Positions 1 to 64,000 of a stretch of DNA of 64,000 bases are shown here, piece by piece. The notes under the pieces were generated by a model, which did no database searches, was not told the origin of the DNA, and was given only the letters and a program-made list of their open reading frames with translations. Positions within the stretch are counted from its first letter, which is position 1. Every line of letters starts with the position of its first letter. Origin of the DNA: Chitinophagales bacterium (lineage in GTDB: Bacteria > Bacteroidota > Bacteroidia > Chitinophagales > Chitinophagaceae); the NCBI GenBank assembly GCA_026936105.1, contig JAIXKI010000017.1:167445-231444 (forward strand), given 5' to 3'. The translations under genes were made by a program, and so were the position numbers.

Positions 1-111
1 GGCGCCGGAGATGGTGATGTAGCAGGTTATGTATTCTCCTGCACCGGTTACATTACCCTGAACATTAATATAGACGGCGACCCGTATAGACTGATTTTAC
101 AGAAACAATAA
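1..111 (+). CDS. C-terminal end of an unidentified protein (partial)
   Basis: Reading frame 1 is open from the first base and stops at TAA 109-111, giving 36 residues that end in LILQKQ. The fragment is Gly/Asp-rich with alternating hydrophobic residues, which suits the last strands of a beta-rich, perhaps extracellular, domain. It is too short to identify. A strong terminator 20 nt downstream supports a real gene end. The start lies outside the window. Confidence 0.6.
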   Translation, partial: GAGDGDVAGYVFSCTGYITLNINIDGDPYRLILQKQ

Positions 112-130
112 TCAAAAAACTACTTTGCTT

Positions 131-166
131 AAAAATCCCGCTGCTGAAAAGAGCGGGATTTTTTTT
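131..166 (+). terminator. Intrinsic terminator of the gene ending at 111
   Basis: AATCCCGCT (134-142) pairs with AGCGGGATT (152-160) around a 9-nt loop, followed by a T run to 166. This is a standard rho-independent terminator on the plus strand. Confidence 0.85.
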
Positions 167-539
167 GAATGCCTGCGTCATCCACATTTGTTTACTTCTG
201 TGGTTTATTTCAATACTTCGGAATAAATTAAATGCTGCAATTCAAATCCGTTGTATGATTAGAACAGCAAAATAATTTATTGAAAATAATTTCAGGATAA
301 TAGCCTTTAAAGTTCCCGGAAGTGTGTCTCGCTCCTGTTTTTTCGGCTTTGTAATCAAATCCTTTTTTGGAGCAAGAATGGAAAAAAATCCCCCCGATAA
401 AGATCAGGGGGAACAACTAAAAACACTAGCTAATTGCAAGTGCCTACCCTATGCCCCGGGCGGACGGGGCTTCATTGGAACGAACTGTCTTTGACACAGG
501 CAGGCCGGTACTATGATCGCCTGTCTGCATCATAACATT
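167..539. other. Intergenic region between convergent gene ends
   Basis: No credible gene is seen. A 62-codon minus-strand ORF (228-416) has no family resemblance and runs into the ftsZ terminator. Two more stem-loops lie between that terminator and ftsZ: GCCCCG/CGGGGC (453-458 with 465-470) and ACAGGC/GCCTGT (496-501 with 519-524). They would form part of the ftsZ 3' untranslated region; their role is unknown. Confidence 0.6.
382..411 (-). terminator. Terminator of the dcw operon, downstream of ftsZ
   Basis: On the minus strand CCCCCTGAT pairs with ATCGGGGG (one bulged T) across a short loop and is followed by seven T residues. It lies about 130 nt past the ftsZ stop and probably ends the dcw transcript. 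Confidence 0.7.
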
Positions 540-2462
540 TTAATCGGGTTTCTTTCCATCAAGGAATGTATTGATCGTGCTGATCTGTGACTGATTATTG
601 GAATCAGTTTTCACTTCATAATTGCTGTAAAAATTTTCCGCAGCAGAACTGTTGGTGTACAATTCCATATTGCGGCGGATATAAGCCGGCACAGTTTCAA
701 ACTCATTATTGGGGTCAGCCGCATTCACGTTGAACGATAAGTTGCGCAGCTTTTGTAATCGTTCTGCCGCCCTACGTTTTTGTTCTTCCGCTTCGTCCCG
801 CAAAGCGGGATCCTCAACATCAGGAAACAAAGGTTCCCGATCATTATCGGGATGAGCCTGATAAGCCAACGGCAGATCCGCCGCAGGAATGTCATCTCGT
901 TCTACAATCTGCATCTGAAGATTGAGGAGTTCCTCTTCCTCAGGTTTTGCATTTTGCGAAGAGACCGGTTCTTCGGCAGAAGGCTTTGAGGTGGAAACCT
1001 CTGCTTTTGTTTCTGCGTAGATATTAGATGGCCTTGCAAGGTAGCCTCCCGATGCTGCAGACAGCGGGGCGGCACTATCTTTTGCCATTACTTTTTCTTC
1101 CTGTTTTTTAAAGGGAGTTACGGATGGTGTTTGTGCAGACGAATTTACTGCCTCTTCTTTCTTCTCCATCCACAATTTGTTCACCGTAGTTGCCCCTGTG
1201 TTTTCTACGATTTTTTCTGCAGGCTTTGGAGTTTCCATATCCAGTTCCCAATGTATAACCGGACTTTTTTCTTCCGGAAGGATCATATCATTCATCGTTG
1301 GCATGGGTGAATTGATATCAGTATCTTCTTCCACCAGTTTTGGCGTCAACGGGTTTTCTTTTTGTTCCTGTTTTATTGCAACAGGCGTTTCTTCTTTCGC
1401 CGGCTCTTTAGTTTTTTCAGTTTCTTTCTGGCCCAATACCATAATGATCTTCTCTTCTTTTTTTTCCTTTTTCAGATTCTTTTTGTCAAAAGGATCTTTA
1501 TGCTGGAATCCTGTTGCAATCAATGTAATGCCTAACTGATCACCAAGAGTGCTGTCATATCCCAATCCAAGAATCACATCAGTATTCTCCCCGGTTTGTG
1601 ACAACAGATGGTTTTGTATCACTTCCACTTCATCCATGGTGAATTCATGTTCCCCTTCAGCAGAATTGATATTAATAAGAATCCATTTTGCACCCTGAAT
1701 ATCGTTGTCATTAAGCAACGGAGAGTTCAATGCTTCTTCGATTGCTCTTTGTGCACGGTTCTCACCCGATGCGGATGCACTTCCCAGAATAGCCACACCG
1801 CCATTGCGCATTACGGTGCATACATCTGCAAAGTCCACATTGATCTGCCCGGTACTGTTAATGACATCCGTAATACATTTTGCTGCCGTTGCCAGCACAT
1901 TATCTGCTTTTGCAAATGCCTCACGCATTTTTAAATTTCCAAACTGATGCCTCAGTTTATCATTGCTGATGATGAGTATCGTATCCACATATTGCTTCAT
2001 TGTCTTGATCCCCTCTTCCGCTTGTTGCTGGCGCTTTTTCCCTTCATAGGTAAAAGGAGTGGTCACAATACCCACTGTCAGTATGCCCAGGTCTTTACAG
2101 ATCTTTGCAATAATGGGCGCTCCGCCTGTGCCGGTACCACCCCCCATGCCTACTGTAATAAACGCCATCTTGGTATTCACTTCAAGAATACGCTTAATCT
2201 CTTCAAGAGATTCTTCAGTAGCCTGTCGGCCGATCTCAGGATTGGCGCCGGCGCCTAATCCCTGTGTGAGATGAGGCCCGAGTTGTACACGGTTGGGTAT
2301 ATGACTGTTGGCTAAAGCCTGTGCATCTGTATTACAAATAATAAAGTTCACCCCTTCAATTCCCTGGTTGAACATAAAGTTCACGGCGTTTCCGCCGCCG
2401 CCGCCTACACCAATCACTTTGATGATAGATGATTTTTCTTTCGGCAGATCAAAATGTATCAT
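540..2462 (-). CDS. ftsZ: Cell division GTPase FtsZ
   Basis: FtsZ is the tubulin-like GTPase that forms the cytokinetic ring and recruits the septal wall machinery. The nucleotide-binding loop GGGTGTGG is at residues 107-114 and the catalytic T7 loop NVDFADV at 208-214. The globular domain ends near residue 330. A long linker rich in Glu, Lys and Pro follows, then the partner-binding peptide VPAYIRR at 591-597. At 640 residues it is much longer than the E. coli protein; long linkers are common in Bacteroidetes. About 43 residues continue past the VPAYIRR peptide, which normally sits near the end. It is the last dcw gene, 92 nt after ftsA. Identification is certain. Confidence 0.98.
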   Translation of the reverse strand: MIHFDLPKEKSSIIKVIGVGGGGGNAVNFMFNQGIEGVNFIICNTDAQALANSHIPNRVQLGPHLTQGLGAGANPEIGRQATEESLEEIKRILEVNTKMAFITVGMGGGTGTGGAPIIAKICKDLGILTVGIVTTPFTYEGKKRQQQAEEGIKTMKQYVDTILIISNDKLRHQFGNLKMREAFAKADNVLATAAKCITDVINSTGQINVDFADVCTVMRNGGVAILGSASASGENRAQRAIEEALNSPLLNDNDIQGAKWILININSAEGEHEFTMDEVEVIQNHLLSQTGENTDVILGLGYDSTLGDQLGITLIATGFQHKDPFDKKNLKKEKKEEKIIMVLGQKETEKTKEPAKEETPVAIKQEQKENPLTPKLVEEDTDINSPMPTMNDMILPEEKSPVIHWELDMETPKPAEKIVENTGATTVNKLWMEKKEEAVNSSAQTPSVTPFKKQEEKVMAKDSAAPLSAASGGYLARPSNIYAETKAEVSTSKPSAEEPVSSQNAKPEEEELLNLQMQIVERDDIPAADLPLAYQAHPDNDREPLFPDVEDPALRDEAEEQKRRAAERLQKLRNLSFNVNAADPNNEFETVPAYIRRNMELYTNSSAAENFYSNYEVKTDSNNQSQISTINTFLDGKKPD

Positions 2463-2554
2463 AATGTTTGGTTTTTAAAATGATTAGCGTTTTTCAATAT
2501 GAAATTCAAAAGTCAAAAGTTTGTATTTTGATACAATTTTTTTCCTCTCTGTTT

Positions 2555-3931
2555 TTATAAGTGCTTGTCTTCTTCCTCCTTGAACAGATCAATAAGGCCA
2601 TCCTTAAATTTGCTCCAGAAATTCTGAAGGCCTTTTCTGTTGCCTACTTCCTTTTCGCTTACGGCGCCATCATCTTCATCTTGCAGTACCGGTTCTCCTT
2701 CCGTTCTCTTCAATCCCTCAGGCACTTCCACTTTTCTGAACTCTCTTTCAAATTGTTTACGGTTATGTTCATAGTCATCGTATCCTTTCAAAATAAGTCC
2801 GATGCAGGTGGAATATGTCGGTTTCGCCAACTCATCAATATGCCCTGCAGCCAAATGCTCGGTCGGTAAACCAATTCTTGCAGGCAACCCGGTTACATAT
2901 TCCGTAAGCTGTATCAGGTGCCTCAACTGAGATCCGCCGCCGGTGAGCACCACTCCACCATTCAATGCTTTGTTATCAAGACCCACCTGCTTCAGATGGT
3001 AGGTTACAAAATCAAGTATCTCACTCATCCTTGCCTGCACGATATTGGCAAGATTCTTAACACTGATTTCTTTGGCCGGCATTCCTCTTAATCCCGGAAT
3101 GGTGATATATGCATTTGATTTAGCTTCGTTGGCCAGAGCGCTTCCAAACTGAACTTTCATGGCCTCAGCCTGAGTTCTCAATACACCTAACCCTGTTTTA
3201 ATATCATTGGTGATGTTTTCTCCTGCAAAAGGAATAACAGCCGTATGTTTCAAAATACCTTCATAAAAGATGGCAAGGTCAGTGGTGCCTCCGCCGATAT
3301 CAACGATGGCTACACCTGATTCAAGATCTTCCTGGCCCATTACTGCAGAAGAAGATGCCAATGGCTGCAATACCAGGTCTTTGGTTACCAGGTCCGCTTT
3401 CCCCACACTGCGGTTAATATTTTTTATAGCGTTTCTGTCGCCGGTGATGATATGAAAGTTGGCGCCCACCTTCACTCCGCCAAACCCAATGGGGTTGGCT
3501 ATGTTCTGGAAATTATCCACCGTGAATTCCTGAGCGATCACATCAATGATCTGATCGCCTGCAGGTATATAGGTCTTATACTGATCCTGAATGAGCTGAT
3601 CAATTTCTTTTTGCGTTATTTCTTCTTCTGTATTCTGACGTACGATATCACCTCTTGTCTGCAAACTTTTTATATGATGTCCGGCCACACCCACATACAC
3701 TTCTCTTATTTTCAGTTCCGGATTTGAAGCAAGGCATTCATTCAATGCTGTTTTGATGGCTTTGATAGTTTCATCTATGTTAAGTACCTGGCCGTGCTTC
3801 ACGCCATTGCTGTTGGCCCGGCCAAAGCCAAGGATCTCTAATTTGTTGAACTCATTTTTTCTTCCTGCAATGACGGCAATCTTGGTGGTTCCTATGTCAA
3901 GGCCGACGATAATGGGTTGTTCGCTGTTCAT
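2555..3931 (-). CDS. ftsA: Cell division protein FtsA
   Basis: FtsA is the actin-fold ATPase that tethers FtsZ filaments to the membrane and relays assembly signals to the septal synthases. The phosphate-1 motif DIGTTK is at residues 12-17, phosphate-2 DIGGGTTD at 211-218, and an adenosine motif containing LTGGG lies in the last third. The final 25 residues (FWSKFKDGLIDLF region) form the expected amphipathic membrane-targeting helix. Length 458 is somewhat above the usual 420, through a charged stretch before the helix. It lies between ftsQ and ftsZ as expected. Confidence 0.97.
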   Translation of the reverse strand: MNSEQPIIVGLDIGTTKIAVIAGRKNEFNKLEILGFGRANSNGVKHGQVLNIDETIKAIKTALNECLASNPELKIREVYVGVAGHHIKSLQTRGDIVRQNTEEEITQKEIDQLIQDQYKTYIPAGDQIIDVIAQEFTVDNFQNIANPIGFGGVKVGANFHIITGDRNAIKNINRSVGKADLVTKDLVLQPLASSSAVMGQEDLESGVAIVDIGGGTTDLAIFYEGILKHTAVIPFAGENITNDIKTGLGVLRTQAEAMKVQFGSALANEAKSNAYITIPGLRGMPAKEISVKNLANIVQARMSEILDFVTYHLKQVGLDNKALNGGVVLTGGGSQLRHLIQLTEYVTGLPARIGLPTEHLAAGHIDELAKPTYSTCIGLILKGYDDYEHNRKQFEREFRKVEVPEGLKRTEGEPVLQDEDDGAVSEKEVGNRKGLQNFWSKFKDGLIDLFKEEEDKHL

Positions 3932-3980
3932 AGTATGTTGTTTTTAGTTGTTTACAAGAACAAGTTTGATAAAATATTTT

Positions 3981-5021
3981 TTAGTCTTTTTCAGGCATCA
4001 CTGCCCTGGGCTTCTTCAGTTTCTCATCGTATCCGGATTTTAAAGTAGTTTTCACAGGAACCAGTTTGGTTATCTTTTCTTTTTTTGTGTTACTTACCGG
4101 CTTTGTGTCTTCCGGTTCATCTTTCGTCATCAAAGGCCTCTCGATGACTGCATCTGTAGTAAATATGGTGTCACTATGCATTTGCTGTGCTTTCTGCATC
4201 AGTTTCTCCACATTCTTTCTCAGCTGAACCGAATCCACTTTCGTCATGGGTTTCCCTTTGACAGCTACTACCTGCCGGGCAAACTGCACGTCTATCGTGG
4301 CATATTTATTAAAGCCGGTCTTGCTCAGCACTTCTTTATAAAAAGTCATCAGCCTTCCGAACTTGGCTTCGATATCACTTCCATCTCCCAATTCCACAAT
4401 GTGGTTGCCCACCACAGGTATCATTTCAAATTTCTGCCCGTCATTAATGTTGATCTGCGCCACCTGCGACATCCAGAATGAATTATTCAAAATAAATTCT
4501 GCGATATCCCTTACCTGGCTGAGCAGTGCACTGTCTTTTTGTTTTGAGATCTTCTCCGGGTATCCGGTGAACACAGGAACTTTTGCTATTGCCAGATCCG
4601 ACAGAGGCAGCTTCTTTAAAAAATTATCCACGTAAAAAGATCTGTTATCGGTACTGAATACCCTGGCTATGGGATCTCTTTCATCAACTGCTACATGCAA
4701 CACATTTTTATTATCGAAATAGAGCTGTGCATTTTCGATCCAGACATTCTTTTCAAGTGAAGCTTCCAGCAGGTGAAGATCCACTTTTGACAATGACCTT
4801 CCGGTTATCTTTCCATGTGTGGTGGCATTCATCAACTGCAGCAGATCACTTTTCTGTATAAAAGATCTTCCGGTATTCGCCCTGACAGATATATCAATAT
4901 CCTTGCAGATATCCTTATTCTTCTTACCAATGGCTGCAACCAGCAAAGTCAGTAACCCTCCGCCAATCACCAGCCAAATGCCGGCAAACAAAACTTTCCG
5001 TATCGTTTTTTTAGTATCCAA
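3981..5021 (-). CDS. ftsQ: Cell division protein FtsQ (DivIB)
   Basis: FtsQ is a bitopic protein that scaffolds the divisome through its periplasmic part. One membrane segment (about residues 10-30) follows a short basic tail. A POTRA-like section is at about 37-110 and the FtsQ beta domain continues to about 255. The last 70 residues are a low-complexity Lys/Pro/Thr tail. Assignment rests on topology, length (346) and position between murC and ftsA, since FtsQ is weakly conserved. The ATG lies 11 nt inside the end of murC, which suggests translational coupling. Confidence 0.93.
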   Translation of the reverse strand: MDTKKTIRKVLFAGIWLVIGGGLLTLLVAAIGKKNKDICKDIDISVRANTGRSFIQKSDLLQLMNATTHGKITGRSLSKVDLHLLEASLEKNVWIENAQLYFDNKNVLHVAVDERDPIARVFSTDNRSFYVDNFLKKLPLSDLAIAKVPVFTGYPEKISKQKDSALLSQVRDIAEFILNNSFWMSQVAQININDGQKFEMIPVVGNHIVELGDGSDIEAKFGRLMTFYKEVLSKTGFNKYATIDVQFARQVVAVKGKPMTKVDSVQLRKNVEKLMQKAQQMHSDTIFTTDAVIERPLMTKDEPEDTKPVSNTKKEKITKLVPVKTTLKSGYDEKLKKPRAVMPEKD

Positions 5022-6423
5022 GATTCTTTTCGATTATCTCTTTTATCGGCTGCACCAATCTGTCTATATCGCCTGCTCCGGATGTGATTAAAACTTTTTT
5101 TCCCGGAAACTCCGAAATTTGATCAACCCATTTTATCAACTCTTCCTTGCTCATCACCCGCTTTTTCTCTTTTTTCATTCTATTCAGGATCATCCGGCTA
5201 TCCACCCCTTCTATCGGCAGTTCTCTTGCAGGATAGACAGGAAGAAGGATCACTTCATCGGCTTCATCAAGCACTTCAGCAAAACCATCGGCCAGATCCC
5301 TTGTCCTTGTGTACAAATGCGGCTGAAAAATTATCGTGCATTTCCGATCGCTGAACAATGATTTGGCTCCATGAATGAGCGCTCTTAATTCTTCCGGATG
5401 ATGAGCATAGTCGTCAATAAAAACAATGCTCTCACTCCTGACGATATACTCAAACCTTCTCTTTACACCTTTAAAAGAACTGACTGCTTTTTTTATTTTG
5501 TCATCTTCAATTCCCAAATAGTTTGCTACCGTTATCGCTGCCACTGAGTTTTCCACATTATGAAGTCCCCCAATATGCAATTCCAGTTCACTGATCACTT
5601 TCCCGTTGATCACTACATCAAAAAAATAACTGCCATCCTTCATCCGGATATTCCTGGCATACGCATTGGCTTTTTCGCTCTGCAAACTATAAGTCAGGTG
5701 TTTTGGCTGCCTCAGATCCTTTTCTCTTTTTAATCCCGACTTTGTCAGCAATAAGCCTCCCGGTTTCAAGCTTCGGCTGAATTCTACGAACGCACTTTCC
5801 ATTGCTTCTGCCGTGCCATAGATATCCAGATGATCGGCATCCATTGCCGTGATCACTACGATATCGGGGCTTAATTTCAAAAAACTTCTATCGTATTCAT
5901 CTGCTTCCACCACGCAGGTGTTATTTCCCGCACTTTCTTTTTTCCCTGCTGATCCCGGCAACCAGAAATTTGTTCCATAGTTCACTGAGATCCCCCCGAG
6001 AAAAGCGGTACATCCATAACCGCTGTCGCGAAGCAAATGGGCGATCATGGTGGTGATAGTTGTCTTACCATGCGTTCCCGAAACACAGATATTAAAAGAA
6101 CTTTGAGTGATCATCTGCAGCACTTCACTCCTCTTTACCACTTTGTACCCGTTTTGCTGATAATATACCAGCTCTTTATGATCCTTTGGGACTGCCGGCG
6201 TGTACACCACCAGTTGTACATCCTTAGGAATCGCATCCACTTCTTCTTTGTAATGAACTTCCATTCCGCTCTGCTGTAATTCCTGTGTCAGCACCGATTT
6301 TGTTCTGTCGTACCCGGATACTTTCACTCCTTTGGAATGGAAGTATCTTGCCAGTGCGCTCATACCTATCCCACCGATCCCGATAAAATAAACCGACCTG
6401 ATCTTATTAATTTCATCGCTCAT
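5011..6423 (-). CDS. murC: UDP-N-acetylmuramate--L-alanine ligase MurC
   Basis: MurC adds L-Ala to UDP-MurNAc, the first amino acid of the peptidoglycan stem peptide, using ATP in the cytoplasm. The N-terminal nucleotide loop GIGGIGMS is at residues 15-22, the Mur ligase ATP loop GTHGKTT at 116-122, and the central EADEYDRSFL motif follows. Length 470 is normal. It overlaps ftsQ at its 3' end and starts 91 nt after murG. Confidence 0.97.
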   Translation of the reverse strand: MSDEINKIRSVYFIGIGGIGMSALARYFHSKGVKVSGYDRTKSVLTQELQQSGMEVHYKEEVDAIPKDVQLVVYTPAVPKDHKELVYYQQNGYKVVKRSEVLQMITQSSFNICVSGTHGKTTITTMIAHLLRDSGYGCTAFLGGISVNYGTNFWLPGSAGKKESAGNNTCVVEADEYDRSFLKLSPDIVVITAMDADHLDIYGTAEAMESAFVEFSRSLKPGGLLLTKSGLKREKDLRQPKHLTYSLQSEKANAYARNIRMKDGSYFFDVVINGKVISELELHIGGLHNVENSVAAITVANYLGIEDDKIKKAVSSFKGVKRRFEYIVRSESIVFIDDYAHHPEELRALIHGAKSLFSDRKCTIIFQPHLYTRTRDLADGFAEVLDEADEVILLPVYPARELPIEGVDSRMILNRMKKEKKRVMSKEELIKWVDQISEFPGKKVLITSGAGDIDRLVQPIKEIIEKNLGY

Positions 6424-6514
6424 CTTTCAGTTTTCAATTCACATCTTTCTTTCCCCCCGAAGGGGGTATTCATAAGGACAGTATTGTTTGGACCTTCTTC
6501 TGCCTTTTTCCTTT

Positions 6515-7663
6515 TCAGGGAACCAGGTTTTTAAAAATCTCTTCCGATATTTTTTTATCTGCATCAGTTATTGCCAATGCAGCAATATTTCTTTTCAATT
6601 CATTTTGCCGGTTCTCATCTTTTGAAAGATCAATGATCAACGGGATCAGTTTTTCATTTGCTTCATTGTTCTTCACCATGAGCGCTGCTTTTTTATTTAC
6701 CAACTGCATTGCATTCACGGTCTGATGATCTTCGGCTGCAAAAGGATAGGGTACGAATACCACCGGCTTTTTTACAACACACAACTCTGCAACGGTCATG
6801 GCGCCGGAACGGGATACCACGATATCTGCCGCCGCATACGCATATTCCATTTGTGTGATAAAATCATTCACCCAAACACCGCTCTTACCTTTGATCCGGT
6901 CCCTGGCCTGATCTATGTACAGCTTGCCTGTCTGCCAGATCAGTTGTAAATCCGCATTCAGCAGATCGTCGAGGCCTTTGTCAACAACTTCATTGATCAC
7001 CTTTGCACCCAGGCTTCCTCCGAAGACAAGGACTGTTTTCTTTCTCTCATCAAGCGAAAAAAACTTTATTCCTTCGCTTTTTGTTACAGTTGACTGAGAG
7101 ATCGAAGTGCGGACCGGATTGCCGCTTATCCTGATCTTCTCTTTGGGAAAGAATTTCTCCATTCCATCGGTTGCCACAAAAACTCCGGTCGCTTTTTTCC
7201 CCAATAAAATATTCGACTTCCCCGCAAAAGAATTCGACTCATGAATGAAAGTCGGAATACCTTTTGACTGAGCCACTCTCAACACAGGGAAGCTTGAATA
7301 TCCACCAACCCCGATCACTGCATCGGGTCTGAATGTTTTCAGGATCTTACGAACCTGGAAAAAGCTTTTCACCAGTTTAAATGGAAGCCCGGCATTTTTT
7401 ATCAAAGAACTACGATTGAACCCTGCTATATTGATCCCTTTTATTTTATATCCTGCCTGCGGCACTTTTTCCATCTCCATTTTCCCTTTCGCCCCTACAA
7501 ACAATATTTCCGTATCAGGCTTTTCTCTTTTCAACGCATTTGCGATGGCAATGGCAGGAAAAATATGACCTCCTGTTCCACCGCCGGCGATTATGATCTT
7601 AAACCGCTTTTCTTTTTCAGGAGAAGGGCCCGGTATATTGCTATCGCTCGTTTTTTCATTCAT
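6515..7663 (-). CDS. murG: UDP-GlcNAc:undecaprenyl-PP-MurNAc-pentapeptide transferase MurG
   Basis: MurG converts lipid I to lipid II at the inner membrane face. The glycosyltransferase loop GGGTGGHIFP is at residues 27-36, and a conserved sugar-nucleotide segment (SRSGAMTVAEL) lies in the C-terminal half. The frame is open further upstream to 7765, but those 34 codons overlap the ftsW end and resemble nothing. The ATG at 7663, 11 nt after the ftsW stop, gives a normal 382-residue protein with about 20 extra N-terminal residues, so I chose it. Confidence 0.95.
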   Translation of the reverse strand: MNEKTSDSNIPGPSPEKEKRFKIIIAGGGTGGHIFPAIAIANALKREKPDTEILFVGAKGKMEMEKVPQAGYKIKGINIAGFNRSSLIKNAGLPFKLVKSFFQVRKILKTFRPDAVIGVGGYSSFPVLRVAQSKGIPTFIHESNSFAGKSNILLGKKATGVFVATDGMEKFFPKEKIRISGNPVRTSISQSTVTKSEGIKFFSLDERKKTVLVFGGSLGAKVINEVVDKGLDDLLNADLQLIWQTGKLYIDQARDRIKGKSGVWVNDFITQMEYAYAAADIVVSRSGAMTVAELCVVKKPVVFVPYPFAAEDHQTVNAMQLVNKKAALMVKNNEANEKLIPLIIDLSKDENRQNELKRNIAALAITDADKKISEEIFKNLVP

Positions 7664-7674
7664 TACGGGTTCAT

Positions 7675-8952
7675 TTAAAGAACTTTTGTTTCTTCCGCTG
7701 TCTTCAAAGAATTTTCCTGTTCCACATTCCTGGCTACACTTAAAATAATTCCTATAGCAAAACAAGTGAACAAAAAACTGGAACCTCCCATACTAACCAA
7801 CGGTAAGGTCACTCCTGTTACCGGAAACAAATTCACGGTGACCGCCATATTGATCATCGCCTGAAGAGCCAGCGTAAAACTTAATCCCAAAGCCAGGAAT
7901 GCGCCGAATGCATAAGGACATCTCTTGAATATCCTGATGCAGCGATAAAGAAAAACGAGGTAAATAAACAGAATGAATACACCGCCCGCCAGTCCATACT
8001 CCTCAATGATGATAGCAAAAATAAAATCATTATACGCCTGAGGTAAATAATCTCTCGTCGTGCTGTTGCCGGGGCCGACACCAAAAATTCCGCCTTTGGC
8101 GATGGCGATCTTTGCCTGGTTTACCTGGTACGAATCGTCATTGTCAGCCTCCTTTGTATCGTAAATAAAGCTTTCCACTCTGCCGATCCACGTGTCTACA
8201 CGGGCAAACAAACCTGTGGATGCTTTTTTTGTTATAGCTGCATCATCGTTTCCGGACCTGTGCTGTACTACCGCAGCCATTATCAGAAATAATACGGGTA
8301 TCATTGCCAGGCCGATGGTAACAAGAATATGTTTTACCCTGGCACGGCCAATGAACATCAGCATCAGGCAACTGGCGCCAAGCAATAATGCCGTAGAAAG
8401 ATTGGCAGGAGCAATCAACAGGCAAGTGATAGCAACAGGGGTCATGACCGGTATGAATCCTTTTTTCAGATCTTTGATCACATCCTGTTTTTTACTGATC
8501 AATCTTGCCAGGTACATGAATAGTGCAAGCTTGGCCAGATCGGAAGTTTGCATGGTCATGTTGATCAGCGGAAGGCGTATCCATCTGCTTCCTTCGTTCA
8601 TGCGGACTCCAAAAAACAAGGTGTATAATAAAAGAGGTATAGAAACGATAAACAGAATCTGGGCAATTTTTGAATAGATCGTATAATTGATGCGATGTGC
8701 AAAGTAGATCACCGATATGCCGAGCACAATGAATCCGATCTGCTTGAATAAATAAATCTCGGTATTCCCTTTGTAGTTTTTATATGCCAAAGAACCCGTA
8801 GCGCTATACACGGCAAGCAAAGAAACCAACGCCAGCAATACCACCAAAGCCCAGATCACTTTATCCCCTTTGGTATGCCGGTGCAAATTCCTGTGCCACC
8901 CTTTTAAAGGATTTTGCAGAGTTTGTATATGAGTCTGTTCGATCATTTTCAA
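7675..8952 (-). CDS. ftsW: Septal peptidoglycan glycosyltransferase FtsW (SEDS family)
   Basis: FtsW polymerises lipid II at the septum together with FtsI. It is a 425-residue multi-pass membrane protein. The RWI motif follows EGS at about residues 120-125. A PANLSTA segment (about 182-188) sits where many family members have DLGTA. The large external loop has YLPQAYNDFIF with the conserved Asp at 309, and TLPLVSMGGSS lies near the C-terminus. It is a useful in-genome reference for the divergent SEDS-like part of the 1743-residue protein at 45107-50338. It starts 12 nt after murD. Confidence 0.97.
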   Translation of the reverse strand: MKMIEQTHIQTLQNPLKGWHRNLHRHTKGDKVIWALVVLLALVSLLAVYSATGSLAYKNYKGNTEIYLFKQIGFIVLGISVIYFAHRINYTIYSKIAQILFIVSIPLLLYTLFFGVRMNEGSRWIRLPLINMTMQTSDLAKLALFMYLARLISKKQDVIKDLKKGFIPVMTPVAITCLLIAPANLSTALLLGASCLMLMFIGRARVKHILVTIGLAMIPVLFLIMAAVVQHRSGNDDAAITKKASTGLFARVDTWIGRVESFIYDTKEADNDDSYQVNQAKIAIAKGGIFGVGPGNSTTRDYLPQAYNDFIFAIIIEEYGLAGGVFILFIYLVFLYRCIRIFKRCPYAFGAFLALGLSFTLALQAMINMAVTVNLFPVTGVTLPLVSMGGSSFLFTCFAIGIILSVARNVEQENSLKTAEETKVL

Positions 8953-8964
8953 ATTTGTTGCATC

Positions 8965-10305
8965 TTATAATTCTCTCACTGCTTTCTTGAACTGAATCCC
9001 TCTATCTTCATAATTCTTAAACAGGTCAAAGCTTGCACAGGCGGGGCTCAGTAATACTACATCTCCCTTATCAGCAAAATGAAAGGCAGCCTGTACGGAT
9101 TCCGAAGCGCTGCCGGCGTTTACAATAGGGCTAACAAACTTTCCGAAAGCATCATGGATCTTACGGTTATCTTTCCCAAGGCATATGATCGCTTTCACCT
9201 TCTCTTTCACCAGATCATTAAGTAGAGAATAATCATTTCCTTTATCCACACCTCCTAAAATCAGGATGGTTGGTTTGGTCATGCTTTCGAGGGCATACCA
9301 TGTGGAATTCACGTTGGTGGCTTTGCTGTCATTAATAAACTCCACTCCGCGAACCATTGATACGTATTCCATCCTGTGCTCCAGGCTTTGAAAATCCATT
9401 ACTGCCTCACGCACTTTTTCTTTCCTGATATCCATAGTAACAGCAGCCAGGCTCGCTGCCATGGTATTATAATGGTTATGTTTGCCTCTCAACGCAAAAT
9501 CAAAAACACTCATCATTTTATATTCGGTGCCTGTCCTGATGTACATATCTCCGTCTTTGATAAATGCTCCGTGGGTTAATTCTTTTCTCATACTGAATGG
9601 CAGTAGTTTAGATTGAATATTGAATTGTTTTAAATATTTCATAGTTACTTCATCATCTTCGCAGTAAATGAAATAATCATTGGTCTGCTGGTTCATGGTG
9701 ATCCGGAATTTGCTCCGGATATAATTTTCAAATTTGTACTCATAGCGATCCAGGTGATCTTCAGTGATATTGGTCAGCACAGCTATATCCGGCCTGAAGG
9801 TCTTAATATCATCTAACTGGAAACTGCTCACTTCCGCCACATATAATTGCTTCGGATCTGTTGCTACCCGGCGGGCAAATGAAAAACCAATGTTGCCGAC
9901 TAATGCACAATCCAAACCCGCTTTCTCGCAGATATGAAAAATAAGCGCCGTTGTGGTCGTCTTTCCGTTACTTCCCGTGATAGCAATGATTTTGCTGTTC
10001 CCTTTGAAGCGGTAAGCCAGTTCCATTTCACTGATGACCTCAATTCCTTTTGCCCGTATCTTTCTCACCATTTCATTCTTTTCCGGAATTCCCGGGCTTT
10101 TCATCACTTCATCGGATCTGAGGATCCGTTCTTCATCATGACCACTTTCTTCAAATTCAATTCCTGCCTGTTTCAGTTCGCTACGGTAATTTTCTTTCAA
10201 AGAACCTGAATCGGAAACGAACACGTCATAACCTTTTTGTTTAGCCAGCAAGGCAGCGCCCACACCGCTTTCGCCTCCGCCTAATATGACCATTCGCTTG
10301 CTCAT
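8965..10305 (-). CDS. murD: UDP-N-acetylmuramoyl-L-alanine--D-glutamate ligase MurD
   Basis: MurD adds D-Glu to UDP-MurNAc-L-Ala in the cytoplasm. The Rossmann start LGGGESGVG is at residues 8-16, the ATP loop GSNGKTT at 111-117, and NDSKATN, typical of MurD, lies in the C-terminal half. Length 446 is normal. About 156 nt without a recognisable element separate it from mraY upstream; ftsW follows closely. Confidence 0.97.
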   Translation of the reverse strand: MSKRMVILGGGESGVGAALLAKQKGYDVFVSDSGSLKENYRSELKQAGIEFEESGHDEERILRSDEVMKSPGIPEKNEMVRKIRAKGIEVISEMELAYRFKGNSKIIAITGSNGKTTTTALIFHICEKAGLDCALVGNIGFSFARRVATDPKQLYVAEVSSFQLDDIKTFRPDIAVLTNITEDHLDRYEYKFENYIRSKFRITMNQQTNDYFIYCEDDEVTMKYLKQFNIQSKLLPFSMRKELTHGAFIKDGDMYIRTGTEYKMMSVFDFALRGKHNHYNTMAASLAAVTMDIRKEKVREAVMDFQSLEHRMEYVSMVRGVEFINDSKATNVNSTWYALESMTKPTILILGGVDKGNDYSLLNDLVKEKVKAIICLGKDNRKIHDAFGKFVSPIVNAGSASESVQAAFHFADKGDVVLLSPACASFDLFKNYEDRGIQFKKAVREL

Positions 10306-10461
10306 GTTTCATCACATGTACGGAATATGGTTCTTCACAAGCATTGATTTCTCAACTGCACCACAATTCGGTTTGGATCTTGTATCCGGTTTTTCGGAAA
10401 ATTGGATCAGGGTTTTTCAATAATATTTTCAGATATCGAACCGCCCTAAAATCTTCTTGCC

Positions 10462-11739
10462 TTATCTCAACTTCAACGTCACTATACTTGCCAATACACA
10501 GAGTACCGTCACTATCCAGAACCTCGTCACAATTTTTGCTTCATGATACCCCAGCTTCTGGTAATGATGATGCAGGGGGCTCATTAAAAAAATCCTTTTC
10601 CCTGCACCATACTTTCTTTTTGTGTATTTAAAATATCCGACCTGCAGCATCACACTGACATTCTCCACCAAAAACACTCCGCAGAAGATCGGTATCAGCA
10701 ATTCCTTATGCACAATGATGGCCAACGCTGCAATGATGCCGCCCAATGTAAGGCTGCCGGTATCACCCATAAATACCTGCGCCGGATATGAATTATACCA
10801 TAGAAAACCGACACAGGCTCCAATCATCGCCGCAATAAATATGGACAACTCATCCAGATCCGGGATGTACATGATATTCAGGTAATCGGCAAAAAAGAAA
10901 TTACCGCTGCAATAAGCAAAAATCCCCAGCACTACTCCTATCAATGCCGATGTGCCTGATGCAAGCCCATCCAAACCATCCGTGATATTGGCACCGTTCG
11001 AAACTGCCGTGATGATGAATATCACGATCACTATGTAAAGAACCCAAGTATAATCTCTCCAGCCCGACGGTAACAATTTTGAATAATTGAACTCATGGTT
11101 TTTCACAAAGGGTATTGTGGTGATTGGAGTCTTTGTTTCAACAAAATATTTTGTCCTTCCATTCACTTCCTTCGCAATGACCATCGTGTCACTTGTTGCC
11201 GGGGTGCCGATAAACTCTCTCCAAATTTTTACGTTACTGTTGAAATAAAGAGTGGCCCCGACAATTACACCCAACCCAATCTGCCCAAGTATTTTAAACT
11301 TTCCTGCCAATCCATGCTTATCGCTCTTTTTATACTTTTCTCCTTTTTGCAGGGCTGCTTTCTTAGCTTTCAGCTTTAAATAATCATCTACAAATCCGAT
11401 AATTCCCAGCCAAACAGTGCTGAACACCATCAAACGCACATACGCTTTATTCAGGTTGGCCAGCAATAAGGTCGGAACCAGAATCGCAAGAATGATAATG
11501 ATCCCACCCATTGTCGGCGTTCCTTTCTTTTTCTCCTCGCCGGCTAAGCCCAGATCACGAACTCCTTCTCCTACTAATTTATTTTTAAGAATACGGATCA
11601 GTTTTTTTCCATAGATCATGGTGATGATCAATGAAAGAAGCATCGCCATTAAAACCCTGAAAGAAATAAACTCGAATAAACCGCTGCCGGGAAACTTGTG
11701 TCCGCTCTCGTTCAGCCAATGAAATAAATGATACAGCAT
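10462..11739 (-). CDS. mraY: Phospho-MurNAc-pentapeptide transferase MraY
   Basis: MraY transfers phospho-MurNAc-pentapeptide to undecaprenyl phosphate, making lipid I. It is a multi-pass membrane enzyme. The Asp pair in GFVDDYLKLK is at residues 118-119, NITDGLDGLA lies about two thirds along, and the SPLHHH motif is near the C-terminus. At 425 residues it exceeds the usual 360 because of an extra loop of about 60 residues between membrane segments (from KIWREF to the DYTWV region). I believe this loop is common in Bacteroidetes MraY. Confidence 0.97.
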   Translation of the reverse strand: MLYHLFHWLNESGHKFPGSGLFEFISFRVLMAMLLSLIITMIYGKKLIRILKNKLVGEGVRDLGLAGEEKKKGTPTMGGIIIILAILVPTLLLANLNKAYVRLMVFSTVWLGIIGFVDDYLKLKAKKAALQKGEKYKKSDKHGLAGKFKILGQIGLGVIVGATLYFNSNVKIWREFIGTPATSDTMVIAKEVNGRTKYFVETKTPITTIPFVKNHEFNYSKLLPSGWRDYTWVLYIVIVIFIITAVSNGANITDGLDGLASGTSALIGVVLGIFAYCSGNFFFADYLNIMYIPDLDELSIFIAAMIGACVGFLWYNSYPAQVFMGDTGSLTLGGIIAALAIIVHKELLIPIFCGVFLVENVSVMLQVGYFKYTKRKYGAGKRIFLMSPLHHHYQKLGYHEAKIVTRFWIVTVLCVLASIVTLKLR

Positions 11740-11832
11740 TATCGGTTATTGGTTTACTCTTTCTTTTTTTCTTGTTTTCTTTTATTCATTTCCATTCATC
11801 GCCGGCTCTCTCCTCACACCTTTGTTCTAAAC

Positions 11833-13296
11833 TCATTTTTCCAATTCATCAAATATCTCTTTTACAACTTCTTTATCATCGAAGTGGGTTTTTACTCCTT
11901 TTATCTCCTGATATTTCTCATGACCTTTCCCGGCTACAAGAATGATATCTTCAGGATCGGCAAAACTTATGGCCGCTTTGATCGCTTCTTTTCTGTCCAC
12001 AATTGAGATATACTTTCTTCTTGCCGCTGTGCTCACTCCCGCTTCCATATCCTTAATGATCTGTGCCGGGTCTTCACTTCTCGGATTGTCACTGGTGAAG
12101 AACACCCTGTCACTGTACTCGCAGGCTACTTCAGCCATCTCCGGTCTTTTGGTTTTATCTCTGTCCCCACCGCATCCCACTACCGTTGTGATCTTCTCAA
12201 AACCTTTTCTCAGTTTCTTTATGGTAGCCAGCACATTCAGTAATGCATCCGGAGTATGCGCATAATCCACGATGACCATCACTTTTTCCTTTTCAGACAC
12301 CATATAATCAAATCTTCCTTCTGCACCGGTCAATACACTCAGCTGTCTCAACACTTCATGCTTATCTTCATTCATGCAAATGGCTGCACCATAAACAGCC
12401 AGCAGATTATAGGCGTTGAACTCACCGATCAATCTGAAATGAACTTCACTGTCATTTACGGTCATCACCAGGCCGGTCAGATTATTCTCTAATATCTTCC
12501 CTTTATAATCTGCTATTGTTCTCAGACTGTAGAAATATTTTTTTGCATGAGTATTCTGCAGCATCACTTCTCCTCTTTTATCATCTTTATTGCTGACAGC
12601 AAAAGCATCAGAAGGCAATGAATCAAAAAAGGACTTTTTCACCCGGATATACTCTTCAAAAGTTTTATGATAATCCAGATGATCATGAGTGATATTACTG
12701 AAAATACCTCCGGCAAAATGCAGCCCTGCCATACGGTGTTGTTGTATGGCATGAGAGCTTGCTTCCATGAAAACATGAGAACAACCTGATTCATGCATTT
12801 GCTTCAGCAAACTGTTCAGGGTGACCGCATCGGGAGTAGTATGTGTAGCAGACATCACACTCCCGCCGATCCTGTTTTCTACCGTACTCAGCAAACCGCT
12901 TTTATAACCCAACGATGTAAAGAGCTTATACAATAATGTTGCTATGGTTGTCTTACCATTGGTTCCCGTCACTCCCACCAGTGTCATCTTCTCTGAAGGA
13001 GAACCAAAAAAATTATGAGCAATATATCCGGATGCGATTGCACTGTCTTCCACCTGCACATAAGTGACTCCTTCCTTCAAAGCAGAAGGGATCGCTTCAC
13101 ATACTATGACCACAGCGCCGGAACCGATCGCTTTTTCAATGAACTGATGACCGTCTGCCGCTGTTCCTTTCACTGCAATGAAAGCTGTACCGTTTTTCAC
13201 TTTCCTGGAATCGATCTGCACCTCACTTACTTCCACATCCCTGCTTCCCGTTACCGACCTGATGCTCACTTTATATAATAACTCCTGCAGTTTCAT
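11833..13296 (-). CDS. murE: UDP-MurNAc-tripeptide ligase MurE (meso-diaminopimelate type)
   Basis: MurE adds the third residue of the stem peptide. The ATP loop GTNGKTT is at residues 111-117. The motif DNPR at 403-406 is the signature of enzymes using meso-diaminopimelate rather than lysine, so the wall is predicted to be the DAP type. Length 487 is normal. The ATG begins 1 nt after the ftsI stop, which implies tight coupling. Confidence 0.97.
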   Translation of the reverse strand: MKLQELLYKVSIRSVTGSRDVEVSEVQIDSRKVKNGTAFIAVKGTAADGHQFIEKAIGSGAVVIVCEAIPSALKEGVTYVQVEDSAIASGYIAHNFFGSPSEKMTLVGVTGTNGKTTIATLLYKLFTSLGYKSGLLSTVENRIGGSVMSATHTTPDAVTLNSLLKQMHESGCSHVFMEASSHAIQQHRMAGLHFAGGIFSNITHDHLDYHKTFEEYIRVKKSFFDSLPSDAFAVSNKDDKRGEVMLQNTHAKKYFYSLRTIADYKGKILENNLTGLVMTVNDSEVHFRLIGEFNAYNLLAVYGAAICMNEDKHEVLRQLSVLTGAEGRFDYMVSEKEKVMVIVDYAHTPDALLNVLATIKKLRKGFEKITTVVGCGGDRDKTKRPEMAEVACEYSDRVFFTSDNPRSEDPAQIIKDMEAGVSTAARRKYISIVDRKEAIKAAISFADPEDIILVAGKGHEKYQEIKGVKTHFDDKEVVKEIFDELEK

Positions 13297-13297
13297 T

Positions 13298-15403
13298 TTA
13301 ACTTAACTGTAGGTAAACCGTCGCTCCTTTCTTAATGACACTTCCTTCGGAAAGCGATTGTGCCATCACTTTGCCCTTTCCATTCGGTACTACTTTTAAT
13401 CCAATATTCTCCAGAAGAAACAAGGCGTCTTTCAATCCCATTCCCTTTACATCCGGCATGGTCTGCTTTTTTATCTCATTAGGCTTTACCAAAGGCTCAT
13501 AATTCTTTGCATACACATCTGCCCAGGTATGTTGCAGAGAAGAATCCGTATAACTAATGTTTAACTGCTTAAATACATTCCTGATGTCATTGGCATTGCC
13601 TGCATAGAAATAAGAAGAGCTGTCTTTTGATGCTGCATATAAAGAAGAATTCTTCTTGTCAACATACATTGCATAAAGACGTGTGGCTACTTCTTTGAAC
13701 ACCGGAGCTGCCAGTTGTCCACCATAATGCAGATATGAATGCGGTTTTGTCCGGATCACTACAATACAGGTATATTGAGGATCATTAGCCGGGAAATATC
13801 CGACAAAGGATGCCTGGTACACTCCATCACTGTATTTCAATTTTCCATCTGCAACATGTGCAGTGCCCGTCTTTCCTGCTACCTGGAAAGGCATTCCCTT
13901 GAAGGCAGGCCTGCCCGTTCCTTCTTTCACCACATCCTCCATACATTCTTTTGCTGATCTTATTACTGAAGGAGAGCAAAAATCATCACTGATCATAACC
14001 GGGTTATTTTCTTTCAGCACCACCCCATTGCTCTGCACACGGCTCACGAGATAGGGCTTCATCATCTTTCCATCGTTGGCAACAGCATTATAAAGCATAA
14101 GCGTTTGTAACGGGCTTACTTCAACCGCATATCCAAAACACATAGTGACCAAATCTTTCAGATTGGCTCCTTTTCCCAAATTGGCCATGTGTGGCCTGTC
14201 TTCACCAACAAGATCAATACCTGTTACAGTATCCAGATGAAAACGGTGTAAATATTCTTTGAATTTCCAGGGCTGGCTTGCAAAAGACTGGTACCCGATC
14301 TTGCTCATCCCGATATTTGAGCTGTGAGCAAAACATTCTTTTACCGTAAGTACCGGTTTAGGGGCTCTTTCCGCATCATTTACTTCACGCACTCCCACAA
14401 ATGCTTTACCGGCGCTGCCGATTTCTACTTTATCTTCCGTGGTGATCTTTCCTTCACTCAACACGCTTAATAAAGTTGCCAGTTTGAAGGTGGAGCCCGG
14501 TTCAGTAGTTAGCATCGCATAATTATAATCTTCATCATAAGTACCGTCCGGCCTGCGGCCAAGATTTGCCATGGCTTTGATCTTACCAGTCCTGGTTTCC
14601 ATTACAATGCAGGCACCATAGCGGGCTTCACTTTTTTCCATCATATTCATCAGTGAATTTTCCGCTATATCCTGAATGTTCACGTCCAGAGTTGTGATAA
14701 TGTCTTTCCCGTTTTCCGGTTCTATTTCATATCCATCCACCGGAACAGCCACTCCTCCTGTAATGAAGCGTACCAATCGTTTTCCTTTCTGCCCTTTCAG
14801 CAACGAATCATAGGTCCTTTCCAATCCGATATTTTGCGCATTTTCCCGATAAAGGCCTATTGTTCTTTTTGCCATCATCATGAAAGGGTTTTTGCGGAAG
14901 GGCTTAACCTCTGCAATGACACCACTTTTATTTCTTCCCAACTTCACCAAAGGAAAATCTCTGAATACCTTAAACTGTGCAAAACTCAATTTCTTCTTAA
15001 GAGGATAGTAGCGTTGCCTGCTGTTATAAGCCGCCTGCAATTCCTTTTTATATTGTGCTGCTGACTTATCAGCAAAGAAACCTGCGAGTGATTTTGAAAA
15101 AGCATCAATATTTTCTTTGAAGATTTTTCCGTTCTTCTCTCTGAGGCCATCAGCCATAAAGTCAATGTAAATATTGAACTGAGGAAGTGAAGTACTGAGC
15201 ATCTGACCGTCTTCGCTGTATATCGTTCCTCTCTCAGCATCCACAGGAATGAAGCGCTGGTGCATGCTGTCACCCATGCTGCGCCAGTAATTTCCCTGGA
15301 CACGCTGAATATAGAAAGCACGTCCCAGAACAAAACAGCTTAATGCTATAATACCTAAAAAACTCAGGTAGACCCGCCATAATATGTCACGCCTGACTTC
15401 CAA
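13298..15403 (-). CDS. ftsI: Septal transpeptidase FtsI (class B penicillin-binding protein 3)
   Basis: FtsI cross-links septal peptidoglycan and works with FtsW. One N-terminal membrane anchor (about residues 11-30) is followed by the pedestal domain and the transpeptidase. The SxxK nucleophile motif is S304-TF-K307, SSN is at 361-363, and KTG at 511-513. A single PASTA domain occupies about 644-701. Length is 701. It supplies a reference triad for the transpeptidase part of the 1743-residue protein. FtsL lies 112 nt upstream. Confidence 0.97.
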   Translation of the reverse strand: MEVRRDILWRVYLSFLGIIALSCFVLGRAFYIQRVQGNYWRSMGDSMHQRFIPVDAERGTIYSEDGQMLSTSLPQFNIYIDFMADGLREKNGKIFKENIDAFSKSLAGFFADKSAAQYKKELQAAYNSRQRYYPLKKKLSFAQFKVFRDFPLVKLGRNKSGVIAEVKPFRKNPFMMMAKRTIGLYRENAQNIGLERTYDSLLKGQKGKRLVRFITGGVAVPVDGYEIEPENGKDIITTLDVNIQDIAENSLMNMMEKSEARYGACIVMETRTGKIKAMANLGRRPDGTYDEDYNYAMLTTEPGSTFKLATLLSVLSEGKITTEDKVEIGSAGKAFVGVREVNDAERAPKPVLTVKECFAHSSNIGMSKIGYQSFASQPWKFKEYLHRFHLDTVTGIDLVGEDRPHMANLGKGANLKDLVTMCFGYAVEVSPLQTLMLYNAVANDGKMMKPYLVSRVQSNGVVLKENNPVMISDDFCSPSVIRSAKECMEDVVKEGTGRPAFKGMPFQVAGKTGTAHVADGKLKYSDGVYQASFVGYFPANDPQYTCIVVIRTKPHSYLHYGGQLAAPVFKEVATRLYAMYVDKKNSSLYAASKDSSSYFYAGNANDIRNVFKQLNISYTDSSLQHTWADVYAKNYEPLVKPNEIKKQTMPDVKGMGLKDALFLLENIGLKVVPNGKGKVMAQSLSEGSVIKKGATVYLQLS

Positions 15404-15515
15404 TGACTGCTCTTTTTAGTTGTTTAATGTCTCCTGATCTTACAGAAATAGTATCTGATGCCGCCCTTTAAAAATTATTCGCCGTTCCTTATCTATGTTC
15501 GCCTGTTATTATGTT

Positions 15516-15872
15516 TCAATTCTTCTTTACTGAATCAGATAATATTACCGGGGATACTATTAATTCTTTCAAACCCAACGGCTCCACTGCTTTTGCCAAC
15601 TCACTTTCCTGGCTCCTGAACATCACCTCACTCTTTACCGTTTTATATTCATACTTCAATTCCTTCACCTCTTTTCCTGTTTTGTTGATCGCCCGGATCA
15701 TATTATCTGCATAGTGACCGTTGTGTATATAGATCACTGCCAATAAAGTGAGAAATAAAAAAAAAGGAATCTGTTTCACTATCGAATGATAATTCAGGAT
15801 CTTCTTCCATCCTGAATGGATTCCATCCCGTACTTTCGTTTGTTCACTGCTTTCCTGATTTTCCATATTCAT
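15516..15872 (-). CDS. ftsL: FtsL-like cell division protein
   Basis: This is a 118-residue bitopic protein with a basic N-terminus, one membrane helix at about residues 34-51 and a helical, coiled-coil-prone segment (about 55-95). FtsL pairs with FtsB/FtsQ and activates the septal synthase. Primary sequence is poorly conserved in this family, so the call rests on size, topology and the invariant position between rsmH and ftsI. A second ATG two codons in could be the start. Confidence 0.85.
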   Translation of the reverse strand: MNMENQESSEQTKVRDGIHSGWKKILNYHSIVKQIPFFLFLTLLAVIYIHNGHYADNMIRAINKTGKEVKELKYEYKTVKSEVMFRSQESELAKAVEPLGLKELIVSPVILSDSVKKN

Positions 15873-15995
15873 TGACTTTCATTTTCTTTTTCCGGATCAA
15901 GTGCCACAATCCGTAGATGCGGCACTTATATCCGGTGTTAGTTTCAAAGGATTTAGATTTCTCAGAATTTATACCCTCACGTGTACTGTTCATTA

Positions 15996-16925
15996 TTATT
16001 GAAACCCTCCCCCCTCTTTCATTCTCTTTTCTGCGATCCTCAGCTTGGCGCTGCGTGCCCTTGGATTCCTTTTCACTTCATCTTCTGCAGGCAGGATCGG
16101 TTTTTTTGTTACCACTCTCAGTTCATTTGTTTTCTCAATATTGAAAAAAGGATTACTCACCGGTTCTTCAAATGACCCGGACCTGAAAAAATTCTTCACC
16201 AGCCTGTCTTCCAGAGAATGAAAAGTGATCACTGCGATCCTTCCTCCCGGCTTCAATAAAGCAGGAACCTGGAGAAGCATCTCCTTTAATGCGCCCAATT
16301 CATCATTCACTTCTATCCGTAATGCCTGAAACACTTTTGCGAAGTATTTATCCGGACTACCTTTTACAATATTGCGAATTGCATTCTGCAGATCGCCGGT
16401 GGTCTGTAAGGGTGTTGACCTGCGAACCGTAACGATGGTCCGTGCAAGCGTTTTTGCATTGGTTACCTCTCCATACTGTTCAAACAACTTATGAAGCCTT
16501 TGTTCATCATAGGTGTTTACGATATCAGCTGCAGTGATGTCCTGATTCTGATCCATTCTCATGTCCAACGCAGCATTGAAGCGTGTGGAAAACCCCCGCT
16601 GTTCTTCATCAAACTGATGACTACTCACTCCCAGATCTGCAAGAATACCGTTCACCTCTTGCACCTGATGCAAACGGAGAAAACGATGCAGATGACGAAA
16701 ATTCTGCCGGATAAAAATTATTCTGGAATCTGAGGGAAGATTTTTTTGTGCATCTGAATCCTGATCAAAAGCCAACAGCCTTCCCCGGGGACCAAGTTGT
16801 TTCAAGATCGCTTTAGAATGGCCGCCGCCACCAAAAGTGCAATCCACATATATGCCGCCGGGGTCTATCTTCAGACCACCTACTGTTTCTTTCAAAAGAA
16901 CCGGTGTATGGTATGACTGTGCCAA
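15996..16925 (-). CDS. rsmH: 16S rRNA (cytosine(1402)-N(4))-methyltransferase RsmH
   Basis: RsmH (MraW) methylates N4 of C1402 in 16S rRNA, tuning the ribosomal P site. The S-adenosylmethionine loop DCTFGGGGHS is at residues 28-37. The motif GILADLGVSSHQ and the C-terminal NPRARSAKLR segment are typical. Length 309 is normal. It follows mraZ by 24 nt. Confidence 0.97.
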   Translation of the reverse strand: MAQSYHTPVLLKETVGGLKIDPGGIYVDCTFGGGGHSKAILKQLGPRGRLLAFDQDSDAQKNLPSDSRIIFIRQNFRHLHRFLRLHQVQEVNGILADLGVSSHQFDEEQRGFSTRFNAALDMRMDQNQDITAADIVNTYDEQRLHKLFEQYGEVTNAKTLARTIVTVRRSTPLQTTGDLQNAIRNIVKGSPDKYFAKVFQALRIEVNDELGALKEMLLQVPALLKPGGRIAVITFHSLEDRLVKNFFRSGSFEEPVSNPFFNIEKTNELRVVTKKPILPAEDEVKRNPRARSAKLRIAEKRMKEGGGFQ

Positions 16926-16949
16926 TGATGAAGGGTTACGATTAAAAAA

Positions 16950-17405
16950 TCATTCCTTGTCCTTTGCCATTACATCTTTAGCCAGATCACTGAATGCCTC
17001 CGCAGAGAAAGAGTCAAAGAGCTGTTTGTACTTATTACTATCCCAGATTTCAATTTTATTGACCGCCGCCACCAATACGATATCTTTCTTCAACTCTGCA
17101 TACTCCTTCAGATTTGGTGGTATCAGCAAACGACCTGCACTGTCCGGTTCCACCTGCGTTGCTCCGTTCAAAAAATAACGGAGAAACTGCCTGACCTTTG
17201 GATCAAAGTCGTTCAGCTTTGTGATCTTGTCGAAGAGCGGTTCCCAGTTTTTTAAAGGATAAAGGCTAAGGCATTTTTCAAATCCCCTGTTGATAACAAA
17301 ATGAGCAGCCTCCACTTCCGGTAATTGCTTTTTAAAGCCTGCCGGTAGTAGAAACCGCCCCTTGGCGTCTAACGTTGATTCGTATTCGCCCAGAAAACCT
17401 GTCAT
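16950..17405 (-). CDS. mraZ: Transcriptional regulator MraZ
   Basis: MraZ is the AbrB-fold DNA-binding regulator of dcw clusters and usually represses its own operon. The protein has 151 residues and two SpoVT/AbrB-like repeats. The first starts at GEYESTLDAKGRFLLPAGF and the second contains DSAGRLLIPPNL at about 89-100. It heads the cluster. Three GTG(G) boxes at 10-nt spacing lie just upstream and are likely its binding sites. Confidence 0.96.
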   Translation of the reverse strand: MTGFLGEYESTLDAKGRFLLPAGFKKQLPEVEAAHFVINRGFEKCLSLYPLKNWEPLFDKITKLNDFDPKVRQFLRYFLNGATQVEPDSAGRLLIPPNLKEYAELKKDIVLVAAVNKIEIWDSNKYKQLFDSFSAEAFSDLAKDVMAKDKE

Positions 17406-17852
17406 TATCAGAGATTTGGGTCAATTTTTAAATAATTGCCACAAAATAACACATTTTACCACTCCGCCAACAAATTTTATAATTTTTATTTTTTCCACAT
17501 ATATTTTCTTGTCTTAAATCAATACTGTAAAGGGTTTCAGGGGGAGTCAAAAAATTGGGCCCGAATGTACTGTGGATTAGGTGTGAATTACAGTGGATAA
17601 GCTGTTGATAAATCCAACATTTATCTGAGAACGAATTGCTCTATAAGCTCAGTTGCCTGTAATCATTAAGAACAACTCTTCATTATTCATTATTGATAGC
17701 TGAAAGAAAAATTGCTTTATTACAGATCCATTTTTTATGAATAAAAGAGGTTTCTGATTTATTGAAGATATCCAACAAGGCCCGGGCTATTTTTTAAGAG
17801 AGAATATAAATAGCTTCGCCGTTCAATAAATACGACAGTTGGTCGTCAAAAA
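17406..17852. other. Divergent intergenic region mraZ/queA
   Basis: This AT-rich, 447-nt region holds the candidate MraZ operator at the mraZ side. On the plus strand TAGCTTCG at 17811-17818 differs by one base from the TAnnTTTG promoter element and lies 34 nt before queA. Nothing else was recognised. Confidence 0.5.
17439..17462 (-). promoter_or_regulatory. Candidate MraZ operator overlapping a promoter-like element
   Basis: Read on the minus strand, GTGG (17462-17459), GTG (17452-17450) and GTGG (17442-17439) recur at exactly 10-nt intervals, one helical turn. Known MraZ proteins bind tandem G-rich repeats at this spacing. A -7-like TATTTTG lies between the second and third boxes, so binding would block transcription. 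mraZ starts 34 nt downstream. Confidence 0.5.
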
Positions 17853-19073
17853 ATGAATCCGAAAGAACTTTCGATACAAGACTTCACTTATCAACTTCCA
17901 TCCGAACGCATAGCCAAATATCCTCTTACAGAGAGAGACGCTTCTAAACTGCTGATCTATGTAAACGGGAAAATCAAGGAAGATACCTACCATAACATTG
18001 CAGGACATATCCCTGAAAATTCATTTCTGATCTTTAATGATACAAAAGTGATCGAAGTAAGACTGTTGTTTCAAAAAGCAACAGGCGGTGTAATTGAAAT
18101 ATTCTGCCTTTCACCGGATGACCGGTATCCTGATATTTCCACTGCACTTGCTCAGCATGAAAAGGTTTATTGGCAATGCCTTATCGGAGGCGCTTCCAAA
18201 TGGAAGCCCGGGCAAGTGCTGCAAAAAAAGATCGGCCCGGTAATTCTGAATGCACACTACGTATCCAAACATTCCAGTCATTTCGTCATTGAGATGTCCT
18301 GGTTTCCTGCACATTTAAGTTTTGCAGAAGTGCTTCATCATGCAGGAGCGATCCCCTTGCCTCCTTATATAAAAAGAGAAGCTGAGCCTTCTGATGCAGA
18401 CAGGTATCAAACGATCTATGCTCATACGGATGGTTCAGTGGCAGCGCCGACAGCAGGATTGCATTTCACCCCCTACATTTTTGAACAACTGGAGAAAAAG
18501 AATATTCAAAAGGATTTTGTAACACTTCATGTGGGCGCCGGCACTTTTAAGCCGGTGAAGAGCGATACCATGGCCGGCCATGATATGCATTCTGAATACA
18601 TTGATGTGAACATTGCATTTATGAAAAGACTTCTGAAAAATCTTCATAACAAGGTTATAGCAGTCGGCACAACTTCACTCAGAACTATTGAGAGTTTATA
18701 CAGATTAGGAGTTAAAGTTAAAGCTGATCCCTCTATCCCGCCTGAAGATTTATATTTAACACAATGGGAATCATATAATGGCGGGGGTAATAATATAAGT
18801 GCAGAAGAATCTTTGCTATCGCTGATAAAATGGATGTCTTTACGTAAAATAGAAAGGCTTATTACCAAAACCCGGTTGATCATTGCCCCGGGATATCAGA
18901 TGAAGATTGCAGATGCATTGATCACTAATTTTCATCAACCGCAATCCACTTTATTATTGTTAGTAGCAGCTTTGATCGGCGACGGCTGGAAAAATGTATA
19001 TCAGTATGCACTGGAAAATGACTTCCGGTTTTTGAGTTACGGAGACGGTTGCCTGCTATGGGGTGTTCTTTGA
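17853..19073 (+). CDS. queA: S-adenosylmethionine:tRNA ribosyltransferase-isomerase QueA
   Basis: QueA transfers the ribosyl group of S-adenosylmethionine to preQ1-modified tRNA, giving epoxyqueuosine. Typical segments are FNDTKVIEVRL, TDGSVAAPTAGLHFT (residues about 190-205), HVGAGTFKPV and, near the C-terminus, ITNFHQPQSTLLLLV. At 406 residues it is longer than the E. coli enzyme (about 356), with extra sequence in the middle and before the C-terminal motif. Its last 18 nt overlap the end of the convergent kinase gene. Confidence 0.95.
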   Translation: MNPKELSIQDFTYQLPSERIAKYPLTERDASKLLIYVNGKIKEDTYHNIAGHIPENSFLIFNDTKVIEVRLLFQKATGGVIEIFCLSPDDRYPDISTALAQHEKVYWQCLIGGASKWKPGQVLQKKIGPVILNAHYVSKHSSHFVIEMSWFPAHLSFAEVLHHAGAIPLPPYIKREAEPSDADRYQTIYAHTDGSVAAPTAGLHFTPYIFEQLEKKNIQKDFVTLHVGAGTFKPVKSDTMAGHDMHSEYIDVNIAFMKRLLKNLHNKVIAVGTTSLRTIESLYRLGVKVKADPSIPPEDLYLTQWESYNGGGNNISAEESLLSLIKWMSLRKIERLITKTRLIIAPGYQMKIADALITNFHQPQSTLLLLVAALIGDGWKNVYQYALENDFRFLSYGDGCLLWGVL

Positions 19074-20432
19074 AGAAGTAACAGGTGCTACCTTTTTCAA
19101 TGGGATCTCAATGGTAAAAGTGCTGCCTTTACCCAATATGCTGTCTGCACTTATCTTTCCACCATGTGCCTCCACCATTGTTTTTACATAACTCAGCCCC
19201 AGTCCGAATCCTTTTACATTATGAATATTACCGGTATGAGCACGGTAAAATCTTTCAAAGATTTTTTTTAATGTTTCACGGTTCATTCCTATTCCATTGT
19301 CTTCAATGATAATCTCAAGAGAACGGGAATTGGAGCGGGTCATTACTTTTACCAACAATGGAACATTTTCCTTACAATACTTGATACCGTTATCAATAAG
19401 ATTATTGATCAGATTGGGGAAATGAATCTCATCAGCATTTATCAGGTCATTCTCTGCATTCAGCAATAGTTCGGCCCTTCCATTCTTCTCTTCCAGTTGC
19501 AAGGTGAAATTTCCGGCTACGTCTTTAATGACCTCATGTGCATGCACCGGCTTAAGGTTCAGATCCACTTCCTGCCTTTCCAGTTGAGAGGCTTTTAAGA
19601 TCGTTTCCACCTGACGGTTCATTCTTTGATTTTCTTCCTTGATGATCGAATTAAAATAACTGATCTTCTCACGGTCTTGCAGTACTCTTTCATTGCGCAT
19701 GGCATCCACAGCAAGCGAGATGGTAGCAATGGGTGTTTTAAATTCATGCGTCATGTTATTGATGAAATCATTTTTGATATCGCCGAGTTTTTTCTGGCGT
19801 AACATGGTACGAACCGTAAGATAAAATGCAGCGATAATGATCAGGCTGAACAAAGCAGCCATCAAAATGTTCCAACGCAATGATTGCATCACAATCCCTT
19901 TCACTGCGGGTATAACCACGATCAGAATTTCATCAGGAGATAAATTTTCACCGGGAGTTCCAGTCGGCGCCAGCAAGGGAGCTATGTAAGAGAAATTGTG
20001 AACGGTATCGGTATAGAATGCATCAAAATTATCTGATCGCTTTTCAAAATAATCAATACCTCCTCTGTAATTCAGGGTGGAAATGCCAAATTCGAACTTC
20101 ACATCTTTAAGATTATTGGCATCAAAAGCTTTTTGAATCTTTTCTCTGATTTCATCTACCGTAAAGCGTTGCCCGATAGTGGGCAGTTTAAACATATCCA
20201 TGGTGAGCACATCTATCGGAGCATTCAGGCGGTTTATATTGCCAAGAGATGAATAATTCCCTTTCCGGATCGCCAGATCTTCGCCTACCCTGTTTGTTGC
20301 TTCTTCCACGCTGTGTTTAATCTGCTCTTCCCGGAGCAAGACCATGTTCTTTATCCAGGAGATCTGGATCCAGATGATACCTGCCAGTGAAAGGCTGATC
20401 AGAACTGTGATGATGGTAAATATTTTTTTCAA
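19056..20432 (-). CDS. Membrane sensor histidine kinase
   Basis: This is a two-component sensor kinase. One membrane helix lies near residues 5-25, an extracytoplasmic sensor of about 160 residues follows, and a second helix is at 187-206. The HisKA box NNMTHEFKTPIATISL has the phospho-acceptor His at 229, with no HAMP domain visible between. The HATPase domain has an N box (LINNLIDNGIKYC), a G1 box (IEDNGIGMN) and G2 (KGFGLGLSYV). The signal is unknown. No response regulator is adjacent, so its partner is elsewhere. Confidence 0.92.
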   Translation of the reverse strand: MKKIFTIITVLISLSLAGIIWIQISWIKNMVLLREEQIKHSVEEATNRVGEDLAIRKGNYSSLGNINRLNAPIDVLTMDMFKLPTIGQRFTVDEIREKIQKAFDANNLKDVKFEFGISTLNYRGGIDYFEKRSDNFDAFYTDTVHNFSYIAPLLAPTGTPGENLSPDEILIVVIPAVKGIVMQSLRWNILMAALFSLIIIAAFYLTVRTMLRQKKLGDIKNDFINNMTHEFKTPIATISLAVDAMRNERVLQDREKISYFNSIIKEENQRMNRQVETILKASQLERQEVDLNLKPVHAHEVIKDVAGNFTLQLEEKNGRAELLLNAENDLINADEIHFPNLINNLIDNGIKYCKENVPLLVKVMTRSNSRSLEIIIEDNGIGMNRETLKKIFERFYRAHTGNIHNVKGFGLGLSYVKTMVEAHGGKISADSILGKGSTFTIEIPLKKVAPVTSSKNTP

Positions 20433-20664
20433 CTTACTTATGTGACGGAACTCAAGATAAATGATTTTGAGAGTCGGAACATTCCCGGCAAAAATAATAT
20501 GTGCTTTCCGCTCCTGCCAATAACATCTGAAAAGCCTTCATTTTTTAACTTGCCTTTTAGAACAAGGTATAATAAAATACACCCTAAATAAATATTCAGG
20601 TACGTCAGAGCCTTATCATTAAAAATATTATTTTGTAAAACAATTTTTCATACTAAATTGAATT

Positions 20665-21216
20665 ATGATCGGGCTTTCATCGGGCATATTACTCATTGCA
20701 GATCCTTTTTTGAAAGATCCCAACTTTTTGAGGACCGTGGTCTTTTTATGCGATCACAAAGATGAAGGCAGTTTCGGGTTTGTACTGAACCGGAAATATG
20801 AAAATACTCTGGATGAAATGATGCCTGAGCTGGAAGGGTACAAGGCCCCGGTATATTATGGTGGCCCTGTACAATTGGACACTATCCATTTTCTGCACCA
20901 ATACCCTGAAGAGATCCCGGATTCTGTTGAAGTGACCAAAGGAATCTATTGGGGCGGGAATTTTGAAACGGTTATTCAACTGATCAAAAACGACCAGTTG
21001 GATTTCAGAAAGATCCGTTTTTATATCGGTTATTCAGGCTGGGGCGACGGACAACTTCAAAATGAGATGGAGGAAAAGACCTGGCTTACCTCAAAAGCAA
21101 CGAAAAAAATCGTTTTCCATCCTGACTACAAACAAATATGGAAAGATTCCCTGAAACAAATGGGTGGCGACTACGAGATGATGATCAATTTTCCGATAGA
21201 TCCCCAATTAAATTGA
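20665..21216 (+). CDS. YqgE/AlgH family protein (UPF0301)
   Basis: The 183-residue soluble protein has the opening typical of the family (SSGILLIADPFLKDPNF with FLRTVVFLCDH) and the internal YYGGPVQLDTIHFLH and YIGYSGWGDGQL segments. The family is widespread; its biochemical role is unsettled, although AlgH was named for an effect on alginate regulation in Pseudomonas. A DUF4197 lipoprotein gene follows after 25 nt, so both are probably cotranscribed. Confidence 0.92.
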   Translation: MIGLSSGILLIADPFLKDPNFLRTVVFLCDHKDEGSFGFVLNRKYENTLDEMMPELEGYKAPVYYGGPVQLDTIHFLHQYPEEIPDSVEVTKGIYWGGNFETVIQLIKNDQLDFRKIRFYIGYSGWGDGQLQNEMEEKTWLTSKATKKIVFHPDYKQIWKDSLKQMGGDYEMMINFPIDPQLN

Positions 21217-21241
21217 ATTACTGCCCGAAAACCACACTCAA

Positions 21242-21973
21242 ATGAAACGAATAGTAATAAGTTCTCTCCTTTCAGTATCAGTACTGCTTTATTCATGCGA
21301 TACCCTGCAAAGAATCGCTTCCAGCTTAGCGCCTTCGGAATTCGAAATGATAGCCGGATTGAAAGACGCACTGACGCAGGGACTGTTCAGCGGTTTCGAT
21401 GCATTTGCCGATCCTAATGGAAATCCATTGGTTCGTTTTGTCTTTCCCGGTGATGCCGCAAAAATTGAAAAAACATTGCATGATCTTGGCCTGGATAAAA
21501 TGATAGATAATGTCACTGCAAAATATACTCATGCAATGTCCTCAGCTGTCAGTGCCGCAAAACCGATTTTTATCAACTCCGTTAAAAGCATGAGCATTAA
21601 AGATGCAGCAAAAATTTTGATTTCAGACAACCCGCATGCTGCCACTGATTATTTTAAAACAAGTATGTCTCCTGAATTAATGGTTGCTTTTCGCCCTATC
21701 GTTGACAGTACGGTAAAAACTGAAGGTGCTGCTACCGAATGGACAAATATTGTAAACATTTACAATAAGATCCCTTTCATAAGCAAGCCGCTTGAAAGTA
21801 ATTTGACTGATTTTATTTCTGCAAGAGTTATTGATGGCATGTTTGTAATAGTAGGCAATGAAGAAGAAAATATCCGCACCAAATATGAGTTCAGGAAAAC
21901 GGATATGATGAAAAAAGTATTCGGTTATGCAGAACAGGAGTTGAAGAAAAGAGCTTCACAGCCTTCCAATTAA
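21242..21973 (+). CDS. DUF4197 lipoprotein
   Basis: The 243-residue protein begins with a lipoprotein signal peptide ending in the lipobox LLYSC (Cys about residue 19), so it should be lipid-anchored in the envelope. The rest matches DUF4197: a GLKDALTQG segment, a KPIFINSVKSMSIKDAAKIL core and an AATDYFKTSM motif. Function is unknown. It follows yqgE in a likely two-gene operon that ends at the stem-loop at 21975-21998. Confidence 0.88.
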   Translation: MKRIVISSLLSVSVLLYSCDTLQRIASSLAPSEFEMIAGLKDALTQGLFSGFDAFADPNGNPLVRFVFPGDAAKIEKTLHDLGLDKMIDNVTAKYTHAMSSAVSAAKPIFINSVKSMSIKDAAKILISDNPHAATDYFKTSMSPELMVAFRPIVDSTVKTEGAATEWTNIVNIYNKIPFISKPLESNLTDFISARVIDGMFVIVGNEEENIRTKYEFRKTDMMKKVFGYAEQELKKRASQPSN

Positions 21974-21998
21974 AAATCCCGGTCTTACGGCCGGGATT
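21972..21998. terminator. Bidirectional terminator between the DUF4197 gene and atpC
   Basis: AATCCCGG (21975-21982) pairs with CCGGGATT (21991-21998). On the minus strand it is followed by a T run, making a good terminator for atpC. On the plus strand the T-rich tail is interrupted. Confidence 0.75.
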
Positions 21999-22037
21999 AC
22001 TTATTTAACAGGGATCAGATGATACCCTACTTCTTGA

Positions 22038-22298
22038 TTATTCGCCGAGCTGCTTTGCGCCTTCTACAAGTACGGTAACCTTATTGCGCAGCACCTCAAC
22101 AAAACCTCCCTGAATCTCAAACTGAGCGGTATTATTTTGTTTGTCTTTTAAAATTTTCAGGTTACCGGCTTTCAATGCACTTACCAATGGCGCATGTTTT
22201 TCCAGTACTTCAAAACTGCCGCTGATGCCCGGCATCTGAACGCCATAGACATCGCCGCTGTATAATTTTTTTTCCGGGGTTAAAATTTCTAAGTTCAT
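22038..22298 (-). CDS. atpC: ATP synthase epsilon subunit (short form)
   Basis: The epsilon subunit belongs to the central stalk of F1 and couples rotor to catalytic head. The opening MNLEILTPEKKLYSGDV and the motif MPGISGSFEVLEKHAPLV are diagnostic. At 86 residues only the N-terminal beta sandwich is present; the two-helix C-terminal inhibitory domain of the 130-140 residue proteins is missing. The frame ends cleanly before a terminator, so I read it as a natural short form. It is separated from atpD by a four-helix-bundle gene. Confidence 0.93.
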   Translation of the reverse strand: MNLEILTPEKKLYSGDVYGVQMPGISGSFEVLEKHAPLVSALKAGNLKILKDKQNNTAQFEIQGGFVEVLRNKVTVLVEGAKQLGE

Positions 22299-22843
22299 AG
22301 TATTGAGTATAAAGTATTAAGCACTCATATCATTCTTCGCCTTTCAAAGTATTATAAAAAGAAAGGATCATTTTATAAATCTGCAAGGCCTCATCAATCA
22401 AAGATTCATAAATCTCTTTTGTCAGATAGTTAACTCTAAAAGCAAACTCAATCTGAGTTTGTGCTTCATTTATCGAACCCATTGAGATTTCAAGAAATCT
22501 TTTAAACTGTTTATTGGTACCTCTCCCTGCTCCTTCAGAAATATTACTTGGTACAGAGACCGCACAACTCCGAAGTTGAGCAGTAAGTCCATATTTTTCT
22601 TCCTTTGGAAAATTTGCGCTTACTTCATAAATCTTAACCACATAATCCATGGAACGCTGCCAGATCTTTAACTCCCTGTAATTATGCATGCCCATTGAGA
22701 GATATTTAGACCTTAAGATTCAGTATTGAGACCTTAAGTATTCAGTATTAAGATTGATAGTATTTAGATTAACCAAAGAACTGATTTTATCCTTTCAAAA
22801 CCTGCTGCACAATACAGCAACGAATCTATATACTCAATACTAT
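22297..22843. repeat. 15-bp perfect inverted repeat framing the four-helix gene
   Basis: ATAGTATTGAGTATA at 22297-22311 is the exact reverse complement of TATACTCAATACTAT at 22829-22843. The left arm begins inside the atpC start codon and the right arm ends 18 nt before the end of atpD. Shorter partial copies (CAGTATTGAG, AAGTATTCAGTATTAAG) cluster at 22720-22752. The repeats bracket exactly the segment that splits atpD from atpC. Confidence 0.85.
22330..22695 (-). CDS. Four-helix-bundle protein (S23/IVP-like)
   Basis: The 121-residue, all-helical protein has the signature of the 23S rRNA intervening-sequence/four-helix-bundle family: YRELKIWQRSMDYVVKIYE at the start, FPKEEKYGLTAQLRSCAVSVPSNISEGAGR in the centre, and a helical C-terminus. 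Known relatives form pentameric helical bundles, are encoded within rRNA insertions or scattered among unrelated genes, and have no settled function; a relative (Avd) acts in diversity-generating retroelements. Here it interrupts the atpD-atpC pair and is framed by inverted repeats, which suggests a small mobile cassette. Confidence 0.9.
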   Translation of the reverse strand: MGMHNYRELKIWQRSMDYVVKIYEVSANFPKEEKYGLTAQLRSCAVSVPSNISEGAGRGTNKQFKRFLEISMGSINEAQTQIEFAFRVNYLTKEIYESLIDEALQIYKMILSFYNTLKGEE

Positions 22844-22861
22844 AATCTCTTTTTCTCTCCC

Positions 22862-24373
<1,512 letters not shown>

Positions 24374-24386
24374 TTATTTCAGGGCG

Positions 24387-24418
24387 CAAAGGTAAGGGGC
24401 AATCAGTAATCTTCCAAT
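24387..24418 (-). promoter_or_regulatory. Promoter of atpD
   Basis: On the minus strand TACCTTTG (24394-24387) is a perfect TAnnTTTG -7 element. ATTG at 24418-24415, 20 nt upstream, is one mismatch from the -33 TTTG. The predicted leader to the atpD ATG is about 20 nt. Confidence 0.65.
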
Positions 24419-24558
24419 TTGAAAATGATGCCTTTTTTCAATGTGGAAAACTGTCTGCAGGATGATATAAACCTTATATTTTAAGCAGTTGCTTTTATCT
24501 CCCCCCGGCTAATTCAGGCATCATTTTATCATGATTCTCATGCCACTGTCATCTTCAG

Positions 24559-24566
24559 TATTTTTG
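24559..24566 (+). promoter_or_regulatory. -7 promoter box directly before the acyltransferase-like gene
   Basis: TATTTTTG matches TAnnTTTG exactly and ends 4 nt before the ATG at 24571. TTTA at 24535-24538, 20 nt upstream, is a near match to the -33 element. Transcription would start at or beside the ATG, so the mRNA may be leaderless. Confidence 0.6.
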
Positions 24567-24570
24567 TTCC

Positions 24571-25770
24571 ATGCAACTGATAGAAGTAAATAATAATAAA
24601 CTGTCCGAAGAATTTATTAAGGTGAATGTGGAGCTGAACCGGAATAACCCTTCTTATATCCGGCCTCTGGATAAGGATATCAATGCTGTTTTTAATCCTG
24701 AAAAAAATAAAGCACATCGTTTTGGGAAAACCAAGCGATGGATTTTAAAAGACGAAGACGGGAATCTTGCCGGGCGAATTGCCGCTTTCGTCAATAGTAA
24801 ATATAAAAGCCCGGGAGACGACATCCCCGTCGGAGGTATAGGTTTTTTTGATTGTATCAATGATCAAAATGCTGCCGACATGCTTTTTGATGTAGCAAAA
24901 CACTGGCTGATTCAACAGGGAATGGAAGCCATGGACGGGCCGATCAATTTTGGTGAAAGAGACCGCTGGTGGGGGCTGGTGGTCAAAGGAAATGAGATTC
25001 CTCCGATGTATGGAATGAATTTCAATCCTCCTTACTACCGGCAATTATTCGAGAATTATGGATTCAAAAAGTTCTTCAACCAGATTTGTTTTGCCTTAAG
25101 GGTGAAAGAAAGACTTCAGGAGAAATTTTTTGAACGGCATGCCGAATGTGCAAAAGATCCGAATTTCCATGCCGTCCATATCAAAAAAAATCAAATGGAA
25201 AAATTCGTAAAGGATTTTGTAAAGGTTTATAATAAAGCATGGGCCGGCCATGGGGGAATGAAGCAACTTGATGAAAAAGTGGCCCTTAAAATGTTTCACT
25301 CCATGAAACCGGTATTGGACGAAAGGATCAACTGGAATGTATATTACAAAGATGAACCAATCGGCACCTGGATCAACCTGACCGACCTGAACCAATGGTT
25401 TAAATACCTGAATGGAAAATTTGACTTCTGGCACAAACTGAAATTCCTCTGGATCAAATCAACTAAAAAAAATAAAAAGTTTACAGGCCTGATCTTCGGA
25501 GTTGTTCCTGAATTCCAGGGGAAAGGCGTGGATAGTTATATGATTGTAGAGGGAGCCAAAGTAGTGCAGGGAGTATATATTGAAAATGGTATTTACAAAA
25601 ATGGCACCCCGATCTATGAGGACTATGAAATGCAGTGGGTCGGAGAATTCAACCCTAAAATGATCAATATTGCAGAATCGCTCGGTACATACCGTAGCAG
25701 AATCCTGACAACTTACCGCTACTTATTCGACAGGACAAAGGAATTCAAACCCCATCCGTTGCTGAATTAA
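24571..25770 (+). CDS. GNAT/YghO-like conserved protein
   Basis: This 399-residue cytoplasmic protein has no signal peptide or membrane segment. It resembles conserved hypothetical proteins with a GNAT acyltransferase-like fold (YghO type). The N-terminal part ends in YIRPLDKDINAVFNP; a centre contains MDGPINFGERDRWWGLV; the C-terminal half has a GVVPEFQGKGVDSYMI segment resembling the acyl-CoA-binding R/Q-x-x-G-x-G/A loop. Substrate is unknown. It is transcribed away from atpD and is monocistronic. Confidence 0.7.
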   Translation: MQLIEVNNNKLSEEFIKVNVELNRNNPSYIRPLDKDINAVFNPEKNKAHRFGKTKRWILKDEDGNLAGRIAAFVNSKYKSPGDDIPVGGIGFFDCINDQNAADMLFDVAKHWLIQQGMEAMDGPINFGERDRWWGLVVKGNEIPPMYGMNFNPPYYRQLFENYGFKKFFNQICFALRVKERLQEKFFERHAECAKDPNFHAVHIKKNQMEKFVKDFVKVYNKAWAGHGGMKQLDEKVALKMFHSMKPVLDERINWNVYYKDEPIGTWINLTDLNQWFKYLNGKFDFWHKLKFLWIKSTKKNKKFTGLIFGVVPEFQGKGVDSYMIVEGAKVVQGVYIENGIYKNGTPIYEDYEMQWVGEFNPKMINIAESLGTYRSRILTTYRYLFDRTKEFKPHPLLN

Positions 25771-25975
25771 ATTTATTCACAATGTCTGTTTCGTTCCCGT
25801 TAGTCAAAATCAGCCATTTATCTGAATTTTGAGTTGTGAATTTTTTATTCTGAACAACCTGAGTATTATTCCCGGAAATTAAGGTTGATCTTTCCACATC
25901 CTGCAAGTATTACCTTCCTGAATCAGTGCGCAGAATTTGTATTCAACTGCAAAAACTGGATTAAATTGCAGCCGT

Positions 25976-27781
25976 ATGGATAAGTTCATTGTTTCAGCAA
26001 GAAAGTACAGGCCACAAACCTTTGACACCGTAGTGGGGCAAGCGCATATCACTACCACTCTTAAAAATGCGATCCGGAACAATCAATTGGCCCATGCTTT
26101 TTTGTTTTGCGGGCCAAGAGGCGTTGGGAAAACAACCTGTGCCCGTATTCTTGCCAAAACGATTAATTGCGAACACCTGACCAAAGATGGTGAAGCCTGC
26201 AACGAATGCAATTCCTGCAAAGCTTTTAACGAAGGCACTTCACTGAATTATTTTGAACTCGATGCCGCTTCCAATAACTCGGTGGACGACATTCGTGAGT
26301 TAGTAAATCAGGTACGTTTCGTTCCTCAAAGCGGCCGCTATAAAGTTTATGTGATAGATGAGGTTCACATGCTCAGTTCTTCTGCCTTCAACGCTTTTTT
26401 GAAGACATTGGAAGAGCCGCCCTCGTATGCTATTTTCATTTTAGCCACCACGGAAAAACACAAGATACTCCCAACAATATTAAGTCGTTGCCAGATCTTT
26501 GATTTTAAACGGATCAGCATCAATGATACGGTGGAGCATTTACAGGAAATATGTGATAAAGAAGATATCAAAGCAGACAAGGCTTCGCTGCATGTAATCG
26601 CACAAAAAAGCGAAGGCTGCATGAGGGATGCACTGAGCATCCTGGATAAGATAGTAAGTTTCACCAATGGTCAACTGACCTATTCGAATACACTGGAGCA
26701 TCTCAATATTCTCGATGACGATTATTATTTCAGACTGCTGGATTGTATGCTTCAACAGGACCTTTCCGGCGCCATGTTGCTGTATGACGAAATAGATCAT
26801 AAAGGTTTTGAAGGTGACCTTGTGTTAAACGGTTTTTCCGAATTCATCCGAAACCTGCTGGTATGTAAAGATGAAAAAGTGGTGACTTTGCTGGATGTAG
26901 TAGAAAGTTTCAGGAACAAATATATTGAGAAAGCAAAAAAAATATCACCATCGGTATTGGTCAGCGCTTTGAACATTCTGAATGAAGCTGAGATAAGCTA
27001 TAAAGCCGCACGGAATAAAAGGCTGCACACGGAGTTGGCATTGATCAAACTTTGCTATTTACAACAGGCGATTGAGCTGGCATCTGATGGCGGCTCTATC
27101 ACTAAAAAAAAAATAGTTGATGCACCGGTTGCTTTCCGTACTGCAATGATCAAACCGTTGAAGGTTGCAGCAAAAAGTGAAACTGAAAAAAACAAAAACC
27201 TAATCTCAGGTGCAAAACTCATTATAAAAGAACATTCTGAGATAAAGCAAAAAACTGAAAGATCATTAGTTACGGAAGATGCCGGCAGTTATTCGCATCA
27301 GGCTGATCCCGGCAAATCTTTATCCGCAAAGAGAATTACAACACTCGAAAATATCCGTAAACAATACAGGAACAATTCTTCAGAAACAAACGGAAAAACA
27401 AACCATGCTTTACAACAGGATACTCTGCAGATAGCCTGGCTTGGTTATATCAACCTTCTCCGTGCGGAAAAGAATCCGGCAGTACCCAGTTTTGAGCGAT
27501 CTGTTCTTCGTATCAAAGATGAAAATTCTTTTGAGGTGGTCAGCACCAACACTCTAGAACAAAAATTCATTGAGTACGAAAGAAACAGGCTCTTTTCATA
27601 CCTCTGTAAAGAACTGCATAATGACCGGCTTCAGTATAAAATAATTGTAGAAGAGAATCCCGAAAACCAGGAAAAACAGGAAGTAAGCCTTACGGCCTCA
27701 CAGCAGTTTCAAAAAATGGCTGGTCAATTCCCGTTTATCAAAGAGCTGAAAGAACGCCTTGGGCTGCAATTGGATTATTGA
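25976..27781 (+). CDS. dnaX: DNA polymerase III subunit gamma/tau
   Basis: DnaX is the clamp-loader ATPase that organises the replicative polymerase. From the chosen ATG it has 601 residues. The opening is MDKFIVSARKYRPQTFDTVVG, Walker A GPRGVGKT is at 46-53, the zinc module uses Cys 65, 75, 78 and 81, and the DEVHMLSSSAFNALF-type Walker B region follows. The frame is open 13 codons further upstream, but those residues do not fit the family. The C-terminal third is a poorly conserved tau region. I did not see a frameshift signal that would make a separate gamma form. Confidence 0.95.
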   Translation: MDKFIVSARKYRPQTFDTVVGQAHITTTLKNAIRNNQLAHAFLFCGPRGVGKTTCARILAKTINCEHLTKDGEACNECNSCKAFNEGTSLNYFELDAASNNSVDDIRELVNQVRFVPQSGRYKVYVIDEVHMLSSSAFNAFLKTLEEPPSYAIFILATTEKHKILPTILSRCQIFDFKRISINDTVEHLQEICDKEDIKADKASLHVIAQKSEGCMRDALSILDKIVSFTNGQLTYSNTLEHLNILDDDYYFRLLDCMLQQDLSGAMLLYDEIDHKGFEGDLVLNGFSEFIRNLLVCKDEKVVTLLDVVESFRNKYIEKAKKISPSVLVSALNILNEAEISYKAARNKRLHTELALIKLCYLQQAIELASDGGSITKKKIVDAPVAFRTAMIKPLKVAAKSETEKNKNLISGAKLIIKEHSEIKQKTERSLVTEDAGSYSHQADPGKSLSAKRITTLENIRKQYRNNSSETNGKTNHALQQDTLQIAWLGYINLLRAEKNPAVPSFERSVLRIKDENSFEVVSTNTLEQKFIEYERNRLFSYLCKELHNDRLQYKIIVEENPENQEKQEVSLTASQQFQKMAGQFPFIKELKERLGLQLDY

Positions 27782-27868
27782 TATTTGCCATTTTATCGGA
27801 AAAATCCTGAACCGATTTTAATCGTATTCTTACTGATAAAATTGAGTACTTGTGATATTGATTCAAAG

Positions 27869-28120
27869 ATGAAAACAAAGTTGTTTTGTAAGTGGAAATC
27901 TTCTTTTATGAACCTCATGATGTTTCTCGGCAATGACCTGATCGAATCCGTTCCTTTGGAGCTGGGCCGTATTTCCAAGCCGGGTTACCTGGGGAGCTTT
28001 AAAAGGGCGATGAAAGTAAAATATCAGGAACTGATCCGGCAATGCAATGAAAAGCCGGAATTTTTCGTAATCGAGCCAGTCGTTGAATCAAAAAACGATA
28101 GGATAAAATCTGAACGCTGA
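27869..28120 (+). CDS. Small conserved hypothetical protein
   Basis: This ORF of 83 codons follows dnaX by 87 nt on the same strand. Residues NLMMFLGNDLIESVPLELGRISKPGYLGSF and a basic helical stretch suggest a folded small protein. It has no signal peptide. The frame is open to 27785, but the segment before the ATG at 27869 looks untranslated. I do not recognise a family with a known function. Its end lies 11 nt from the end of the convergent gene. Confidence 0.6.
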   Translation: MKTKLFCKWKSSFMNLMMFLGNDLIESVPLELGRISKPGYLGSFKRAMKVKYQELIRQCNEKPEFFVIEPVVESKNDRIKSER

Positions 28121-28131
28121 TTTATCCCCTC

Positions 28132-29688
28132 TCAAAGCCGGATAATTGCAAACCCGTTTCTCCTGTCTTTAATATAAGGAACCGCAAGTTCGTTTTCTGA
28201 GATCTGGCGTGCTTTTTGAAAAACAAGAGTATTTTTTATCTTCCAGAATTCAAGCCCTTCATTCAGCAGGTTCCCTTTTTCATCCAAAACAGTTATATTT
28301 CCATATTGGCGGAATTCATCTTTCATAAAATTATTGTACAGAAAAAAGAGTTTGTTCTGTTTTGACAGAAATGCATAAGAAAGCGTGGCCCTGTTCAATT
28401 CCGTGACCTGTTTTTTATTGATCATACCACTCCAACTGCTATCATTCTGTTTGGCAGAGAAATAAAAAATGGTCAGGTCTCCCCTGTCCATATCTTTCCG
28501 GCTGCCTGACAGGTTATCATAACGGGTATATTCATCTTTTTTCCAGAAATCATTGGGTGAAGCCAATTGTTGGGTAAAATACCCTGTATCCGATTCATCT
28601 TTTCTATACCACGGATCCTCATAAACATCATTGGGGAGTTGCTTCCCATATTCTTTCATATACATAAACCCCTTACCCGGCACAACCAGGAAATATTCTT
28701 CAAATATCTTTTTACTCCGGCTTTTATCTGCGATATAAGAATTGAAATAATATGAAGTATCGAAATCAACTTGAAGTCCCGTAAAAGAAAAGTGAATTAC
28801 CCTTACATTCCGGACACCGGCTTTGCGGGCCTTTGTCATTAGCCCAGCAAAGCCTTCCTGAAGTTCATTATCAATATATAACCCCATATCTTCCACCGCA
28901 GGTGAAGCCGGAAATTTTATTTCCCTGCGTTCGGGGATCGTATCATCACTATTGAAATGCAATAGTAAATAATTCCGGTTAGCGACAGAAGGGATCATCA
29001 TAAACCAATCTCCAAGATTGGACAATTTAACCGGGGCACTACTATAATCTTCCAACGGGTAATCCATCAGCTCATATTGTACCCAGGGCTTGCTAATAAA
29101 ATCATATCTGTACACCGAATGATCCAGCAAAGTCCAGTCCTGATCATATAAGAATGCATGCAGTACCGGAAATGAATCTGCAATGGATTCAAACCCTAAT
29201 AACAGGATCTTTGTTCTGTCCTGCGAACGTATCATCAAAAAATCTTCGGCCTTTAGCCCCGCAGGAAACTTTGCTACAGTCTGTTGGGCATCTTCAGTGT
29301 TCCCATCTTCAGAATAACGATACAATAAGGCTTCTGTCAGTTGGTCATTCTGCCGGAAGATCAACCGGTCAAAATATTCCCAGCCGGCAATCAGGTATTC
29401 TTTAATAAGGCCTTCCGGAAAATCATAAGGAACTGTATTCACCAGATTCATACGTGAATCATATATCTCAAACCGGAGATCTTTATATCCGCTTACAGAA
29501 ATATTGGCTTTTTTTCTTCTTAATTCCGGTTTGCCGGTCTGAAGCCAATAATGACCTGAAGTACTTCCGGCCACTTCAAATCGGAAAGAGGCATTACTGC
29601 TGACAAAAGGAGAATACAATACTCTCTGTGCATTCAATGATCCTGCGCACAGGAAAAAAGCAATAGTTACAAATACTTCGGTTCTCAT
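28132..29688 (-). CDS. Secreted hypothetical protein
   Basis: The protein of 518 residues starts MRTEVFVTIAFFLCAGSLNAQ, a clear signal peptide; a second ATG four codons earlier is possible but would put acidic residues before the hydrophobic core. The mature part is beta-rich with many aromatic residues and no membrane segment, and could be a beta-propeller-like or beta-sandwich envelope protein. I do not recognise the family. A terminator separates it from the DUF6600 gene upstream, so it has its own promoter. Confidence 0.75.
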   Translation of the reverse strand: MRTEVFVTIAFFLCAGSLNAQRVLYSPFVSSNASFRFEVAGSTSGHYWLQTGKPELRRKKANISVSGYKDLRFEIYDSRMNLVNTVPYDFPEGLIKEYLIAGWEYFDRLIFRQNDQLTEALLYRYSEDGNTEDAQQTVAKFPAGLKAEDFLMIRSQDRTKILLLGFESIADSFPVLHAFLYDQDWTLLDHSVYRYDFISKPWVQYELMDYPLEDYSSAPVKLSNLGDWFMMIPSVANRNYLLLHFNSDDTIPERREIKFPASPAVEDMGLYIDNELQEGFAGLMTKARKAGVRNVRVIHFSFTGLQVDFDTSYYFNSYIADKSRSKKIFEEYFLVVPGKGFMYMKEYGKQLPNDVYEDPWYRKDESDTGYFTQQLASPNDFWKKDEYTRYDNLSGSRKDMDRGDLTIFYFSAKQNDSSWSGMINKKQVTELNRATLSYAFLSKQNKLFFLYNNFMKDEFRQYGNITVLDEKGNLLNEGLEFWKIKNTLVFQKARQISENELAVPYIKDRRNGFAIIRL

Positions 29689-29726
29689 ATCATCCTCCAC
29701 AGTAAGTTACATTTTTTTGAACTGTT

Positions 29727-29756
29727 CAAAAAAAAAGGCCCACCCGTGGTAAGCCT
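29727..29756 (-). terminator. Terminator of the DUF6600 gene
   Basis: On the minus strand AGGCTTACC pairs with GGTGGGCCT (two G-T pairs) across a 3-nt loop and is followed by about nine T residues. It starts 24 nt after the stop at 29780. Confidence 0.8.
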
Positions 29757-29779
29757 GAAAAATATTTTTAAAGAGGCTT

Positions 29780-31087
29780 TCAGTTCTTTTGTCTGCTCAT
29801 ATTACCTCTTCTTTCCAAAGTTCTGTTCATCTGCCTGTTTCCGCCATCATTGCGTTCCAACTGGCGGGGTGTTTCTATCCGCCTGGGTTGAGTATTATTC
29901 CTGTTCTCAAAACTCCGGTTGCCAAAGTTCCTGTCGGTATTTTCTAAATTTCTCTGAGATCTCTGTGGCCGGTCTATTACCGGGTTATTGTTCCTGTTAT
30001 TATTATTCTGCCTTTCAATCTTCGAACGATCCAGATTCCGGTCCATAGGCGGGTTTTGTTGCTGTCTTCTTATGAACGGGTCGGTTCTTTGTTGTTCATT
30101 CCGTTGAGGCAGGTTATTGGACCTTTGATCAAATACCCTGGAATTATCTCTGCCTGGTCTTTGGATGGCGCCATTATCATTGTTCGGCTTGATACGAATG
30201 TTATTGCCATCATTATTTCTTTGAGGGAGATTATTGCTCCGGCTAAAAGCATTATCACTTCTTCTAACGTTATTACCCTGCGGGCTGCTGTTGAACCGGT
30301 CAAAGCTATGTGGGGCAATTGTGTTGTTGCCATTTCTTTCCACATTAGGACGATACATCGTAATGGAATTATCTCTGAACTCTGTTCTTCCGGGGCGGTC
30401 AGAATCCCGGAATGATACTGATCTGATTCTCTGGTCGGTGAAACGCTCAGCATCAGATCTGCGTGGGCCACTTACATAGATATTACGAACTCTGTTATTA
30501 TTATTTATGATTGTGGTATTGTTGATAATCGTCGTGTTGTTGATGATCGTTGTATTCATTCTGGGGCTGATACAATAATCATAAATACGGGAAGATGTGA
30601 TATACCGCCTGGGGGCAAAACACCAGTAATCAACCGGAGGTGCATACATCCCTATGGAAATGCTTATGTTAAAGCCGGGATTCAATGGAGCCCATCCATA
30701 AAAATCACCTCCTGTTCTCCAGGCCACCCAGGCCGGTGACCATTCGTAACCCGGAACCCATAACCAACCATAAAAAGGATCATAAAACCAGCGCCCATAG
30801 TGGAAAGGAGCCCAGCCCCAGTCATAGTCTGAAACCCAGATCCATTCATACTCATCAGACCATTCCCAATGACCCATTGTGTTATACGGACGGAAACCTG
30901 ATGCTACTCTGGGATTCCATACATAACCATACTGGGGATAATCAATCCACCGTCCGTAAGGACTCAGGTTGTCATAAAATGTCTGAAAAGTAATACTGGC
31001 CGAAACTTGTGCAGAAGCTGTATTAGCGGAAGGGTTCAGCAGAAAAAAAGCTGCTGCAATTATTGTAGAGCTAAAAAATCGTTTCAT
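29780..31087 (-). CDS. Secreted DUF6600-type protein with Asn/Arg-rich tail
   Basis: The 435-residue protein starts with a signal peptide (about 1-26, ending ASAQ). Residues about 30-150 are dense in Trp, Tyr and Gly, with repeated units such as YGRWIDYPQYGYVWNP, WAPFHYGRWFYDP and YGWAPLNPG, matching DUF6600. A run of NTTIINN repeats follows, and the last half is low-complexity Asn, Arg and Gln. Function is unknown; the aromatic domain suggests an envelope role. The tail resembles disordered, possibly nucleic-acid- or polyanion-binding sequence, but this is inference. Confidence 0.8.
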   Translation of the reverse strand: MKRFFSSTIIAAAFFLLNPSANTASAQVSASITFQTFYDNLSPYGRWIDYPQYGYVWNPRVASGFRPYNTMGHWEWSDEYEWIWVSDYDWGWAPFHYGRWFYDPFYGWLWVPGYEWSPAWVAWRTGGDFYGWAPLNPGFNISISIGMYAPPVDYWCFAPRRYITSSRIYDYCISPRMNTTIINNTTIINNTTIINNNNRVRNIYVSGPRRSDAERFTDQRIRSVSFRDSDRPGRTEFRDNSITMYRPNVERNGNNTIAPHSFDRFNSSPQGNNVRRSDNAFSRSNNLPQRNNDGNNIRIKPNNDNGAIQRPGRDNSRVFDQRSNNLPQRNEQQRTDPFIRRQQQNPPMDRNLDRSKIERQNNNNRNNNPVIDRPQRSQRNLENTDRNFGNRSFENRNNTQPRRIETPRQLERNDGGNRQMNRTLERRGNMSRQKN

Positions 31088-31415
31088 GATAATTTTTTTT
31101 ACGGTTTAAAAAACGGGCCTATAAAAGAAACCACATAGTGTATAGACACGATTTGTATGCCATAGTTGCGTCTGTGTAGCCGGTTTTAATGAATTATTAT
31201 GAAAATAAATCTTTGCTGCAAGATCAACGAGGACAAATCTGAAATCATATAAACTTTTCATATTAAAGACAGGAACTTGGTCCAATATTAAAATTTTCCA
31301 GAACATTCAGACTGAAATAAAAAGCTTAGCTGTTCTTTAATTTAAAAAAAGAACAAGTATCTATTCCAAACTTCTGAGAAAAAACAGGCCGGAGAATGCT
31401 TCTGAAAGATGTTGT
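31088..31415. other. Intergenic region upstream of the DUF6600 gene
   Basis: No credible gene is present; a 66-codon minus-strand frame at 31106-31306 has no features. An inverted repeat TGTTCTTT/AAAGAACA (31331-31338 with 31348-31355) lies 60 nt beyond the DUF4399 stop and could serve as a weak end signal. No clean promoter box was found. Confidence 0.5.
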
Positions 31416-31928
31416 CTATTTTTTCACAGTCACATTCACCGTTGTGGAGAGCGGAGCCCCATAGGATCTGTGGATCCCGTCTGCAAACTGCAGGGTCAGT
31501 TTATGTTTTCCGGGCGCAAGGTTCAATTCAGCTTCTGTTTGCCCTTTTCCATAATGAAGATGCGCTGAATCGGTCGGTACGACAACTCCAAATGCGAGAG
31601 AATCTTCTGCATCAATGAAAATATGAAAATGACCGCTGCCTGCTACAACCGGGCCGATAGTATCCACTTTCATATTATCAACTCCCATCTGAACTTTGAA
31701 AGGTGAACTGATGGATGCCCCGTCCTTAAGGTTTTTAAAATATACTTTAGCGCCTGCCGGAACGGATGGTTCTTCCGGAACTGCAGTACTGCTCATGTTC
31801 ATGTTATGTGATGTATCGGTGGAAATTTTGCCGGTCGAATCACCGGAGTGGTCTGTCCCTTTCCCTGAATTATTACAAGATGCTAGCATAAAAAAACTGG
31901 CTGCTGTAAAAATTAATTTTCTGATCAT
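31416..31928 (-). CDS. DUF4399 lipoprotein
   Basis: The protein has 170 residues with a lipoprotein signal peptide (lipobox MLASC, Cys about residue 18), a Ser/Thr-rich spacer to about 60, and a DUF4399 domain: KVYFKNLKDGASISSPF, GHFHIFID, HLHYGKGQTEAELNLAPG and LTLQFADG. The family has conserved His residues in HFH and HLHYG and may bind metal; no activity is established to my knowledge. A -7-like TACCTTCG lies 16 nt upstream. Confidence 0.88.
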   Translation of the reverse strand: MIRKLIFTAASFFMLASCNNSGKGTDHSGDSTGKISTDTSHNMNMSSTAVPEEPSVPAGAKVYFKNLKDGASISSPFKVQMGVDNMKVDTIGPVVAGSGHFHIFIDAEDSLAFGVVVPTDSAHLHYGKGQTEAELNLAPGKHKLTLQFADGIHRSYGAPLSTTVNVTVKK

Positions 31929-31943
31929 ATAAAAAATTTGGTG

Positions 31944-31951
31944 CGAAGGTA
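31944..31951 (-). promoter_or_regulatory. Candidate -7 box of the DUF4399 gene
   Basis: TACCTTCG on the minus strand differs by one base from TAnnTTTG and stands 15 nt before the start codon. No convincing -33 partner was found. Confidence 0.4.
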
Positions 31952-31977
31952 ATCTTATTTCCCATGACCGGTAAAGA

Positions 31978-32922
31978 TCATTCTATCAGGTCATCATAAG
32001 CTCTTGATGAATAATAACGGTATTTTTTCGAATCGTAACGGGTGCCACTCAGGACAGAATGAATAAATCCATTGTACTCCACCTGTTGGGTATGAAATAT
32101 TTTTCGGTCGGGATTTGTCTTGAAGTAGAATTGAATGTGCCGGCCAATGCTCTTAAAAACGATCATGCTATCGTCTGCTTTCTTCGAAAAAGAAAAATCT
32201 TTTTGCAGGTCATTTAAAAATAAATGGCTCCGGTACCAGGTGCCGCCGGTATCGGATACAAAACGTTTCCCGTTGTACAAAGCAACACTGTCATTATAGG
32301 CAAACACATTCAAAGCCGATCCTTTCACTCTTTGAAGCCAATCTTTGAATTTGAAGTAATAGGTGTTATCATAACCATAATCGCTATCCAGAAAACTGAT
32401 CCTCTTTACAATGCCCGGAATCTCTTTCACGCCTTTGAGATAACCAAAAATAAAACTGCCACCGCCGCTATGGCCATTTAAATAGATGCTTGTATTTTTT
32501 GTACTGACCAAAGCAGTCAAGGAATCAACAAGATGAGGGATCAGCGTAGGGAACTCCGGGTGATTCTGTTTCCACAAAGGCCAGCTTCTGAAATAATTTT
32601 CCAGGTAAATGACAACAAAATTTTTCTTCCGTAATTGTTTTCTGATGAAGGCAGTCTGTGCTTTGATGTGTTGAATATCATAATGCCAGTCATCGCCTTC
32701 TTTTATTCTTTTGCCCATGGTCTGTTCTGTTGTGCTTCCATTTGGTAAAGCGAAAAAGGTCACTATGGTTTTTTTCTTAGAAGAAAAATTTTCCGGTTTA
32801 TCAATGGTAATCTTTATACCGCCATGAATTCTGAAAGAATCAATGACCTGTGCAGAAGAATAACTGACACCGAAGATCAAAAAGGTCGAAAAAAGAAAAA
32901 GCCTGTAAAACAAAAATTTCAA
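31978..32922 (-). CDS. Secreted alpha/beta-hydrolase-like protein
   Basis: The protein has 314 residues. The longest frame starts at 32958, but a perfect -7 promoter box overlaps that codon, so I chose TTG at 32922, which directly begins a classical signal peptide (MKFLFYRLFLFSTFLIFG, cleavage after SSAQ). GHSGGG at 150-155 looks like a nucleophile elbow with Ser152; the preceding TSIYLNG strand and following helix fit an alpha/beta hydrolase. A C-terminal GFIHSVLSG His could complete a triad. Substrate is unknown. Confidence 0.75.
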   Translation of the reverse strand: MKFLFYRLFLFSTFLIFGVSYSSAQVIDSFRIHGGIKITIDKPENFSSKKKTIVTFFALPNGSTTEQTMGKRIKEGDDWHYDIQHIKAQTAFIRKQLRKKNFVVIYLENYFRSWPLWKQNHPEFPTLIPHLVDSLTALVSTKNTSIYLNGHSGGGSFIFGYLKGVKEIPGIVKRISFLDSDYGYDNTYYFKFKDWLQRVKGSALNVFAYNDSVALYNGKRFVSDTGGTWYRSHLFLNDLQKDFSFSKKADDSMIVFKSIGRHIQFYFKTNPDRKIFHTQQVEYNGFIHSVLSGTRYDSKKYRYYSSRAYDDLIE

Positions 32923-32955
32923 TTCCGGTAGTTTTTTATGAACGGCTATAAAAGG

Positions 32956-32984
32956 CAAAACTATGTTCTGACAGAGATCTCAGA
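32956..32984 (-). promoter_or_regulatory. Promoter of the secreted hydrolase-like gene
   Basis: TAGTTTTG on the minus strand (32963-32956) is a perfect TAnnTTTG box. TCTG at 32984-32981, 17 nt upstream, is one base from TTTG. The box overlaps the TTG at 32958, which argues for the later start at 32922. Confidence 0.6.
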
Positions 32985-33272
32985 CCTGTCTTTTTAGAGA
33001 ATTTGTTAATAAAGATGCGTAACTCAGTAATCAGTTTCCGGTTTAACAGACAGAAAAAGAATTTGTTACGACGAGGAAATTGGATACCAACGTAAAATTA
33101 CCCCCGTTGAATTCTTTTTATTGAAAATATTAGTATCAAATTTAACTTTTTATATCTTTGTTAGAGAGCAATCCAACCTTATTTAAATCACAGACCCTTT
33201 ATTGTTTCACGTTGATCCGGTACCTATCTGGAAACTATAAACTCAATTTCGAAACTTTAAAAACATCTGTGT
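32964..33272. other. Intergenic region before the 36-residue membrane peptide gene
   Basis: The region holds the -33 part of the hydrolase promoter at its left end and, on the plus strand, a perfect -7 box TATCTTTG at 33153-33160. The stretch between that box and the small gene at 33273 would be a leader of about 105 nt. A 73-codon plus-strand frame (33158-33379) overlaps the small gene in another frame and looks spurious. Confidence 0.55.
33153..33160 (+). promoter_or_regulatory. -7 promoter box for the small membrane peptide
   Basis: TATCTTTG matches TAnnTTTG exactly. No good -33 TTTG is seen at the right distance. The transcript would run to the terminator at 33433-33462, about 290 nt in all, and carry only the 36-codon gene. 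Confidence 0.5.
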
Positions 33273-33383
33273 ATGAAAAAAGTCTACTCATTGCTTCAAA
33301 ATCCCGATGTACAAGGTGCTATCACTATTACTCTTATTGTTGCGACAATTGTAGTGGCATTTCTGCTGACTTTGGGTAAATAA
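33273..33383 (+). CDS. 36-residue single-span membrane peptide
   Basis: ATG at 33273 to TAA at 33383 encodes 36 residues. A basic start (MKKVYSLLQ) is followed by NPDVQG, and from about residue 15 to 33 comes a hydrophobic helix of Ile, Val, Leu, Ala and Thr, ending LTLGK. It is a plausible single-pass membrane peptide with the N-terminus inside. Support comes from a -7 box upstream, a clean terminator 50 nt downstream, and the lack of any other gene in this stretch. I do not recognise a family. Confidence 0.6.
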   Translation: MKKVYSLLQNPDVQGAITITLIVATIVVAFLLTLGK

Positions 33384-33432
33384 TTAAAAAATAAGCTGGA
33401 ATTATTTTCTTCTTCCTGCAAAAATTTATTTG

Positions 33433-33462
33433 GCTTTGCCTTGGGCAAAGCTTTTCTTTTTT
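33433..33462 (+). terminator. Terminator of the small membrane peptide gene
   Basis: GCTTTGCC (33433-33440) and GGCAAAGC (33444-33451) form a perfect 8-bp stem with a 3-nt loop, followed by TTTTCTTTTTT. It may also act on the MFS transcript from the other strand, where the following T run is less regular. Confidence 0.85.
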
Positions 33463-33522
33463 GATGACAATCCGGTATGCCGTTTTATAATGAAGTAAGC
33501 CCCCGGATTTTCCAAACATCAT

Positions 33523-34761
33523 TCAGGTTTCCACATAATTCAAGTCTTTGTGGTAAGTTTCTTCGGTGAAGTAAAATGCGATCAGGGTAACCACCATTAC
33601 CACTATTCCTGTTGCAATACCGCTCTTAATAAGCGGCCATTGCCATTCTTTCTGAAACAGGTTCAGAAACATCAGGTTGATCAGAGGCAAAGCGCCTCTC
33701 ACCATATTCGGGATAGTGGTAGCTGCAGTAGCACGGAGATTGGTTCCGAATTGTTCTGCACCCATGGTGATGAAGATGGCCCAGAAACCGGTGCTGAACC
33801 CAAGGAAAGCACAAATCCAGTACATTCTGCTATCGGAATTATTAAAAGGACTGAAAAACAAAGTCAGGGCTATCATGCTCAGGATATAGTAAATAAGTAA
33901 TCCTTTCTTCCTGCTCTTAAATAACTGGCATATAAATCCCACTGCAATATCGCCTAATGAAATTGCAGCATAAGCAAACATAATGGCACGACCCGAATCA
34001 ATTGTTTTACTTCCATAAAGTTCGCCGGCAAACTTATCGCTCTGATTTACCAGGATTCCAATCACAAACCAGGTTGGGAGGCCGATAAGAATGGCAAAAA
34101 TGTATTTCTTAAAGCGTTTTCTGTTATTGAAGAACATGAAAAAATTCCCGCGTGCCACATTCAATTGCTTTACCTGCTTATACATTCCTGATTCGGCAAC
34201 TGCAATGCGGAATAATAATAACGCAATACCAAGCCCGCCTCCAATTTTATAGCACAAACGCCAATCATGATCGGTAATAGAAAATATAAAATAAGCAAAT
34301 ACTGCACCGCTCAAACCTATTCCTGCTACCATTGAGGTACCGATTCCTCTTTTATTTTGGGGCATGTATTCACTTACCAGGGTGATGCCTGCGCCTAATT
34401 CACCTGCCAATCCCAATCCTGCTGCGAATCGGCACCAGGCATATTGATCCACATTTTCTATATAGCCGGTAATAAAATTAGCAACGGAATACAAGATGAT
34501 TGACCCGAAAAGAACAGACAGCCTTCCTTTTTTATCACCTAAAACTCCCCAAATAATACCACCCAGTAGCAGGCCGATCATTTGCAGATTGATGACGTGG
34601 GTGCTTTCCACAAGCATAGTAGCATCCGTAGCACCCACATCTCTCATGCTGGGAGCCTTAACAATCGTAAACAACAATAGATCATAGATATCTACAAAAT
34701 AACCCAGCGCAGCCACTATTACAGCAATATTGAATATGGAACCGGAACGTGTGGTATTCAT
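33523..34761 (-). CDS. Major facilitator superfamily transporter
   Basis: The 412-residue protein has about twelve hydrophobic helices. The loop motif GDKKGR between helices 2 and 3 is at residues 75-80, and GYFVDIYDL opens helix 1, as in metabolite:proton symporters of the MFS. The substrate cannot be deduced. The ATG follows the DedA stop by 3 nt, so the gene is the last of a three-gene transport operon with the dicarboxylate symporter and DedA. Confidence 0.88.
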   Translation of the reverse strand: MNTTRSGSIFNIAVIVAALGYFVDIYDLLLFTIVKAPSMRDVGATDATMLVESTHVINLQMIGLLLGGIIWGVLGDKKGRLSVLFGSIILYSVANFITGYIENVDQYAWCRFAAGLGLAGELGAGITLVSEYMPQNKRGIGTSMVAGIGLSGAVFAYFIFSITDHDWRLCYKIGGGLGIALLLFRIAVAESGMYKQVKQLNVARGNFFMFFNNRKRFKKYIFAILIGLPTWFVIGILVNQSDKFAGELYGSKTIDSGRAIMFAYAAISLGDIAVGFICQLFKSRKKGLLIYYILSMIALTLFFSPFNNSDSRMYWICAFLGFSTGFWAIFITMGAEQFGTNLRATAATTIPNMVRGALPLINLMFLNLFQKEWQWPLIKSGIATGIVVMVVTLIAFYFTEETYHKDLNYVET

Positions 34762-34764
34762 ACT

Positions 34765-35439
34765 CTAAAGTTTTGAAGGCGGCGGTGTTTCTTCAATACT
34801 TTCTTTTCTGCGGAAAAAAACTTTATACAGAACAGGCAAGGTGGTTATCAGAACAATAATTATAGTGATAGCTTCTATATGATCTTTGAGACTATAGTTA
34901 AATTCTTTCATTACCCACTGTTGCAAAAAATGACCGCCCAACATCATAGATGATACCCAACAAACACTTCCGATAATATTATAAAACAGAAAGGAAGCCT
35001 GATTCATTTTAACCATTCCTGCCACGATCGGTGCAAAAGTTCTTATGAAAGGTAGAAATTTTGCAAAGAAGATCGTAAGCTTGCCATATTTATCATAAAA
35101 AGATTTGGCACGCAGAAGATGCTTCTTTTTAAAAAGCCAGCTCTCTTTCCTTTCATACAGCAAAGGGCCGGCTTTGTACCCAAACCAATAGCCCACAATA
35201 TTGCCCAGCACCGAAGCCAGGGCAACCATGAACATAATTATGATCCAGTGCACGCCAAAAAATTCTTTGGCAAGATCTTCGGCATAGATACCGGCGGCAA
35301 ACAAGAGTGAATCTCCCGGTAAGAAAAAGCCGACGAATAAGCCTGTTTCTGCAAAAACGACCAGCAGAAGTACATAGAGTCCTCCATACTGAATGATCCA
35401 TTCGATAAACTGCTGAATAAATCCCTTGTTGTCTCCCAT
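34765..35439 (-). CDS. DedA family membrane protein
   Basis: The 224-residue integral membrane protein carries family motifs ETGLFVGFFLPGDSLLF at about 31-47 and FAKFLPFIRTFAPIVAG in the middle. DedA proteins affect membrane homeostasis, and some recycle undecaprenyl phosphate by flipping it across the membrane, a role established for other members, not here. It starts 9 nt after the dicarboxylate symporter gene. Confidence 0.92.
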   Translation of the reverse strand: MGDNKGFIQQFIEWIIQYGGLYVLLLVVFAETGLFVGFFLPGDSLLFAAGIYAEDLAKEFFGVHWIIIMFMVALASVLGNIVGYWFGYKAGPLLYERKESWLFKKKHLLRAKSFYDKYGKLTIFFAKFLPFIRTFAPIVAGMVKMNQASFLFYNIIGSVCWVSSMMLGGHFLQQWVMKEFNYSLKDHIEAITIIIVLITTLPVLYKVFFRRKESIEETPPPSKL

Positions 35440-35448
35440 ACTTTTTTT

Positions 35449-36702
35449 TTATGCTATTTGCTCTGCATGATCATGAGTCAAAGCTCCTTCCCACTTGCTG
35501 ACTACCGAAGTGGCCAGTGCGTTTCCCACTACATTTGTCATGGATCTGAACATATCACAAATATGATCTATCGGCAATATTAGTGCAATTCCTTCGGGCG
35601 GGATGTTGAACATCGAACAAGTGGCAAGGATCACCACCAGGGAAGCTCTGGGCACACCCGCAATCCCCTTGCTTGTCAGCATCAAAACCAATAACATGGT
35701 CAGTTGTGTTCCCAGGTCCATGTGAATTCCATAAGCCTGTGCAATGGCAATACTTGCAAAAGTCATGTACATCATGCTCCCGTCCAGGTTAAAAGAATAA
35801 CCCAGCGGAAGAACGAAAGCAACGATCTTGTCTTTACAACCGAAGCGTTCCAGTTCTTCTGTCAACTTCGGAAAAACAGCTTCACTGCTCGTAGTGCTGA
35901 AAGCAATAATCAGCGGTTGTGCGATCCGCTTTAATAATCCCTTGATCCGATGACGCAGGATCAAAAATCCCACTCCTATCAGAAGGACCCAGAGCAAAGC
36001 AATCCCGATGATAAAATACAATAAATAGGGCCCATAAAAGTTGAAGATCGAGAATCCTATCTTGGCTACAGATGCGGCAATAGCGCCAAAAACCCCTAAC
36101 GGGGCAAAGGCCATCACATAGCCTACCATCTTAAAAATGATATGAGAAGCCGCTTCCAGCGCTTTAATTACCGGCTTTGCATAGTTATGTAATGCAGTGG
36201 CAGCCACTCCAAAAAAAATGCTGAAAACCACGATCTGCAAAATCTCATTAGTGGCCATTGCCTCAATAATACTTTTCGGAAAAACATGTTCAACAAATTT
36301 GCTCAGAGAGAACTCCTGGGTTTTTCCTGCCAATTCCTGTGCACCGGTGGTGTCTCCGAGACTAAAATCAATTCCTTTGCCCGGTTGAAACAGGTTGACG
36401 AGGAATAAGCCCAACAACAAGCTCATCAAAGAAGCTGAAATAAACCAGAGCAGCGCCTTGCCTCCCACTCTCCCCACCGTTTTCAGATCGCCAAGCTTGG
36501 TGATGCCAACAACAAGAGTGCAAAATACCAGAGGTGCAATGATCATCTGTACCAGCCTTAAAAAGATCGTTGTGAGCAGGTTTATGTTGACGGAAAATGT
36601 CTTTATAGTATCCGCAGGATAGTTCTCATGAACATAATATCCAAGCCCCATACCTGCGAACATGGCAATGAATATCCAAAGCGTCAATTGATTATTTTTC
36701 AT
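35449..36702 (-). CDS. Dicarboxylate/amino acid:cation symporter (DAACS family)
   Basis: The 417-residue protein matches the glutamate/aspartate/C4-dicarboxylate symporter family. The Ser-rich HP1 loop STTSSEA is at residues 269-275, the substrate/sodium motif appears as NLDGS at 305-309 (NMDGT in the archetype), and the HP2 region SKGIAGVPRAS follows. The substrate is probably a C4-dicarboxylate or acidic amino acid. It is first in a tight operon with DedA and an MFS carrier. Confidence 0.93.
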   Translation of the reverse strand: MKNNQLTLWIFIAMFAGMGLGYYVHENYPADTIKTFSVNINLLTTIFLRLVQMIIAPLVFCTLVVGITKLGDLKTVGRVGGKALLWFISASLMSLLLGLFLVNLFQPGKGIDFSLGDTTGAQELAGKTQEFSLSKFVEHVFPKSIIEAMATNEILQIVVFSIFFGVAATALHNYAKPVIKALEAASHIIFKMVGYVMAFAPLGVFGAIAASVAKIGFSIFNFYGPYLLYFIIGIALLWVLLIGVGFLILRHRIKGLLKRIAQPLIIAFSTTSSEAVFPKLTEELERFGCKDKIVAFVLPLGYSFNLDGSMMYMTFASIAIAQAYGIHMDLGTQLTMLLVLMLTSKGIAGVPRASLVVILATCSMFNIPPEGIALILPIDHICDMFRSMTNVVGNALATSVVSKWEGALTHDHAEQIA

Positions 36703-36851
36703 AAACCGATAGCTACAGAATACCGAAAATCGGAAAAATTACCGACTGTCCGAAGTTTTAACCGCTAAATCTGTTTTCTGTAAAAGTTTTGCTGTCCGAA
36801 ATGAATTATTCTTTATTTTACGAGTTATTTGAAACAACAACCAACCAAATT

Positions 36852-38372
36852 ATGAGTCTATTCGCTAAAAAATCTATCAGCAGTTTACTGGCCCAGGCAG
36901 AAAGTTCTGACAAAGGATTAAAAAAAACATTAAATGCGGGAAACCTGATAGCACTGGGTATTGGCGCCATCATCGGCGCCGGGTTATTTGTACGGACAGC
37001 AGCGGCGGCGGGTGAACATGCCGGTCCGGCGGTAACTCTTTCCTTCATTATAGCAGCTATCGGTTGTGCATTTGCCGGACTTTGCTATGCAGAATTTGCC
37101 TCAATGATTCCCATAGCAGGAAGCGCATACACTTATGCCTATGCCACCATGGGTGAACTGGTGGCCTGGGTCATTGGTTGGGCATTGATACTTGAATATG
37201 CTCTGGGCGCTGCCACCGTTTCTATCTCCTGGAGTGAATACCTGAACCTGCTGATAGGGAACAGTATCCCCTATGAATGGTGCCATTCGCCTTTTGAATC
37301 TTTTAAGGACGCAAGCGGAGTGATGCACCACGGTATCATAAATGTACCCGCAATATTTATCCTATTACTGTTATCACTGCTGCTGATCAAAGGAACACAG
37401 GAATCAGCAAGGGTGAATATGATCATTGTGATCATTAAAGTAAGTATTGTGATCGTCTTTATCGTTATCGGATGGAAATTCATCAACCCTGAGAACCATG
37501 CGCATTATTTTATTCCTGCAGATGCTCCACCGGCAATTCTACCCAATGGTTCTGAATACTCTTATTCAGATTTCTTCCGGCACGGATGGGGGGGCGTGTT
37601 AACCGGAGCTGGAATAGTATTCTTTGCATTCATTGGTTTCGATGCAGTTTCCACAACAGCTCAGGAAGCAAAAAATCCCAAAAAGGATATGCCTATAGGC
37701 ATTCTGGGATCATTGGTAATTTGTACCATTCTTTATATTCTTTTCTCTTATGTTCTCACCGGTGTTGCCCCATACACCGATTTTGTGTCTCAAGGAAAAG
37801 AAGCTTCCGTTGCTTATGCCATCCACACCTATATGACTAACTATGAATGGTTGGCCAAGCTGGTATCCTTTGCGATCTTACTGGGTTTTTCTTCAGTGAT
37901 CCTGGTGATGCTTATGGGTCAATCAAGAGTTTTCTATACAATGTCCACTGACGGTTTATTACCCAAAATCTTTTCTGACCTGCATCCAAAATTCCGCACT
38001 CCATATAAAAGCAACATCGTATTATTCGTATTCGTAGGCTTGTTTGCTGCTTTCGTTCCGGTAAGCGTAGCCGGTGATCTTACGTCAATCGGTACTTTGT
38101 TTGCTTTCGTACTGGTTTGTCTGGGTATAATCATCTTACGTAAAAAACAACCCGACCTGAAACGCCCTTTCAGAACGCCACTGGTGCCGCTGGTACCTAT
38201 TCTTGGTATGATAGTGTGCACAGCCATGATCGTTGGATTACCCGGAGAAACATTAGCCAGTGCACTGATCTGGATGGTACTCGGATTGATCATTTATTTC
38301 GTTTACAGCCGGAAGAACAGCAAAATTCAGTCAATGGGGGACATTATTCCAAAAGCATCAGATTTTGAGTAA
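36852..38372 (+). CDS. APC family amino acid permease
   Basis: The 506-residue protein has about twelve to fourteen membrane helices. The helix-1 motif ALGIGAIIGAGLF is typical of amino acid/polyamine/organocation permeases, and FFAFIGFDAVSTTAQEAKNPKKD is the consensus of the cationic amino acid transporter branch (YfnA-like). The frame extends to 36789, but the usual start MSLFAKKSISSLL corresponds to ATG 36852. The gene ends at a strong terminator and is monocistronic. Confidence 0.92.
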   Translation: MSLFAKKSISSLLAQAESSDKGLKKTLNAGNLIALGIGAIIGAGLFVRTAAAAGEHAGPAVTLSFIIAAIGCAFAGLCYAEFASMIPIAGSAYTYAYATMGELVAWVIGWALILEYALGAATVSISWSEYLNLLIGNSIPYEWCHSPFESFKDASGVMHHGIINVPAIFILLLLSLLLIKGTQESARVNMIIVIIKVSIVIVFIVIGWKFINPENHAHYFIPADAPPAILPNGSEYSYSDFFRHGWGGVLTGAGIVFFAFIGFDAVSTTAQEAKNPKKDMPIGILGSLVICTILYILFSYVLTGVAPYTDFVSQGKEASVAYAIHTYMTNYEWLAKLVSFAILLGFSSVILVMLMGQSRVFYTMSTDGLLPKIFSDLHPKFRTPYKSNIVLFVFVGLFAAFVPVSVAGDLTSIGTLFAFVLVCLGIIILRKKQPDLKRPFRTPLVPLVPILGMIVCTAMIVGLPGETLASALIWMVLGLIIYFVYSRKNSKIQSMGDIIPKASDFE

Positions 38373-38379
38373 TTTTATC

Positions 38380-38407
38380 GTCCCGCTGAAAAGCGGGACT
38401 TTTTTTT
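38380..38407 (+). terminator. Terminator of the APC permease gene
   Basis: GTCCCGCT (38380-38387) and AGCGGGAC (38392-38399) form a perfect 8-bp stem with a GAAA tetraloop, followed by eight T residues. Confidence 0.92.
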
Positions 38408-38563
38408 CCTGCAATTGAATTAAATTTGCAGCCCGGCATTACTATCATCAATGCATCATTTATAAGGAATATCATTCCTGTAATGGCAATTTATCTTAAA
38501 TAGTAGAGCCTATTCTTTAAAAAATCCATTTGGTAACTTTTTTTTGAAATAGTTTATTACATC

Positions 38564-39286
38564 ATGGGAAGAATATTTGAAGTAAGAAAAGCGACCATGT
38601 TTGCCCGCTGGGACAGAATGGCAAAACAGTTTACCCGGATCGGAAAAGAAATTGCCATAGCAGTAAAAGCAGGGGGGCCTGATCCGGCTACCAATCCTGC
38701 TTTACGCCGTTGCATACAGAATGCAAAAAGTGTGAACATGCCTAAAGATCGTGTAGAAGCAGCGATCAAAAGAGCGATGGGAAAAGAAATGGAGAGTTAT
38801 GACGAAATTCTTTATGAAGGATACGCTCCACACGGTGTGGCATTATTAGTGGAAACCGCAACGGATAATCATGTAAGAACCGTAGCCAATATCAAATCTC
38901 ACTTCAACAAAGGAGGCGGTACCTTAGGCAACAGTGGAAGTGTTTCATTCCAGTTTAAGAAAATGGGAGTTTTTAAATTAAAGCCAGAAGGATTGAACAC
39001 CGAAGAACTGGAACTGGAATTAATTGATCATGGCCTGGAAGAACTGGGTGATGGAACCGGCGAAAACGGCGAGCCGATCCTTGTTGTCCGAGTTGCTTTC
39101 AACGATTTCGGAAACATGCAGAAAGCTCTGGAAGAAAAAAACATTACACCGATCAGTTCTGAAGTGGAGTGGATACCAGTCACCACCGTACCCGTTACCG
39201 ATGCGGAAGCAGAAGACGTCAGTAAATTGATCGAACGTTTGGAGCAGGACGATGATGTGCAAAAAGTGTTTCACAACATGGGTTGA
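38564..39286 (+). CDS. yebC: YebC/PmpR family regulatory/translation factor
   Basis: The 240-residue protein has the family sequence throughout: [21 protein letters not shown] near the N-terminus, [28 protein letters not shown] and [10 protein letters not shown]. YebC proteins were described as transcriptional regulators; some members have since been linked to relief of ribosome stalling. Which applies here is unknown. A DCC-family gene follows closely. Confidence 0.95.
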
Positions 39287-39336
39287 TCATAATATTTGCC
39301 CGGAAACATTTCCTAACTTTTTTACAACTCAATCTT

Positions 39337-39738
39337 GTGACCGAGAAACCGATAATTCTTTTTGACGGCGTCTGCAATCTCTGCGACAGAAGTGTTTCAT
39401 TTATTATCAAAAGGGATAAAAAGAAGAAATTCCTGTTCGCTTCACTGCAAGGAAAAAAGGGCCATGAACTACTAACTCAATTCCATTTACCCCTGGATGA
39501 TATCAATTCTTTCGTACTTATTGACAAAGGAAAAGCTTATACCCGTTCTTCGGGAGCGCTAAGGGTGGCGAAAGAATTCGGTGGGATGTGGAAACTATGC
39601 TATGCCTTTATCGTCATACCGAAATTTATCCGTGATGGCGTATATAACCGGGTCGCCATAAACCGTTATAAATGGTTTGGGAAAAAAGAAGCCTGCATGG
39701 TTCCCTCTGAAGGCATAAAAGAAAGATTCCTTGAGTGA
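39337..39738 (+). CDS. DCC family thiol-disulfide oxidoreductase-like protein (DUF393)
   Basis: The small soluble protein has the defining motif DGVCNLC at residues 10-16, where Cys13 and Cys16 form the CxxC pair. The sequence matches DUF393 to the end (SSGALRVAKEFGG, YNRVAINRYKWFG). The frame is open from a TTG at 39283 that overlaps the yebC stop, but GTG at 39337 puts the family start in the usual place and gives 133 residues plus stop. Redox activity is predicted, not shown. Confidence 0.85.
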   Translation: MTEKPIILFDGVCNLCDRSVSFIIKRDKKKKFLFASLQGKKGHELLTQFHLPLDDINSFVLIDKGKAYTRSSGALRVAKEFGGMWKLCYAFIVIPKFIRDGVYNRVAINRYKWFGKKEACMVPSEGIKERFLE

Positions 39739-39780
39739 AGAAATGTCTTTTTAATCATAGCTGATTTAATTTTCCTGATT

Positions 39781-40575
39781 TTAAATACTAATCTCTCCTC
39801 TCATATAGAACACACATTGCCCTGCTATGGACACTCTGTCACCCCTTTGCCCACACCACAGTTCCCCTCCTCTCTTCGATAATTGCCTGGCATGTAATTT
39901 TTTCTTATTCAGTTTTTCTGACCAGAAAGGGATCAGTTGTGAATGAGCTGAGCCCGTAACAGGATCTTCATCAACACCAATCGAAGGAGCAAAAAAACGT
40001 GAAACAAAATCAACATCGCCTTTACCTGGTGCAGTGATGATCACATTCTCCTTCCATTTCTTTATAGCAGAAAAATCGGGTTTTGCATTTCGCACATCTC
40101 CTTCGCCATTCAGCTCTATCATCAAATCACGCTGTTTGTAAATACCAAGAATCTCATCCACTCCCAACGCCTTTCTCAGGTTTCCGGGGTAAGTATAAAC
40201 ACGTTCAGGTTTCCAGGAAGGGAAATCCATACTGTACCAATCAGATACTCTTTCCACTTCAAGCTTACCGCTTTTAGAATGAAAAACGAGTTTATCTTTT
40301 TTGAAATTTAAAACTGTGTACAATACAAAAGCTGATGCCAATGTAGCGTGCCCGCAAAGATTCACTTCAGCAGCCGGAGTGAACCAGCGGATATCATAAT
40401 CAACATCCCGGTGAACAGACGGTACAAAGAAAACAGTTTCACTCAGGTTATTCTCCATTGCTATCTTTTGCATCAACAGATCATCTATCCATCGTTCAAG
40501 CGGAATAACAGCAGCAGGATTTCCGCAGAATATCTTATCGGTAAAAGCATCTACCTGATAAAGAGTATAGTTCAT
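39781..40575 (-). CDS. PhzF family epimerase/isomerase
   Basis: The 264-residue protein has the PhzF start (YQVDAFTDKIFCGNPAAV), the NNLSETVFF segment with the likely catalytic Glu46, NLCGHATLASAFVL, and the C-terminal DPVTGSAHSQL. PhzF catalyses an isomerisation in phenazine synthesis, but most homologues have other, unknown substrates, and no phenazine genes are nearby. Its ATG overlaps the stop of the TRIC-like gene by 4 nt. Confidence 0.9.
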   Translation of the reverse strand: MNYTLYQVDAFTDKIFCGNPAAVIPLERWIDDLLMQKIAMENNLSETVFFVPSVHRDVDYDIRWFTPAAEVNLCGHATLASAFVLYTVLNFKKDKLVFHSKSGKLEVERVSDWYSMDFPSWKPERVYTYPGNLRKALGVDEILGIYKQRDLMIELNGEGDVRNAKPDFSAIKKWKENVIITAPGKGDVDFVSRFFAPSIGVDEDPVTGSAHSQLIPFWSEKLNKKKLHARQLSKRGGELWCGQRGDRVSIAGQCVFYMRGEISI

Positions 40576-41198
40576 GATTTCTTGTTTTGAATATAAAATA
40601 AGGGTAAAGAAAGCCTGAACCTTACCGCAATAATGCGAATGGCTACAATGATCAGGATACAGAGGATCGTTGAGATATCCGGATCAAAATTTAACCCTTT
40701 AAAGACATAATAGATCAATCCTCCGGTCACGCAGGCCAATGCATATATTTCCTTACGAAACAACAAGGGTACATTGTTGATCAGAACGTCACGCATCACA
40801 CCACCAAAACAGGCAGTGATGGTGCCTAGTGCAATACAAATTCCGGCGCTGAAATGAAGCTGGATCCCTTTTTCAATTCCATAAATCGTGAATAACCCCA
40901 GGCCTAATGCATCGAATACAAATAAAGTGATAGGGAATTTTTTAAAAAATCCTGCAAAGAACATTGCACCGACCGATGAGGTAAAGATCACAATAGTGGC
41001 CGTTTCATTTCTTAACCAGCTTACAGGCAGATCTCCTATCAGCATATCACGCAAAGTGCCGCCACCAATAGCAGTTACAAACGCCAGAACCAGCACCCCG
41101 AAAGGATCCAGCTTTTTTTCCATTGCGGAAAATGCACCAGAGATGGCGAAAGCAAAGGTTCCCAATATGTCTATGAGTTGAAGGAAACTAAGGTTCAT
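40572..41198 (-). CDS. TRIC cation channel/UPF0126 family membrane protein
   Basis: The 208-residue protein has seven predicted helices in two repeats. Each repeat carries the family motif: AIGGGTLRDMLIGDLPVSWL in the first and TACFGGVMRDVLINNVPLLF in the second. Prokaryotic relatives include trimeric intracellular-type cation channels and proteins assigned to glycine transport. It heads a two-gene unit with PhzF. Confidence 0.9.
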   Translation of the reverse strand: MNLSFLQLIDILGTFAFAISGAFSAMEKKLDPFGVLVLAFVTAIGGGTLRDMLIGDLPVSWLRNETATIVIFTSSVGAMFFAGFFKKFPITLFVFDALGLGLFTIYGIEKGIQLHFSAGICIALGTITACFGGVMRDVLINNVPLLFRKEIYALACVTGGLIYYVFKGLNFDPDISTILCILIIVAIRIIAVRFRLSLPLFYIQNKKS

Positions 41199-41211
41199 AG
41201 CTGATCATATT

Positions 41212-41232
41212 AAAAAACCCGCCGAAGCGGGT
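41212..41232 (-). terminator. Terminator of the dodecin gene
   Basis: On the minus strand ACCCGC-TTCG-GCGGGT is a 6-bp stem with the very stable TTCG (UUCG) tetraloop, followed by six T residues. It separates dodecin from the TRIC/PhzF unit. Confidence 0.92.
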
Positions 41233-41253
41233 CATTAAATCAGTTGCGTTTTA

Positions 41254-41457
41254 TCATTCATCTACCCGGAAGGAAACTTTGCAGATCACGCCATAGGAAA
41301 TGATCTTGCCATCCTTCACATGCACTTTCTGATCTTTCACATACACAGAATCAATATTGCGGATGGTCTTGGCAACCTCTGTGATTCCGTTCTGGATCGC
41401 ATCTTCAAAACTTTTTTCTGAGGAAGCAATTACTTCGATAACTTTTACAACAGCCAT
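41254..41457 (-). CDS. Dodecin family protein
   Basis: The 67-residue protein matches dodecin along its length: VKVIEVIASSEKSFEDAIQ, a central TIRNIDSVYVKDQKV strand region and YGVICKVSFRVDE at the end. Dodecins form hollow dodecamers; bacterial members bind flavins or coenzyme A and store or buffer them. It is monocistronic. Confidence 0.92.
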   Translation of the reverse strand: MAVVKVIEVIASSEKSFEDAIQNGITEVAKTIRNIDSVYVKDQKVHVKDGKIISYGVICKVSFRVDE

Positions 41458-41533
41458 AAAAAAGGTTTTTTTGAATAAACAATTTAATTGACCGTTTAAG
41501 GTACTATTTAATCGGCAATTACAAAAAACAGAG

Positions 41534-43924
41534 TCACTCCTTCATCATTTCCTTTATCACTGCTTCGATCTCTTCTGCATTCGGCTTGCTGAAATAATCT
41601 CCGTCACTGCCATAAGCCGGGCGGTGAGCCTGGCCGGTAATGGTTCTTGGCGCCACATCGAGATAGCGGTAGCCGCCCTGCTCTTCCATCACCTTATTGA
41701 ACATGAATGCCGTAGCGCCCCCGGGCACATCTTCATCAACAAAAACGATACGGCTTGTTTTCTTAAGCGACTCAACTATCTTATGATGAATGTCAAAAGG
41801 TAATAGGGTCTGGACATCAATGATCTCGCAACTGATACCCAACTTTTCCAAAGAATTTGCAGCTTCCTGAATGATGCGTAAAGTTGAACCATAAGACACT
41901 ATGGTTATATCTTCCCCTTTCCTGATCACTTCAGGAACCCCAAAAGGAACAGTGAAATCAAGGAGGTTTGAAGGTAATTTTTCTTTTAAGCGATACCCGT
42001 TCAGACATTCGATGATTAAACCCGGATCATTGCTTCGAAGTAAGGTGTTGTACATTCCCACAGCCTGAGTCATATTTCTTGGTACGCAAACATAGATTCC
42101 CCTGACTGCATTGATGAGCATTCCGGTCTGAGATCCGCTATGCCAGATCCCTTCGAGCCTGTGCCCTCTCGTACGAACGATCAATGGGCAACTTTGCTGG
42201 CCTGCGGAACGGTAATGTAGTGTTGCCATATCATCGCTCATGATCTCCAACGCAAACATCAGGTAATCGAGATACTGAATCTCAGCGATCGGTCTCAGGC
42301 CCCGCATTGCCAGTCCAATGCCCTGACCAACGATAGTAGCTTCCCTCAACCCCGTATCGAATATTCTTTGATCGCCGTATTTTCGTTGCAACCCCATGAA
42401 TCCCTGGTTCACATCGCCGATTTGGCCCACATCCTCTCCAAAAGCCAGTACTCTCGGATCTGAAGCAAACAATGCATCAAAATATTTATTTAATATTTCA
42501 AATCCGTTGATCATTGGTGCATTCTCATTAAAAATGGCTTTTACTTCAGAGACTTTCAAAGCGCTTTTAGGCCCTTCATTATATAAAGAGTTACTATAAA
42601 TTTTTCTACCCTCTTTTACCAGTTCATTGTAATAATCTTTTATCCAAAAAGTTGCATCAGAATTGCCCGAAATATCCAATGCCGTATTCAGCGCTATCAG
42701 AACATCACGGCGCAAAGGGTCACTTAATGATGTCAGGTCTGTTGCCAGTTGCTGTAATGCGGCTGCATTTTGCGGAATACCTGCAGCTAAATTATTAATC
42801 AGATCAGCAGATTTTGCAACTTGCTCTTTTATAGGTTGAAGATAATGTTCCCAAGCCTGATTTTTGCTTTCCTTCACCAAGTCCTTGGCTTCCCGTTGTA
42901 TCTCATCCAGTTCGGCCTCAGTTCCAAGTTCGTTGGCTATCATCCATTCTTTCATCTTTTTGATACCATCCCATTCCCTTTCCCATTCAAGCCTTTCTGC
43001 CGATTTGTACCTTTCATGGCTTCCCGAAGTAGAGTGGCCTTGAGGTTGTGTCAACTCTTCTACATGGAATACAACAGGAGTATGTGTTGTTCTGGTAAAA
43101 CGTATCCCTTCTTCAAACACTTCACACATCCCTGCGTAATCCCAACCTTTTACTTTATACACCTGAATCCCGTTTGTACCTTCATTTTTCCTGAATCCTT
43201 TGAGCACTTCAGAAACCGAAGATTTTACGGTCTGATATTCTTTAGGCACAGATATACCATACCCATCATCCCACACGAATACGGCTAATGGAACCTGAAG
43301 AACTCCTGCCGCATTGATAGATTCCCAAAACAAACCTTCACTGGTAGCAGCATCGCCAATAGTGGTAAAGCACACCTCGTTGCCGTTATCCGACAATCCT
43401 TTAAATGAATGCAATTGTTCAACATTCCTGAATACTTTGGATGCAAAAGCCAATCCTAATCCCCTGGGCATTTGAGCGCTTGTCGGAGAGATATCAGAAG
43501 AAATATTTTTTCGATCTGTCAAAGCGAGCCAATTGCCATCCTCATCTACAAAACGGGTTGCAAAATGGCAATTCATTTGCCTTCCGGCGCTGGCTGGTTC
43601 ATATTCAGGGTCCGCATCGGCATACAATTGTGCAAAAATCTCCTGAACGGTAGTAAGTTGTGCTGCCAGCATGAAAGTCTGGTCCCTGTAATAACCGCTC
43701 CGGTAATCACCCGGTGCGAAATATTTGGCCATTGCTACTTGAGCCACTTCTTTACCGTCTCCGAAAATACCAAACTTAGCCTTTCCCGTAAGCACTTCTT
43801 TCCGGCCTAAGAGGCTGGTTTCCCGACTGATACAGGCAGTCCTGAAATCGTTTCTCACTTCATGACGAAATCTTTCAAAAGAAAGTTTTTCTTCAGAAGT
43901 AGCGTGAGAAAACATGCTGTCCAT
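41534..43924 (-). CDS. 2-oxoacid dehydrogenase E1, fused alpha and beta subunits
   Basis: This thiamine diphosphate-dependent E1 decarboxylates a 2-oxoacid for transfer to an E2 lipoyl domain. Alpha-type sequence covers about residues 1-400, with the cofactor motif GDAATSEG from 190 and WDDGYGIS at 218-225. Beta-type sequence covers about 465-796 (FGEDVGQIGDVNQGF, FDTGLREATIVGQGIG, CPLIVRTRGHR). Fusion of both chains (796 residues) is known in Bacteroidetes. The substrate is probably branched-chain 2-oxoacids. E2 and E3 are not nearby. A second ATG three codons in is possible. Confidence 0.93.
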   Translation of the reverse strand: MDSMFSHATSEEKLSFERFRHEVRNDFRTACISRETSLLGRKEVLTGKAKFGIFGDGKEVAQVAMAKYFAPGDYRSGYYRDQTFMLAAQLTTVQEIFAQLYADADPEYEPASAGRQMNCHFATRFVDEDGNWLALTDRKNISSDISPTSAQMPRGLGLAFASKVFRNVEQLHSFKGLSDNGNEVCFTTIGDAATSEGLFWESINAAGVLQVPLAVFVWDDGYGISVPKEYQTVKSSVSEVLKGFRKNEGTNGIQVYKVKGWDYAGMCEVFEEGIRFTRTTHTPVVFHVEELTQPQGHSTSGSHERYKSAERLEWEREWDGIKKMKEWMIANELGTEAELDEIQREAKDLVKESKNQAWEHYLQPIKEQVAKSADLINNLAAGIPQNAAALQQLATDLTSLSDPLRRDVLIALNTALDISGNSDATFWIKDYYNELVKEGRKIYSNSLYNEGPKSALKVSEVKAIFNENAPMINGFEILNKYFDALFASDPRVLAFGEDVGQIGDVNQGFMGLQRKYGDQRIFDTGLREATIVGQGIGLAMRGLRPIAEIQYLDYLMFALEIMSDDMATLHYRSAGQQSCPLIVRTRGHRLEGIWHSGSQTGMLINAVRGIYVCVPRNMTQAVGMYNTLLRSNDPGLIIECLNGYRLKEKLPSNLLDFTVPFGVPEVIRKGEDITIVSYGSTLRIIQEAANSLEKLGISCEIIDVQTLLPFDIHHKIVESLKKTSRIVFVDEDVPGGATAFMFNKVMEEQGGYRYLDVAPRTITGQAHRPAYGSDGDYFSKPNAEEIEAVIKEMMKE

Positions 43925-43928
43925 ACAA

Positions 43929-43936
43929 CAAAAGTA
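43929..43936 (-). promoter_or_regulatory. -7 promoter box directly before the E1 gene
   Basis: TACTTTTG on the minus strand matches TAnnTTTG exactly and ends 4 nt before the ATG, so transcription should start at the start codon. No good -33 partner is seen. Confidence 0.55.
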
Positions 43937-43996
43937 AGAAGATTAGCTTCACTATCAGGCTTTCTAATAATTTGGACTTACGGATTGCAACCTCGC

Positions 43997-44027
43997 TATG
44001 AATTCTGGCATCTTTGATTTAATTTTG
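43997..44027 (+). promoter_or_regulatory. Promoter of the DUF1573 pair
   Basis: TAATTTTG at 44020-44027 is a perfect -7 box. TATG at 43997-44000, exactly 19 nt upstream, is one mismatch from TTTG. The leader to the ATG at 44047 would be about 14 nt. Confidence 0.65.
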
Positions 44028-44046
44028 GACTCTTCAAGCCAGAAGT

Positions 44047-44517
44047 ATGAAGCAATTCCTGACCCTGAACTTTTTTCTTTTCACTGCTTTATTTTCCGTT
44101 GCCCAAAATAAGACTTCAACAAACGGAAATACTGATGCAGTAAAACAATCCGTTCTTCAGTTAAAAGAAACGGAACACGATTTTTCACAAATACCTCAGG
44201 GCAAGCCTGTTTACTACAATTTTGAAATTGTAAATACCGGAAAAGAGCCTTTGAAACTGGATGACGTCCGTGCAAGTTGTGGATGCACCACTCCTGAATG
44301 GAGCCGCGATCCTATAGCGCCGGGCGCCACAGCAAAGATCAAGGTAGGATATAATGCTGCTGCTGACGGTTATTTCGAAAAATTCATTACGATTACTTAT
44401 AACACCGATCAAACAGAACAACTAAAAATAAAGGGCACGGTCTGGAAAGTCCCCAGGGATCTGCTCCGGCCAATGCCGCAGTTGAATTTCTTAAAAAACA
44501 AAACCTTTAAATTTTAA
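44047..44517 (+). CDS. DUF1573 secreted protein, copy 1
   Basis: The 156-residue protein has a signal peptide (about 1-19, ending SVAQ) and one DUF1573 domain, an immunoglobulin-like fold: ETEHDFSQIPQGKPVYYNFEI, the conserved ASCGCTTPEW and IAPGATAKIKVGYN. A short Pro/Lys tail follows. The role is unknown; such domains often support envelope or extracellular assembly. A paralogue begins 5 nt downstream. Confidence 0.9.
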   Translation: MKQFLTLNFFLFTALFSVAQNKTSTNGNTDAVKQSVLQLKETEHDFSQIPQGKPVYYNFEIVNTGKEPLKLDDVRASCGCTTPEWSRDPIAPGATAKIKVGYNAAADGYFEKFITITYNTDQTEQLKIKGTVWKVPRDLLRPMPQLNFLKNKTFKF

Positions 44518-44522
44518 AAAAA

Positions 44523-44948
44523 ATGAAGAAAGTTTTATTACCCGTGATCGCTCTTTTTTTCAGCGTATCCCTAATAGCTCAGACAAAAGCCGATGATGTA
44601 ATCAAAGTGAATGTTGAAAAGCATGACTTTGGAAAGATCAAACAAGGAGTTCCCGTTGACTATTATTTTGAAATCAAGAATATCAGCAACAAACCGGTAG
44701 TGATCCAGAACTCCTGGGCAAGTTGCGGGTGTACCACTCCCGACAAAATCACTGAGCCTATAGCTCCGGGAGCTACCGCAAAACTGAAAGTACAGTACAA
44801 TGCTGCTGCTGTTGCTCCTTTTACAAAGGATGTTTACATTCAGGTGGCAGGCATTGAGAAACCTAAAACAGTTCAGATCACCGGAGAGGTGCTTAAAGCT
44901 GATGCATACGATGCATGGGTGAAAAGCAAAGACAAAGGAAAGCAGTAA
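44523..44948 (+). CDS. DUF1573 secreted protein, copy 2
   Basis: The 141-residue protein has a signal peptide (about 1-19, ending LIAQ) and one DUF1573 domain: EKHDFGKIKQGVPVDYYFEI, ASCGCTTPDK and IAPGATAKLKVQYN. It is clearly paralogous to copy 1 and cotranscribed (5-nt gap). A terminator follows. Both keep the two Cys of SCGC. Confidence 0.92.
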   Translation: MKKVLLPVIALFFSVSLIAQTKADDVIKVNVEKHDFGKIKQGVPVDYYFEIKNISNKPVVIQNSWASCGCTTPDKITEPIAPGATAKLKVQYNAAAVAPFTKDVYIQVAGIEKPKTVQITGEVLKADAYDAWVKSKDKGKQ

Positions 44949-44975
44949 TAGAATAATAAATCATTATAAACCGAA

Positions 44976-45006
44976 AACTCTGCAGGGCAACTGCGGAGTT
45001 TTTTAT
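44976..45006 (+). terminator. Terminator of the DUF1573 operon
   Basis: AACTCTGCAG (44976-44985) pairs with CTGCGGAGTT (44991-45000), with one G-T pair, and is followed by a T run. Confidence 0.9.
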
Positions 45007-45106
45007 TTGTCTAATATTTATTGGCAACAGGTAATCATTTTATTGTGGAAAAAGGAATTGAACTTTGACCGTGAGTATCCTATCTGATTTTTTTTTGACA
45101 TAAAAA

Positions 45107-48100
45107 CTATTTCGGCAACATTAGTTTTCTGAATACATCCGAACTTTCCAGATAACGGATCACTTGTTTTTGCAGTTCTGTATTTTGTTTGCTCGACCCG
45201 TTCTGAGAAGTGAAATACACAGTAAAGAACTTATTGAAATGTTTAAAGGTGTAATCAGCACTCGTCAGATCCCTGGCTGAGATTACCACTTCCAGAAGTT
45301 TAGATTTTGTTTTTAACTCATTATCCCCTGTAGTCCCCGTCTTGGCATAATAAAAATAGGGTGAGCCGTTTTTAAGTTGAGATCCCAGTCCGGCAGCAGT
45401 CCCTCTGAATAGAGCCTCCCTCATTCCGGCAAAAACTCCATCACGCATCAACGAAAGAAAATTATTGTAGCCTATGGCGCTGTCAATATAAAAAGGATTA
45501 AACGCAAGCGATGAGGCATAAGGATTCAGCGTAAGGCCATAATTCCTGTTCAGAGTGACCATCTTTCCAAATGCTTCCATCATCTTCACCGGCGGTATCA
45601 ACACCTGACTGCTTCCTTTCACATGGCCTCGAAGGCAATTAGCAAATACATCATAAGGAACGTTCATGTTCATATTGTTGCCGGTCTGATCAAACAATCC
45701 GCATTCAGGTAAAATGAATCCCGACCTTTTGCCGGCATTGCCAAAAAGAAGCGAGTCATAACGGGAATAAAAGCGATCAAATCCTTTTCCGGGATCACGG
45801 TTGTAGATCCCGAAATTACTCAACATACCTATGGAGATGAAAGAACTGTCTGACCCGAAATGAGCTTTCCCGTTTGAATATCCCGGCCAGTTCTCAAATC
45901 CATCGAGCCAGTATGTTTTTCCGTTATAAAAGAAATAAGGCCAGTGCATGCCGCTCTCAGGATTCTGCGTCACGAAATAGCGGGAGAGTATATTGTTCAG
46001 GTTTTGCTTCGGATAAGATCCTAACAGCAAAACATTGGAATGAAAATAATTGTCGGACAAACGTAAATATTCCGTAAGTTTTTTGATCAGTCCATGATAT
46101 TCTTCAAAATCATATTGAGCCACTTTTTCACCACCGTAATAGTTTTGCGGTTTCGAAAAACCATCAGAAGCAAAAAGATCCCAGTTAATATTGAGCTGGG
46201 AAGCCATTGAAGAAAATGCAATAGGTTTTAAAGTGGAGCCGGGCCCCGGATTAAGCCTCAGTAAATTGATATTCCCTATCAGCTTCCGCAATTGCGATTG
46301 AGGAAGTGGGCCATTCTCGTTATTTAAAATATTCAGGAAAGCCGATCTGTCATTGGGATCTGGACGATATGTATCTTTTATAAAATCATTCATGGCCAGC
46401 AACCGGCCGTTTCCGTCCGCAATGCAAATGCCATATTCAGCTCCAGCCTTATAAGAAGAATCTTTACCAACAACCCTCCGTATGATCGAAGAAAGTGAAT
46501 CCATCAACTCAAAGTCAAAAGATACAAAAGCATTTTTTGCAGCATGATCAACAGTGGCATAATCGGATGCAATGCTTTCAGCAAAATTGCGTGCCCAGAT
46601 AAACTTGTCTCCTAACGGATATACATAAAACCGGTTGCCATTCACAAAATAATTTTTCATAAAAGCATCCGGCTCCACCGTGATGATTTTTTCATTTTCT
46701 GAATCCATCTCATCAAGGACATAACGCCCGGGATTCTGTAATAACAAACTGTCTCCGGCAGAAAGATTCTTCCCCACATTGTCAACATTTATCTTTCGTG
46801 TGCTTTTCCCTGAGTTTACCAGATATAATTTTCTATACAACCCGGGCATCACTGATTCCCTGAAAGAAAGCAGCAGGCCATCGCTCAATTCCTGATCCGG
46901 CCGGTCTGTAAGATTTATAAGGCGTTTTTTGATCACGGTTCCTGAATGGTGATCCCACATAGCAATGTTATAAACAGATGTATCGCCAAAGACGTTGCCG
47001 GTCCATGCATATTGCAAATGCGGAGGCGGGCTGACCCTGAAATAATTTTCATTGGCAGTTATCTGCGGAGTGCCGGTATTCAGATCCAGATATAAAAACC
47101 TTTTCTGATCAAGATGGCTCGAAAAACCGGACCTGGAATAATCAATGATCTCTTTCTGAAAAAAGTTATTATCACTACTTAATGCACCGGACGAGATCAT
47201 TTTTTTCAGTGAGTCAACAAAGAGTCCATCCCTTTTTGCAAGTGGTACTTTCCTTTCCTTCTCATTGAAATAGGTAAGCACAGGCTGAATCTTTGATTGT
47301 ACATAAGAGTTCATGGCTCCTGAAAGATCGTTCACATTAAATTCCCTGTTCTTATTGAAAGCCGGTTTTACAAACAGCATCAGTATCAGCAATCCTGAAA
47401 AGACCACGATACCCGGAATATTCTTTTTTCTGTTTGAATAATATTGTACGGGCACGGCACTGAAGAGAAGTACGGCCATCATGATCAGCAGGGATGGAAA
47501 TAAGATGGATTGCTTGCTTAAAATACTTCCGAAAGGCAGGTCCTGCCCGAAGAAGATATATTTTCCGGTGGCAGCCAGTATCACCAGCAATGCACTGATC
47601 AGTAAATAATTCAATAAAGTGAATCCGAGTGTGGAAGTAGGGTAATCCGTATTGGTCCTGTTGGTAAAATCAGGATACAATTTATAAAAAGGTGATAAGG
47701 TGATCACCGGCAGCAATAACAACAATACGAATAGCAGTACGGACCATTTCCCGTGTTCTGCAATAAAAAATCTGCTGGCCACAAGATCGGTCGCCTGTGC
47801 ATTGTATTTGGCACCTTTATTTTGCGGAGCATGAGGCAGCAAGTGAAAACCTGCTGAGTTAACAGCGGGATTGTTCTTTTCATAGATAAAAGTATTGATG
47901 AACCATTGGTTCTGTGCTGCACGAATGACGGGTTCATAAGTCTTTCCTTCTTCATAAGCCAGTTGAACCGCTTTATCAGGCGACATTGTCAAAACATCTA
48001 TCCGGTATTTTGTTCTTTCTGCTTTATTCAGAATAGTGTCTTTGGGCACAAAGAAAAAATAGGCTAAGGAAAGTACAGGGAGGGCAATGAATAAAAGCGC

Positions 48101-50338
48101 AGCTCTCCGGGCCTTCTGCATGCCGGGCGCCAGCACTCTTACCAGGTTCAGAATGACCATCCATAAGAAAATACCGAAGATGACCGTGAAAATAATCTGA
48201 GGTAATTGCAAAACATAACCCAGGAAGTAAGGAGCAAACAAAAGATTCAGCACAAACAATAATGTGTACAGTATGGCTGAGAAAATAAAAATCTTTCTGT
48301 TCACCGAATTGCCTGCCGAAAGTCCTGATATACTGTAATTGATATTTAAAAATGCTTCATTGAATAAAATAAAATTGAGGAATACGATGGCAAAGCCAAT
48401 GTCTATGAATACAAATACTCCCAGCAAACTGAGTGACAACAGGATCTTGACCGGGTTGCTTACCAAAACATGGAGAGGGTCGAAAGTATCTATCTTCCAC
48501 CAGCTTTTTTCTACAGAGGCCACCAGTGGTGAGTGACTGCATGAAATATACAGGAAAACAAAATACAGGACCATCAACACCAACGAAATATGCCTGCAAT
48601 CATTCGCATTAAAATTCTTCAGGTAAGCCCATCCATAACATAACAGCAGCGTAATAAACCACGCTAAGAAAAATACATATTTGGGATAACGGTTTATGAC
48701 AGGGAATCGCAAAACTGTCTTATGAATCATCTTCTCAGCTATTCCTTTAATCTTCACTTTTCCTGATAAGGGTGAAAATAAACGTTTAAACAGATCGAAC
48801 CCGAAGAATAGTGCCAGCATGATGCCGGTAAGAATGATAATCCTGAAATTCCAGATACTTTCCAATTGCTGTACCGAAGGAAGGTCCATCCCTTCGTAAG
48901 GAGGAAAACTTTTATACCTCCAATAGAGAAATATCCTTGTTGTTAAAAAAACGAGAGTAGTACATGACAATAATTGCCACACCCAGCTGATCTGCCCAGC
49001 AGGTTTTAATAAATAAGTAAAAAAAACAAGCAGGAAGAAGAAGCCTAACATTCCAAAAATCTGAAGCTGCCAACGATCGGATGTAAGAGTCCTGTCACTG
49101 AACTCCCAGTTAAATGTGTTTTTCAAGGAAAAGATCCATTGAAAATCCTTTGAGACTGCCGGAATCAGTAACCGGTTATCTTTCCAGTCCAGAAACGATT
49201 TTGAATTTCTTAACGGGACAGTCTTTATGTTCAATCCCGCATTGGCCGGACCGTTTTGATAGCTTAACAATACAGGTTGAAAGCGCTCAGCCGTATCACC
49301 TGCCCCGGAAGTAAATAAAAATCCTTCACTGAAAACGGAAGGCATATTTTGCAGATCTCTACTATCCGATACCAGGAATTTATTTATTGTATAGGATGAC
49401 CAGTTATTTTTTTGTTCACCCGAAAGAGGATAAGAAACAGGAAATCTGTTCCTGATCACAAATGCGTTTCCTGTTTTGTTTTCTAAAGAATATTGATTTT
49501 TATTGTTGTCCATGAATCCTATTCCCCAGGCGAACCGGCTGTGATCATTTATGATCGTATTAAACGCCAGGTTCGATGCCTTGATTTCTTTCCCATCATA
49601 ATCAGCTATGCCTGCAGTTTTAAAAAATTTACCGGAAAAGAAATATTTCATGCTGCCATATCCGGCCCTTGAAACACTGTCACGTAACAAAAAAATTTCT
49701 TTCATGCTTGCTGACAGCAACGGGTTGTCATAATATTCCGAATTGACAAATGCATCATCATCTTTAAACACATTCCAGGCGGATAATCCTTTTTTGACCA
49801 GCCTGCTTGTTGTAAATGTTTTACCGTTCAGTTGAATTTCAAAATCCTTATCTCCATTCATTTTAAGGGTCACAGGCAATGAACCGGCCTTAAAACTTAA
49901 TACATGCCCGGATGCAGGATAGTTTACTGAAGCCAGCCGGTAAATACCTGAAGTGGATACGTAAAACGGATCATCTGAATAAGAAGAATTTAATACAACA
50001 TTGCCCTTCTCTTTAGTAAACGTAAACCGATCATAAGAATCATTTAAAACATTAACAGTATCTGAGTTTCCTAATGAGATCTTTTTGTCAACATAGTACC
50101 CGTCATGCTGAATAAAATAATGATCAAGGTTGCTGAAGGTCTTTAAGCTCAGAGGAGCATGCATGTTGATCCATAGAAAGGAAAAGCAGGCAATACTGAT
50201 CAAAACGAACAAAGGAAGGAAGATCTTTTTTCTCCTTCCGGGTTTAGACAATGACCTGTAATAATAAATTCCATACCAGAGCAGGGCTAAAAAGGTCAGG
50301 GCATAAAGAAAAGAAAGGCTGGTAATGATCTTCAGCAT
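45107..50338 (-). CDS. Giant membrane protein: SEDS-like glycosyltransferase fused to PBP transpeptidase
   Basis: The protein has 1743 residues. Two N-terminal helices (about 4-26, 39-58) precede a beta-rich external domain (about 60-425) without known relatives. Around a dozen helices span 427-990 and carry FtsW/RodA-like marks: FIDIGFAIVF (Asp646) like the DLGTA segment, an external loop with HLLPHAP then ATDL (Asp851) and AEHG like the LPxAxxDFIF...EE.G loop, and DLPF at 933-936. The RWI and GGSS motifs are not evident. A pedestal-like region follows, then a transpeptidase domain: strand AEYGICIADGNGRLLAMND, S1368-TL-K1371, S1428-D-N1430 and K1666-T-G1668. It should polymerise and cross-link glycan in one chain. 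It is last in a four-gene operon, 9 nt after its neighbour. The transpeptidase call is firm; the SEDS call is probable. Confidence 0.8.
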   Translation of the reverse strand: MLKIITSLSFLYALTFLALLWYGIYYYRSLSKPGRRKKIFLPLFVLISIACFSFLWINMHAPLSLKTFSNLDHYFIQHDGYYVDKKISLGNSDTVNVLNDSYDRFTFTKEKGNVVLNSSYSDDPFYVSTSGIYRLASVNYPASGHVLSFKAGSLPVTLKMNGDKDFEIQLNGKTFTTSRLVKKGLSAWNVFKDDDAFVNSEYYDNPLLSASMKEIFLLRDSVSRAGYGSMKYFFSGKFFKTAGIADYDGKEIKASNLAFNTIINDHSRFAWGIGFMDNNKNQYSLENKTGNAFVIRNRFPVSYPLSGEQKNNWSSYTINKFLVSDSRDLQNMPSVFSEGFLFTSGAGDTAERFQPVLLSYQNGPANAGLNIKTVPLRNSKSFLDWKDNRLLIPAVSKDFQWIFSLKNTFNWEFSDRTLTSDRWQLQIFGMLGFFFLLVFFTYLLKPAGQISWVWQLLSCTTLVFLTTRIFLYWRYKSFPPYEGMDLPSVQQLESIWNFRIIILTGIMLALFFGFDLFKRLFSPLSGKVKIKGIAEKMIHKTVLRFPVINRYPKYVFFLAWFITLLLCYGWAYLKNFNANDCRHISLVLMVLYFVFLYISCSHSPLVASVEKSWWKIDTFDPLHVLVSNPVKILLSLSLLGVFVFIDIGFAIVFLNFILFNEAFLNINYSISGLSAGNSVNRKIFIFSAILYTLLFVLNLLFAPYFLGYVLQLPQIIFTVIFGIFLWMVILNLVRVLAPGMQKARRAALLFIALPVLSLAYFFFVPKDTILNKAERTKYRIDVLTMSPDKAVQLAYEEGKTYEPVIRAAQNQWFINTFIYEKNNPAVNSAGFHLLPHAPQNKGAKYNAQATDLVASRFFIAEHGKWSVLLFVLLLLLPVITLSPFYKLYPDFTNRTNTDYPTSTLGFTLLNYLLISALLVILAATGKYIFFGQDLPFGSILSKQSILFPSLLIMMAVLLFSAVPVQYYSNRKKNIPGIVVFSGLLILMLFVKPAFNKNREFNVNDLSGAMNSYVQSKIQPVLTYFNEKERKVPLAKRDGLFVDSLKKMISSGALSSDNNFFQKEIIDYSRSGFSSHLDQKRFLYLDLNTGTPQITANENYFRVSPPPHLQYAWTGNVFGDTSVYNIAMWDHHSGTVIKKRLINLTDRPDQELSDGLLLSFRESVMPGLYRKLYLVNSGKSTRKINVDNVGKNLSAGDSLLLQNPGRYVLDEMDSENEKIITVEPDAFMKNYFVNGNRFYVYPLGDKFIWARNFAESIASDYATVDHAAKNAFVSFDFELMDSLSSIIRRVVGKDSSYKAGAEYGICIADGNGRLLAMNDFIKDTYRPDPNDRSAFLNILNNENGPLPQSQLRKLIGNINLLRLNPGPGSTLKPIAFSSMASQLNINWDLFASDGFSKPQNYYGGEKVAQYDFEEYHGLIKKLTEYLRLSDNYFHSNVLLLGSYPKQNLNNILSRYFVTQNPESGMHWPYFFYNGKTYWLDGFENWPGYSNGKAHFGSDSSFISIGMLSNFGIYNRDPGKGFDRFYSRYDSLLFGNAGKRSGFILPECGLFDQTGNNMNMNVPYDVFANCLRGHVKGSSQVLIPPVKMMEAFGKMVTLNRNYGLTLNPYASSLAFNPFYIDSAIGYNNFLSLMRDGVFAGMREALFRGTAAGLGSQLKNGSPYFYYAKTGTTGDNELKTKSKLLEVVISARDLTSADYTFKHFNKFFTVYFTSQNGSSKQNTELQKQVIRYLESSDVFRKLMLPK

Positions 50339-50347
50339 TCTGTTGGT

Positions 50348-51358
50348 TTAGCGGTGGTTCAAATCGGTTTCCTCAAAAACAGGATAAGAAAGGTTATCAA
50401 GATGAATTTTTTCCAGTATCATTCTCAACACCAGGGCACGGCTTCCGTTTTGAGTGTTTAATTTTTTCAAAAGGGAAGGATTCAGGGCTGCTCCGTTCCT
50501 GATATCGGCAATGCGTTTCACAATATTCCCGCCAACCGATAATTCATCCACTCTCAGGTACAAATATTCAATGTATAATAAAGACAAAGAGATCAGCAGT
50601 TCCAGAAGTTTATTCTGCTGTTCCTTATCCATCCCTGAAGGATTATTTTTATTTTCATCCACTATAGCAGTTACAGGCTTCACATATTGTTCGTACACAT
50701 GTGTAGTGAAAGATCTCTCGGTTTCAAACAGATTCTCCAATACTTCAAAATCAGACTGGTCAGTAGAAGCTCCGGGATATTTCCTGGCCTTGAATGTTTT
50801 TGAAATGGAATTTATGAGTGCCTCAAATTCATTTTGAGTTCTGCCATATTCTTTCATCACCGCATGAAGGCTCCCGTTCTCTGTTTTCAACTTCTCCAGC
50901 TTGTCTTTCATTTCCTTCAACTGGGATTGGATTTCAGAAACGATCTTTTTATCGTTCTCACTCACATGGCCATTCAGAGGTGGTATTATTCTGGGTTCCT
51001 GCTGTGGCAACTGACGGCTTAGCCTTTCAGATAAAATGGCGAAATGCTTTTTCTGCCAGAAGAACAACACGGCGAGTAAGGCAACAGAAATTAAAGAAAT
51101 CACTATCGAAAGAAATAACCAGCTATCATTATAATTTTTTTCTTCTTTCACCGGCTCAATAACCTTAGGCTCTTCTTTAGCTGCTTCCTGCGATTTTATC
51201 AAAGAATCCAGCTCCGACCGGAGCAGGATCGGATTGCGCAACCTTATCTCCTGCAAAGTCAGTGTGTCCACGACACGGATATTCTTACTATCCGTCTGGG
51301 CATTCAGAGAAAAGAAAAAAAGAATGCAGAGAAAAAAAAGAAAGAATTTATTTTTCAT
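50348..51358 (-). CDS. Membrane-anchored coiled-coil protein of the SEDS-PBP operon
   Basis: The protein has 336 residues. A signal-like hydrophobic start (1-20, ending LNAQ) is followed by a short external stretch with TLTLQEIRLRNPILL, a charged Glu/Lys linker (57-74), one membrane helix at about 80-101 and a cytoplasmic part. That part has a coiled coil at about 135-170 (heptad-like SEIQSQLKEMKDKLEKLKTE) and a helical domain at about 175-325. I do not recognise a family. The topology (short outside, long helical inside) would suit a linker between the actin-like ATPase encoded just upstream and the membrane synthase just downstream, with 9-nt gaps on both sides. Confidence 0.75.
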   Translation of the reverse strand: MKNKFFLFFLCILFFFSLNAQTDSKNIRVVDTLTLQEIRLRNPILLRSELDSLIKSQEAAKEEPKVIEPVKEEKNYNDSWLFLSIVISLISVALLAVLFFWQKKHFAILSERLSRQLPQQEPRIIPPLNGHVSENDKKIVSEIQSQLKEMKDKLEKLKTENGSLHAVMKEYGRTQNEFEALINSISKTFKARKYPGASTDQSDFEVLENLFETERSFTTHVYEQYVKPVTAIVDENKNNPSGMDKEQQNKLLELLISLSLLYIEYLYLRVDELSVGGNIVKRIADIRNGAALNPSLLKKLNTQNGSRALVLRMILEKIHLDNLSYPVFEETDLNHR

Positions 51359-51367
51359 ATGCCCTTT

Positions 51368-53746
51368 TTAAAAATTGAAAAAATGAAAAACTCCGGCCCG
51401 CTTCCTGGCAATTTTCTTTTTTATAACCGGGTTGTTCTTAAAAATATCATTGTAAACAGTTTCAATGGAGGCCAGTTCTCCGCCCTGGGCAGGAAACATT
51501 GAAATGGATCTCATGTCCTGGGTTGGTGAATATACCTCGGCCGCAGAAGTCAGAATGCTGTATAATGACCTAACATCTTTCACTTTCTGATTCTCCATCA
51601 GGCGGAGATAAATATTATCCCGGGTAAAATAAATATCCATTGTCCGGTTGCGAAATGCTTTCAAAGCCTGATTGTTTCTTCGCACAACAGATGTATTATA
51701 AATAATATCATTGCCCGGTTCTATCTTAATGCCGTGATAAAGGAAAGCATTGTTGTTTATCACATCATTATTCCTTGACAAGCCTTCTTTCTTATCAATA
51801 GGAATGCCAGTAAAATCAGTTATCTTATAAGCGCCGCTGAAAGCGCCGTGCAGCGCCACATTTTTGTTATTCACCGTTCTACCGGGAGTGACAGAGTTAA
51901 TACTTACATCCTCACCCAAAAGGGACCTCAGTTCTCCTTCCGTCTTTGTTCTCAACTGTTCTAAATAAAATGCCCTCCCGCTCAGCATCACCACCTTGAT
52001 GCGCTTGCGTATGTCTTTAGTGATCACGTCACGGATGCTGGAAATGATAGATCCCACAATGCAATCTGTAGCTTTTTGAATTAGCCCCGTGATCTCATTG
52101 TCCCAACGGATATTTCTGTCTCTCAGTATTGCCTCTGCATACTGTAGTAAGGTACCCTGATCCTTGTATAGATTGGCTATTGACCTTTCGGTTGATTCTG
52201 ACCGCTCAGTAAGTTTTGCAAATTCCGTCAGCCCTATTGCAGGAAACTGATTGTATTTCTTTTTTTGAGTTTCGACCAATTGAAGAAAATCAAAAACATC
52301 AATGGTCAGGTTCTGATCCAGAATTTGCTTCCGGATAAAATCTTTCACGGATATGTCATTATTTCCCGGAATGGCCTTTAATACCAGGGTCAGGAAATCT
52401 TCTGCAAATCCATACGACAGAACATTGCCGGCTCCGGCAAATCCGGTCCTGAAGAAACTGCTGTAATTCTCATTGTCATCTGCAAGCACCATTGAAATAT
52501 CGGTAGTGCCTTTTCCGCAATCAATGACCAGCGCTATCTCACCGTTCGATAATCTTATCTCCGGTTGTGTTTGCTGATAGCCCATAAAAGAAGCATCGCT
52601 TTCTGAAATGGTTTCATATTCTACAAACAGTTCTTTTTCAGCAATACCCAATGAAGCAAGCATCCCTGAAGTACGGCTGCGCAGCTCATTCAGAAGGTCG
52701 AATATATTTTGTTGTGTATAGATGTTCGGCACCAGTAAGGTCACAATGATGCCTCCCTGCCTGAAATCCGGTTTGGTGGCAATCATCAAACGAAGCAAGC
52801 GCAGGATAATGGCGCTGATCAATTCTTTTTTATGCTGCCTGATACTGTAATCCTCCGTTCTGTCGCCGCAAATAAGCTGAAGGCTTTTTTCAATTCCCAG
52901 CTTCAGATTGGGAACGATCTCATAGTCCGTTTTAAAAGAAGATTGTGAAACGGCAGCCACTTCCTGTTTCGTTACGAACAGCCTTATCTCATCTTTTTCA
53001 ATATTATTGGTGAAGTTGAAGGGAAAATTCTTTCTATCTTCTGCCGATATCTTTTTTTTGACTGCATAAAAAGACCGGTAGAGATTATTATGTCCCGGTT
53101 CATTGTTCAAAAAATCTGTTCTCTGAAAATTTTTTGTAAAATCAGCTGCCTTCAGCGTACTGCTGATATTTCCCAGGATATCATAAAGGATAAAAGACGA
53201 TTGGGGCCCGCAATTCTTATAACCTATCTGGCTGGCTTCACTTCCGAAATCAATAGCCACCCTCTGGCAATGACGTGAAGGCACGATGGCAAAATGAAAA
53301 CAGGCTGAATAAATCTTTCCTTCTTCGGGTTCAAAGAATACATTGACAGAAAAAGGTACCTGCTCCACCCTGTTTTTATAATAGCCCAATATGATCCGTT
53401 TCTGTTCTTTGGAATAATCCAGTTTCACTCCGGTATTATCATCATAAAAAGGAACCACGCTGAATGCATTGCTTTTTTTGATCAGCAACTCAAAACCGTC
53501 ACCTGTTTTTGATAAAGAAACATGACATTCATTCATTAAAACATCCTGCAGGTCAACCGGGGCCATCTGATTCAACCTGACCTTATCCGGGTCTTCGATT
53601 GTCAGTATGGGCGAAAGCACACGGTCCTCTGCATGGATCACAAAATCATAATCAGCAGGTTTTGCTTTGTCCGCTTCTTTTTTTTCCAGCCTGGTTATAA
53701 AATAGCGGTCGCTGCGGATCAATACAGGCAAATAATACAAACCCAT
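51368..53746 (-). CDS. Actin/Hsp70-fold ATPase-like protein of the SEDS-PBP operon
   Basis: From the chosen ATG the protein has 792 residues; an ATG 16 codons earlier lies inside the preceding gene. No signal peptide is present. The actin/Hsp70 nucleotide motifs are visible: phosphate-1 AIDFGSEAS (Asp166), phosphate-2 VIDCGKGTTDISM (Asp409) and an adenosine-type VVMLSGRAF (Gly590). About 160 N-terminal residues precede the ATPase fold. The last 18 residues (KKKIARKRAGVFHFFNF) are basic then aromatic, a plausible membrane-binding tail like that of FtsA. It differs from FtsA, MreB and DnaK in length and spacing. SrfB-type Hsp70-like proteins are a possible distant relation. A cytoskeletal or scaffold role is inferred. 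Confidence 0.75.
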   Translation of the reverse strand: MGLYYLPVLIRSDRYFITRLEKKEADKAKPADYDFVIHAEDRVLSPILTIEDPDKVRLNQMAPVDLQDVLMNECHVSLSKTGDGFELLIKKSNAFSVVPFYDDNTGVKLDYSKEQKRIILGYYKNRVEQVPFSVNVFFEPEEGKIYSACFHFAIVPSRHCQRVAIDFGSEASQIGYKNCGPQSSFILYDILGNISSTLKAADFTKNFQRTDFLNNEPGHNNLYRSFYAVKKKISAEDRKNFPFNFTNNIEKDEIRLFVTKQEVAAVSQSSFKTDYEIVPNLKLGIEKSLQLICGDRTEDYSIRQHKKELISAIILRLLRLMIATKPDFRQGGIIVTLLVPNIYTQQNIFDLLNELRSRTSGMLASLGIAEKELFVEYETISESDASFMGYQQTQPEIRLSNGEIALVIDCGKGTTDISMVLADDNENYSSFFRTGFAGAGNVLSYGFAEDFLTLVLKAIPGNNDISVKDFIRKQILDQNLTIDVFDFLQLVETQKKKYNQFPAIGLTEFAKLTERSESTERSIANLYKDQGTLLQYAEAILRDRNIRWDNEITGLIQKATDCIVGSIISSIRDVITKDIRKRIKVVMLSGRAFYLEQLRTKTEGELRSLLGEDVSINSVTPGRTVNNKNVALHGAFSGAYKITDFTGIPIDKKEGLSRNNDVINNNAFLYHGIKIEPGNDIIYNTSVVRRNNQALKAFRNRTMDIYFTRDNIYLRLMENQKVKDVRSLYSILTSAAEVYSPTQDMRSISMFPAQGGELASIETVYNDIFKNNPVIKKKIARKRAGVFHFFNF

Positions 53747-53756
53747 AATAGTTGAT

Positions 53757-54605
53757 TTATTGTTTACAATACCATTTATCGTTGTTATTTCCATAGTTGC
53801 TTTCTTTCTCCGCCGAATAACAGAAATTGAATGCTTTGGATTTCAGCGATGAAAAAGAAACCGAAATGCTGTCTGCTTTATAACTGTTTTCGATCTTCAG
53901 TTTCACCGGCGATATGTATCCGATATTCGTCAGACGAAAAGTGTCCTTATTATTCAAAACATAATTACCGGCGCTGACCTTCTTCCAAGTGTTTAACTGA
54001 ACCACTGCGTCATCCAGATTGTACCCGGTAGAATTATCCACTGCTATTTCAAGGTTATCATATTTATTGGTGGACCTGTTGGAAAACTTGTCTCCGTTAA
54101 GTTTCAGGCTTATCATTTCCGGCCAGGTATTACGGATACGGAAATTGGTCTTTGTCACTTTATCCAGGCTTTGCCCCCTTTGTGTTTCTATGATCTGAAT
54201 AAGAGAATCCACATTCAGGTCCGGGGTATTGGCAGGCCTGGGTGAAACAATATTGATCGTTCCGGCGCTTTCCCAGCGCAGGTGTGTAAAATTGTACACC
54301 AGCATGGCTGCAGAAATGATCACAACAACAATAATAAATTTTTTTATTTTGGATTTCCAGCCGGGAGTTTCTGTTTCGCCCTGGTCTATAACAGGAGGAA
54401 CTATCATTCCCGGTGCTATCACTGGAGTGATGGAAAAATTTTTTGCTTTGGCAAAATCGGTATAGCTGACCCATTCATTGGTATCAAACTCCCAGATCCT
54501 TGTTCGTGAAGGATCGCTGACAGAACGGAGCAATGATTTCAGTTCTTCGGTGGAATGAACTTCCTTAATGATATTCGTTCCGTCATTGAACAAATATTTA
54601 TTCAT
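53757..54605 (-). CDS. Bitopic protein with GYF-like N-terminus, first gene of the SEDS-PBP operon
   Basis: The 282-residue protein has a small cytoplasmic domain (1-60) with the pattern YLFNDGTNIIKEVHSTEELK and IWEFDTNEWVSYTDF, reminiscent of GYF_2-type peptide-binding domains. A Pro-rich linker (61-80) precedes a membrane helix (about 87-108). The outside part (110-282) is predominantly beta with Asn/Ser-rich loops; EIAVDNSTGYNLDDAVVQLNTWK suggests an immunoglobulin-like fold. It opens the operon; its stop is 10 nt before the next gene. A GYF-like domain could bind a proline-rich partner, but that is inference. Confidence 0.7.
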   Translation of the reverse strand: MNKYLFNDGTNIIKEVHSTEELKSLLRSVSDPSRTRIWEFDTNEWVSYTDFAKAKNFSITPVIAPGMIVPPVIDQGETETPGWKSKIKKFIIVVVIISAAMLVYNFTHLRWESAGTINIVSPRPANTPDLNVDSLIQIIETQRGQSLDKVTKTNFRIRNTWPEMISLKLNGDKFSNRSTNKYDNLEIAVDNSTGYNLDDAVVQLNTWKKVSAGNYVLNNKDTFRLTNIGYISPVKLKIENSYKADSISVSFSSLKSKAFNFCYSAEKESNYGNNNDKWYCKQ

Positions 54606-55159
54606 GTCAGGCTTAGCTTAAATGATTAAAGGGTAGAGATCTCAGCAGAGGCGATGGTTTAGAATTGTGACGAAAAATTACAACTGTAATTGTACCGGCA
54701 AAGTGATGATGACAGGTTACAACAAAGTTTTAAGATTTGACAGCCCTTTCCGGCCATCTTGTTAAGAAATATTTCACAAAGAAGATTTGAGAAACGATTT
54801 ATTAAGCCCTGCTTATCCCAACTGTTCACCGGAGTCAGCATAACTTATGTTCAACTAAGCAGAGGGCAGATTTCATCTCTTTTTTTTATAATTAAAAAAA
54901 GTTTCAGATTCTCCGGCAAAGAGACTTTATAAGTCTTTCCCTTATCTAAAAATTTTATTCCCTATAGTTTTACTGGTTTATTTCGTTTCGTTCTCCCGCT
55001 GTTCAATGAATTTATTCGCAGATATTTATTGTTCCGCTAAACGGAATAAAAAAATGGATGCCCGTTCCGCTGAGTCAAGCGACCTTTTATTATTTTTAAA
55101 TTGAAGAGTGGGAACAAGGATGAGAATGAATTAAATTTACTTCTGCCTAACATTTTCAA
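54606..55159. other. Divergent intergenic region between the SEDS-PBP operon and the response regulator
   Basis: No gene is supported in these 554 nt; a 60-codon minus-strand frame at 54659-54841 has no features. The octamer GTTCCGCT occurs at 55031-55038 and 55064-55071, 33 nt apart, and a related GTTCTCCCGCT at 54991-55001. The first copy is part of the inverted repeat TTCCG-CTAAA-CGGAA (55032-55046). TACTTCTG at 55138-55145 is one base from a -7 box for the regulator gene. No clear promoter was found for the operon. Confidence 0.5.
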
Positions 55160-55786
55160 ATGACCAAAGAAAAGATCAGGATCATAATTACAGATGATCA
55201 TAAATTATTCCGCACAGGAGTAAGAAACTGCCTGGAAAAGAGATCTGATATAGAATTTATCGGGGAAGCGGAAAATGGACTGCAACTCTTAAAGTTGCTG
55301 GAATTTGTGAAACCTGATATAATAATTCTGAATATTAATATGCCGGTGATGAACGGCGCAGATACCATGCCCATTATCCGGGAAAAATACCCTGATCTTA
55401 AAGTGATCATTCTGAGTATGCATAATGATTGGGCAGTGATCCGTAAAATGATCGAGCTTGGCGCCAATGCGTATCTCACTAAAGATGTGGGATCTGATGA
55501 GATTTATGAAGCAATTCTGACTTTAAGTAAACAGTGGTTTTTTATAAATGAGACAGTAAGAAAAGCGATGGAGGCGAGAGAATGCTCACCAAAAAATGGT
55601 TTTAGTGCCAGGGAAGTTGAAATACTGAAAAAAGTTCCTTATGCCATCTCCATTAAGGAAATTGCTGAACAAGTTGCTTTAAGTCCCCGTACTGTGGAAG
55701 CTATATTAAAAAAATTAAAAATGAAAGCCGACGTTGAAAACTATACAGCCCTTATTGAATTTGCTAAAAAAATTCTGAACAGATAG
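55160..55786 (+). CDS. NarL-type response regulator lacking the phosphoacceptor Asp
   Basis: The 208-residue protein has a receiver domain (about 5-120) and a LuxR-type helix-turn-helix (about 146-200, with SIKEIAEQVALSPRTVEAILKK lying in it). The acidic pocket (Asp12, Asp13) and the switch residues in VIILSMHND and AYLTKD are kept. The position that should be the phosphorylated Asp is Asn58 (IIILNINMP instead of LDINMP; the codon is AAT). It probably works without phosphorylation. It is an orphan, with no kinase beside it, and is divergent from the SEDS-PBP operon, so it is a candidate regulator of that operon. Confidence 0.9.
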   Translation: MTKEKIRIIITDDHKLFRTGVRNCLEKRSDIEFIGEAENGLQLLKLLEFVKPDIIILNINMPVMNGADTMPIIREKYPDLKVIILSMHNDWAVIRKMIELGANAYLTKDVGSDEIYEAILTLSKQWFFINETVRKAMEARECSPKNGFSAREVEILKKVPYAISIKEIAEQVALSPRTVEAILKKLKMKADVENYTALIEFAKKILNR

Positions 55787-55970
55787 TTCATCGAATGAAT
55801 GTTTGAAGGTTTTTGTAATCCACCGGAGCACTGCCTGTAATATCTCCTCTCTCCTTAAAGTAAAAATCTACACAGTATTGTATTTCCTGTATGAACAACG
55901 GGTAAGAATACAACCATACAGAAAGTCCTGGATGCTTTGTTTTAACGATGTGCTGACTCAGAGATCTTCT

Positions 55971-55978
55971 TACCTTTG
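55971..55978 (+). promoter_or_regulatory. -7 promoter box directly before the aminotransferase gene
   Basis: TACCTTTG is a perfect TAnnTTTG element ending 4 nt before the ATG at 55983. It supports that start over the longer frame and again suggests a leaderless mRNA. No good -33 element is seen. Confidence 0.6.
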
Positions 55979-55982
55979 CCTC

Positions 55983-57218
55983 ATGTTATCCATTTCAGAA
56001 AGAGGAGTCAAAATGCCTCCCTCGCCCATCCGCAAACTGGTGCCTTTTGCTGAAGCAGCCAAAAAAAAGGGAATCAAAGTTTATCATCTTAATATCGGCC
56101 AGCCGGATATTGAAACCCCGCCGGCGATTTTAGATGCAGTACGTCATGCCGATATCAAAGTGCTGGAGTACAGCCACAGCGCCGGCAATGAAAGTTACCG
56201 ACGCAAACTGGTGCAGTACTATAAAAGGGTGGGCATAGAAGTAACCCATGAACAGATTCTCATCACCACGGGTGGCAGCGAAGCGATCATGTTTGCCTTT
56301 TTCACCTGTATGAACCCGGGAGATGAAGTGATCATACCCGAACCTTTTTATGCAAACTACAATGGATTTGCCTGTGCAGCCGGAGTCAATGTGGTTCCTA
56401 TTACGGCACACATTGAAAACGGGTTTGCATTACCGCCGATAAAAGAATTTGAAAAAAAACTGACACCGAAGACCAGAGCGATCATGGTGTGCAGCCCCAA
56501 TAACCCCACCGGCTACTTATACAGTCGTGACGAAATGGAAGCCCTGAAAGAGATCTGCCTGAAACATAATCTGTACCTCTTCAGTGATGAAGCATACCGT
56601 GAGTTTGCCTATTCCGGTAAAGCGATCAGCGCTTTGCACCTCGAAGGAATGGATCAGCATGTGGTTCTGATGGATACTATCAGTAAAAGGTATAGCGCCT
56701 GCGGGGCTCGGCTCGGTGCCTTCGTCACAAAAAATAAACAGGTGTATGATGCCGCATTGAAATTTGCGCAGGCAAGGCTGAGCCCTCCGGGATTAGCACA
56801 GATCATGGGAGAAGCAGCAGTGGATCTTCCCGAACATTATTTTGATGCTCCCAAAGCAGAATACCTGGCAAGAAGAGACCTTCTGATCAGCCGCCTCAAT
56901 AAAATGAAAGGAGTATTCTGTCCTAATCCGGGCGGTGCATTTTATGCAATAGCACAATTGCCTATTGATGACTGCGATAAATTCTGTCAATGGCTGCTGG
57001 AAGATTTTTCTTATAACGGCCAGACAGTAATGCTGGCGCCGGCAACAGGATTTTACAGTACGGAAGGATCAGGCAAGAATGAAGTACGCCTTGCTTATGT
57101 ACTCAATCTGGAATCCATCGGCTTGGCAATGGACTGCCTGGAAAAAGCTCTGGAGCAGTACCCGGGAAAAACAGAACCCGGTTCTCCGAAAGAAAAGCTG
57201 CAGGCTTCCAAAGTTTGA
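55983..57218 (+). CDS. PLP-dependent aminotransferase (class I/II)
   Basis: The 411-residue protein belongs to the fold-type I aspartate aminotransferase family. The substrate/cofactor motif GQPDIETPP is at about 39-47, the TTGGSEA loop at 95-101, SPNNPTG at 171-177 (Asn174), SDEAYREF near 201-208 and the aldimine Lys235 within SKRYSACGARLG. The substrate is uncertain, an aromatic or acidic amino acid. The frame is open to 55803, but the 60 extra codons match nothing and a promoter box lies at 55971-55978, so the ATG at 55983 is chosen. A terminator follows. Confidence 0.92.
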   Translation: MLSISERGVKMPPSPIRKLVPFAEAAKKKGIKVYHLNIGQPDIETPPAILDAVRHADIKVLEYSHSAGNESYRRKLVQYYKRVGIEVTHEQILITTGGSEAIMFAFFTCMNPGDEVIIPEPFYANYNGFACAAGVNVVPITAHIENGFALPPIKEFEKKLTPKTRAIMVCSPNNPTGYLYSRDEMEALKEICLKHNLYLFSDEAYREFAYSGKAISALHLEGMDQHVVLMDTISKRYSACGARLGAFVTKNKQVYDAALKFAQARLSPPGLAQIMGEAAVDLPEHYFDAPKAEYLARRDLLISRLNKMKGVFCPNPGGAFYAIAQLPIDDCDKFCQWLLEDFSYNGQTVMLAPATGFYSTEGSGKNEVRLAYVLNLESIGLAMDCLEKALEQYPGKTEPGSPKEKLQASKV

Positions 57219-57266
57219 AAATTATCAGGCTTCAGTTAATCGCGGTACGTTAGTAAAAAAGCCCTG

Positions 57267-57302
57267 TTCAGGTTTGTGGTAAATCACAGGCCTGAATTTT
57301 TT
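57267..57302 (+). terminator. Terminator of the aminotransferase gene
   Basis: TTCAGGTTTGTG (57267-57278) pairs with CACAGGCCTGAA (57285-57296), with two G-T pairs, and is followed by TTTTTTAT. Confidence 0.88.
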
Positions 57303-57530
57303 ATCCCGTTTCTTTTACTGAAATTCAGAAACAACCGGTCATTCCGGTTTCAGTATTCAGGTATTTCCTGACCGGTTTTTTCTATTTACCGGATACTTTA
57401 AAATAATACTGTTTTCTAAAACTGCTTTCTGCGCCCAAAATATCAATGTGTATTTTGTACATATTTATTATCTTAGTTAAACTTTCTGCCACTCTAATAT
57501 TATTTATGGTGAAAGTGAAATAAAAACCGT
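57303..57530 (+). promoter_or_regulatory. Amylase upstream region with two mutually exclusive stem-loops
   Basis: AACCGG (57333-57338) can pair with CCGGTT (57344-57349) in a short hairpin. The longer AACCGGTCA (57333-57341) can instead pair perfectly with TGACCGGTT (57369-57377), followed by more T residues, which is terminator-like. The two exclude each other. This may be a second terminator for the aminotransferase, or an attenuator for amylase if a promoter lies upstream. TATTTATG near 57506 is a near match to a -7 box for the amylase. Confidence 0.4.
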
Positions 57531-60455
57531 ATGAACTGCCTGCCATTGAGAAGAATTGCATTTTTGTTTTTTTCTGTTCTTATTGCAGTTACTGCATCAT
57601 CACAGTTATTAAGCTGGGCTCCGCAATTTCCTACAGATACTTCCTCCGGCCAAAATTTCACGATCACTGTGGATGCCACCAAAGGGAACCAGGGGCTGCT
57701 GAACTATTCCGCCACCTCGGATGTATATGTTCATATCGGCGTGATCACTAATTTAAGCGCCGGCCCTTCCGACTGGAAATATGTTCCTTTCCAATGGGGC
57801 ACCACTCCTTCCCAGGGACAATGTACCTATATCGGAAATAACAAGTGGACCTATACCATTAACGGAAGCCTCAGAAGTTTTTTCAATATCACAAATTCTT
57901 CAGAGACCATCCTGAAAATCGCAATATTGTTCAGAAGCGGTGATGGTTCGAAAGCACAACGGAATACGGATGGCAGTGATATGTACCTGCCCGTTTACGA
58001 TAATAATTTCGTTGCAGTAAGATTTACGACCCCTCCATTTCAACCAACGTTCATTCCCCAGCCCGAACCTGTATCAATATCTGTTGGCGATAATATCAAT
58101 ATTTCTGCAGGCGCCAACAAAACGGCAACCATGAACCTGTACATGAACGGAAGCCTGATTCAATCCACACCCAACACCACATCGCTCTCAGCTAATCCGG
58201 TTATAACCTCTTCGGGCAATCAGTTATTTATTGTGGAGGGGAATGACGGGTCATCGGTTAAAACAGATACGCTTCAGTTTTTTGCATCACCCGGCGTTGC
58301 CATAGTTCCTTTACCTGCAGGGGTAAGGGACGGTATCAATTATGAAACCGATAATACGGCAGTGACGCTGGTTTTATATGCGCCTTTTAAAAAAAGAGTT
58401 TCAGTAATCGGTGAATTTCCCGGCAGCAACTGGGTGGAGCAATCCCAATACCAGATGAATAAAACTCCCGACGGAAATTACTGGTGGCTCCGCATAACCG
58501 GCCTGACACCGGGCACCGAATATGCATTTCAATACCTGGTGGATGGCTCGCTGAAGATTGCAGATCCTTACACCGAAAAAGTGTTGGATCCATACAATGA
58601 CGGCTCTATTCCCGCTTCCACTTACCCTAACCTGAAGCCATATCCCACCGGCAAGACGACCGGCATAGTAAGCATTCTACAAACAGGCACCGCTCCTTAT
58701 AATTGGCAGGTGACCAATTTCAACAGGCCAGACAAAAGGAATCTAATTATTTATGAATTGCTGGTCCGTGACTTCGTTGGCAATCATGACTGGAATACCA
58801 TGAGGGACACATTGAATTATTTAAAAAAATTAGGAGTAAATGCCATCGAGATCATGCCATTCAATGAATTTGAAGGCAACCTGAGCTGGGGTTATAATCC
58901 TGATTTTTATTTTGCTCCCGACAAATATTACGGGCCTGCCAATACTCTGAAAACATTTATTGACTCCTGTCATAAAAAAGGAATGGCAGTGATCATGGAT
59001 ATTGCCCTGAACCATTCTTTCGGATTATCTCCGATGGTTCAGCTATACTGGGATACCGCCAGAAACCGTCCGGCTGCCAATAATCCCTGGTTCAACCCCG
59101 TGCCTAAGCATGCTTTCAATGTAGGTTATGACATGAATCATGAAAGCATGGCAACAAGATATTTTGTAAGCCGGGTGGTAGAACATTGGCTGGTTGATTA
59201 CAAAATTGACGGATTCCGTTTTGACCTTTCCAAAGGCTTCACACAAAAACAGACCTGCGACAGCAATGGAAACAACTGCAATGTGAGCGCATGGTCTGCT
59301 TACGATGCCGGCCGCATCGCCATCTGGAAAAGATATTATGATACCCTGCAGTTAAAGTCACCGGGGTCTTATGCCATACTGGAACATTTTGCCGACAACT
59401 CAGAAGAACTGGAACTGTCAAATTATGGAATGATGTTGTGGGGAAATATGTCTTACAATTATCAACAGGCATCCATGGGCTACAGCAACGACTGGAACTT
59501 TGAAGGAGGAATATTCACAAAAAGAGGATGGACCAATCCCTATCTTGTAACTTATATGGAGAGCCACGATGAAGAAAGAATGATGTATAAAAATCTCCAG
59601 TTTGGAAACAGTTCTGGCAGTTACACGGTCAAAGATCTGAACACGGCACTGAGGAGGATAGAAATGAGTGGGGCATTTTTATTTACTATTCCGGGACCAA
59701 AAATGTTTTGGGAATTCGGCGAACTGGGTTATGACTTTCCCATTAACTATTGCCAGGATGGTACGATCAATGACAATTGCAGAACGGATCCCAAGCCGAT
59801 CCATTGGGATTACCTGCAAAATATTCAAAGGCAGCGGCTCCATGACGTATTCTCTTCATTGATCGGGCTTCGTTTTCATCCGCTCTACAAAGATGGTTTT
59901 ACGAGTAACCGCATCAACTGGGACCTGAGCGGACCTGTAAAATATTTTAAGATCACCACCGATACATCCAACCTGCTTGTGGTAGGGAATTTTGATGTAA
60001 CATCACAAACATCTTCCATTTCTTTTCAGAATGCAGGAACCTGGTATGATTATCTGAACGGAACCACCATCAATGCAACCGGCGCTGCACAATCCATAAC
60101 ACTTCAACCGGGAGAATATCATGTTTACCTGAACAGGAATGTCACCAATGCGGTGGTCACTGCCGCGGGCAACACCACTCCTTCCGTTGATAATTTCAGT
60201 GCAACCGTGTACCCGAATCCTTTTTCCACTGATCCGGTCATTGATCTTCATACATCAGAAAGCGGAAAAGTAAATGTCGAACTGTTCAATATGCAGGGGC
60301 AAAAGATCAATAATGTCTTTTCGGGATTCCTGGTAAAAGGGCAACACACCATTTCGCTGAAAAGATCTGTAAACAGGCTTCCGGGCGGAAGTTATATTCT
60401 GATGGTGCAACTGAATGGAAAATCATTGCCCCTGAAAATAATTTCATCACGTTAA
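57531..60455 (+). CDS. T9SS-secreted GH13 alpha-amylase family protein
   Basis: The 974-residue protein starts with a signal peptide (about 1-25). Two beta-rich N-terminal sections follow, the second (about 280-350, GEFPGSNW and GTEYAFQYLVDG) resembling the CBM48/E-set module of glucan-active enzymes. The GH13 barrel spans about 400-800: region I DIALNHSFG, region II GFRFDLSK with nucleophile Asp565, acid/base Glu618 in ILEHF, and Asp680 in ESHDEER. The last 80 residues (from VYPNPFS at about 893) are a T9SS C-terminal sorting domain, so it is exported and probably surface-attached. It should act on alpha-glucans. A Nudix-fold regulator follows after 20 nt. Confidence 0.93.
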   Translation: MNCLPLRRIAFLFFSVLIAVTASSQLLSWAPQFPTDTSSGQNFTITVDATKGNQGLLNYSATSDVYVHIGVITNLSAGPSDWKYVPFQWGTTPSQGQCTYIGNNKWTYTINGSLRSFFNITNSSETILKIAILFRSGDGSKAQRNTDGSDMYLPVYDNNFVAVRFTTPPFQPTFIPQPEPVSISVGDNINISAGANKTATMNLYMNGSLIQSTPNTTSLSANPVITSSGNQLFIVEGNDGSSVKTDTLQFFASPGVAIVPLPAGVRDGINYETDNTAVTLVLYAPFKKRVSVIGEFPGSNWVEQSQYQMNKTPDGNYWWLRITGLTPGTEYAFQYLVDGSLKIADPYTEKVLDPYNDGSIPASTYPNLKPYPTGKTTGIVSILQTGTAPYNWQVTNFNRPDKRNLIIYELLVRDFVGNHDWNTMRDTLNYLKKLGVNAIEIMPFNEFEGNLSWGYNPDFYFAPDKYYGPANTLKTFIDSCHKKGMAVIMDIALNHSFGLSPMVQLYWDTARNRPAANNPWFNPVPKHAFNVGYDMNHESMATRYFVSRVVEHWLVDYKIDGFRFDLSKGFTQKQTCDSNGNNCNVSAWSAYDAGRIAIWKRYYDTLQLKSPGSYAILEHFADNSEELELSNYGMMLWGNMSYNYQQASMGYSNDWNFEGGIFTKRGWTNPYLVTYMESHDEERMMYKNLQFGNSSGSYTVKDLNTALRRIEMSGAFLFTIPGPKMFWEFGELGYDFPINYCQDGTINDNCRTDPKPIHWDYLQNIQRQRLHDVFSSLIGLRFHPLYKDGFTSNRINWDLSGPVKYFKITTDTSNLLVVGNFDVTSQTSSISFQNAGTWYDYLNGTTINATGAAQSITLQPGEYHVYLNRNVTNAVVTAAGNTTPSVDNFSATVYPNPFSTDPVIDLHTSESGKVNVELFNMQGQKINNVFSGFLVKGQHTISLKRSVNRLPGGSYILMVQLNGKSLPLKIISSR

Positions 60456-60475
60456 TTCTTTCAACCCAAACCTAA

Positions 60476-61216
60476 ATGATTAAGGATCTGAAATTGAAAA
60501 CTGCGGAAATTGAAAAGATCAGCCATCTTGAATATTTCAATATCGCCATTTCTGTCGATTGCGTCATCTTCAGTTACAAAGACAAAGCCTTACATGTATT
60601 ACTGATCAAATCGGATCTTGAGGAATATTCCGGACTTTATTCTTTACTCGGTGACCTGGTAAGGCCGGATGAAGACCTGGACAGCGCTCCTTACAGGGTG
60701 CTGAAACAAAGAACAGGAATGGATGATGTATATCTGGAGCAGGTGCACACTTTCGGAAGTATTGACCGTCACGTATCAGGGAGAGTGATCACCACGGCTT
60801 ATTATTCTTTGATAGACATCAAACATCAGAAACTGAAACTGGATCAGAATGAACTGCACTGGCATCCCGTAAAAGAGATCAAAAAACTTGCATTTGACCA
60901 CAAAATAATTCTGGACACCTGCCTGCAACGCCTGCGGGAACAGGTGATGGAATTCCCGATCGCTTTCAATTTATTGCCTCCAAAGTTTTCATTGAGAGAA
61001 TTGCAGGAATTATATGAAGCAATCCTTGGTGTAAAGCTGGACCGGAGAAATTTCAGAAAAAAGATCGCACTTAAGGGATGGCTTCAGGACCTGAACGTAA
61101 TGGAAAACGATGTACCACACCGTCCGGGCAAGCTTTATATTCTGAAACCTGCATTTAAAAAAAGAAAAGCTGCGAAAAGATCCATTCAAAGAAACAGATC
61201 TCTGGTCATAGAATAG
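60476..61216 (+). CDS. Nudix-fold transcriptional regulator (NrtR/AraR-like), catalytically dead
   Basis: The 246-residue protein has an N-terminal Nudix-fold domain (about 20-140) and a C-terminal winged helix (about 155-230), the layout of NrtR regulators. Bacteroidetes members of this group sense sugars (for example AraR). The Nudix box at about 60-81 keeps Glu66, Arg74 and Gly81, but the three Glu of REUxEE are replaced by Val75, Gln78 and Arg79, so hydrolysis is not expected. It follows the amylase gene by 20 nt and is likely cotranscribed and sugar-responsive. Confidence 0.88.
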   Translation: MIKDLKLKTAEIEKISHLEYFNIAISVDCVIFSYKDKALHVLLIKSDLEEYSGLYSLLGDLVRPDEDLDSAPYRVLKQRTGMDDVYLEQVHTFGSIDRHVSGRVITTAYYSLIDIKHQKLKLDQNELHWHPVKEIKKLAFDHKIILDTCLQRLREQVMEFPIAFNLLPPKFSLRELQELYEAILGVKLDRRNFRKKIALKGWLQDLNVMENDVPHRPGKLYILKPAFKKRKAAKRSIQRNRSLVIE

Positions 61217-61302
61217 TGTTTTCATTCAGGTACCAATTTATTAAAGTATAATAAAGCTATCTACCGTTTAATTCATCAATAAATAAAAAAAGATTAAACT
61301 TG

Positions 61303-61316
61303 TGTAAACGATTGCA
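61303..61316 (+). promoter_or_regulatory. LacI-type operator before lacI
   Basis: TGTAAACGATTGCA fits the imperfect dyad with central CG recognised by LacI/GalR regulators (cre-like). The same sequence occurs inverted at 62384-62397. TAAACTTG at 61295-61302, one base from a -7 box, abuts it, so binding would block the promoter. It ends 3 nt before the TTG start. Confidence 0.75.
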
Positions 61317-61319
61317 CGA

Positions 61320-62366
61320 TTGGGGAAAAATATAACCATAGCCGACATAGCCAGAGAATTGAACACAACTCCTGCTACAGTATCCCGTGCTTTAAGTGAT
61401 CATCCTGCTATCAGCGACAGTACAAAACGATCGGTTCAACAAACCGCCTTGCGGCTAAACTATAAAAGGAACCGGATCGCTTCTTCCCTGCGTTCAGGCA
61501 AGACACATTTGATAGGCGTGCTTATACCGGGTACAGATCAAAGTTTTTTCGGATCGTTGATCCACAGTATTGAAAAAAATGCTTTTAAAAAAGGTTACAG
61601 TATTTTATTACACCAATCCAACGAAAGCAGCGAACAGGAAAAAAAAGGGCTTGAAGCTTTTTTGTCAGCCGGAGTTGACGGCATATTGGTCTCGATCGCA
61701 AAAGAGGCCAGTGATCATTCGCATTTTCATACGATAAAGGAAAGAGGCATCCCGGTTCTTTTTTTTGACAGGGCTAATGACGATACCGGGATAAGTTCTG
61801 TAACTGTGGATGATTACAAAGGGGCTTTTCTTGCTACAGAGCATTTAATTGACCGGGGATACAAGAGAATTGCTCATATCTCCGGGCCACAACACCTGAA
61901 AAATTATCTTGACCGCCTCAACGGATATCTGGGAGCGCTGCAGGCAAGAAAAATCAAAACCGAGCCGGCGTTGATAATGAACGGAAGTCTTTCCATTGAT
62001 CAGGGAAAAGCTGCTATCAGAAAACTTCTCAATCTTCCTAATCCGCCTGATGCAGTATTCGCTTCAGACGATTTTACAGCATTGGGAGTGATACTGGAAT
62101 TAAAAGAAAGAAAGATCAGGATTCCGGGAAATTTTGGCGTCGCAGGTTTTTCAAATGAAGATTTCGGACAATACATCACTCCATCACTAACGACTGTGGA
62201 CCAGCAAACAGAACTGATGGGTCAATCAGCATTAGAAGAACTGATCCGGCAAATCGAATCACCTGCAAAAGAAAAAGCTTCAGAACCGGGAATCGTACTG
62301 GAACCACGGTTGATGGTCAGGGAATCTTCCTTACGTAAAAAAAGTAAAAAGAGTGTGATCACCTAA
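61320..62366 (+). CDS. LacI family transcriptional regulator
   Basis: The 348-residue protein has the LacI helix-turn-helix and hinge at the N-terminus (ITIADIARELNTTPATVSRALSD, then YKRNRIASSLRSGKT), followed by a periplasmic-binding-protein-like sugar sensor (IGVLIPGTDQSFFGSLIHSIE to about 335). A stop at 61305 leaves only ATT 61311 and TTG 61320 as starts; TTG gives the canonical N-terminus. It likely represses itself and the susC-like gene through identical operators, released by a sugar. Confidence 0.93.
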   Translation: MGKNITIADIARELNTTPATVSRALSDHPAISDSTKRSVQQTALRLNYKRNRIASSLRSGKTHLIGVLIPGTDQSFFGSLIHSIEKNAFKKGYSILLHQSNESSEQEKKGLEAFLSAGVDGILVSIAKEASDHSHFHTIKERGIPVLFFDRANDDTGISSVTVDDYKGAFLATEHLIDRGYKRIAHISGPQHLKNYLDRLNGYLGALQARKIKTEPALIMNGSLSIDQGKAAIRKLLNLPNPPDAVFASDDFTALGVILELKERKIRIPGNFGVAGFSNEDFGQYITPSLTTVDQQTELMGQSALEELIRQIESPAKEKASEPGIVLEPRLMVRESSLRKKSKKSVIT

Positions 62367-62383
62367 CTCTTCAAAAACCCTAA

Positions 62384-62397
62384 TGCAATCGTTTACA
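62384..62397 (-). promoter_or_regulatory. LacI-type operator before the susC-like gene
   Basis: TGCAATCGTTTACA on the plus strand is the exact reverse complement of the operator before lacI. It is 18 nt after the lacI stop and 109 nt before the susC start. TTTG at 62421-62424 with TATATTGT at 62441 is a weak promoter candidate between operator and gene. Confidence 0.75.
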
Positions 62398-62506
62398 TAA
62401 ATTTTTTCAAGGCAAATAATTTTGGTGATTAAAAAAAATCTATATTGTGTTCTGAATACACATTACCTGAACTAAAAAATCATTTTTTAAACCATAATGA
62501 TTGCTT

Positions 62507-64000
62507 ATGTTTCTTATTAAAATTCTCAAACGAATTATCCTTCCCTCTTTACTCTTTACTGCATTGACAGCATCATCACAAGACAGGGTCATTACAGGGA
62601 AAGTAACAGACAGCAAAGACGGTTCACCGCTTCGCGGAGTGACCGTACTGGCCGAGGGCAGTTCAACAGGAACCGAAACGGCTGTGGATGGGTCTTACCG
62701 GATCACCGTAAGCCCTTCTGTCACCAAACTGGCTTTTTCCTTTGTCGGATACGTTCCGCAGGAAGAGTCAATAAATGGCAGGACACAAATAAATGTCAGT
62801 CTCACCTTAGCGAGCACATCACTGGCAGAAGTGGTGATCATTGGTTATGGCACCACTACCAAGAAAGATCTGACCGGTTCGATCACCTCTGTCACCGCAA
62901 AAGATTTTAACAGGGGTACTGCCACCACTCCGGAGCAACTGATAGCCGGTAAAGTACCTGGTGTGCAGATCACTTCCAACGGCGGAGCACCCGGATCTGG
63001 AAGCACCATCCGCATCCGCGGCGGTGCATCATTAAATGCCAGCAATGATCCGTTGATTGTTTTAGACGGGGTACCCCTTGATAACAACGGTATTCCCGGC
63101 GCTGCAAATGCTTTGGCGCTGATCAATCCGAATGACATTGAATCATTCAATATTCTGAAAGATGCGTCTGCCACAGCAATCTATGGATCAAGGGCATCAA
63201 ATGGTGTGATCATCATTACCACTAAAAAAGGAAAAAGCGGCAAGCCTAAATTTGCTTTCAATACTCAAAACTCTGTCTCCACTTTATCGAAAGGCGCTGA
63301 CGTTCTCTCTCCGGCAGAGTTCAGGGTTTATGTGATCACTCACGGAACGCCGGCACAAGCTGCTTTATTAGGCAATGCCTCCACGGACTGGCAAAGCCAG
63401 ATATATTCCAATGCGGTCAGCACGGACAACAACTTAAGTGTTTCGGGGTCAGTTAAAAACCTTCCTTACAGATTTTCTCTCGGATATTTAAACCAGGATG
63501 GCATACTGACTACAGGTAACCTTCAAAGAAAATCAGCTTCGCTTTCTTTAAGCCCGAAGTTGTTGGATAACCATCTGAAGATTGATATTAACGTTCTTGG
63601 CTCTATTAATAATTCAAGATTTGCCGATCAGGGTGCAATAGGAGGCGCAGTTCAATATGACCCTACAAAACCCGTTTATACTAAAAGCAGCAGGTTCGGC
63701 GGTTACTATGAGTGGCTGGACCCAAGTTCAGTTACGGGATTAAAAAAACTGGCGCCGGTAAACCCGCTCGGGCTTTTAGAGCAAAAATTAGACAAGAGCG
63801 ATGTAAAGAGAAGCATTGGAAATATTCAGCTTGACTATAAAGTGCATTTCCTTCCCGATCTTCATGTGAATGTGAACTTCGGTTATGATGTGTCGAAAGG
63901 TGAAGGAACCATATTCGTACCGGACAGCGCAGCATCTGCTTATATGCGTTCTCCCGATGCAAAGCATGGAGGTGTCAGAAACAGATACCTGCAGAAAAGA
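62507..64000 (+). CDS. SusC/RagA-type TonB-dependent outer membrane receptor (partial)
   Basis: The frame is open from ATG 62507 to the window end, 498 codons. A signal peptide (about 1-24, ending ASSQ) is followed by a carboxypeptidase-regulatory-like domain (about 28-102) and the plug domain from about 108, with VVIIGYGTTTKKDLTGSI, IRIRGGASLNASNDPLIVLDG and IYGSRASNGVIIITTKKG, all typical of SusC. The beta barrel begins after about residue 240 and continues beyond the window. SusC takes up glycans with a SusD lipoprotein, expected just downstream. The neighbours suggest an alpha-glucan substrate. Confidence 0.95.
   Translation, partial: MFLIKILKRIILPSLLFTALTASSQDRVITGKVTDSKDGSPLRGVTVLAEGSSTGTETAVDGSYRITVSPSVTKLAFSFVGYVPQEESINGRTQINVSLTLASTSLAEVVIIGYGTTTKKDLTGSITSVTAKDFNRGTATTPEQLIAGKVPGVQITSNGGAPGSGSTIRIRGGASLNASNDPLIVLDGVPLDNNGIPGAANALALINPNDIESFNILKDASATAIYGSRASNGVIIITTKKGKSGKPKFAFNTQNSVSTLSKGADVLSPAEFRVYVITHGTPAQAALLGNASTDWQSQIYSNAVSTDNNLSVSGSVKNLPYRFSLGYLNQDGILTTGNLQRKSASLSLSPKLLDNHLKIDINVLGSINNSRFADQGAIGGAVQYDPTKPVYTKSSRFGGYYEWLDPSSVTGLKKLAPVNPLGLLEQKLDKSDVKRSIGNIQLDYKVHFLPDLHVNVNFGYDVSKGEGTIFVPDSAASAYMRSPDAKHGGVRNRYLQKR

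Follow-up and report, generated by a model that had tools for sequence, protein, structure and literature searches.

Why would a bacterium that has the standard elongation and division machines also carry a set of genes resembling a wall-synthesis complex, with an ATPase of its own? This question is raised by a four-gene operon in a 64,000-nucleotide stretch of a Chitinophagales genome (the window, meaning the whole stretch analysed). The same genome carries separate FtsA, FtsW, and FtsI genes, together with MreB, a presumed RodA, and a presumed PBP2. A previous sequence-only reading held that the operon's parts were distinct from the FtsA, FtsW, and FtsI of the window, and all three were confirmed as separate genes, with the true FtsA matching the FtsA and SHS2_FTSA families. 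No description of the operon appeared among the open-licence papers listed in literature searches. Judging from sequences and structure models, we consider that it probably encodes an accessory peptidoglycan synthase, self-contained, which would operate separately from the cell's elongation and division machines.

Operon layout and the conserved B-C-D unit

The four open reading frames, A to D, lie head to tail on the minus strand, as do all features described within them; we verified the reading frame of the starts and motifs. The spacers re-measured from the frames (A-B, 10 nt; B-C, 9 nt; C-D, 9 nt) were the same as in the sequence-only reading. The start of gene B was set at the ATG at 53746, because most listed homologues begin at MxLYYLP; the ORF caller begins 16 codons earlier, overlapping A. 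Past D, a stem-loop at 44973..45003 (13 pairs and a T run; no strand assigned, plus-strand copy scored) resembles a terminator by pattern match only; the region has 16 such sites, where 8.8 would be expected.

At E ≤ 0.001, D had 249 relatives and B had 715, which argues that these frames are not chance ORFs. Those listed, the best 120 for each protein, had query coverage of 95-100%, and wherever the source gave a name it was hypothetical or uncharacterized, except for one B relative named 'acetate and sugar kinases/Hsc70/actin family'. Pfam, NCBIfam, and PADLOC scans of the window proteins returned nothing usable for A, B, or D, and none of the four proteins matched MreC, MreD, or FtsQLB in Pfam. 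Sequence searches of the PDB gave no convincing match; the one match to PBP1B (E 0.007) covered the KTG region of D.

The B and D genes are linked and co-occur across widely different Bacteroidota, a conclusion supported by the presence of B beside D in all 50 testable loci. The system occurs sporadically, in two of 395 genomes surveyed across the phylum and 12 of 396 within the order (own genome included), and in several distant families; Terrimonas pollutisoli, Taibaiella, and Emticicia are among its environmental hosts. The order survey gave 13 D matches, one of which (G570), a 184-aa fragment at a contig end, lacked B; B and D were on separate contigs in G546 and G550, and the D frame had an internal stop in G778 and G743. 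The co-occurrence counts leave out the G570 fragment and the weak B matches of G288, G273, G508, and G705, as well as second ones in G034, G615, and G638; on reading, those of G288 and G034 were Hsp70/DnaK-like proteins.

Gene A was confined to subtype 1, where it was present in 17 of 20 loci, the remaining three being cut by contig ends. Because A belongs to one subtype only and other lineages have other partners, we take the conserved unit to be B-C-D. Of the four-gene co-occurrence that the sequence-only reading proposed to check, the linkage of B and D stood, while A was not a fixed member. Among 20 additional neighbour proteins scanned from other lineages, the majority matched no informative Pfam family.

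Gene D, a predicted polymerase-transpeptidase fusion

Gene D (45107..50338) encodes 1743 residues that combine, in one polypeptide, an N-terminal domain, a SEDS-like membrane domain, and a class B PBP-like transpeptidase. Hydropathy predicts a periplasmic domain at residues 60-424 (49067..50161), between transmembrane (TM) helices at 39-57 and 425-443. Profile alignment, the structure model, and structure comparison place a bPBP-type TM helix, a linker with a pedestal-like part, and the transpeptidase domain at residues 971-1743 (45110..47428).

All three catalytic motifs of class B PBPs were found. The SxxK motif, STLK (46226..46237), retains S1368 and K1371 in 172 of 172 D proteins, and K1666 of the KTG motif (45335..45343) is equally constant; in the SxN motif, SDN (46049..46057), N1430 is present in all 172 and S1428 in 171, with a single S1428T. 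The model also predicts the class B arrangement of transpeptidase fold, pedestal-like part, and single N-terminal TM helix. Comparison of D with the transpeptidase family by hhalign gave a probability of 98. The window D matched no Pfam model; when 25 D proteins were scanned at E ≤ 10, PF00905 was matched by 10 (best 6.8e-6), the window protein not among them.

The membrane half (residues 545-970; 47429..48706) is predicted, from the model and from profile comparison with decoys, to have seven TM helices, a large loop, and three further helices. This corresponds to the 10-TM SEDS topology, in which the TM7-TM8 loop carries the catalytic Asp; the helices are supported by model and hydropathy, and the loop is of low confidence, the stretch before D851 being the least confident part of the D model (pLDDT 42-46). 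Asp851 (47786..47788), the candidate polymerase catalytic residue, is aligned to the Asp of the FtsW NDFIF motif and is present in 172 of 172 proteins, and profile alignment puts Asp, Arg, and Glu of D in the SEDS register. RodA requires Pro257, five residues ahead of its catalytic Asp, whereas D has Asn846 at that place.

In the profile comparison of D, the top 16 entries were SEDS proteins, above all 30 decoys, while 45 of the 61 SEDS proteins scored below the best decoy. The hhalign probability for the membrane part was 7 to 37% against the SEDS family, depending on the alignment, and stayed below 1% when the corresponding part of true SEDS-PBP fusions was the target; in structure comparison, the match list was filled by the PBP half. 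A scan of 25 D proteins at E ≤ 10 showed 25 of 26 families, PF01098, the SEDS family, not being one of these, and neither PF01098 nor PF00905 detected D in a search of its own genome. As there was no PF01098 match, we call D SEDS-like rather than a SEDS member. The transpeptidase and SEDS-like nature of D follows from motifs, relatives, profile comparison, and the structure model taken together. The SEDS-PBP-like fusion proposed in the sequence-only reading was thus upheld for the transpeptidase by motifs and fold, and its SEDS part with moderate confidence, which is not Pfam-grade; in profile searches, the transpeptidase family was matched by 10 of the 25 D proteins, the SEDS family was absent from the 25 of 26 families shown for them, and the window D matched neither.

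Natural SEDS-PBP fusions of 1221-1379 aa were found at four loci in other Bacteroidota (L136, L137, L170, and L171). They share with D the order TM helix, extracytoplasmic part, SEDS, and PBP, as established by Pfam for L136 and by reading for the other three. The 1355-aa fusion of L136 has clear Pfam SEDS and transpeptidase matches, unlike the window D, and its partners are PP2C, FHA, and Ser/Thr kinase genes. No ORF of L136 or L137 matched the B or D profile at E ≤ 10. The 1355- and 1379-aa fusions were considered as close relatives of D and set aside, as they had no D-profile match at this threshold and hhalign with default settings aligned the PBP part only. A single-ORF SEDS-PBP fusion in Rhodococcus RHA1 is cited in PMC10449877, and it and the artificial RodA-PBP2 and SpoVE-SpoVD fusions show that both activities are possible in one chain (PMC10449877, PMC6207328); the available parts of these two sources name no ATPase operon for any of them.

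The predicted ATPase and its putative membrane partners

Gene B (51368..53746) encodes 792 residues with no TM helix found: an N-terminal beta domain (about residues 1-157) followed by a predicted actin/Hsp70-fold ATPase (about 158-645). Two motifs, which we take to be phosphate-1-like and phosphate-2-like, are DFGSEASQ (residues 166-173; 53228..53251), with D166, G168, and Q173 invariant, and DCGKGTTD (residues 409-416; 52499..52522), with D409, G411, G413, T414, and D416 invariant, in all 42 B proteins. Fold and phosphate-binding motifs place B in the actin/Hsp70 ATPase superfamily, and predicted structure and structure comparison agree with the sequence-only reading on this point. The basic-aromatic C-terminal tail (51368..51409), which ends in GILQFFxF in most subtype-1 members, is a candidate membrane or partner contact.

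The 50 best Foldseek rows for B were all Hsp70/Hsp110-type structures (best E 2.4e-12). In the VIA alignments, several DnaK/BiP entries, one of them an integrative model, aligned over 337-402 residues, beyond the ATPase core and as far as residue 729-743, and MreB alignments spanned about 300. The region past the core, where an Hsp70 chaperone would have its substrate-binding domain, is short and modelled partly with low confidence, and some DnaK/BiP alignments reach it. FtsA had no row among the 50 VIA entries shown, which excludes nothing. The window B matched no Pfam family at E ≤ 1, and PF06723 did not find it in its own genome; weak matches were obtained to the MreB family in 11 of 42 B relatives (best E 0.0072) and to the FtsA family in two of 42 (best E 0.13). 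Membership of B in either family was rejected on these profiles. A possible link to SrfB/SrfC-type Hsp70 systems was dropped, as nothing was found in the open-licence literature. Structure comparison leaves B tied between DnaK and MreB, and it may accordingly form a filament or act as an Hsp70-like switch.

Gene C (50348..51358; 336 aa) has a signal-peptide-like start, one TM helix (residues 81-99), and a C-terminal part predicted to be cytosolic and rich in coiled coil; hydrophobic segments are present in most of its counterparts at other loci. Its Pfam, NCBIfam, and PADLOC matches, of which the best in PADLOC was weak (4.3e-5, to a PtuA model over residues 128-259), resemble coiled-coil noise and were set aside. 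Gene A (53757..54605; 282 aa) has a short N-terminal domain predicted to be cytosolic, one TM helix (residues 91-109), and a C-terminal part predicted to be periplasmic. The earlier GYF-like label for A did not hold: the window A matched no Pfam family at E ≤ 1, nor did 15 aligned A proteins match the GYF family at E ≤ 10.

A putative accessory wall synthase and competing readings

The elongasome consists of MreB, RodZ/MreCD, RodA, and PBP2, and the divisome of FtsA, FtsQLB/FtsN, FtsW, and FtsI; RodZ, FtsQLB, or FtsN relays signals across the membrane. By predicted fold and topology, the operon resembles these machines in having an actin/Hsp70-fold ATPase, bitopic linker(s), a SEDS-type polymerase, and a class B PBP. 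It differs in that D joins polymerase and PBP in a 1743-aa chain with an added N-terminal domain, that the 792-aa ATPase B is divergent and begins with a beta domain, and that the operon is present in addition to the standard genes. As a putative extra synthase, it may be compared with the second elongasome of Salmonella with PBP2SAL, which is conditionally used (PMC10492807). That system shares RodA, MreB, MreC, and RodZ, and its PBP is 63% identical to PBP2, whereas the polymerase, transpeptidase, and ATPase of the operon are all dedicated and remote.

We propose that D would polymerise lipid II, its putative substrate, through the SEDS-like domain, with Asp851 as base, and that the fused transpeptidase would crosslink the new strand through an acyl-serine at Ser1368, both steps thus taking place in one chain. 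Cytosolic B may switch or position D through its ATP cycle, in a presumed complex in which control would pass from B to D. The bitopic coiled-coil protein C would carry the signal of B across the membrane, as RodZ, FtsQLB, or FtsN does, and A or the partners of other lineages may be further adaptors or outputs. The extra wall-synthesis system suggested earlier is thereby retained in its synthase-type D, its ATPase, and their linkage, with a moderate SEDS assignment and without A in the core.

B may instead act in the manner of an Hsp70, as a conformational switch or as a chaperone for the folding, assembly, or gating of D, with no cytoskeletal track and with D still making peptidoglycan. The uniformly Hsp70/Hsp110-type Foldseek rows, the longer reach of DnaK/BiP than of MreB alignments, and weak matches of the B profile to Hsp70/DnaK-like proteins favour this account, which we regard as a serious contender, if slightly short of even. 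The membrane half of D could also be a ligase, or a glycosyltransferase of the GT-C type that acts on another lipid-linked polymer, the operon decorating the wall with an envelope glycan or anchoring it there. Such a role would fit the absence of SEDS from the Pfam families shown for 25 D proteins, the weak SEDS profile scores, and the elements that SEDS has in common with the GT-C O-antigen ligase WaaL, according to PMC10449877. We think it unlikely, as D includes an intact transpeptidase of the class B PBP-like kind, with which SEDS enzymes are paired, has Asp, Arg, and Glu in SEDS register with SEDS proteins in its 16 top comparisons, and shares its domain order with the undoubted fusion of L136. 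That D is merely a fusion of duplicated FtsW/FtsI or RodA/PBP2 genes is very improbable. Natural fusions exist in the phylum and such fusions are noted in print (PMC10449877, citing a Rhodococcus genome), but PF01098 and PF00905 miss D in its own genome, while they find the standard genes there and the 1355-aa fusion in a different genome. D also carries an additional N-terminal domain, and an ATPase gene of its own accompanies it at all 50 testable loci.

What the operon is for is a related matter. It might be a stress or conflict module, either an alternative synthase or a wall-damage sensor, active when beta-lactams, phage, or rivals block the normal synthases and triggering an effector in some lineages; its mechanism overlaps with that of an accessory synthase, and the purposes differ. 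Besides the sporadic spread over distant families, both Persicitalea loci speak for this: C and D are separated by a caspase-domain gene (Peptidase_C14, E 1.4e-31 and 4.8e-30; also matched by the PADLOC caspase model), and the first part of B is a HEPN_Swt1-like stretch that scores slightly below the Pfam threshold (24.2 and 27.2 bits against 27.5). L064 includes an FHA gene among the partners, with a rhamnosidase-like gene upstream, and L071 a weak double-GTPase match (E 0.001). However, the caspase was found in these two loci of one genus only, PADLOC gave no defence-system match for the window A, B, and D at E ≤ 1, searches with B of 72,556 plasmid and 50,697 phage records found nothing, and the conserved chromosomal neighbours of subtype 1 (family F5 in 13 loci) suggest vertical inheritance there. 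On balance we consider this module possible but rather doubtful.

For the accessory synthase that we prefer, the sporadic spread, the standard machines alongside, and the caspase-like and HEPN-like domains of Persicitalea suggest a conditional task connected with wall damage, stress, or conflict; the Persicitalea neighbours are as suggestive of stress or conflict as of morphology. Tentatively, this may be extended to a third autonomous machine, in which a single-chain polymerase-transpeptidase, a dedicated actin/Hsp70-type motor, and a transmembrane coupler form a B-C-D cassette spread sporadically through Bacteroidota. Beside the standard machines, it might build or mend the wall under attack, with the Persicitalea caspase answering its failure.

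If true, bacteria would possess a third self-contained means of linking wall synthesis to a cytosolic ATPase, and a single protein would carry out both enzymatic steps. The operon would then be a compact example from nature in which to study how a SEDS-bPBP pair comes under the control of an actin/Hsp70-type ATPase through the membrane. In this large phylum of environmental bacteria, it might also represent a target of beta-lactams or a by-pass around them. The unnamed B and D protein families would gain a testable role.

Operon layout and the linkage of B, C and D

ORF calling on the minus strand of the window placed four ORFs in the order A-B-C-D (45107..54605), and translations at the motif positions of the encoded proteins were in frame. 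The intergenic gaps of 10, 9 and 9 nt claimed in the sequence-only reading hold when B is taken to start at ATG 53746, the start of most homologues among the matches listed. A terminator-like stem, a pattern match only, follows D at 44973-45003. Convergent with the operon, a tandem pair at 44047-44948 encodes small exported proteins of 156 and 141 aa, which share the motif ASCGCTTP and are presumably of the DUF1573 type.

Two peptide patterns, which would overlook more distant forms of D, were run once against 84,980 species genomes and recovered 55 D-encoding loci. Their host records name Bacteroidota groups, and once an 'uncultured bacterium'; they include Chitinophagaceae and other MAGs, Terrimonas, Taibaiella, Edaphocola, Emticicia, Persicitalea, a Flavobacteriaceae MAG, Saprospiraceae and gut Bacteroidales MAGs. 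B adjoins D in 50 of the 55 loci, so the linkage holds in relatives; in the remaining five (L029, L044, L054, L055 and L070) the upstream sequence spans just 0 to 111 bases. Contigs L055 and L067 come from a single genome. In 40 of the 50 loci, a single ORF of 80 aa or more separates B from D. The four-gene unit stood in part: A-B-C-D is the order of the 20 subtype 1 loci, with A in 17 and C in 19 and each absent only where the contig is cut. In subtype 2 the order is B-C-D-E-F, with C present in 17 loci, E in 16 and F in 18. The other loci have different neighbours. Gene families outside the operon are each restricted to one group of loci, and the B-C-D order is therefore not mere synteny. 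As an exception to this order, B and D are divergent and about 120-220 nt apart in a Saprospiraceae locus (L063:5008-13063) and in genome G639. Four gut Bacteroidales loci (L071, L072, L073 and L076) encode a longer D of 2024-2391 aa, and the fusion therefore acquires further sequence there.

A survey of 396 genomes in the order detected D in 13, including a contig-end fragment (G570), and B in 14, including two weak part-hits (G705 and G508). After removal of these three, B and D co-occur in the same 12 of the 396, the window's own genome among them. They are neighbours on one contig in 10 of the 12 (on opposite strands in G639) and lie on separate contigs in two fragmented genomes (G546 and G550). 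In the survey of 395 genomes across the phylum, D occurred in two, the window's own included, and B in the same two; there were two further weak B matches (G273 and G288), the latter an Hsp70-like protein. The B-D system is rare, and its distribution is sporadic. Two genomes (G528:C255; G546:C116/C156) have an additional strong B homologue on another contig. Two D frames (G778:C13:67352-72754 and G743:C8:87913-93480) contain one internal stop codon each, reflecting either sequencing error or decay.

Pfam confirmed the FtsA, FtsW and FtsI claimed for the window, and contig C9 of the same genome carries MreB near presumed PBP2 and presumed RodA; the operon is thus additional.

Active sites and membrane half of D

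R779, Q848, D851, E861, S1368, K1371, N1430 and K1666-T-G are invariant in 172 D sequences, and S1428 is replaced by T in one. This set, whose taxa overlap, comprises the window, the best 120 of 249 database proteins and 51 of the 55 loci, four shorter loci being left out. Mean identity between subtype 1 and the other loci is 21% for D and likewise for B; both active sites of D are therefore kept across great divergence. The identities of B and D correlate (r 0.97, 47 loci), which kinship alone might also produce.

Hydropathy and model helices place seven TM helices at residues 552-763 of D, followed by an 88-residue loop, three TM helices (852-881, 899-923, 942-960) and a further one (970-989) leading into the PBP. 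As modelled, the arrangement is that of SEDS plus bPBP. The loop, which has Asp851 at its end, is modelled with low confidence (pLDDT 42-46 immediately before that residue). RodA Asp262 (excerpts of PMC10449877) and FtsW Asp297 (excerpts of PMC8765783), both required for function, lie in the same loop.

The main doubt about D is that its membrane half may not be a true lipid II polymerase. In hhalign, D851, R779 and E861 align to an Asp, an Arg and a Glu in the FtsW encoded by the window, and LPFxS (934-938) aligns to its LPLVS. The probability against SEDS was modest (21% with 31 sequences, 7% with 61) and reached 26 to 37% when the D profile was made more diverse; for the membrane portion of true SEDS-PBP fusions, represented by two and by four sequences, it was below 1%. 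The score for the 61-member family was 30.7, compared with 16.2 for the reversed control; with the diverse D profile the scores were 37.5 and 23.2. When D was compared singly with 61 SEDS proteins and 30 polytopic decoys, not all distinct, the top 16 scores, from 36.3 to 25.5, were all SEDS, the best decoy reaching 24.3, and 45 of the 61 SEDS proteins fell under the best decoy. D has no counterpart of RodA's essential Pro257, carrying Asn846 at that position, and PF01098 was absent from the Pfam families shown for 25 D proteins. We therefore call the membrane half SEDS-like and do not assign it SEDS membership.

Natural SEDS-PBP fusion ORFs of 1355, 1379, 1223 and 1221 aa also occur in Bacteroidota (G007, G010, G086 and G070; L136:9037-13104, L137:7455-11594, L170:7558-11229 and L171:6335-10000). 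The 1355-aa fusion shows both Pfam domains clearly, and its adjacent PP2C phosphatase, FHA and Ser/Thr kinase genes are reminiscent of the actinobacterial cluster PstP-RodA-PbpA-PknB-Fha. No B or D profile match lies beside the 1355-aa and 1379-aa fusions. Excerpts of published work cite a Rhodococcus genome for single-ORF fusions (PMC10449877) and describe functional artificial ones (PMC6207328), so such a fusion is not new in kind. D differs from these as a divergent fusion that has an ATPase and a linker of its own, a combination for which we found no description in open-licence papers.

The predicted ATPase B and its proposed control of D

B was modelled (pLDDT 82.9, pTM 0.87, 42 sequences) as an N-terminal beta domain followed by an actin/Hsp70 ATPase. 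Whether B is an MreB-like filament or an Hsp70-like conformational switch is the main doubt here. Hsp70 structures rank first among the Foldseek matches listed; VIA tied DnaK (15.8 over 370 residues) with MreB (15.1 over 299 residues). Pfam matches (E<=1) of 42 B relatives were all weak: DDR 16, MreB 11, actin 9, FtsA 2 and HSP70 1. Most subtype 1 B proteins end in a basic-aromatic tail, GILQFFxF, which could be a membrane or partner contact.

C combines a signal-like segment with one TM and a region rich in coiled coil. By the positive-inside rule, its coiled coil is predicted to be cytosolic. A also has one TM; its GYF label was not borne out by a Pfam profile search of A proteins. In the proposed mechanism, lipid II, the putative substrate, would be polymerised at Asp851 of D, crosslinking would occur at Ser1368 within the same chain, and B would control D through C in a presumed complex. 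Active-site conservation, gene order and linkage are established by the sequences; the folds and the topology come from models.

Partner genes and a possible task

Both Persicitalea loci (L060:2478-13882 and L066:2985-14110) carry a caspase-domain and Sel1-repeat gene between C and D, also matched by the PADLOC caspase model, and their B opens with a HEPN_Swt1-like stretch slightly under the Pfam cut-off. L060 also has a gene resembling a sigma factor upstream. In Persicitalea, the operon for the synthase may be coupled to a predicted death effector. In gut Bacteroidales, an FHA gene lies downstream of the operon in one locus (L064:14608-15387; E 4.3e-7) and a weak double-GTPase match upstream in another (L071:3-935; E 0.001). 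Separately, L178:4582-13875 holds an Hsp70-like gene (783 aa) beside genes that read as helicase-like and restriction-like, possibly a defence island. Domains like those noted at the Persicitalea and gut Bacteroidales loci are found repeatedly in systems for conflict and signalling, and the task of the operon may therefore lie in responding to damage as much as in shape.
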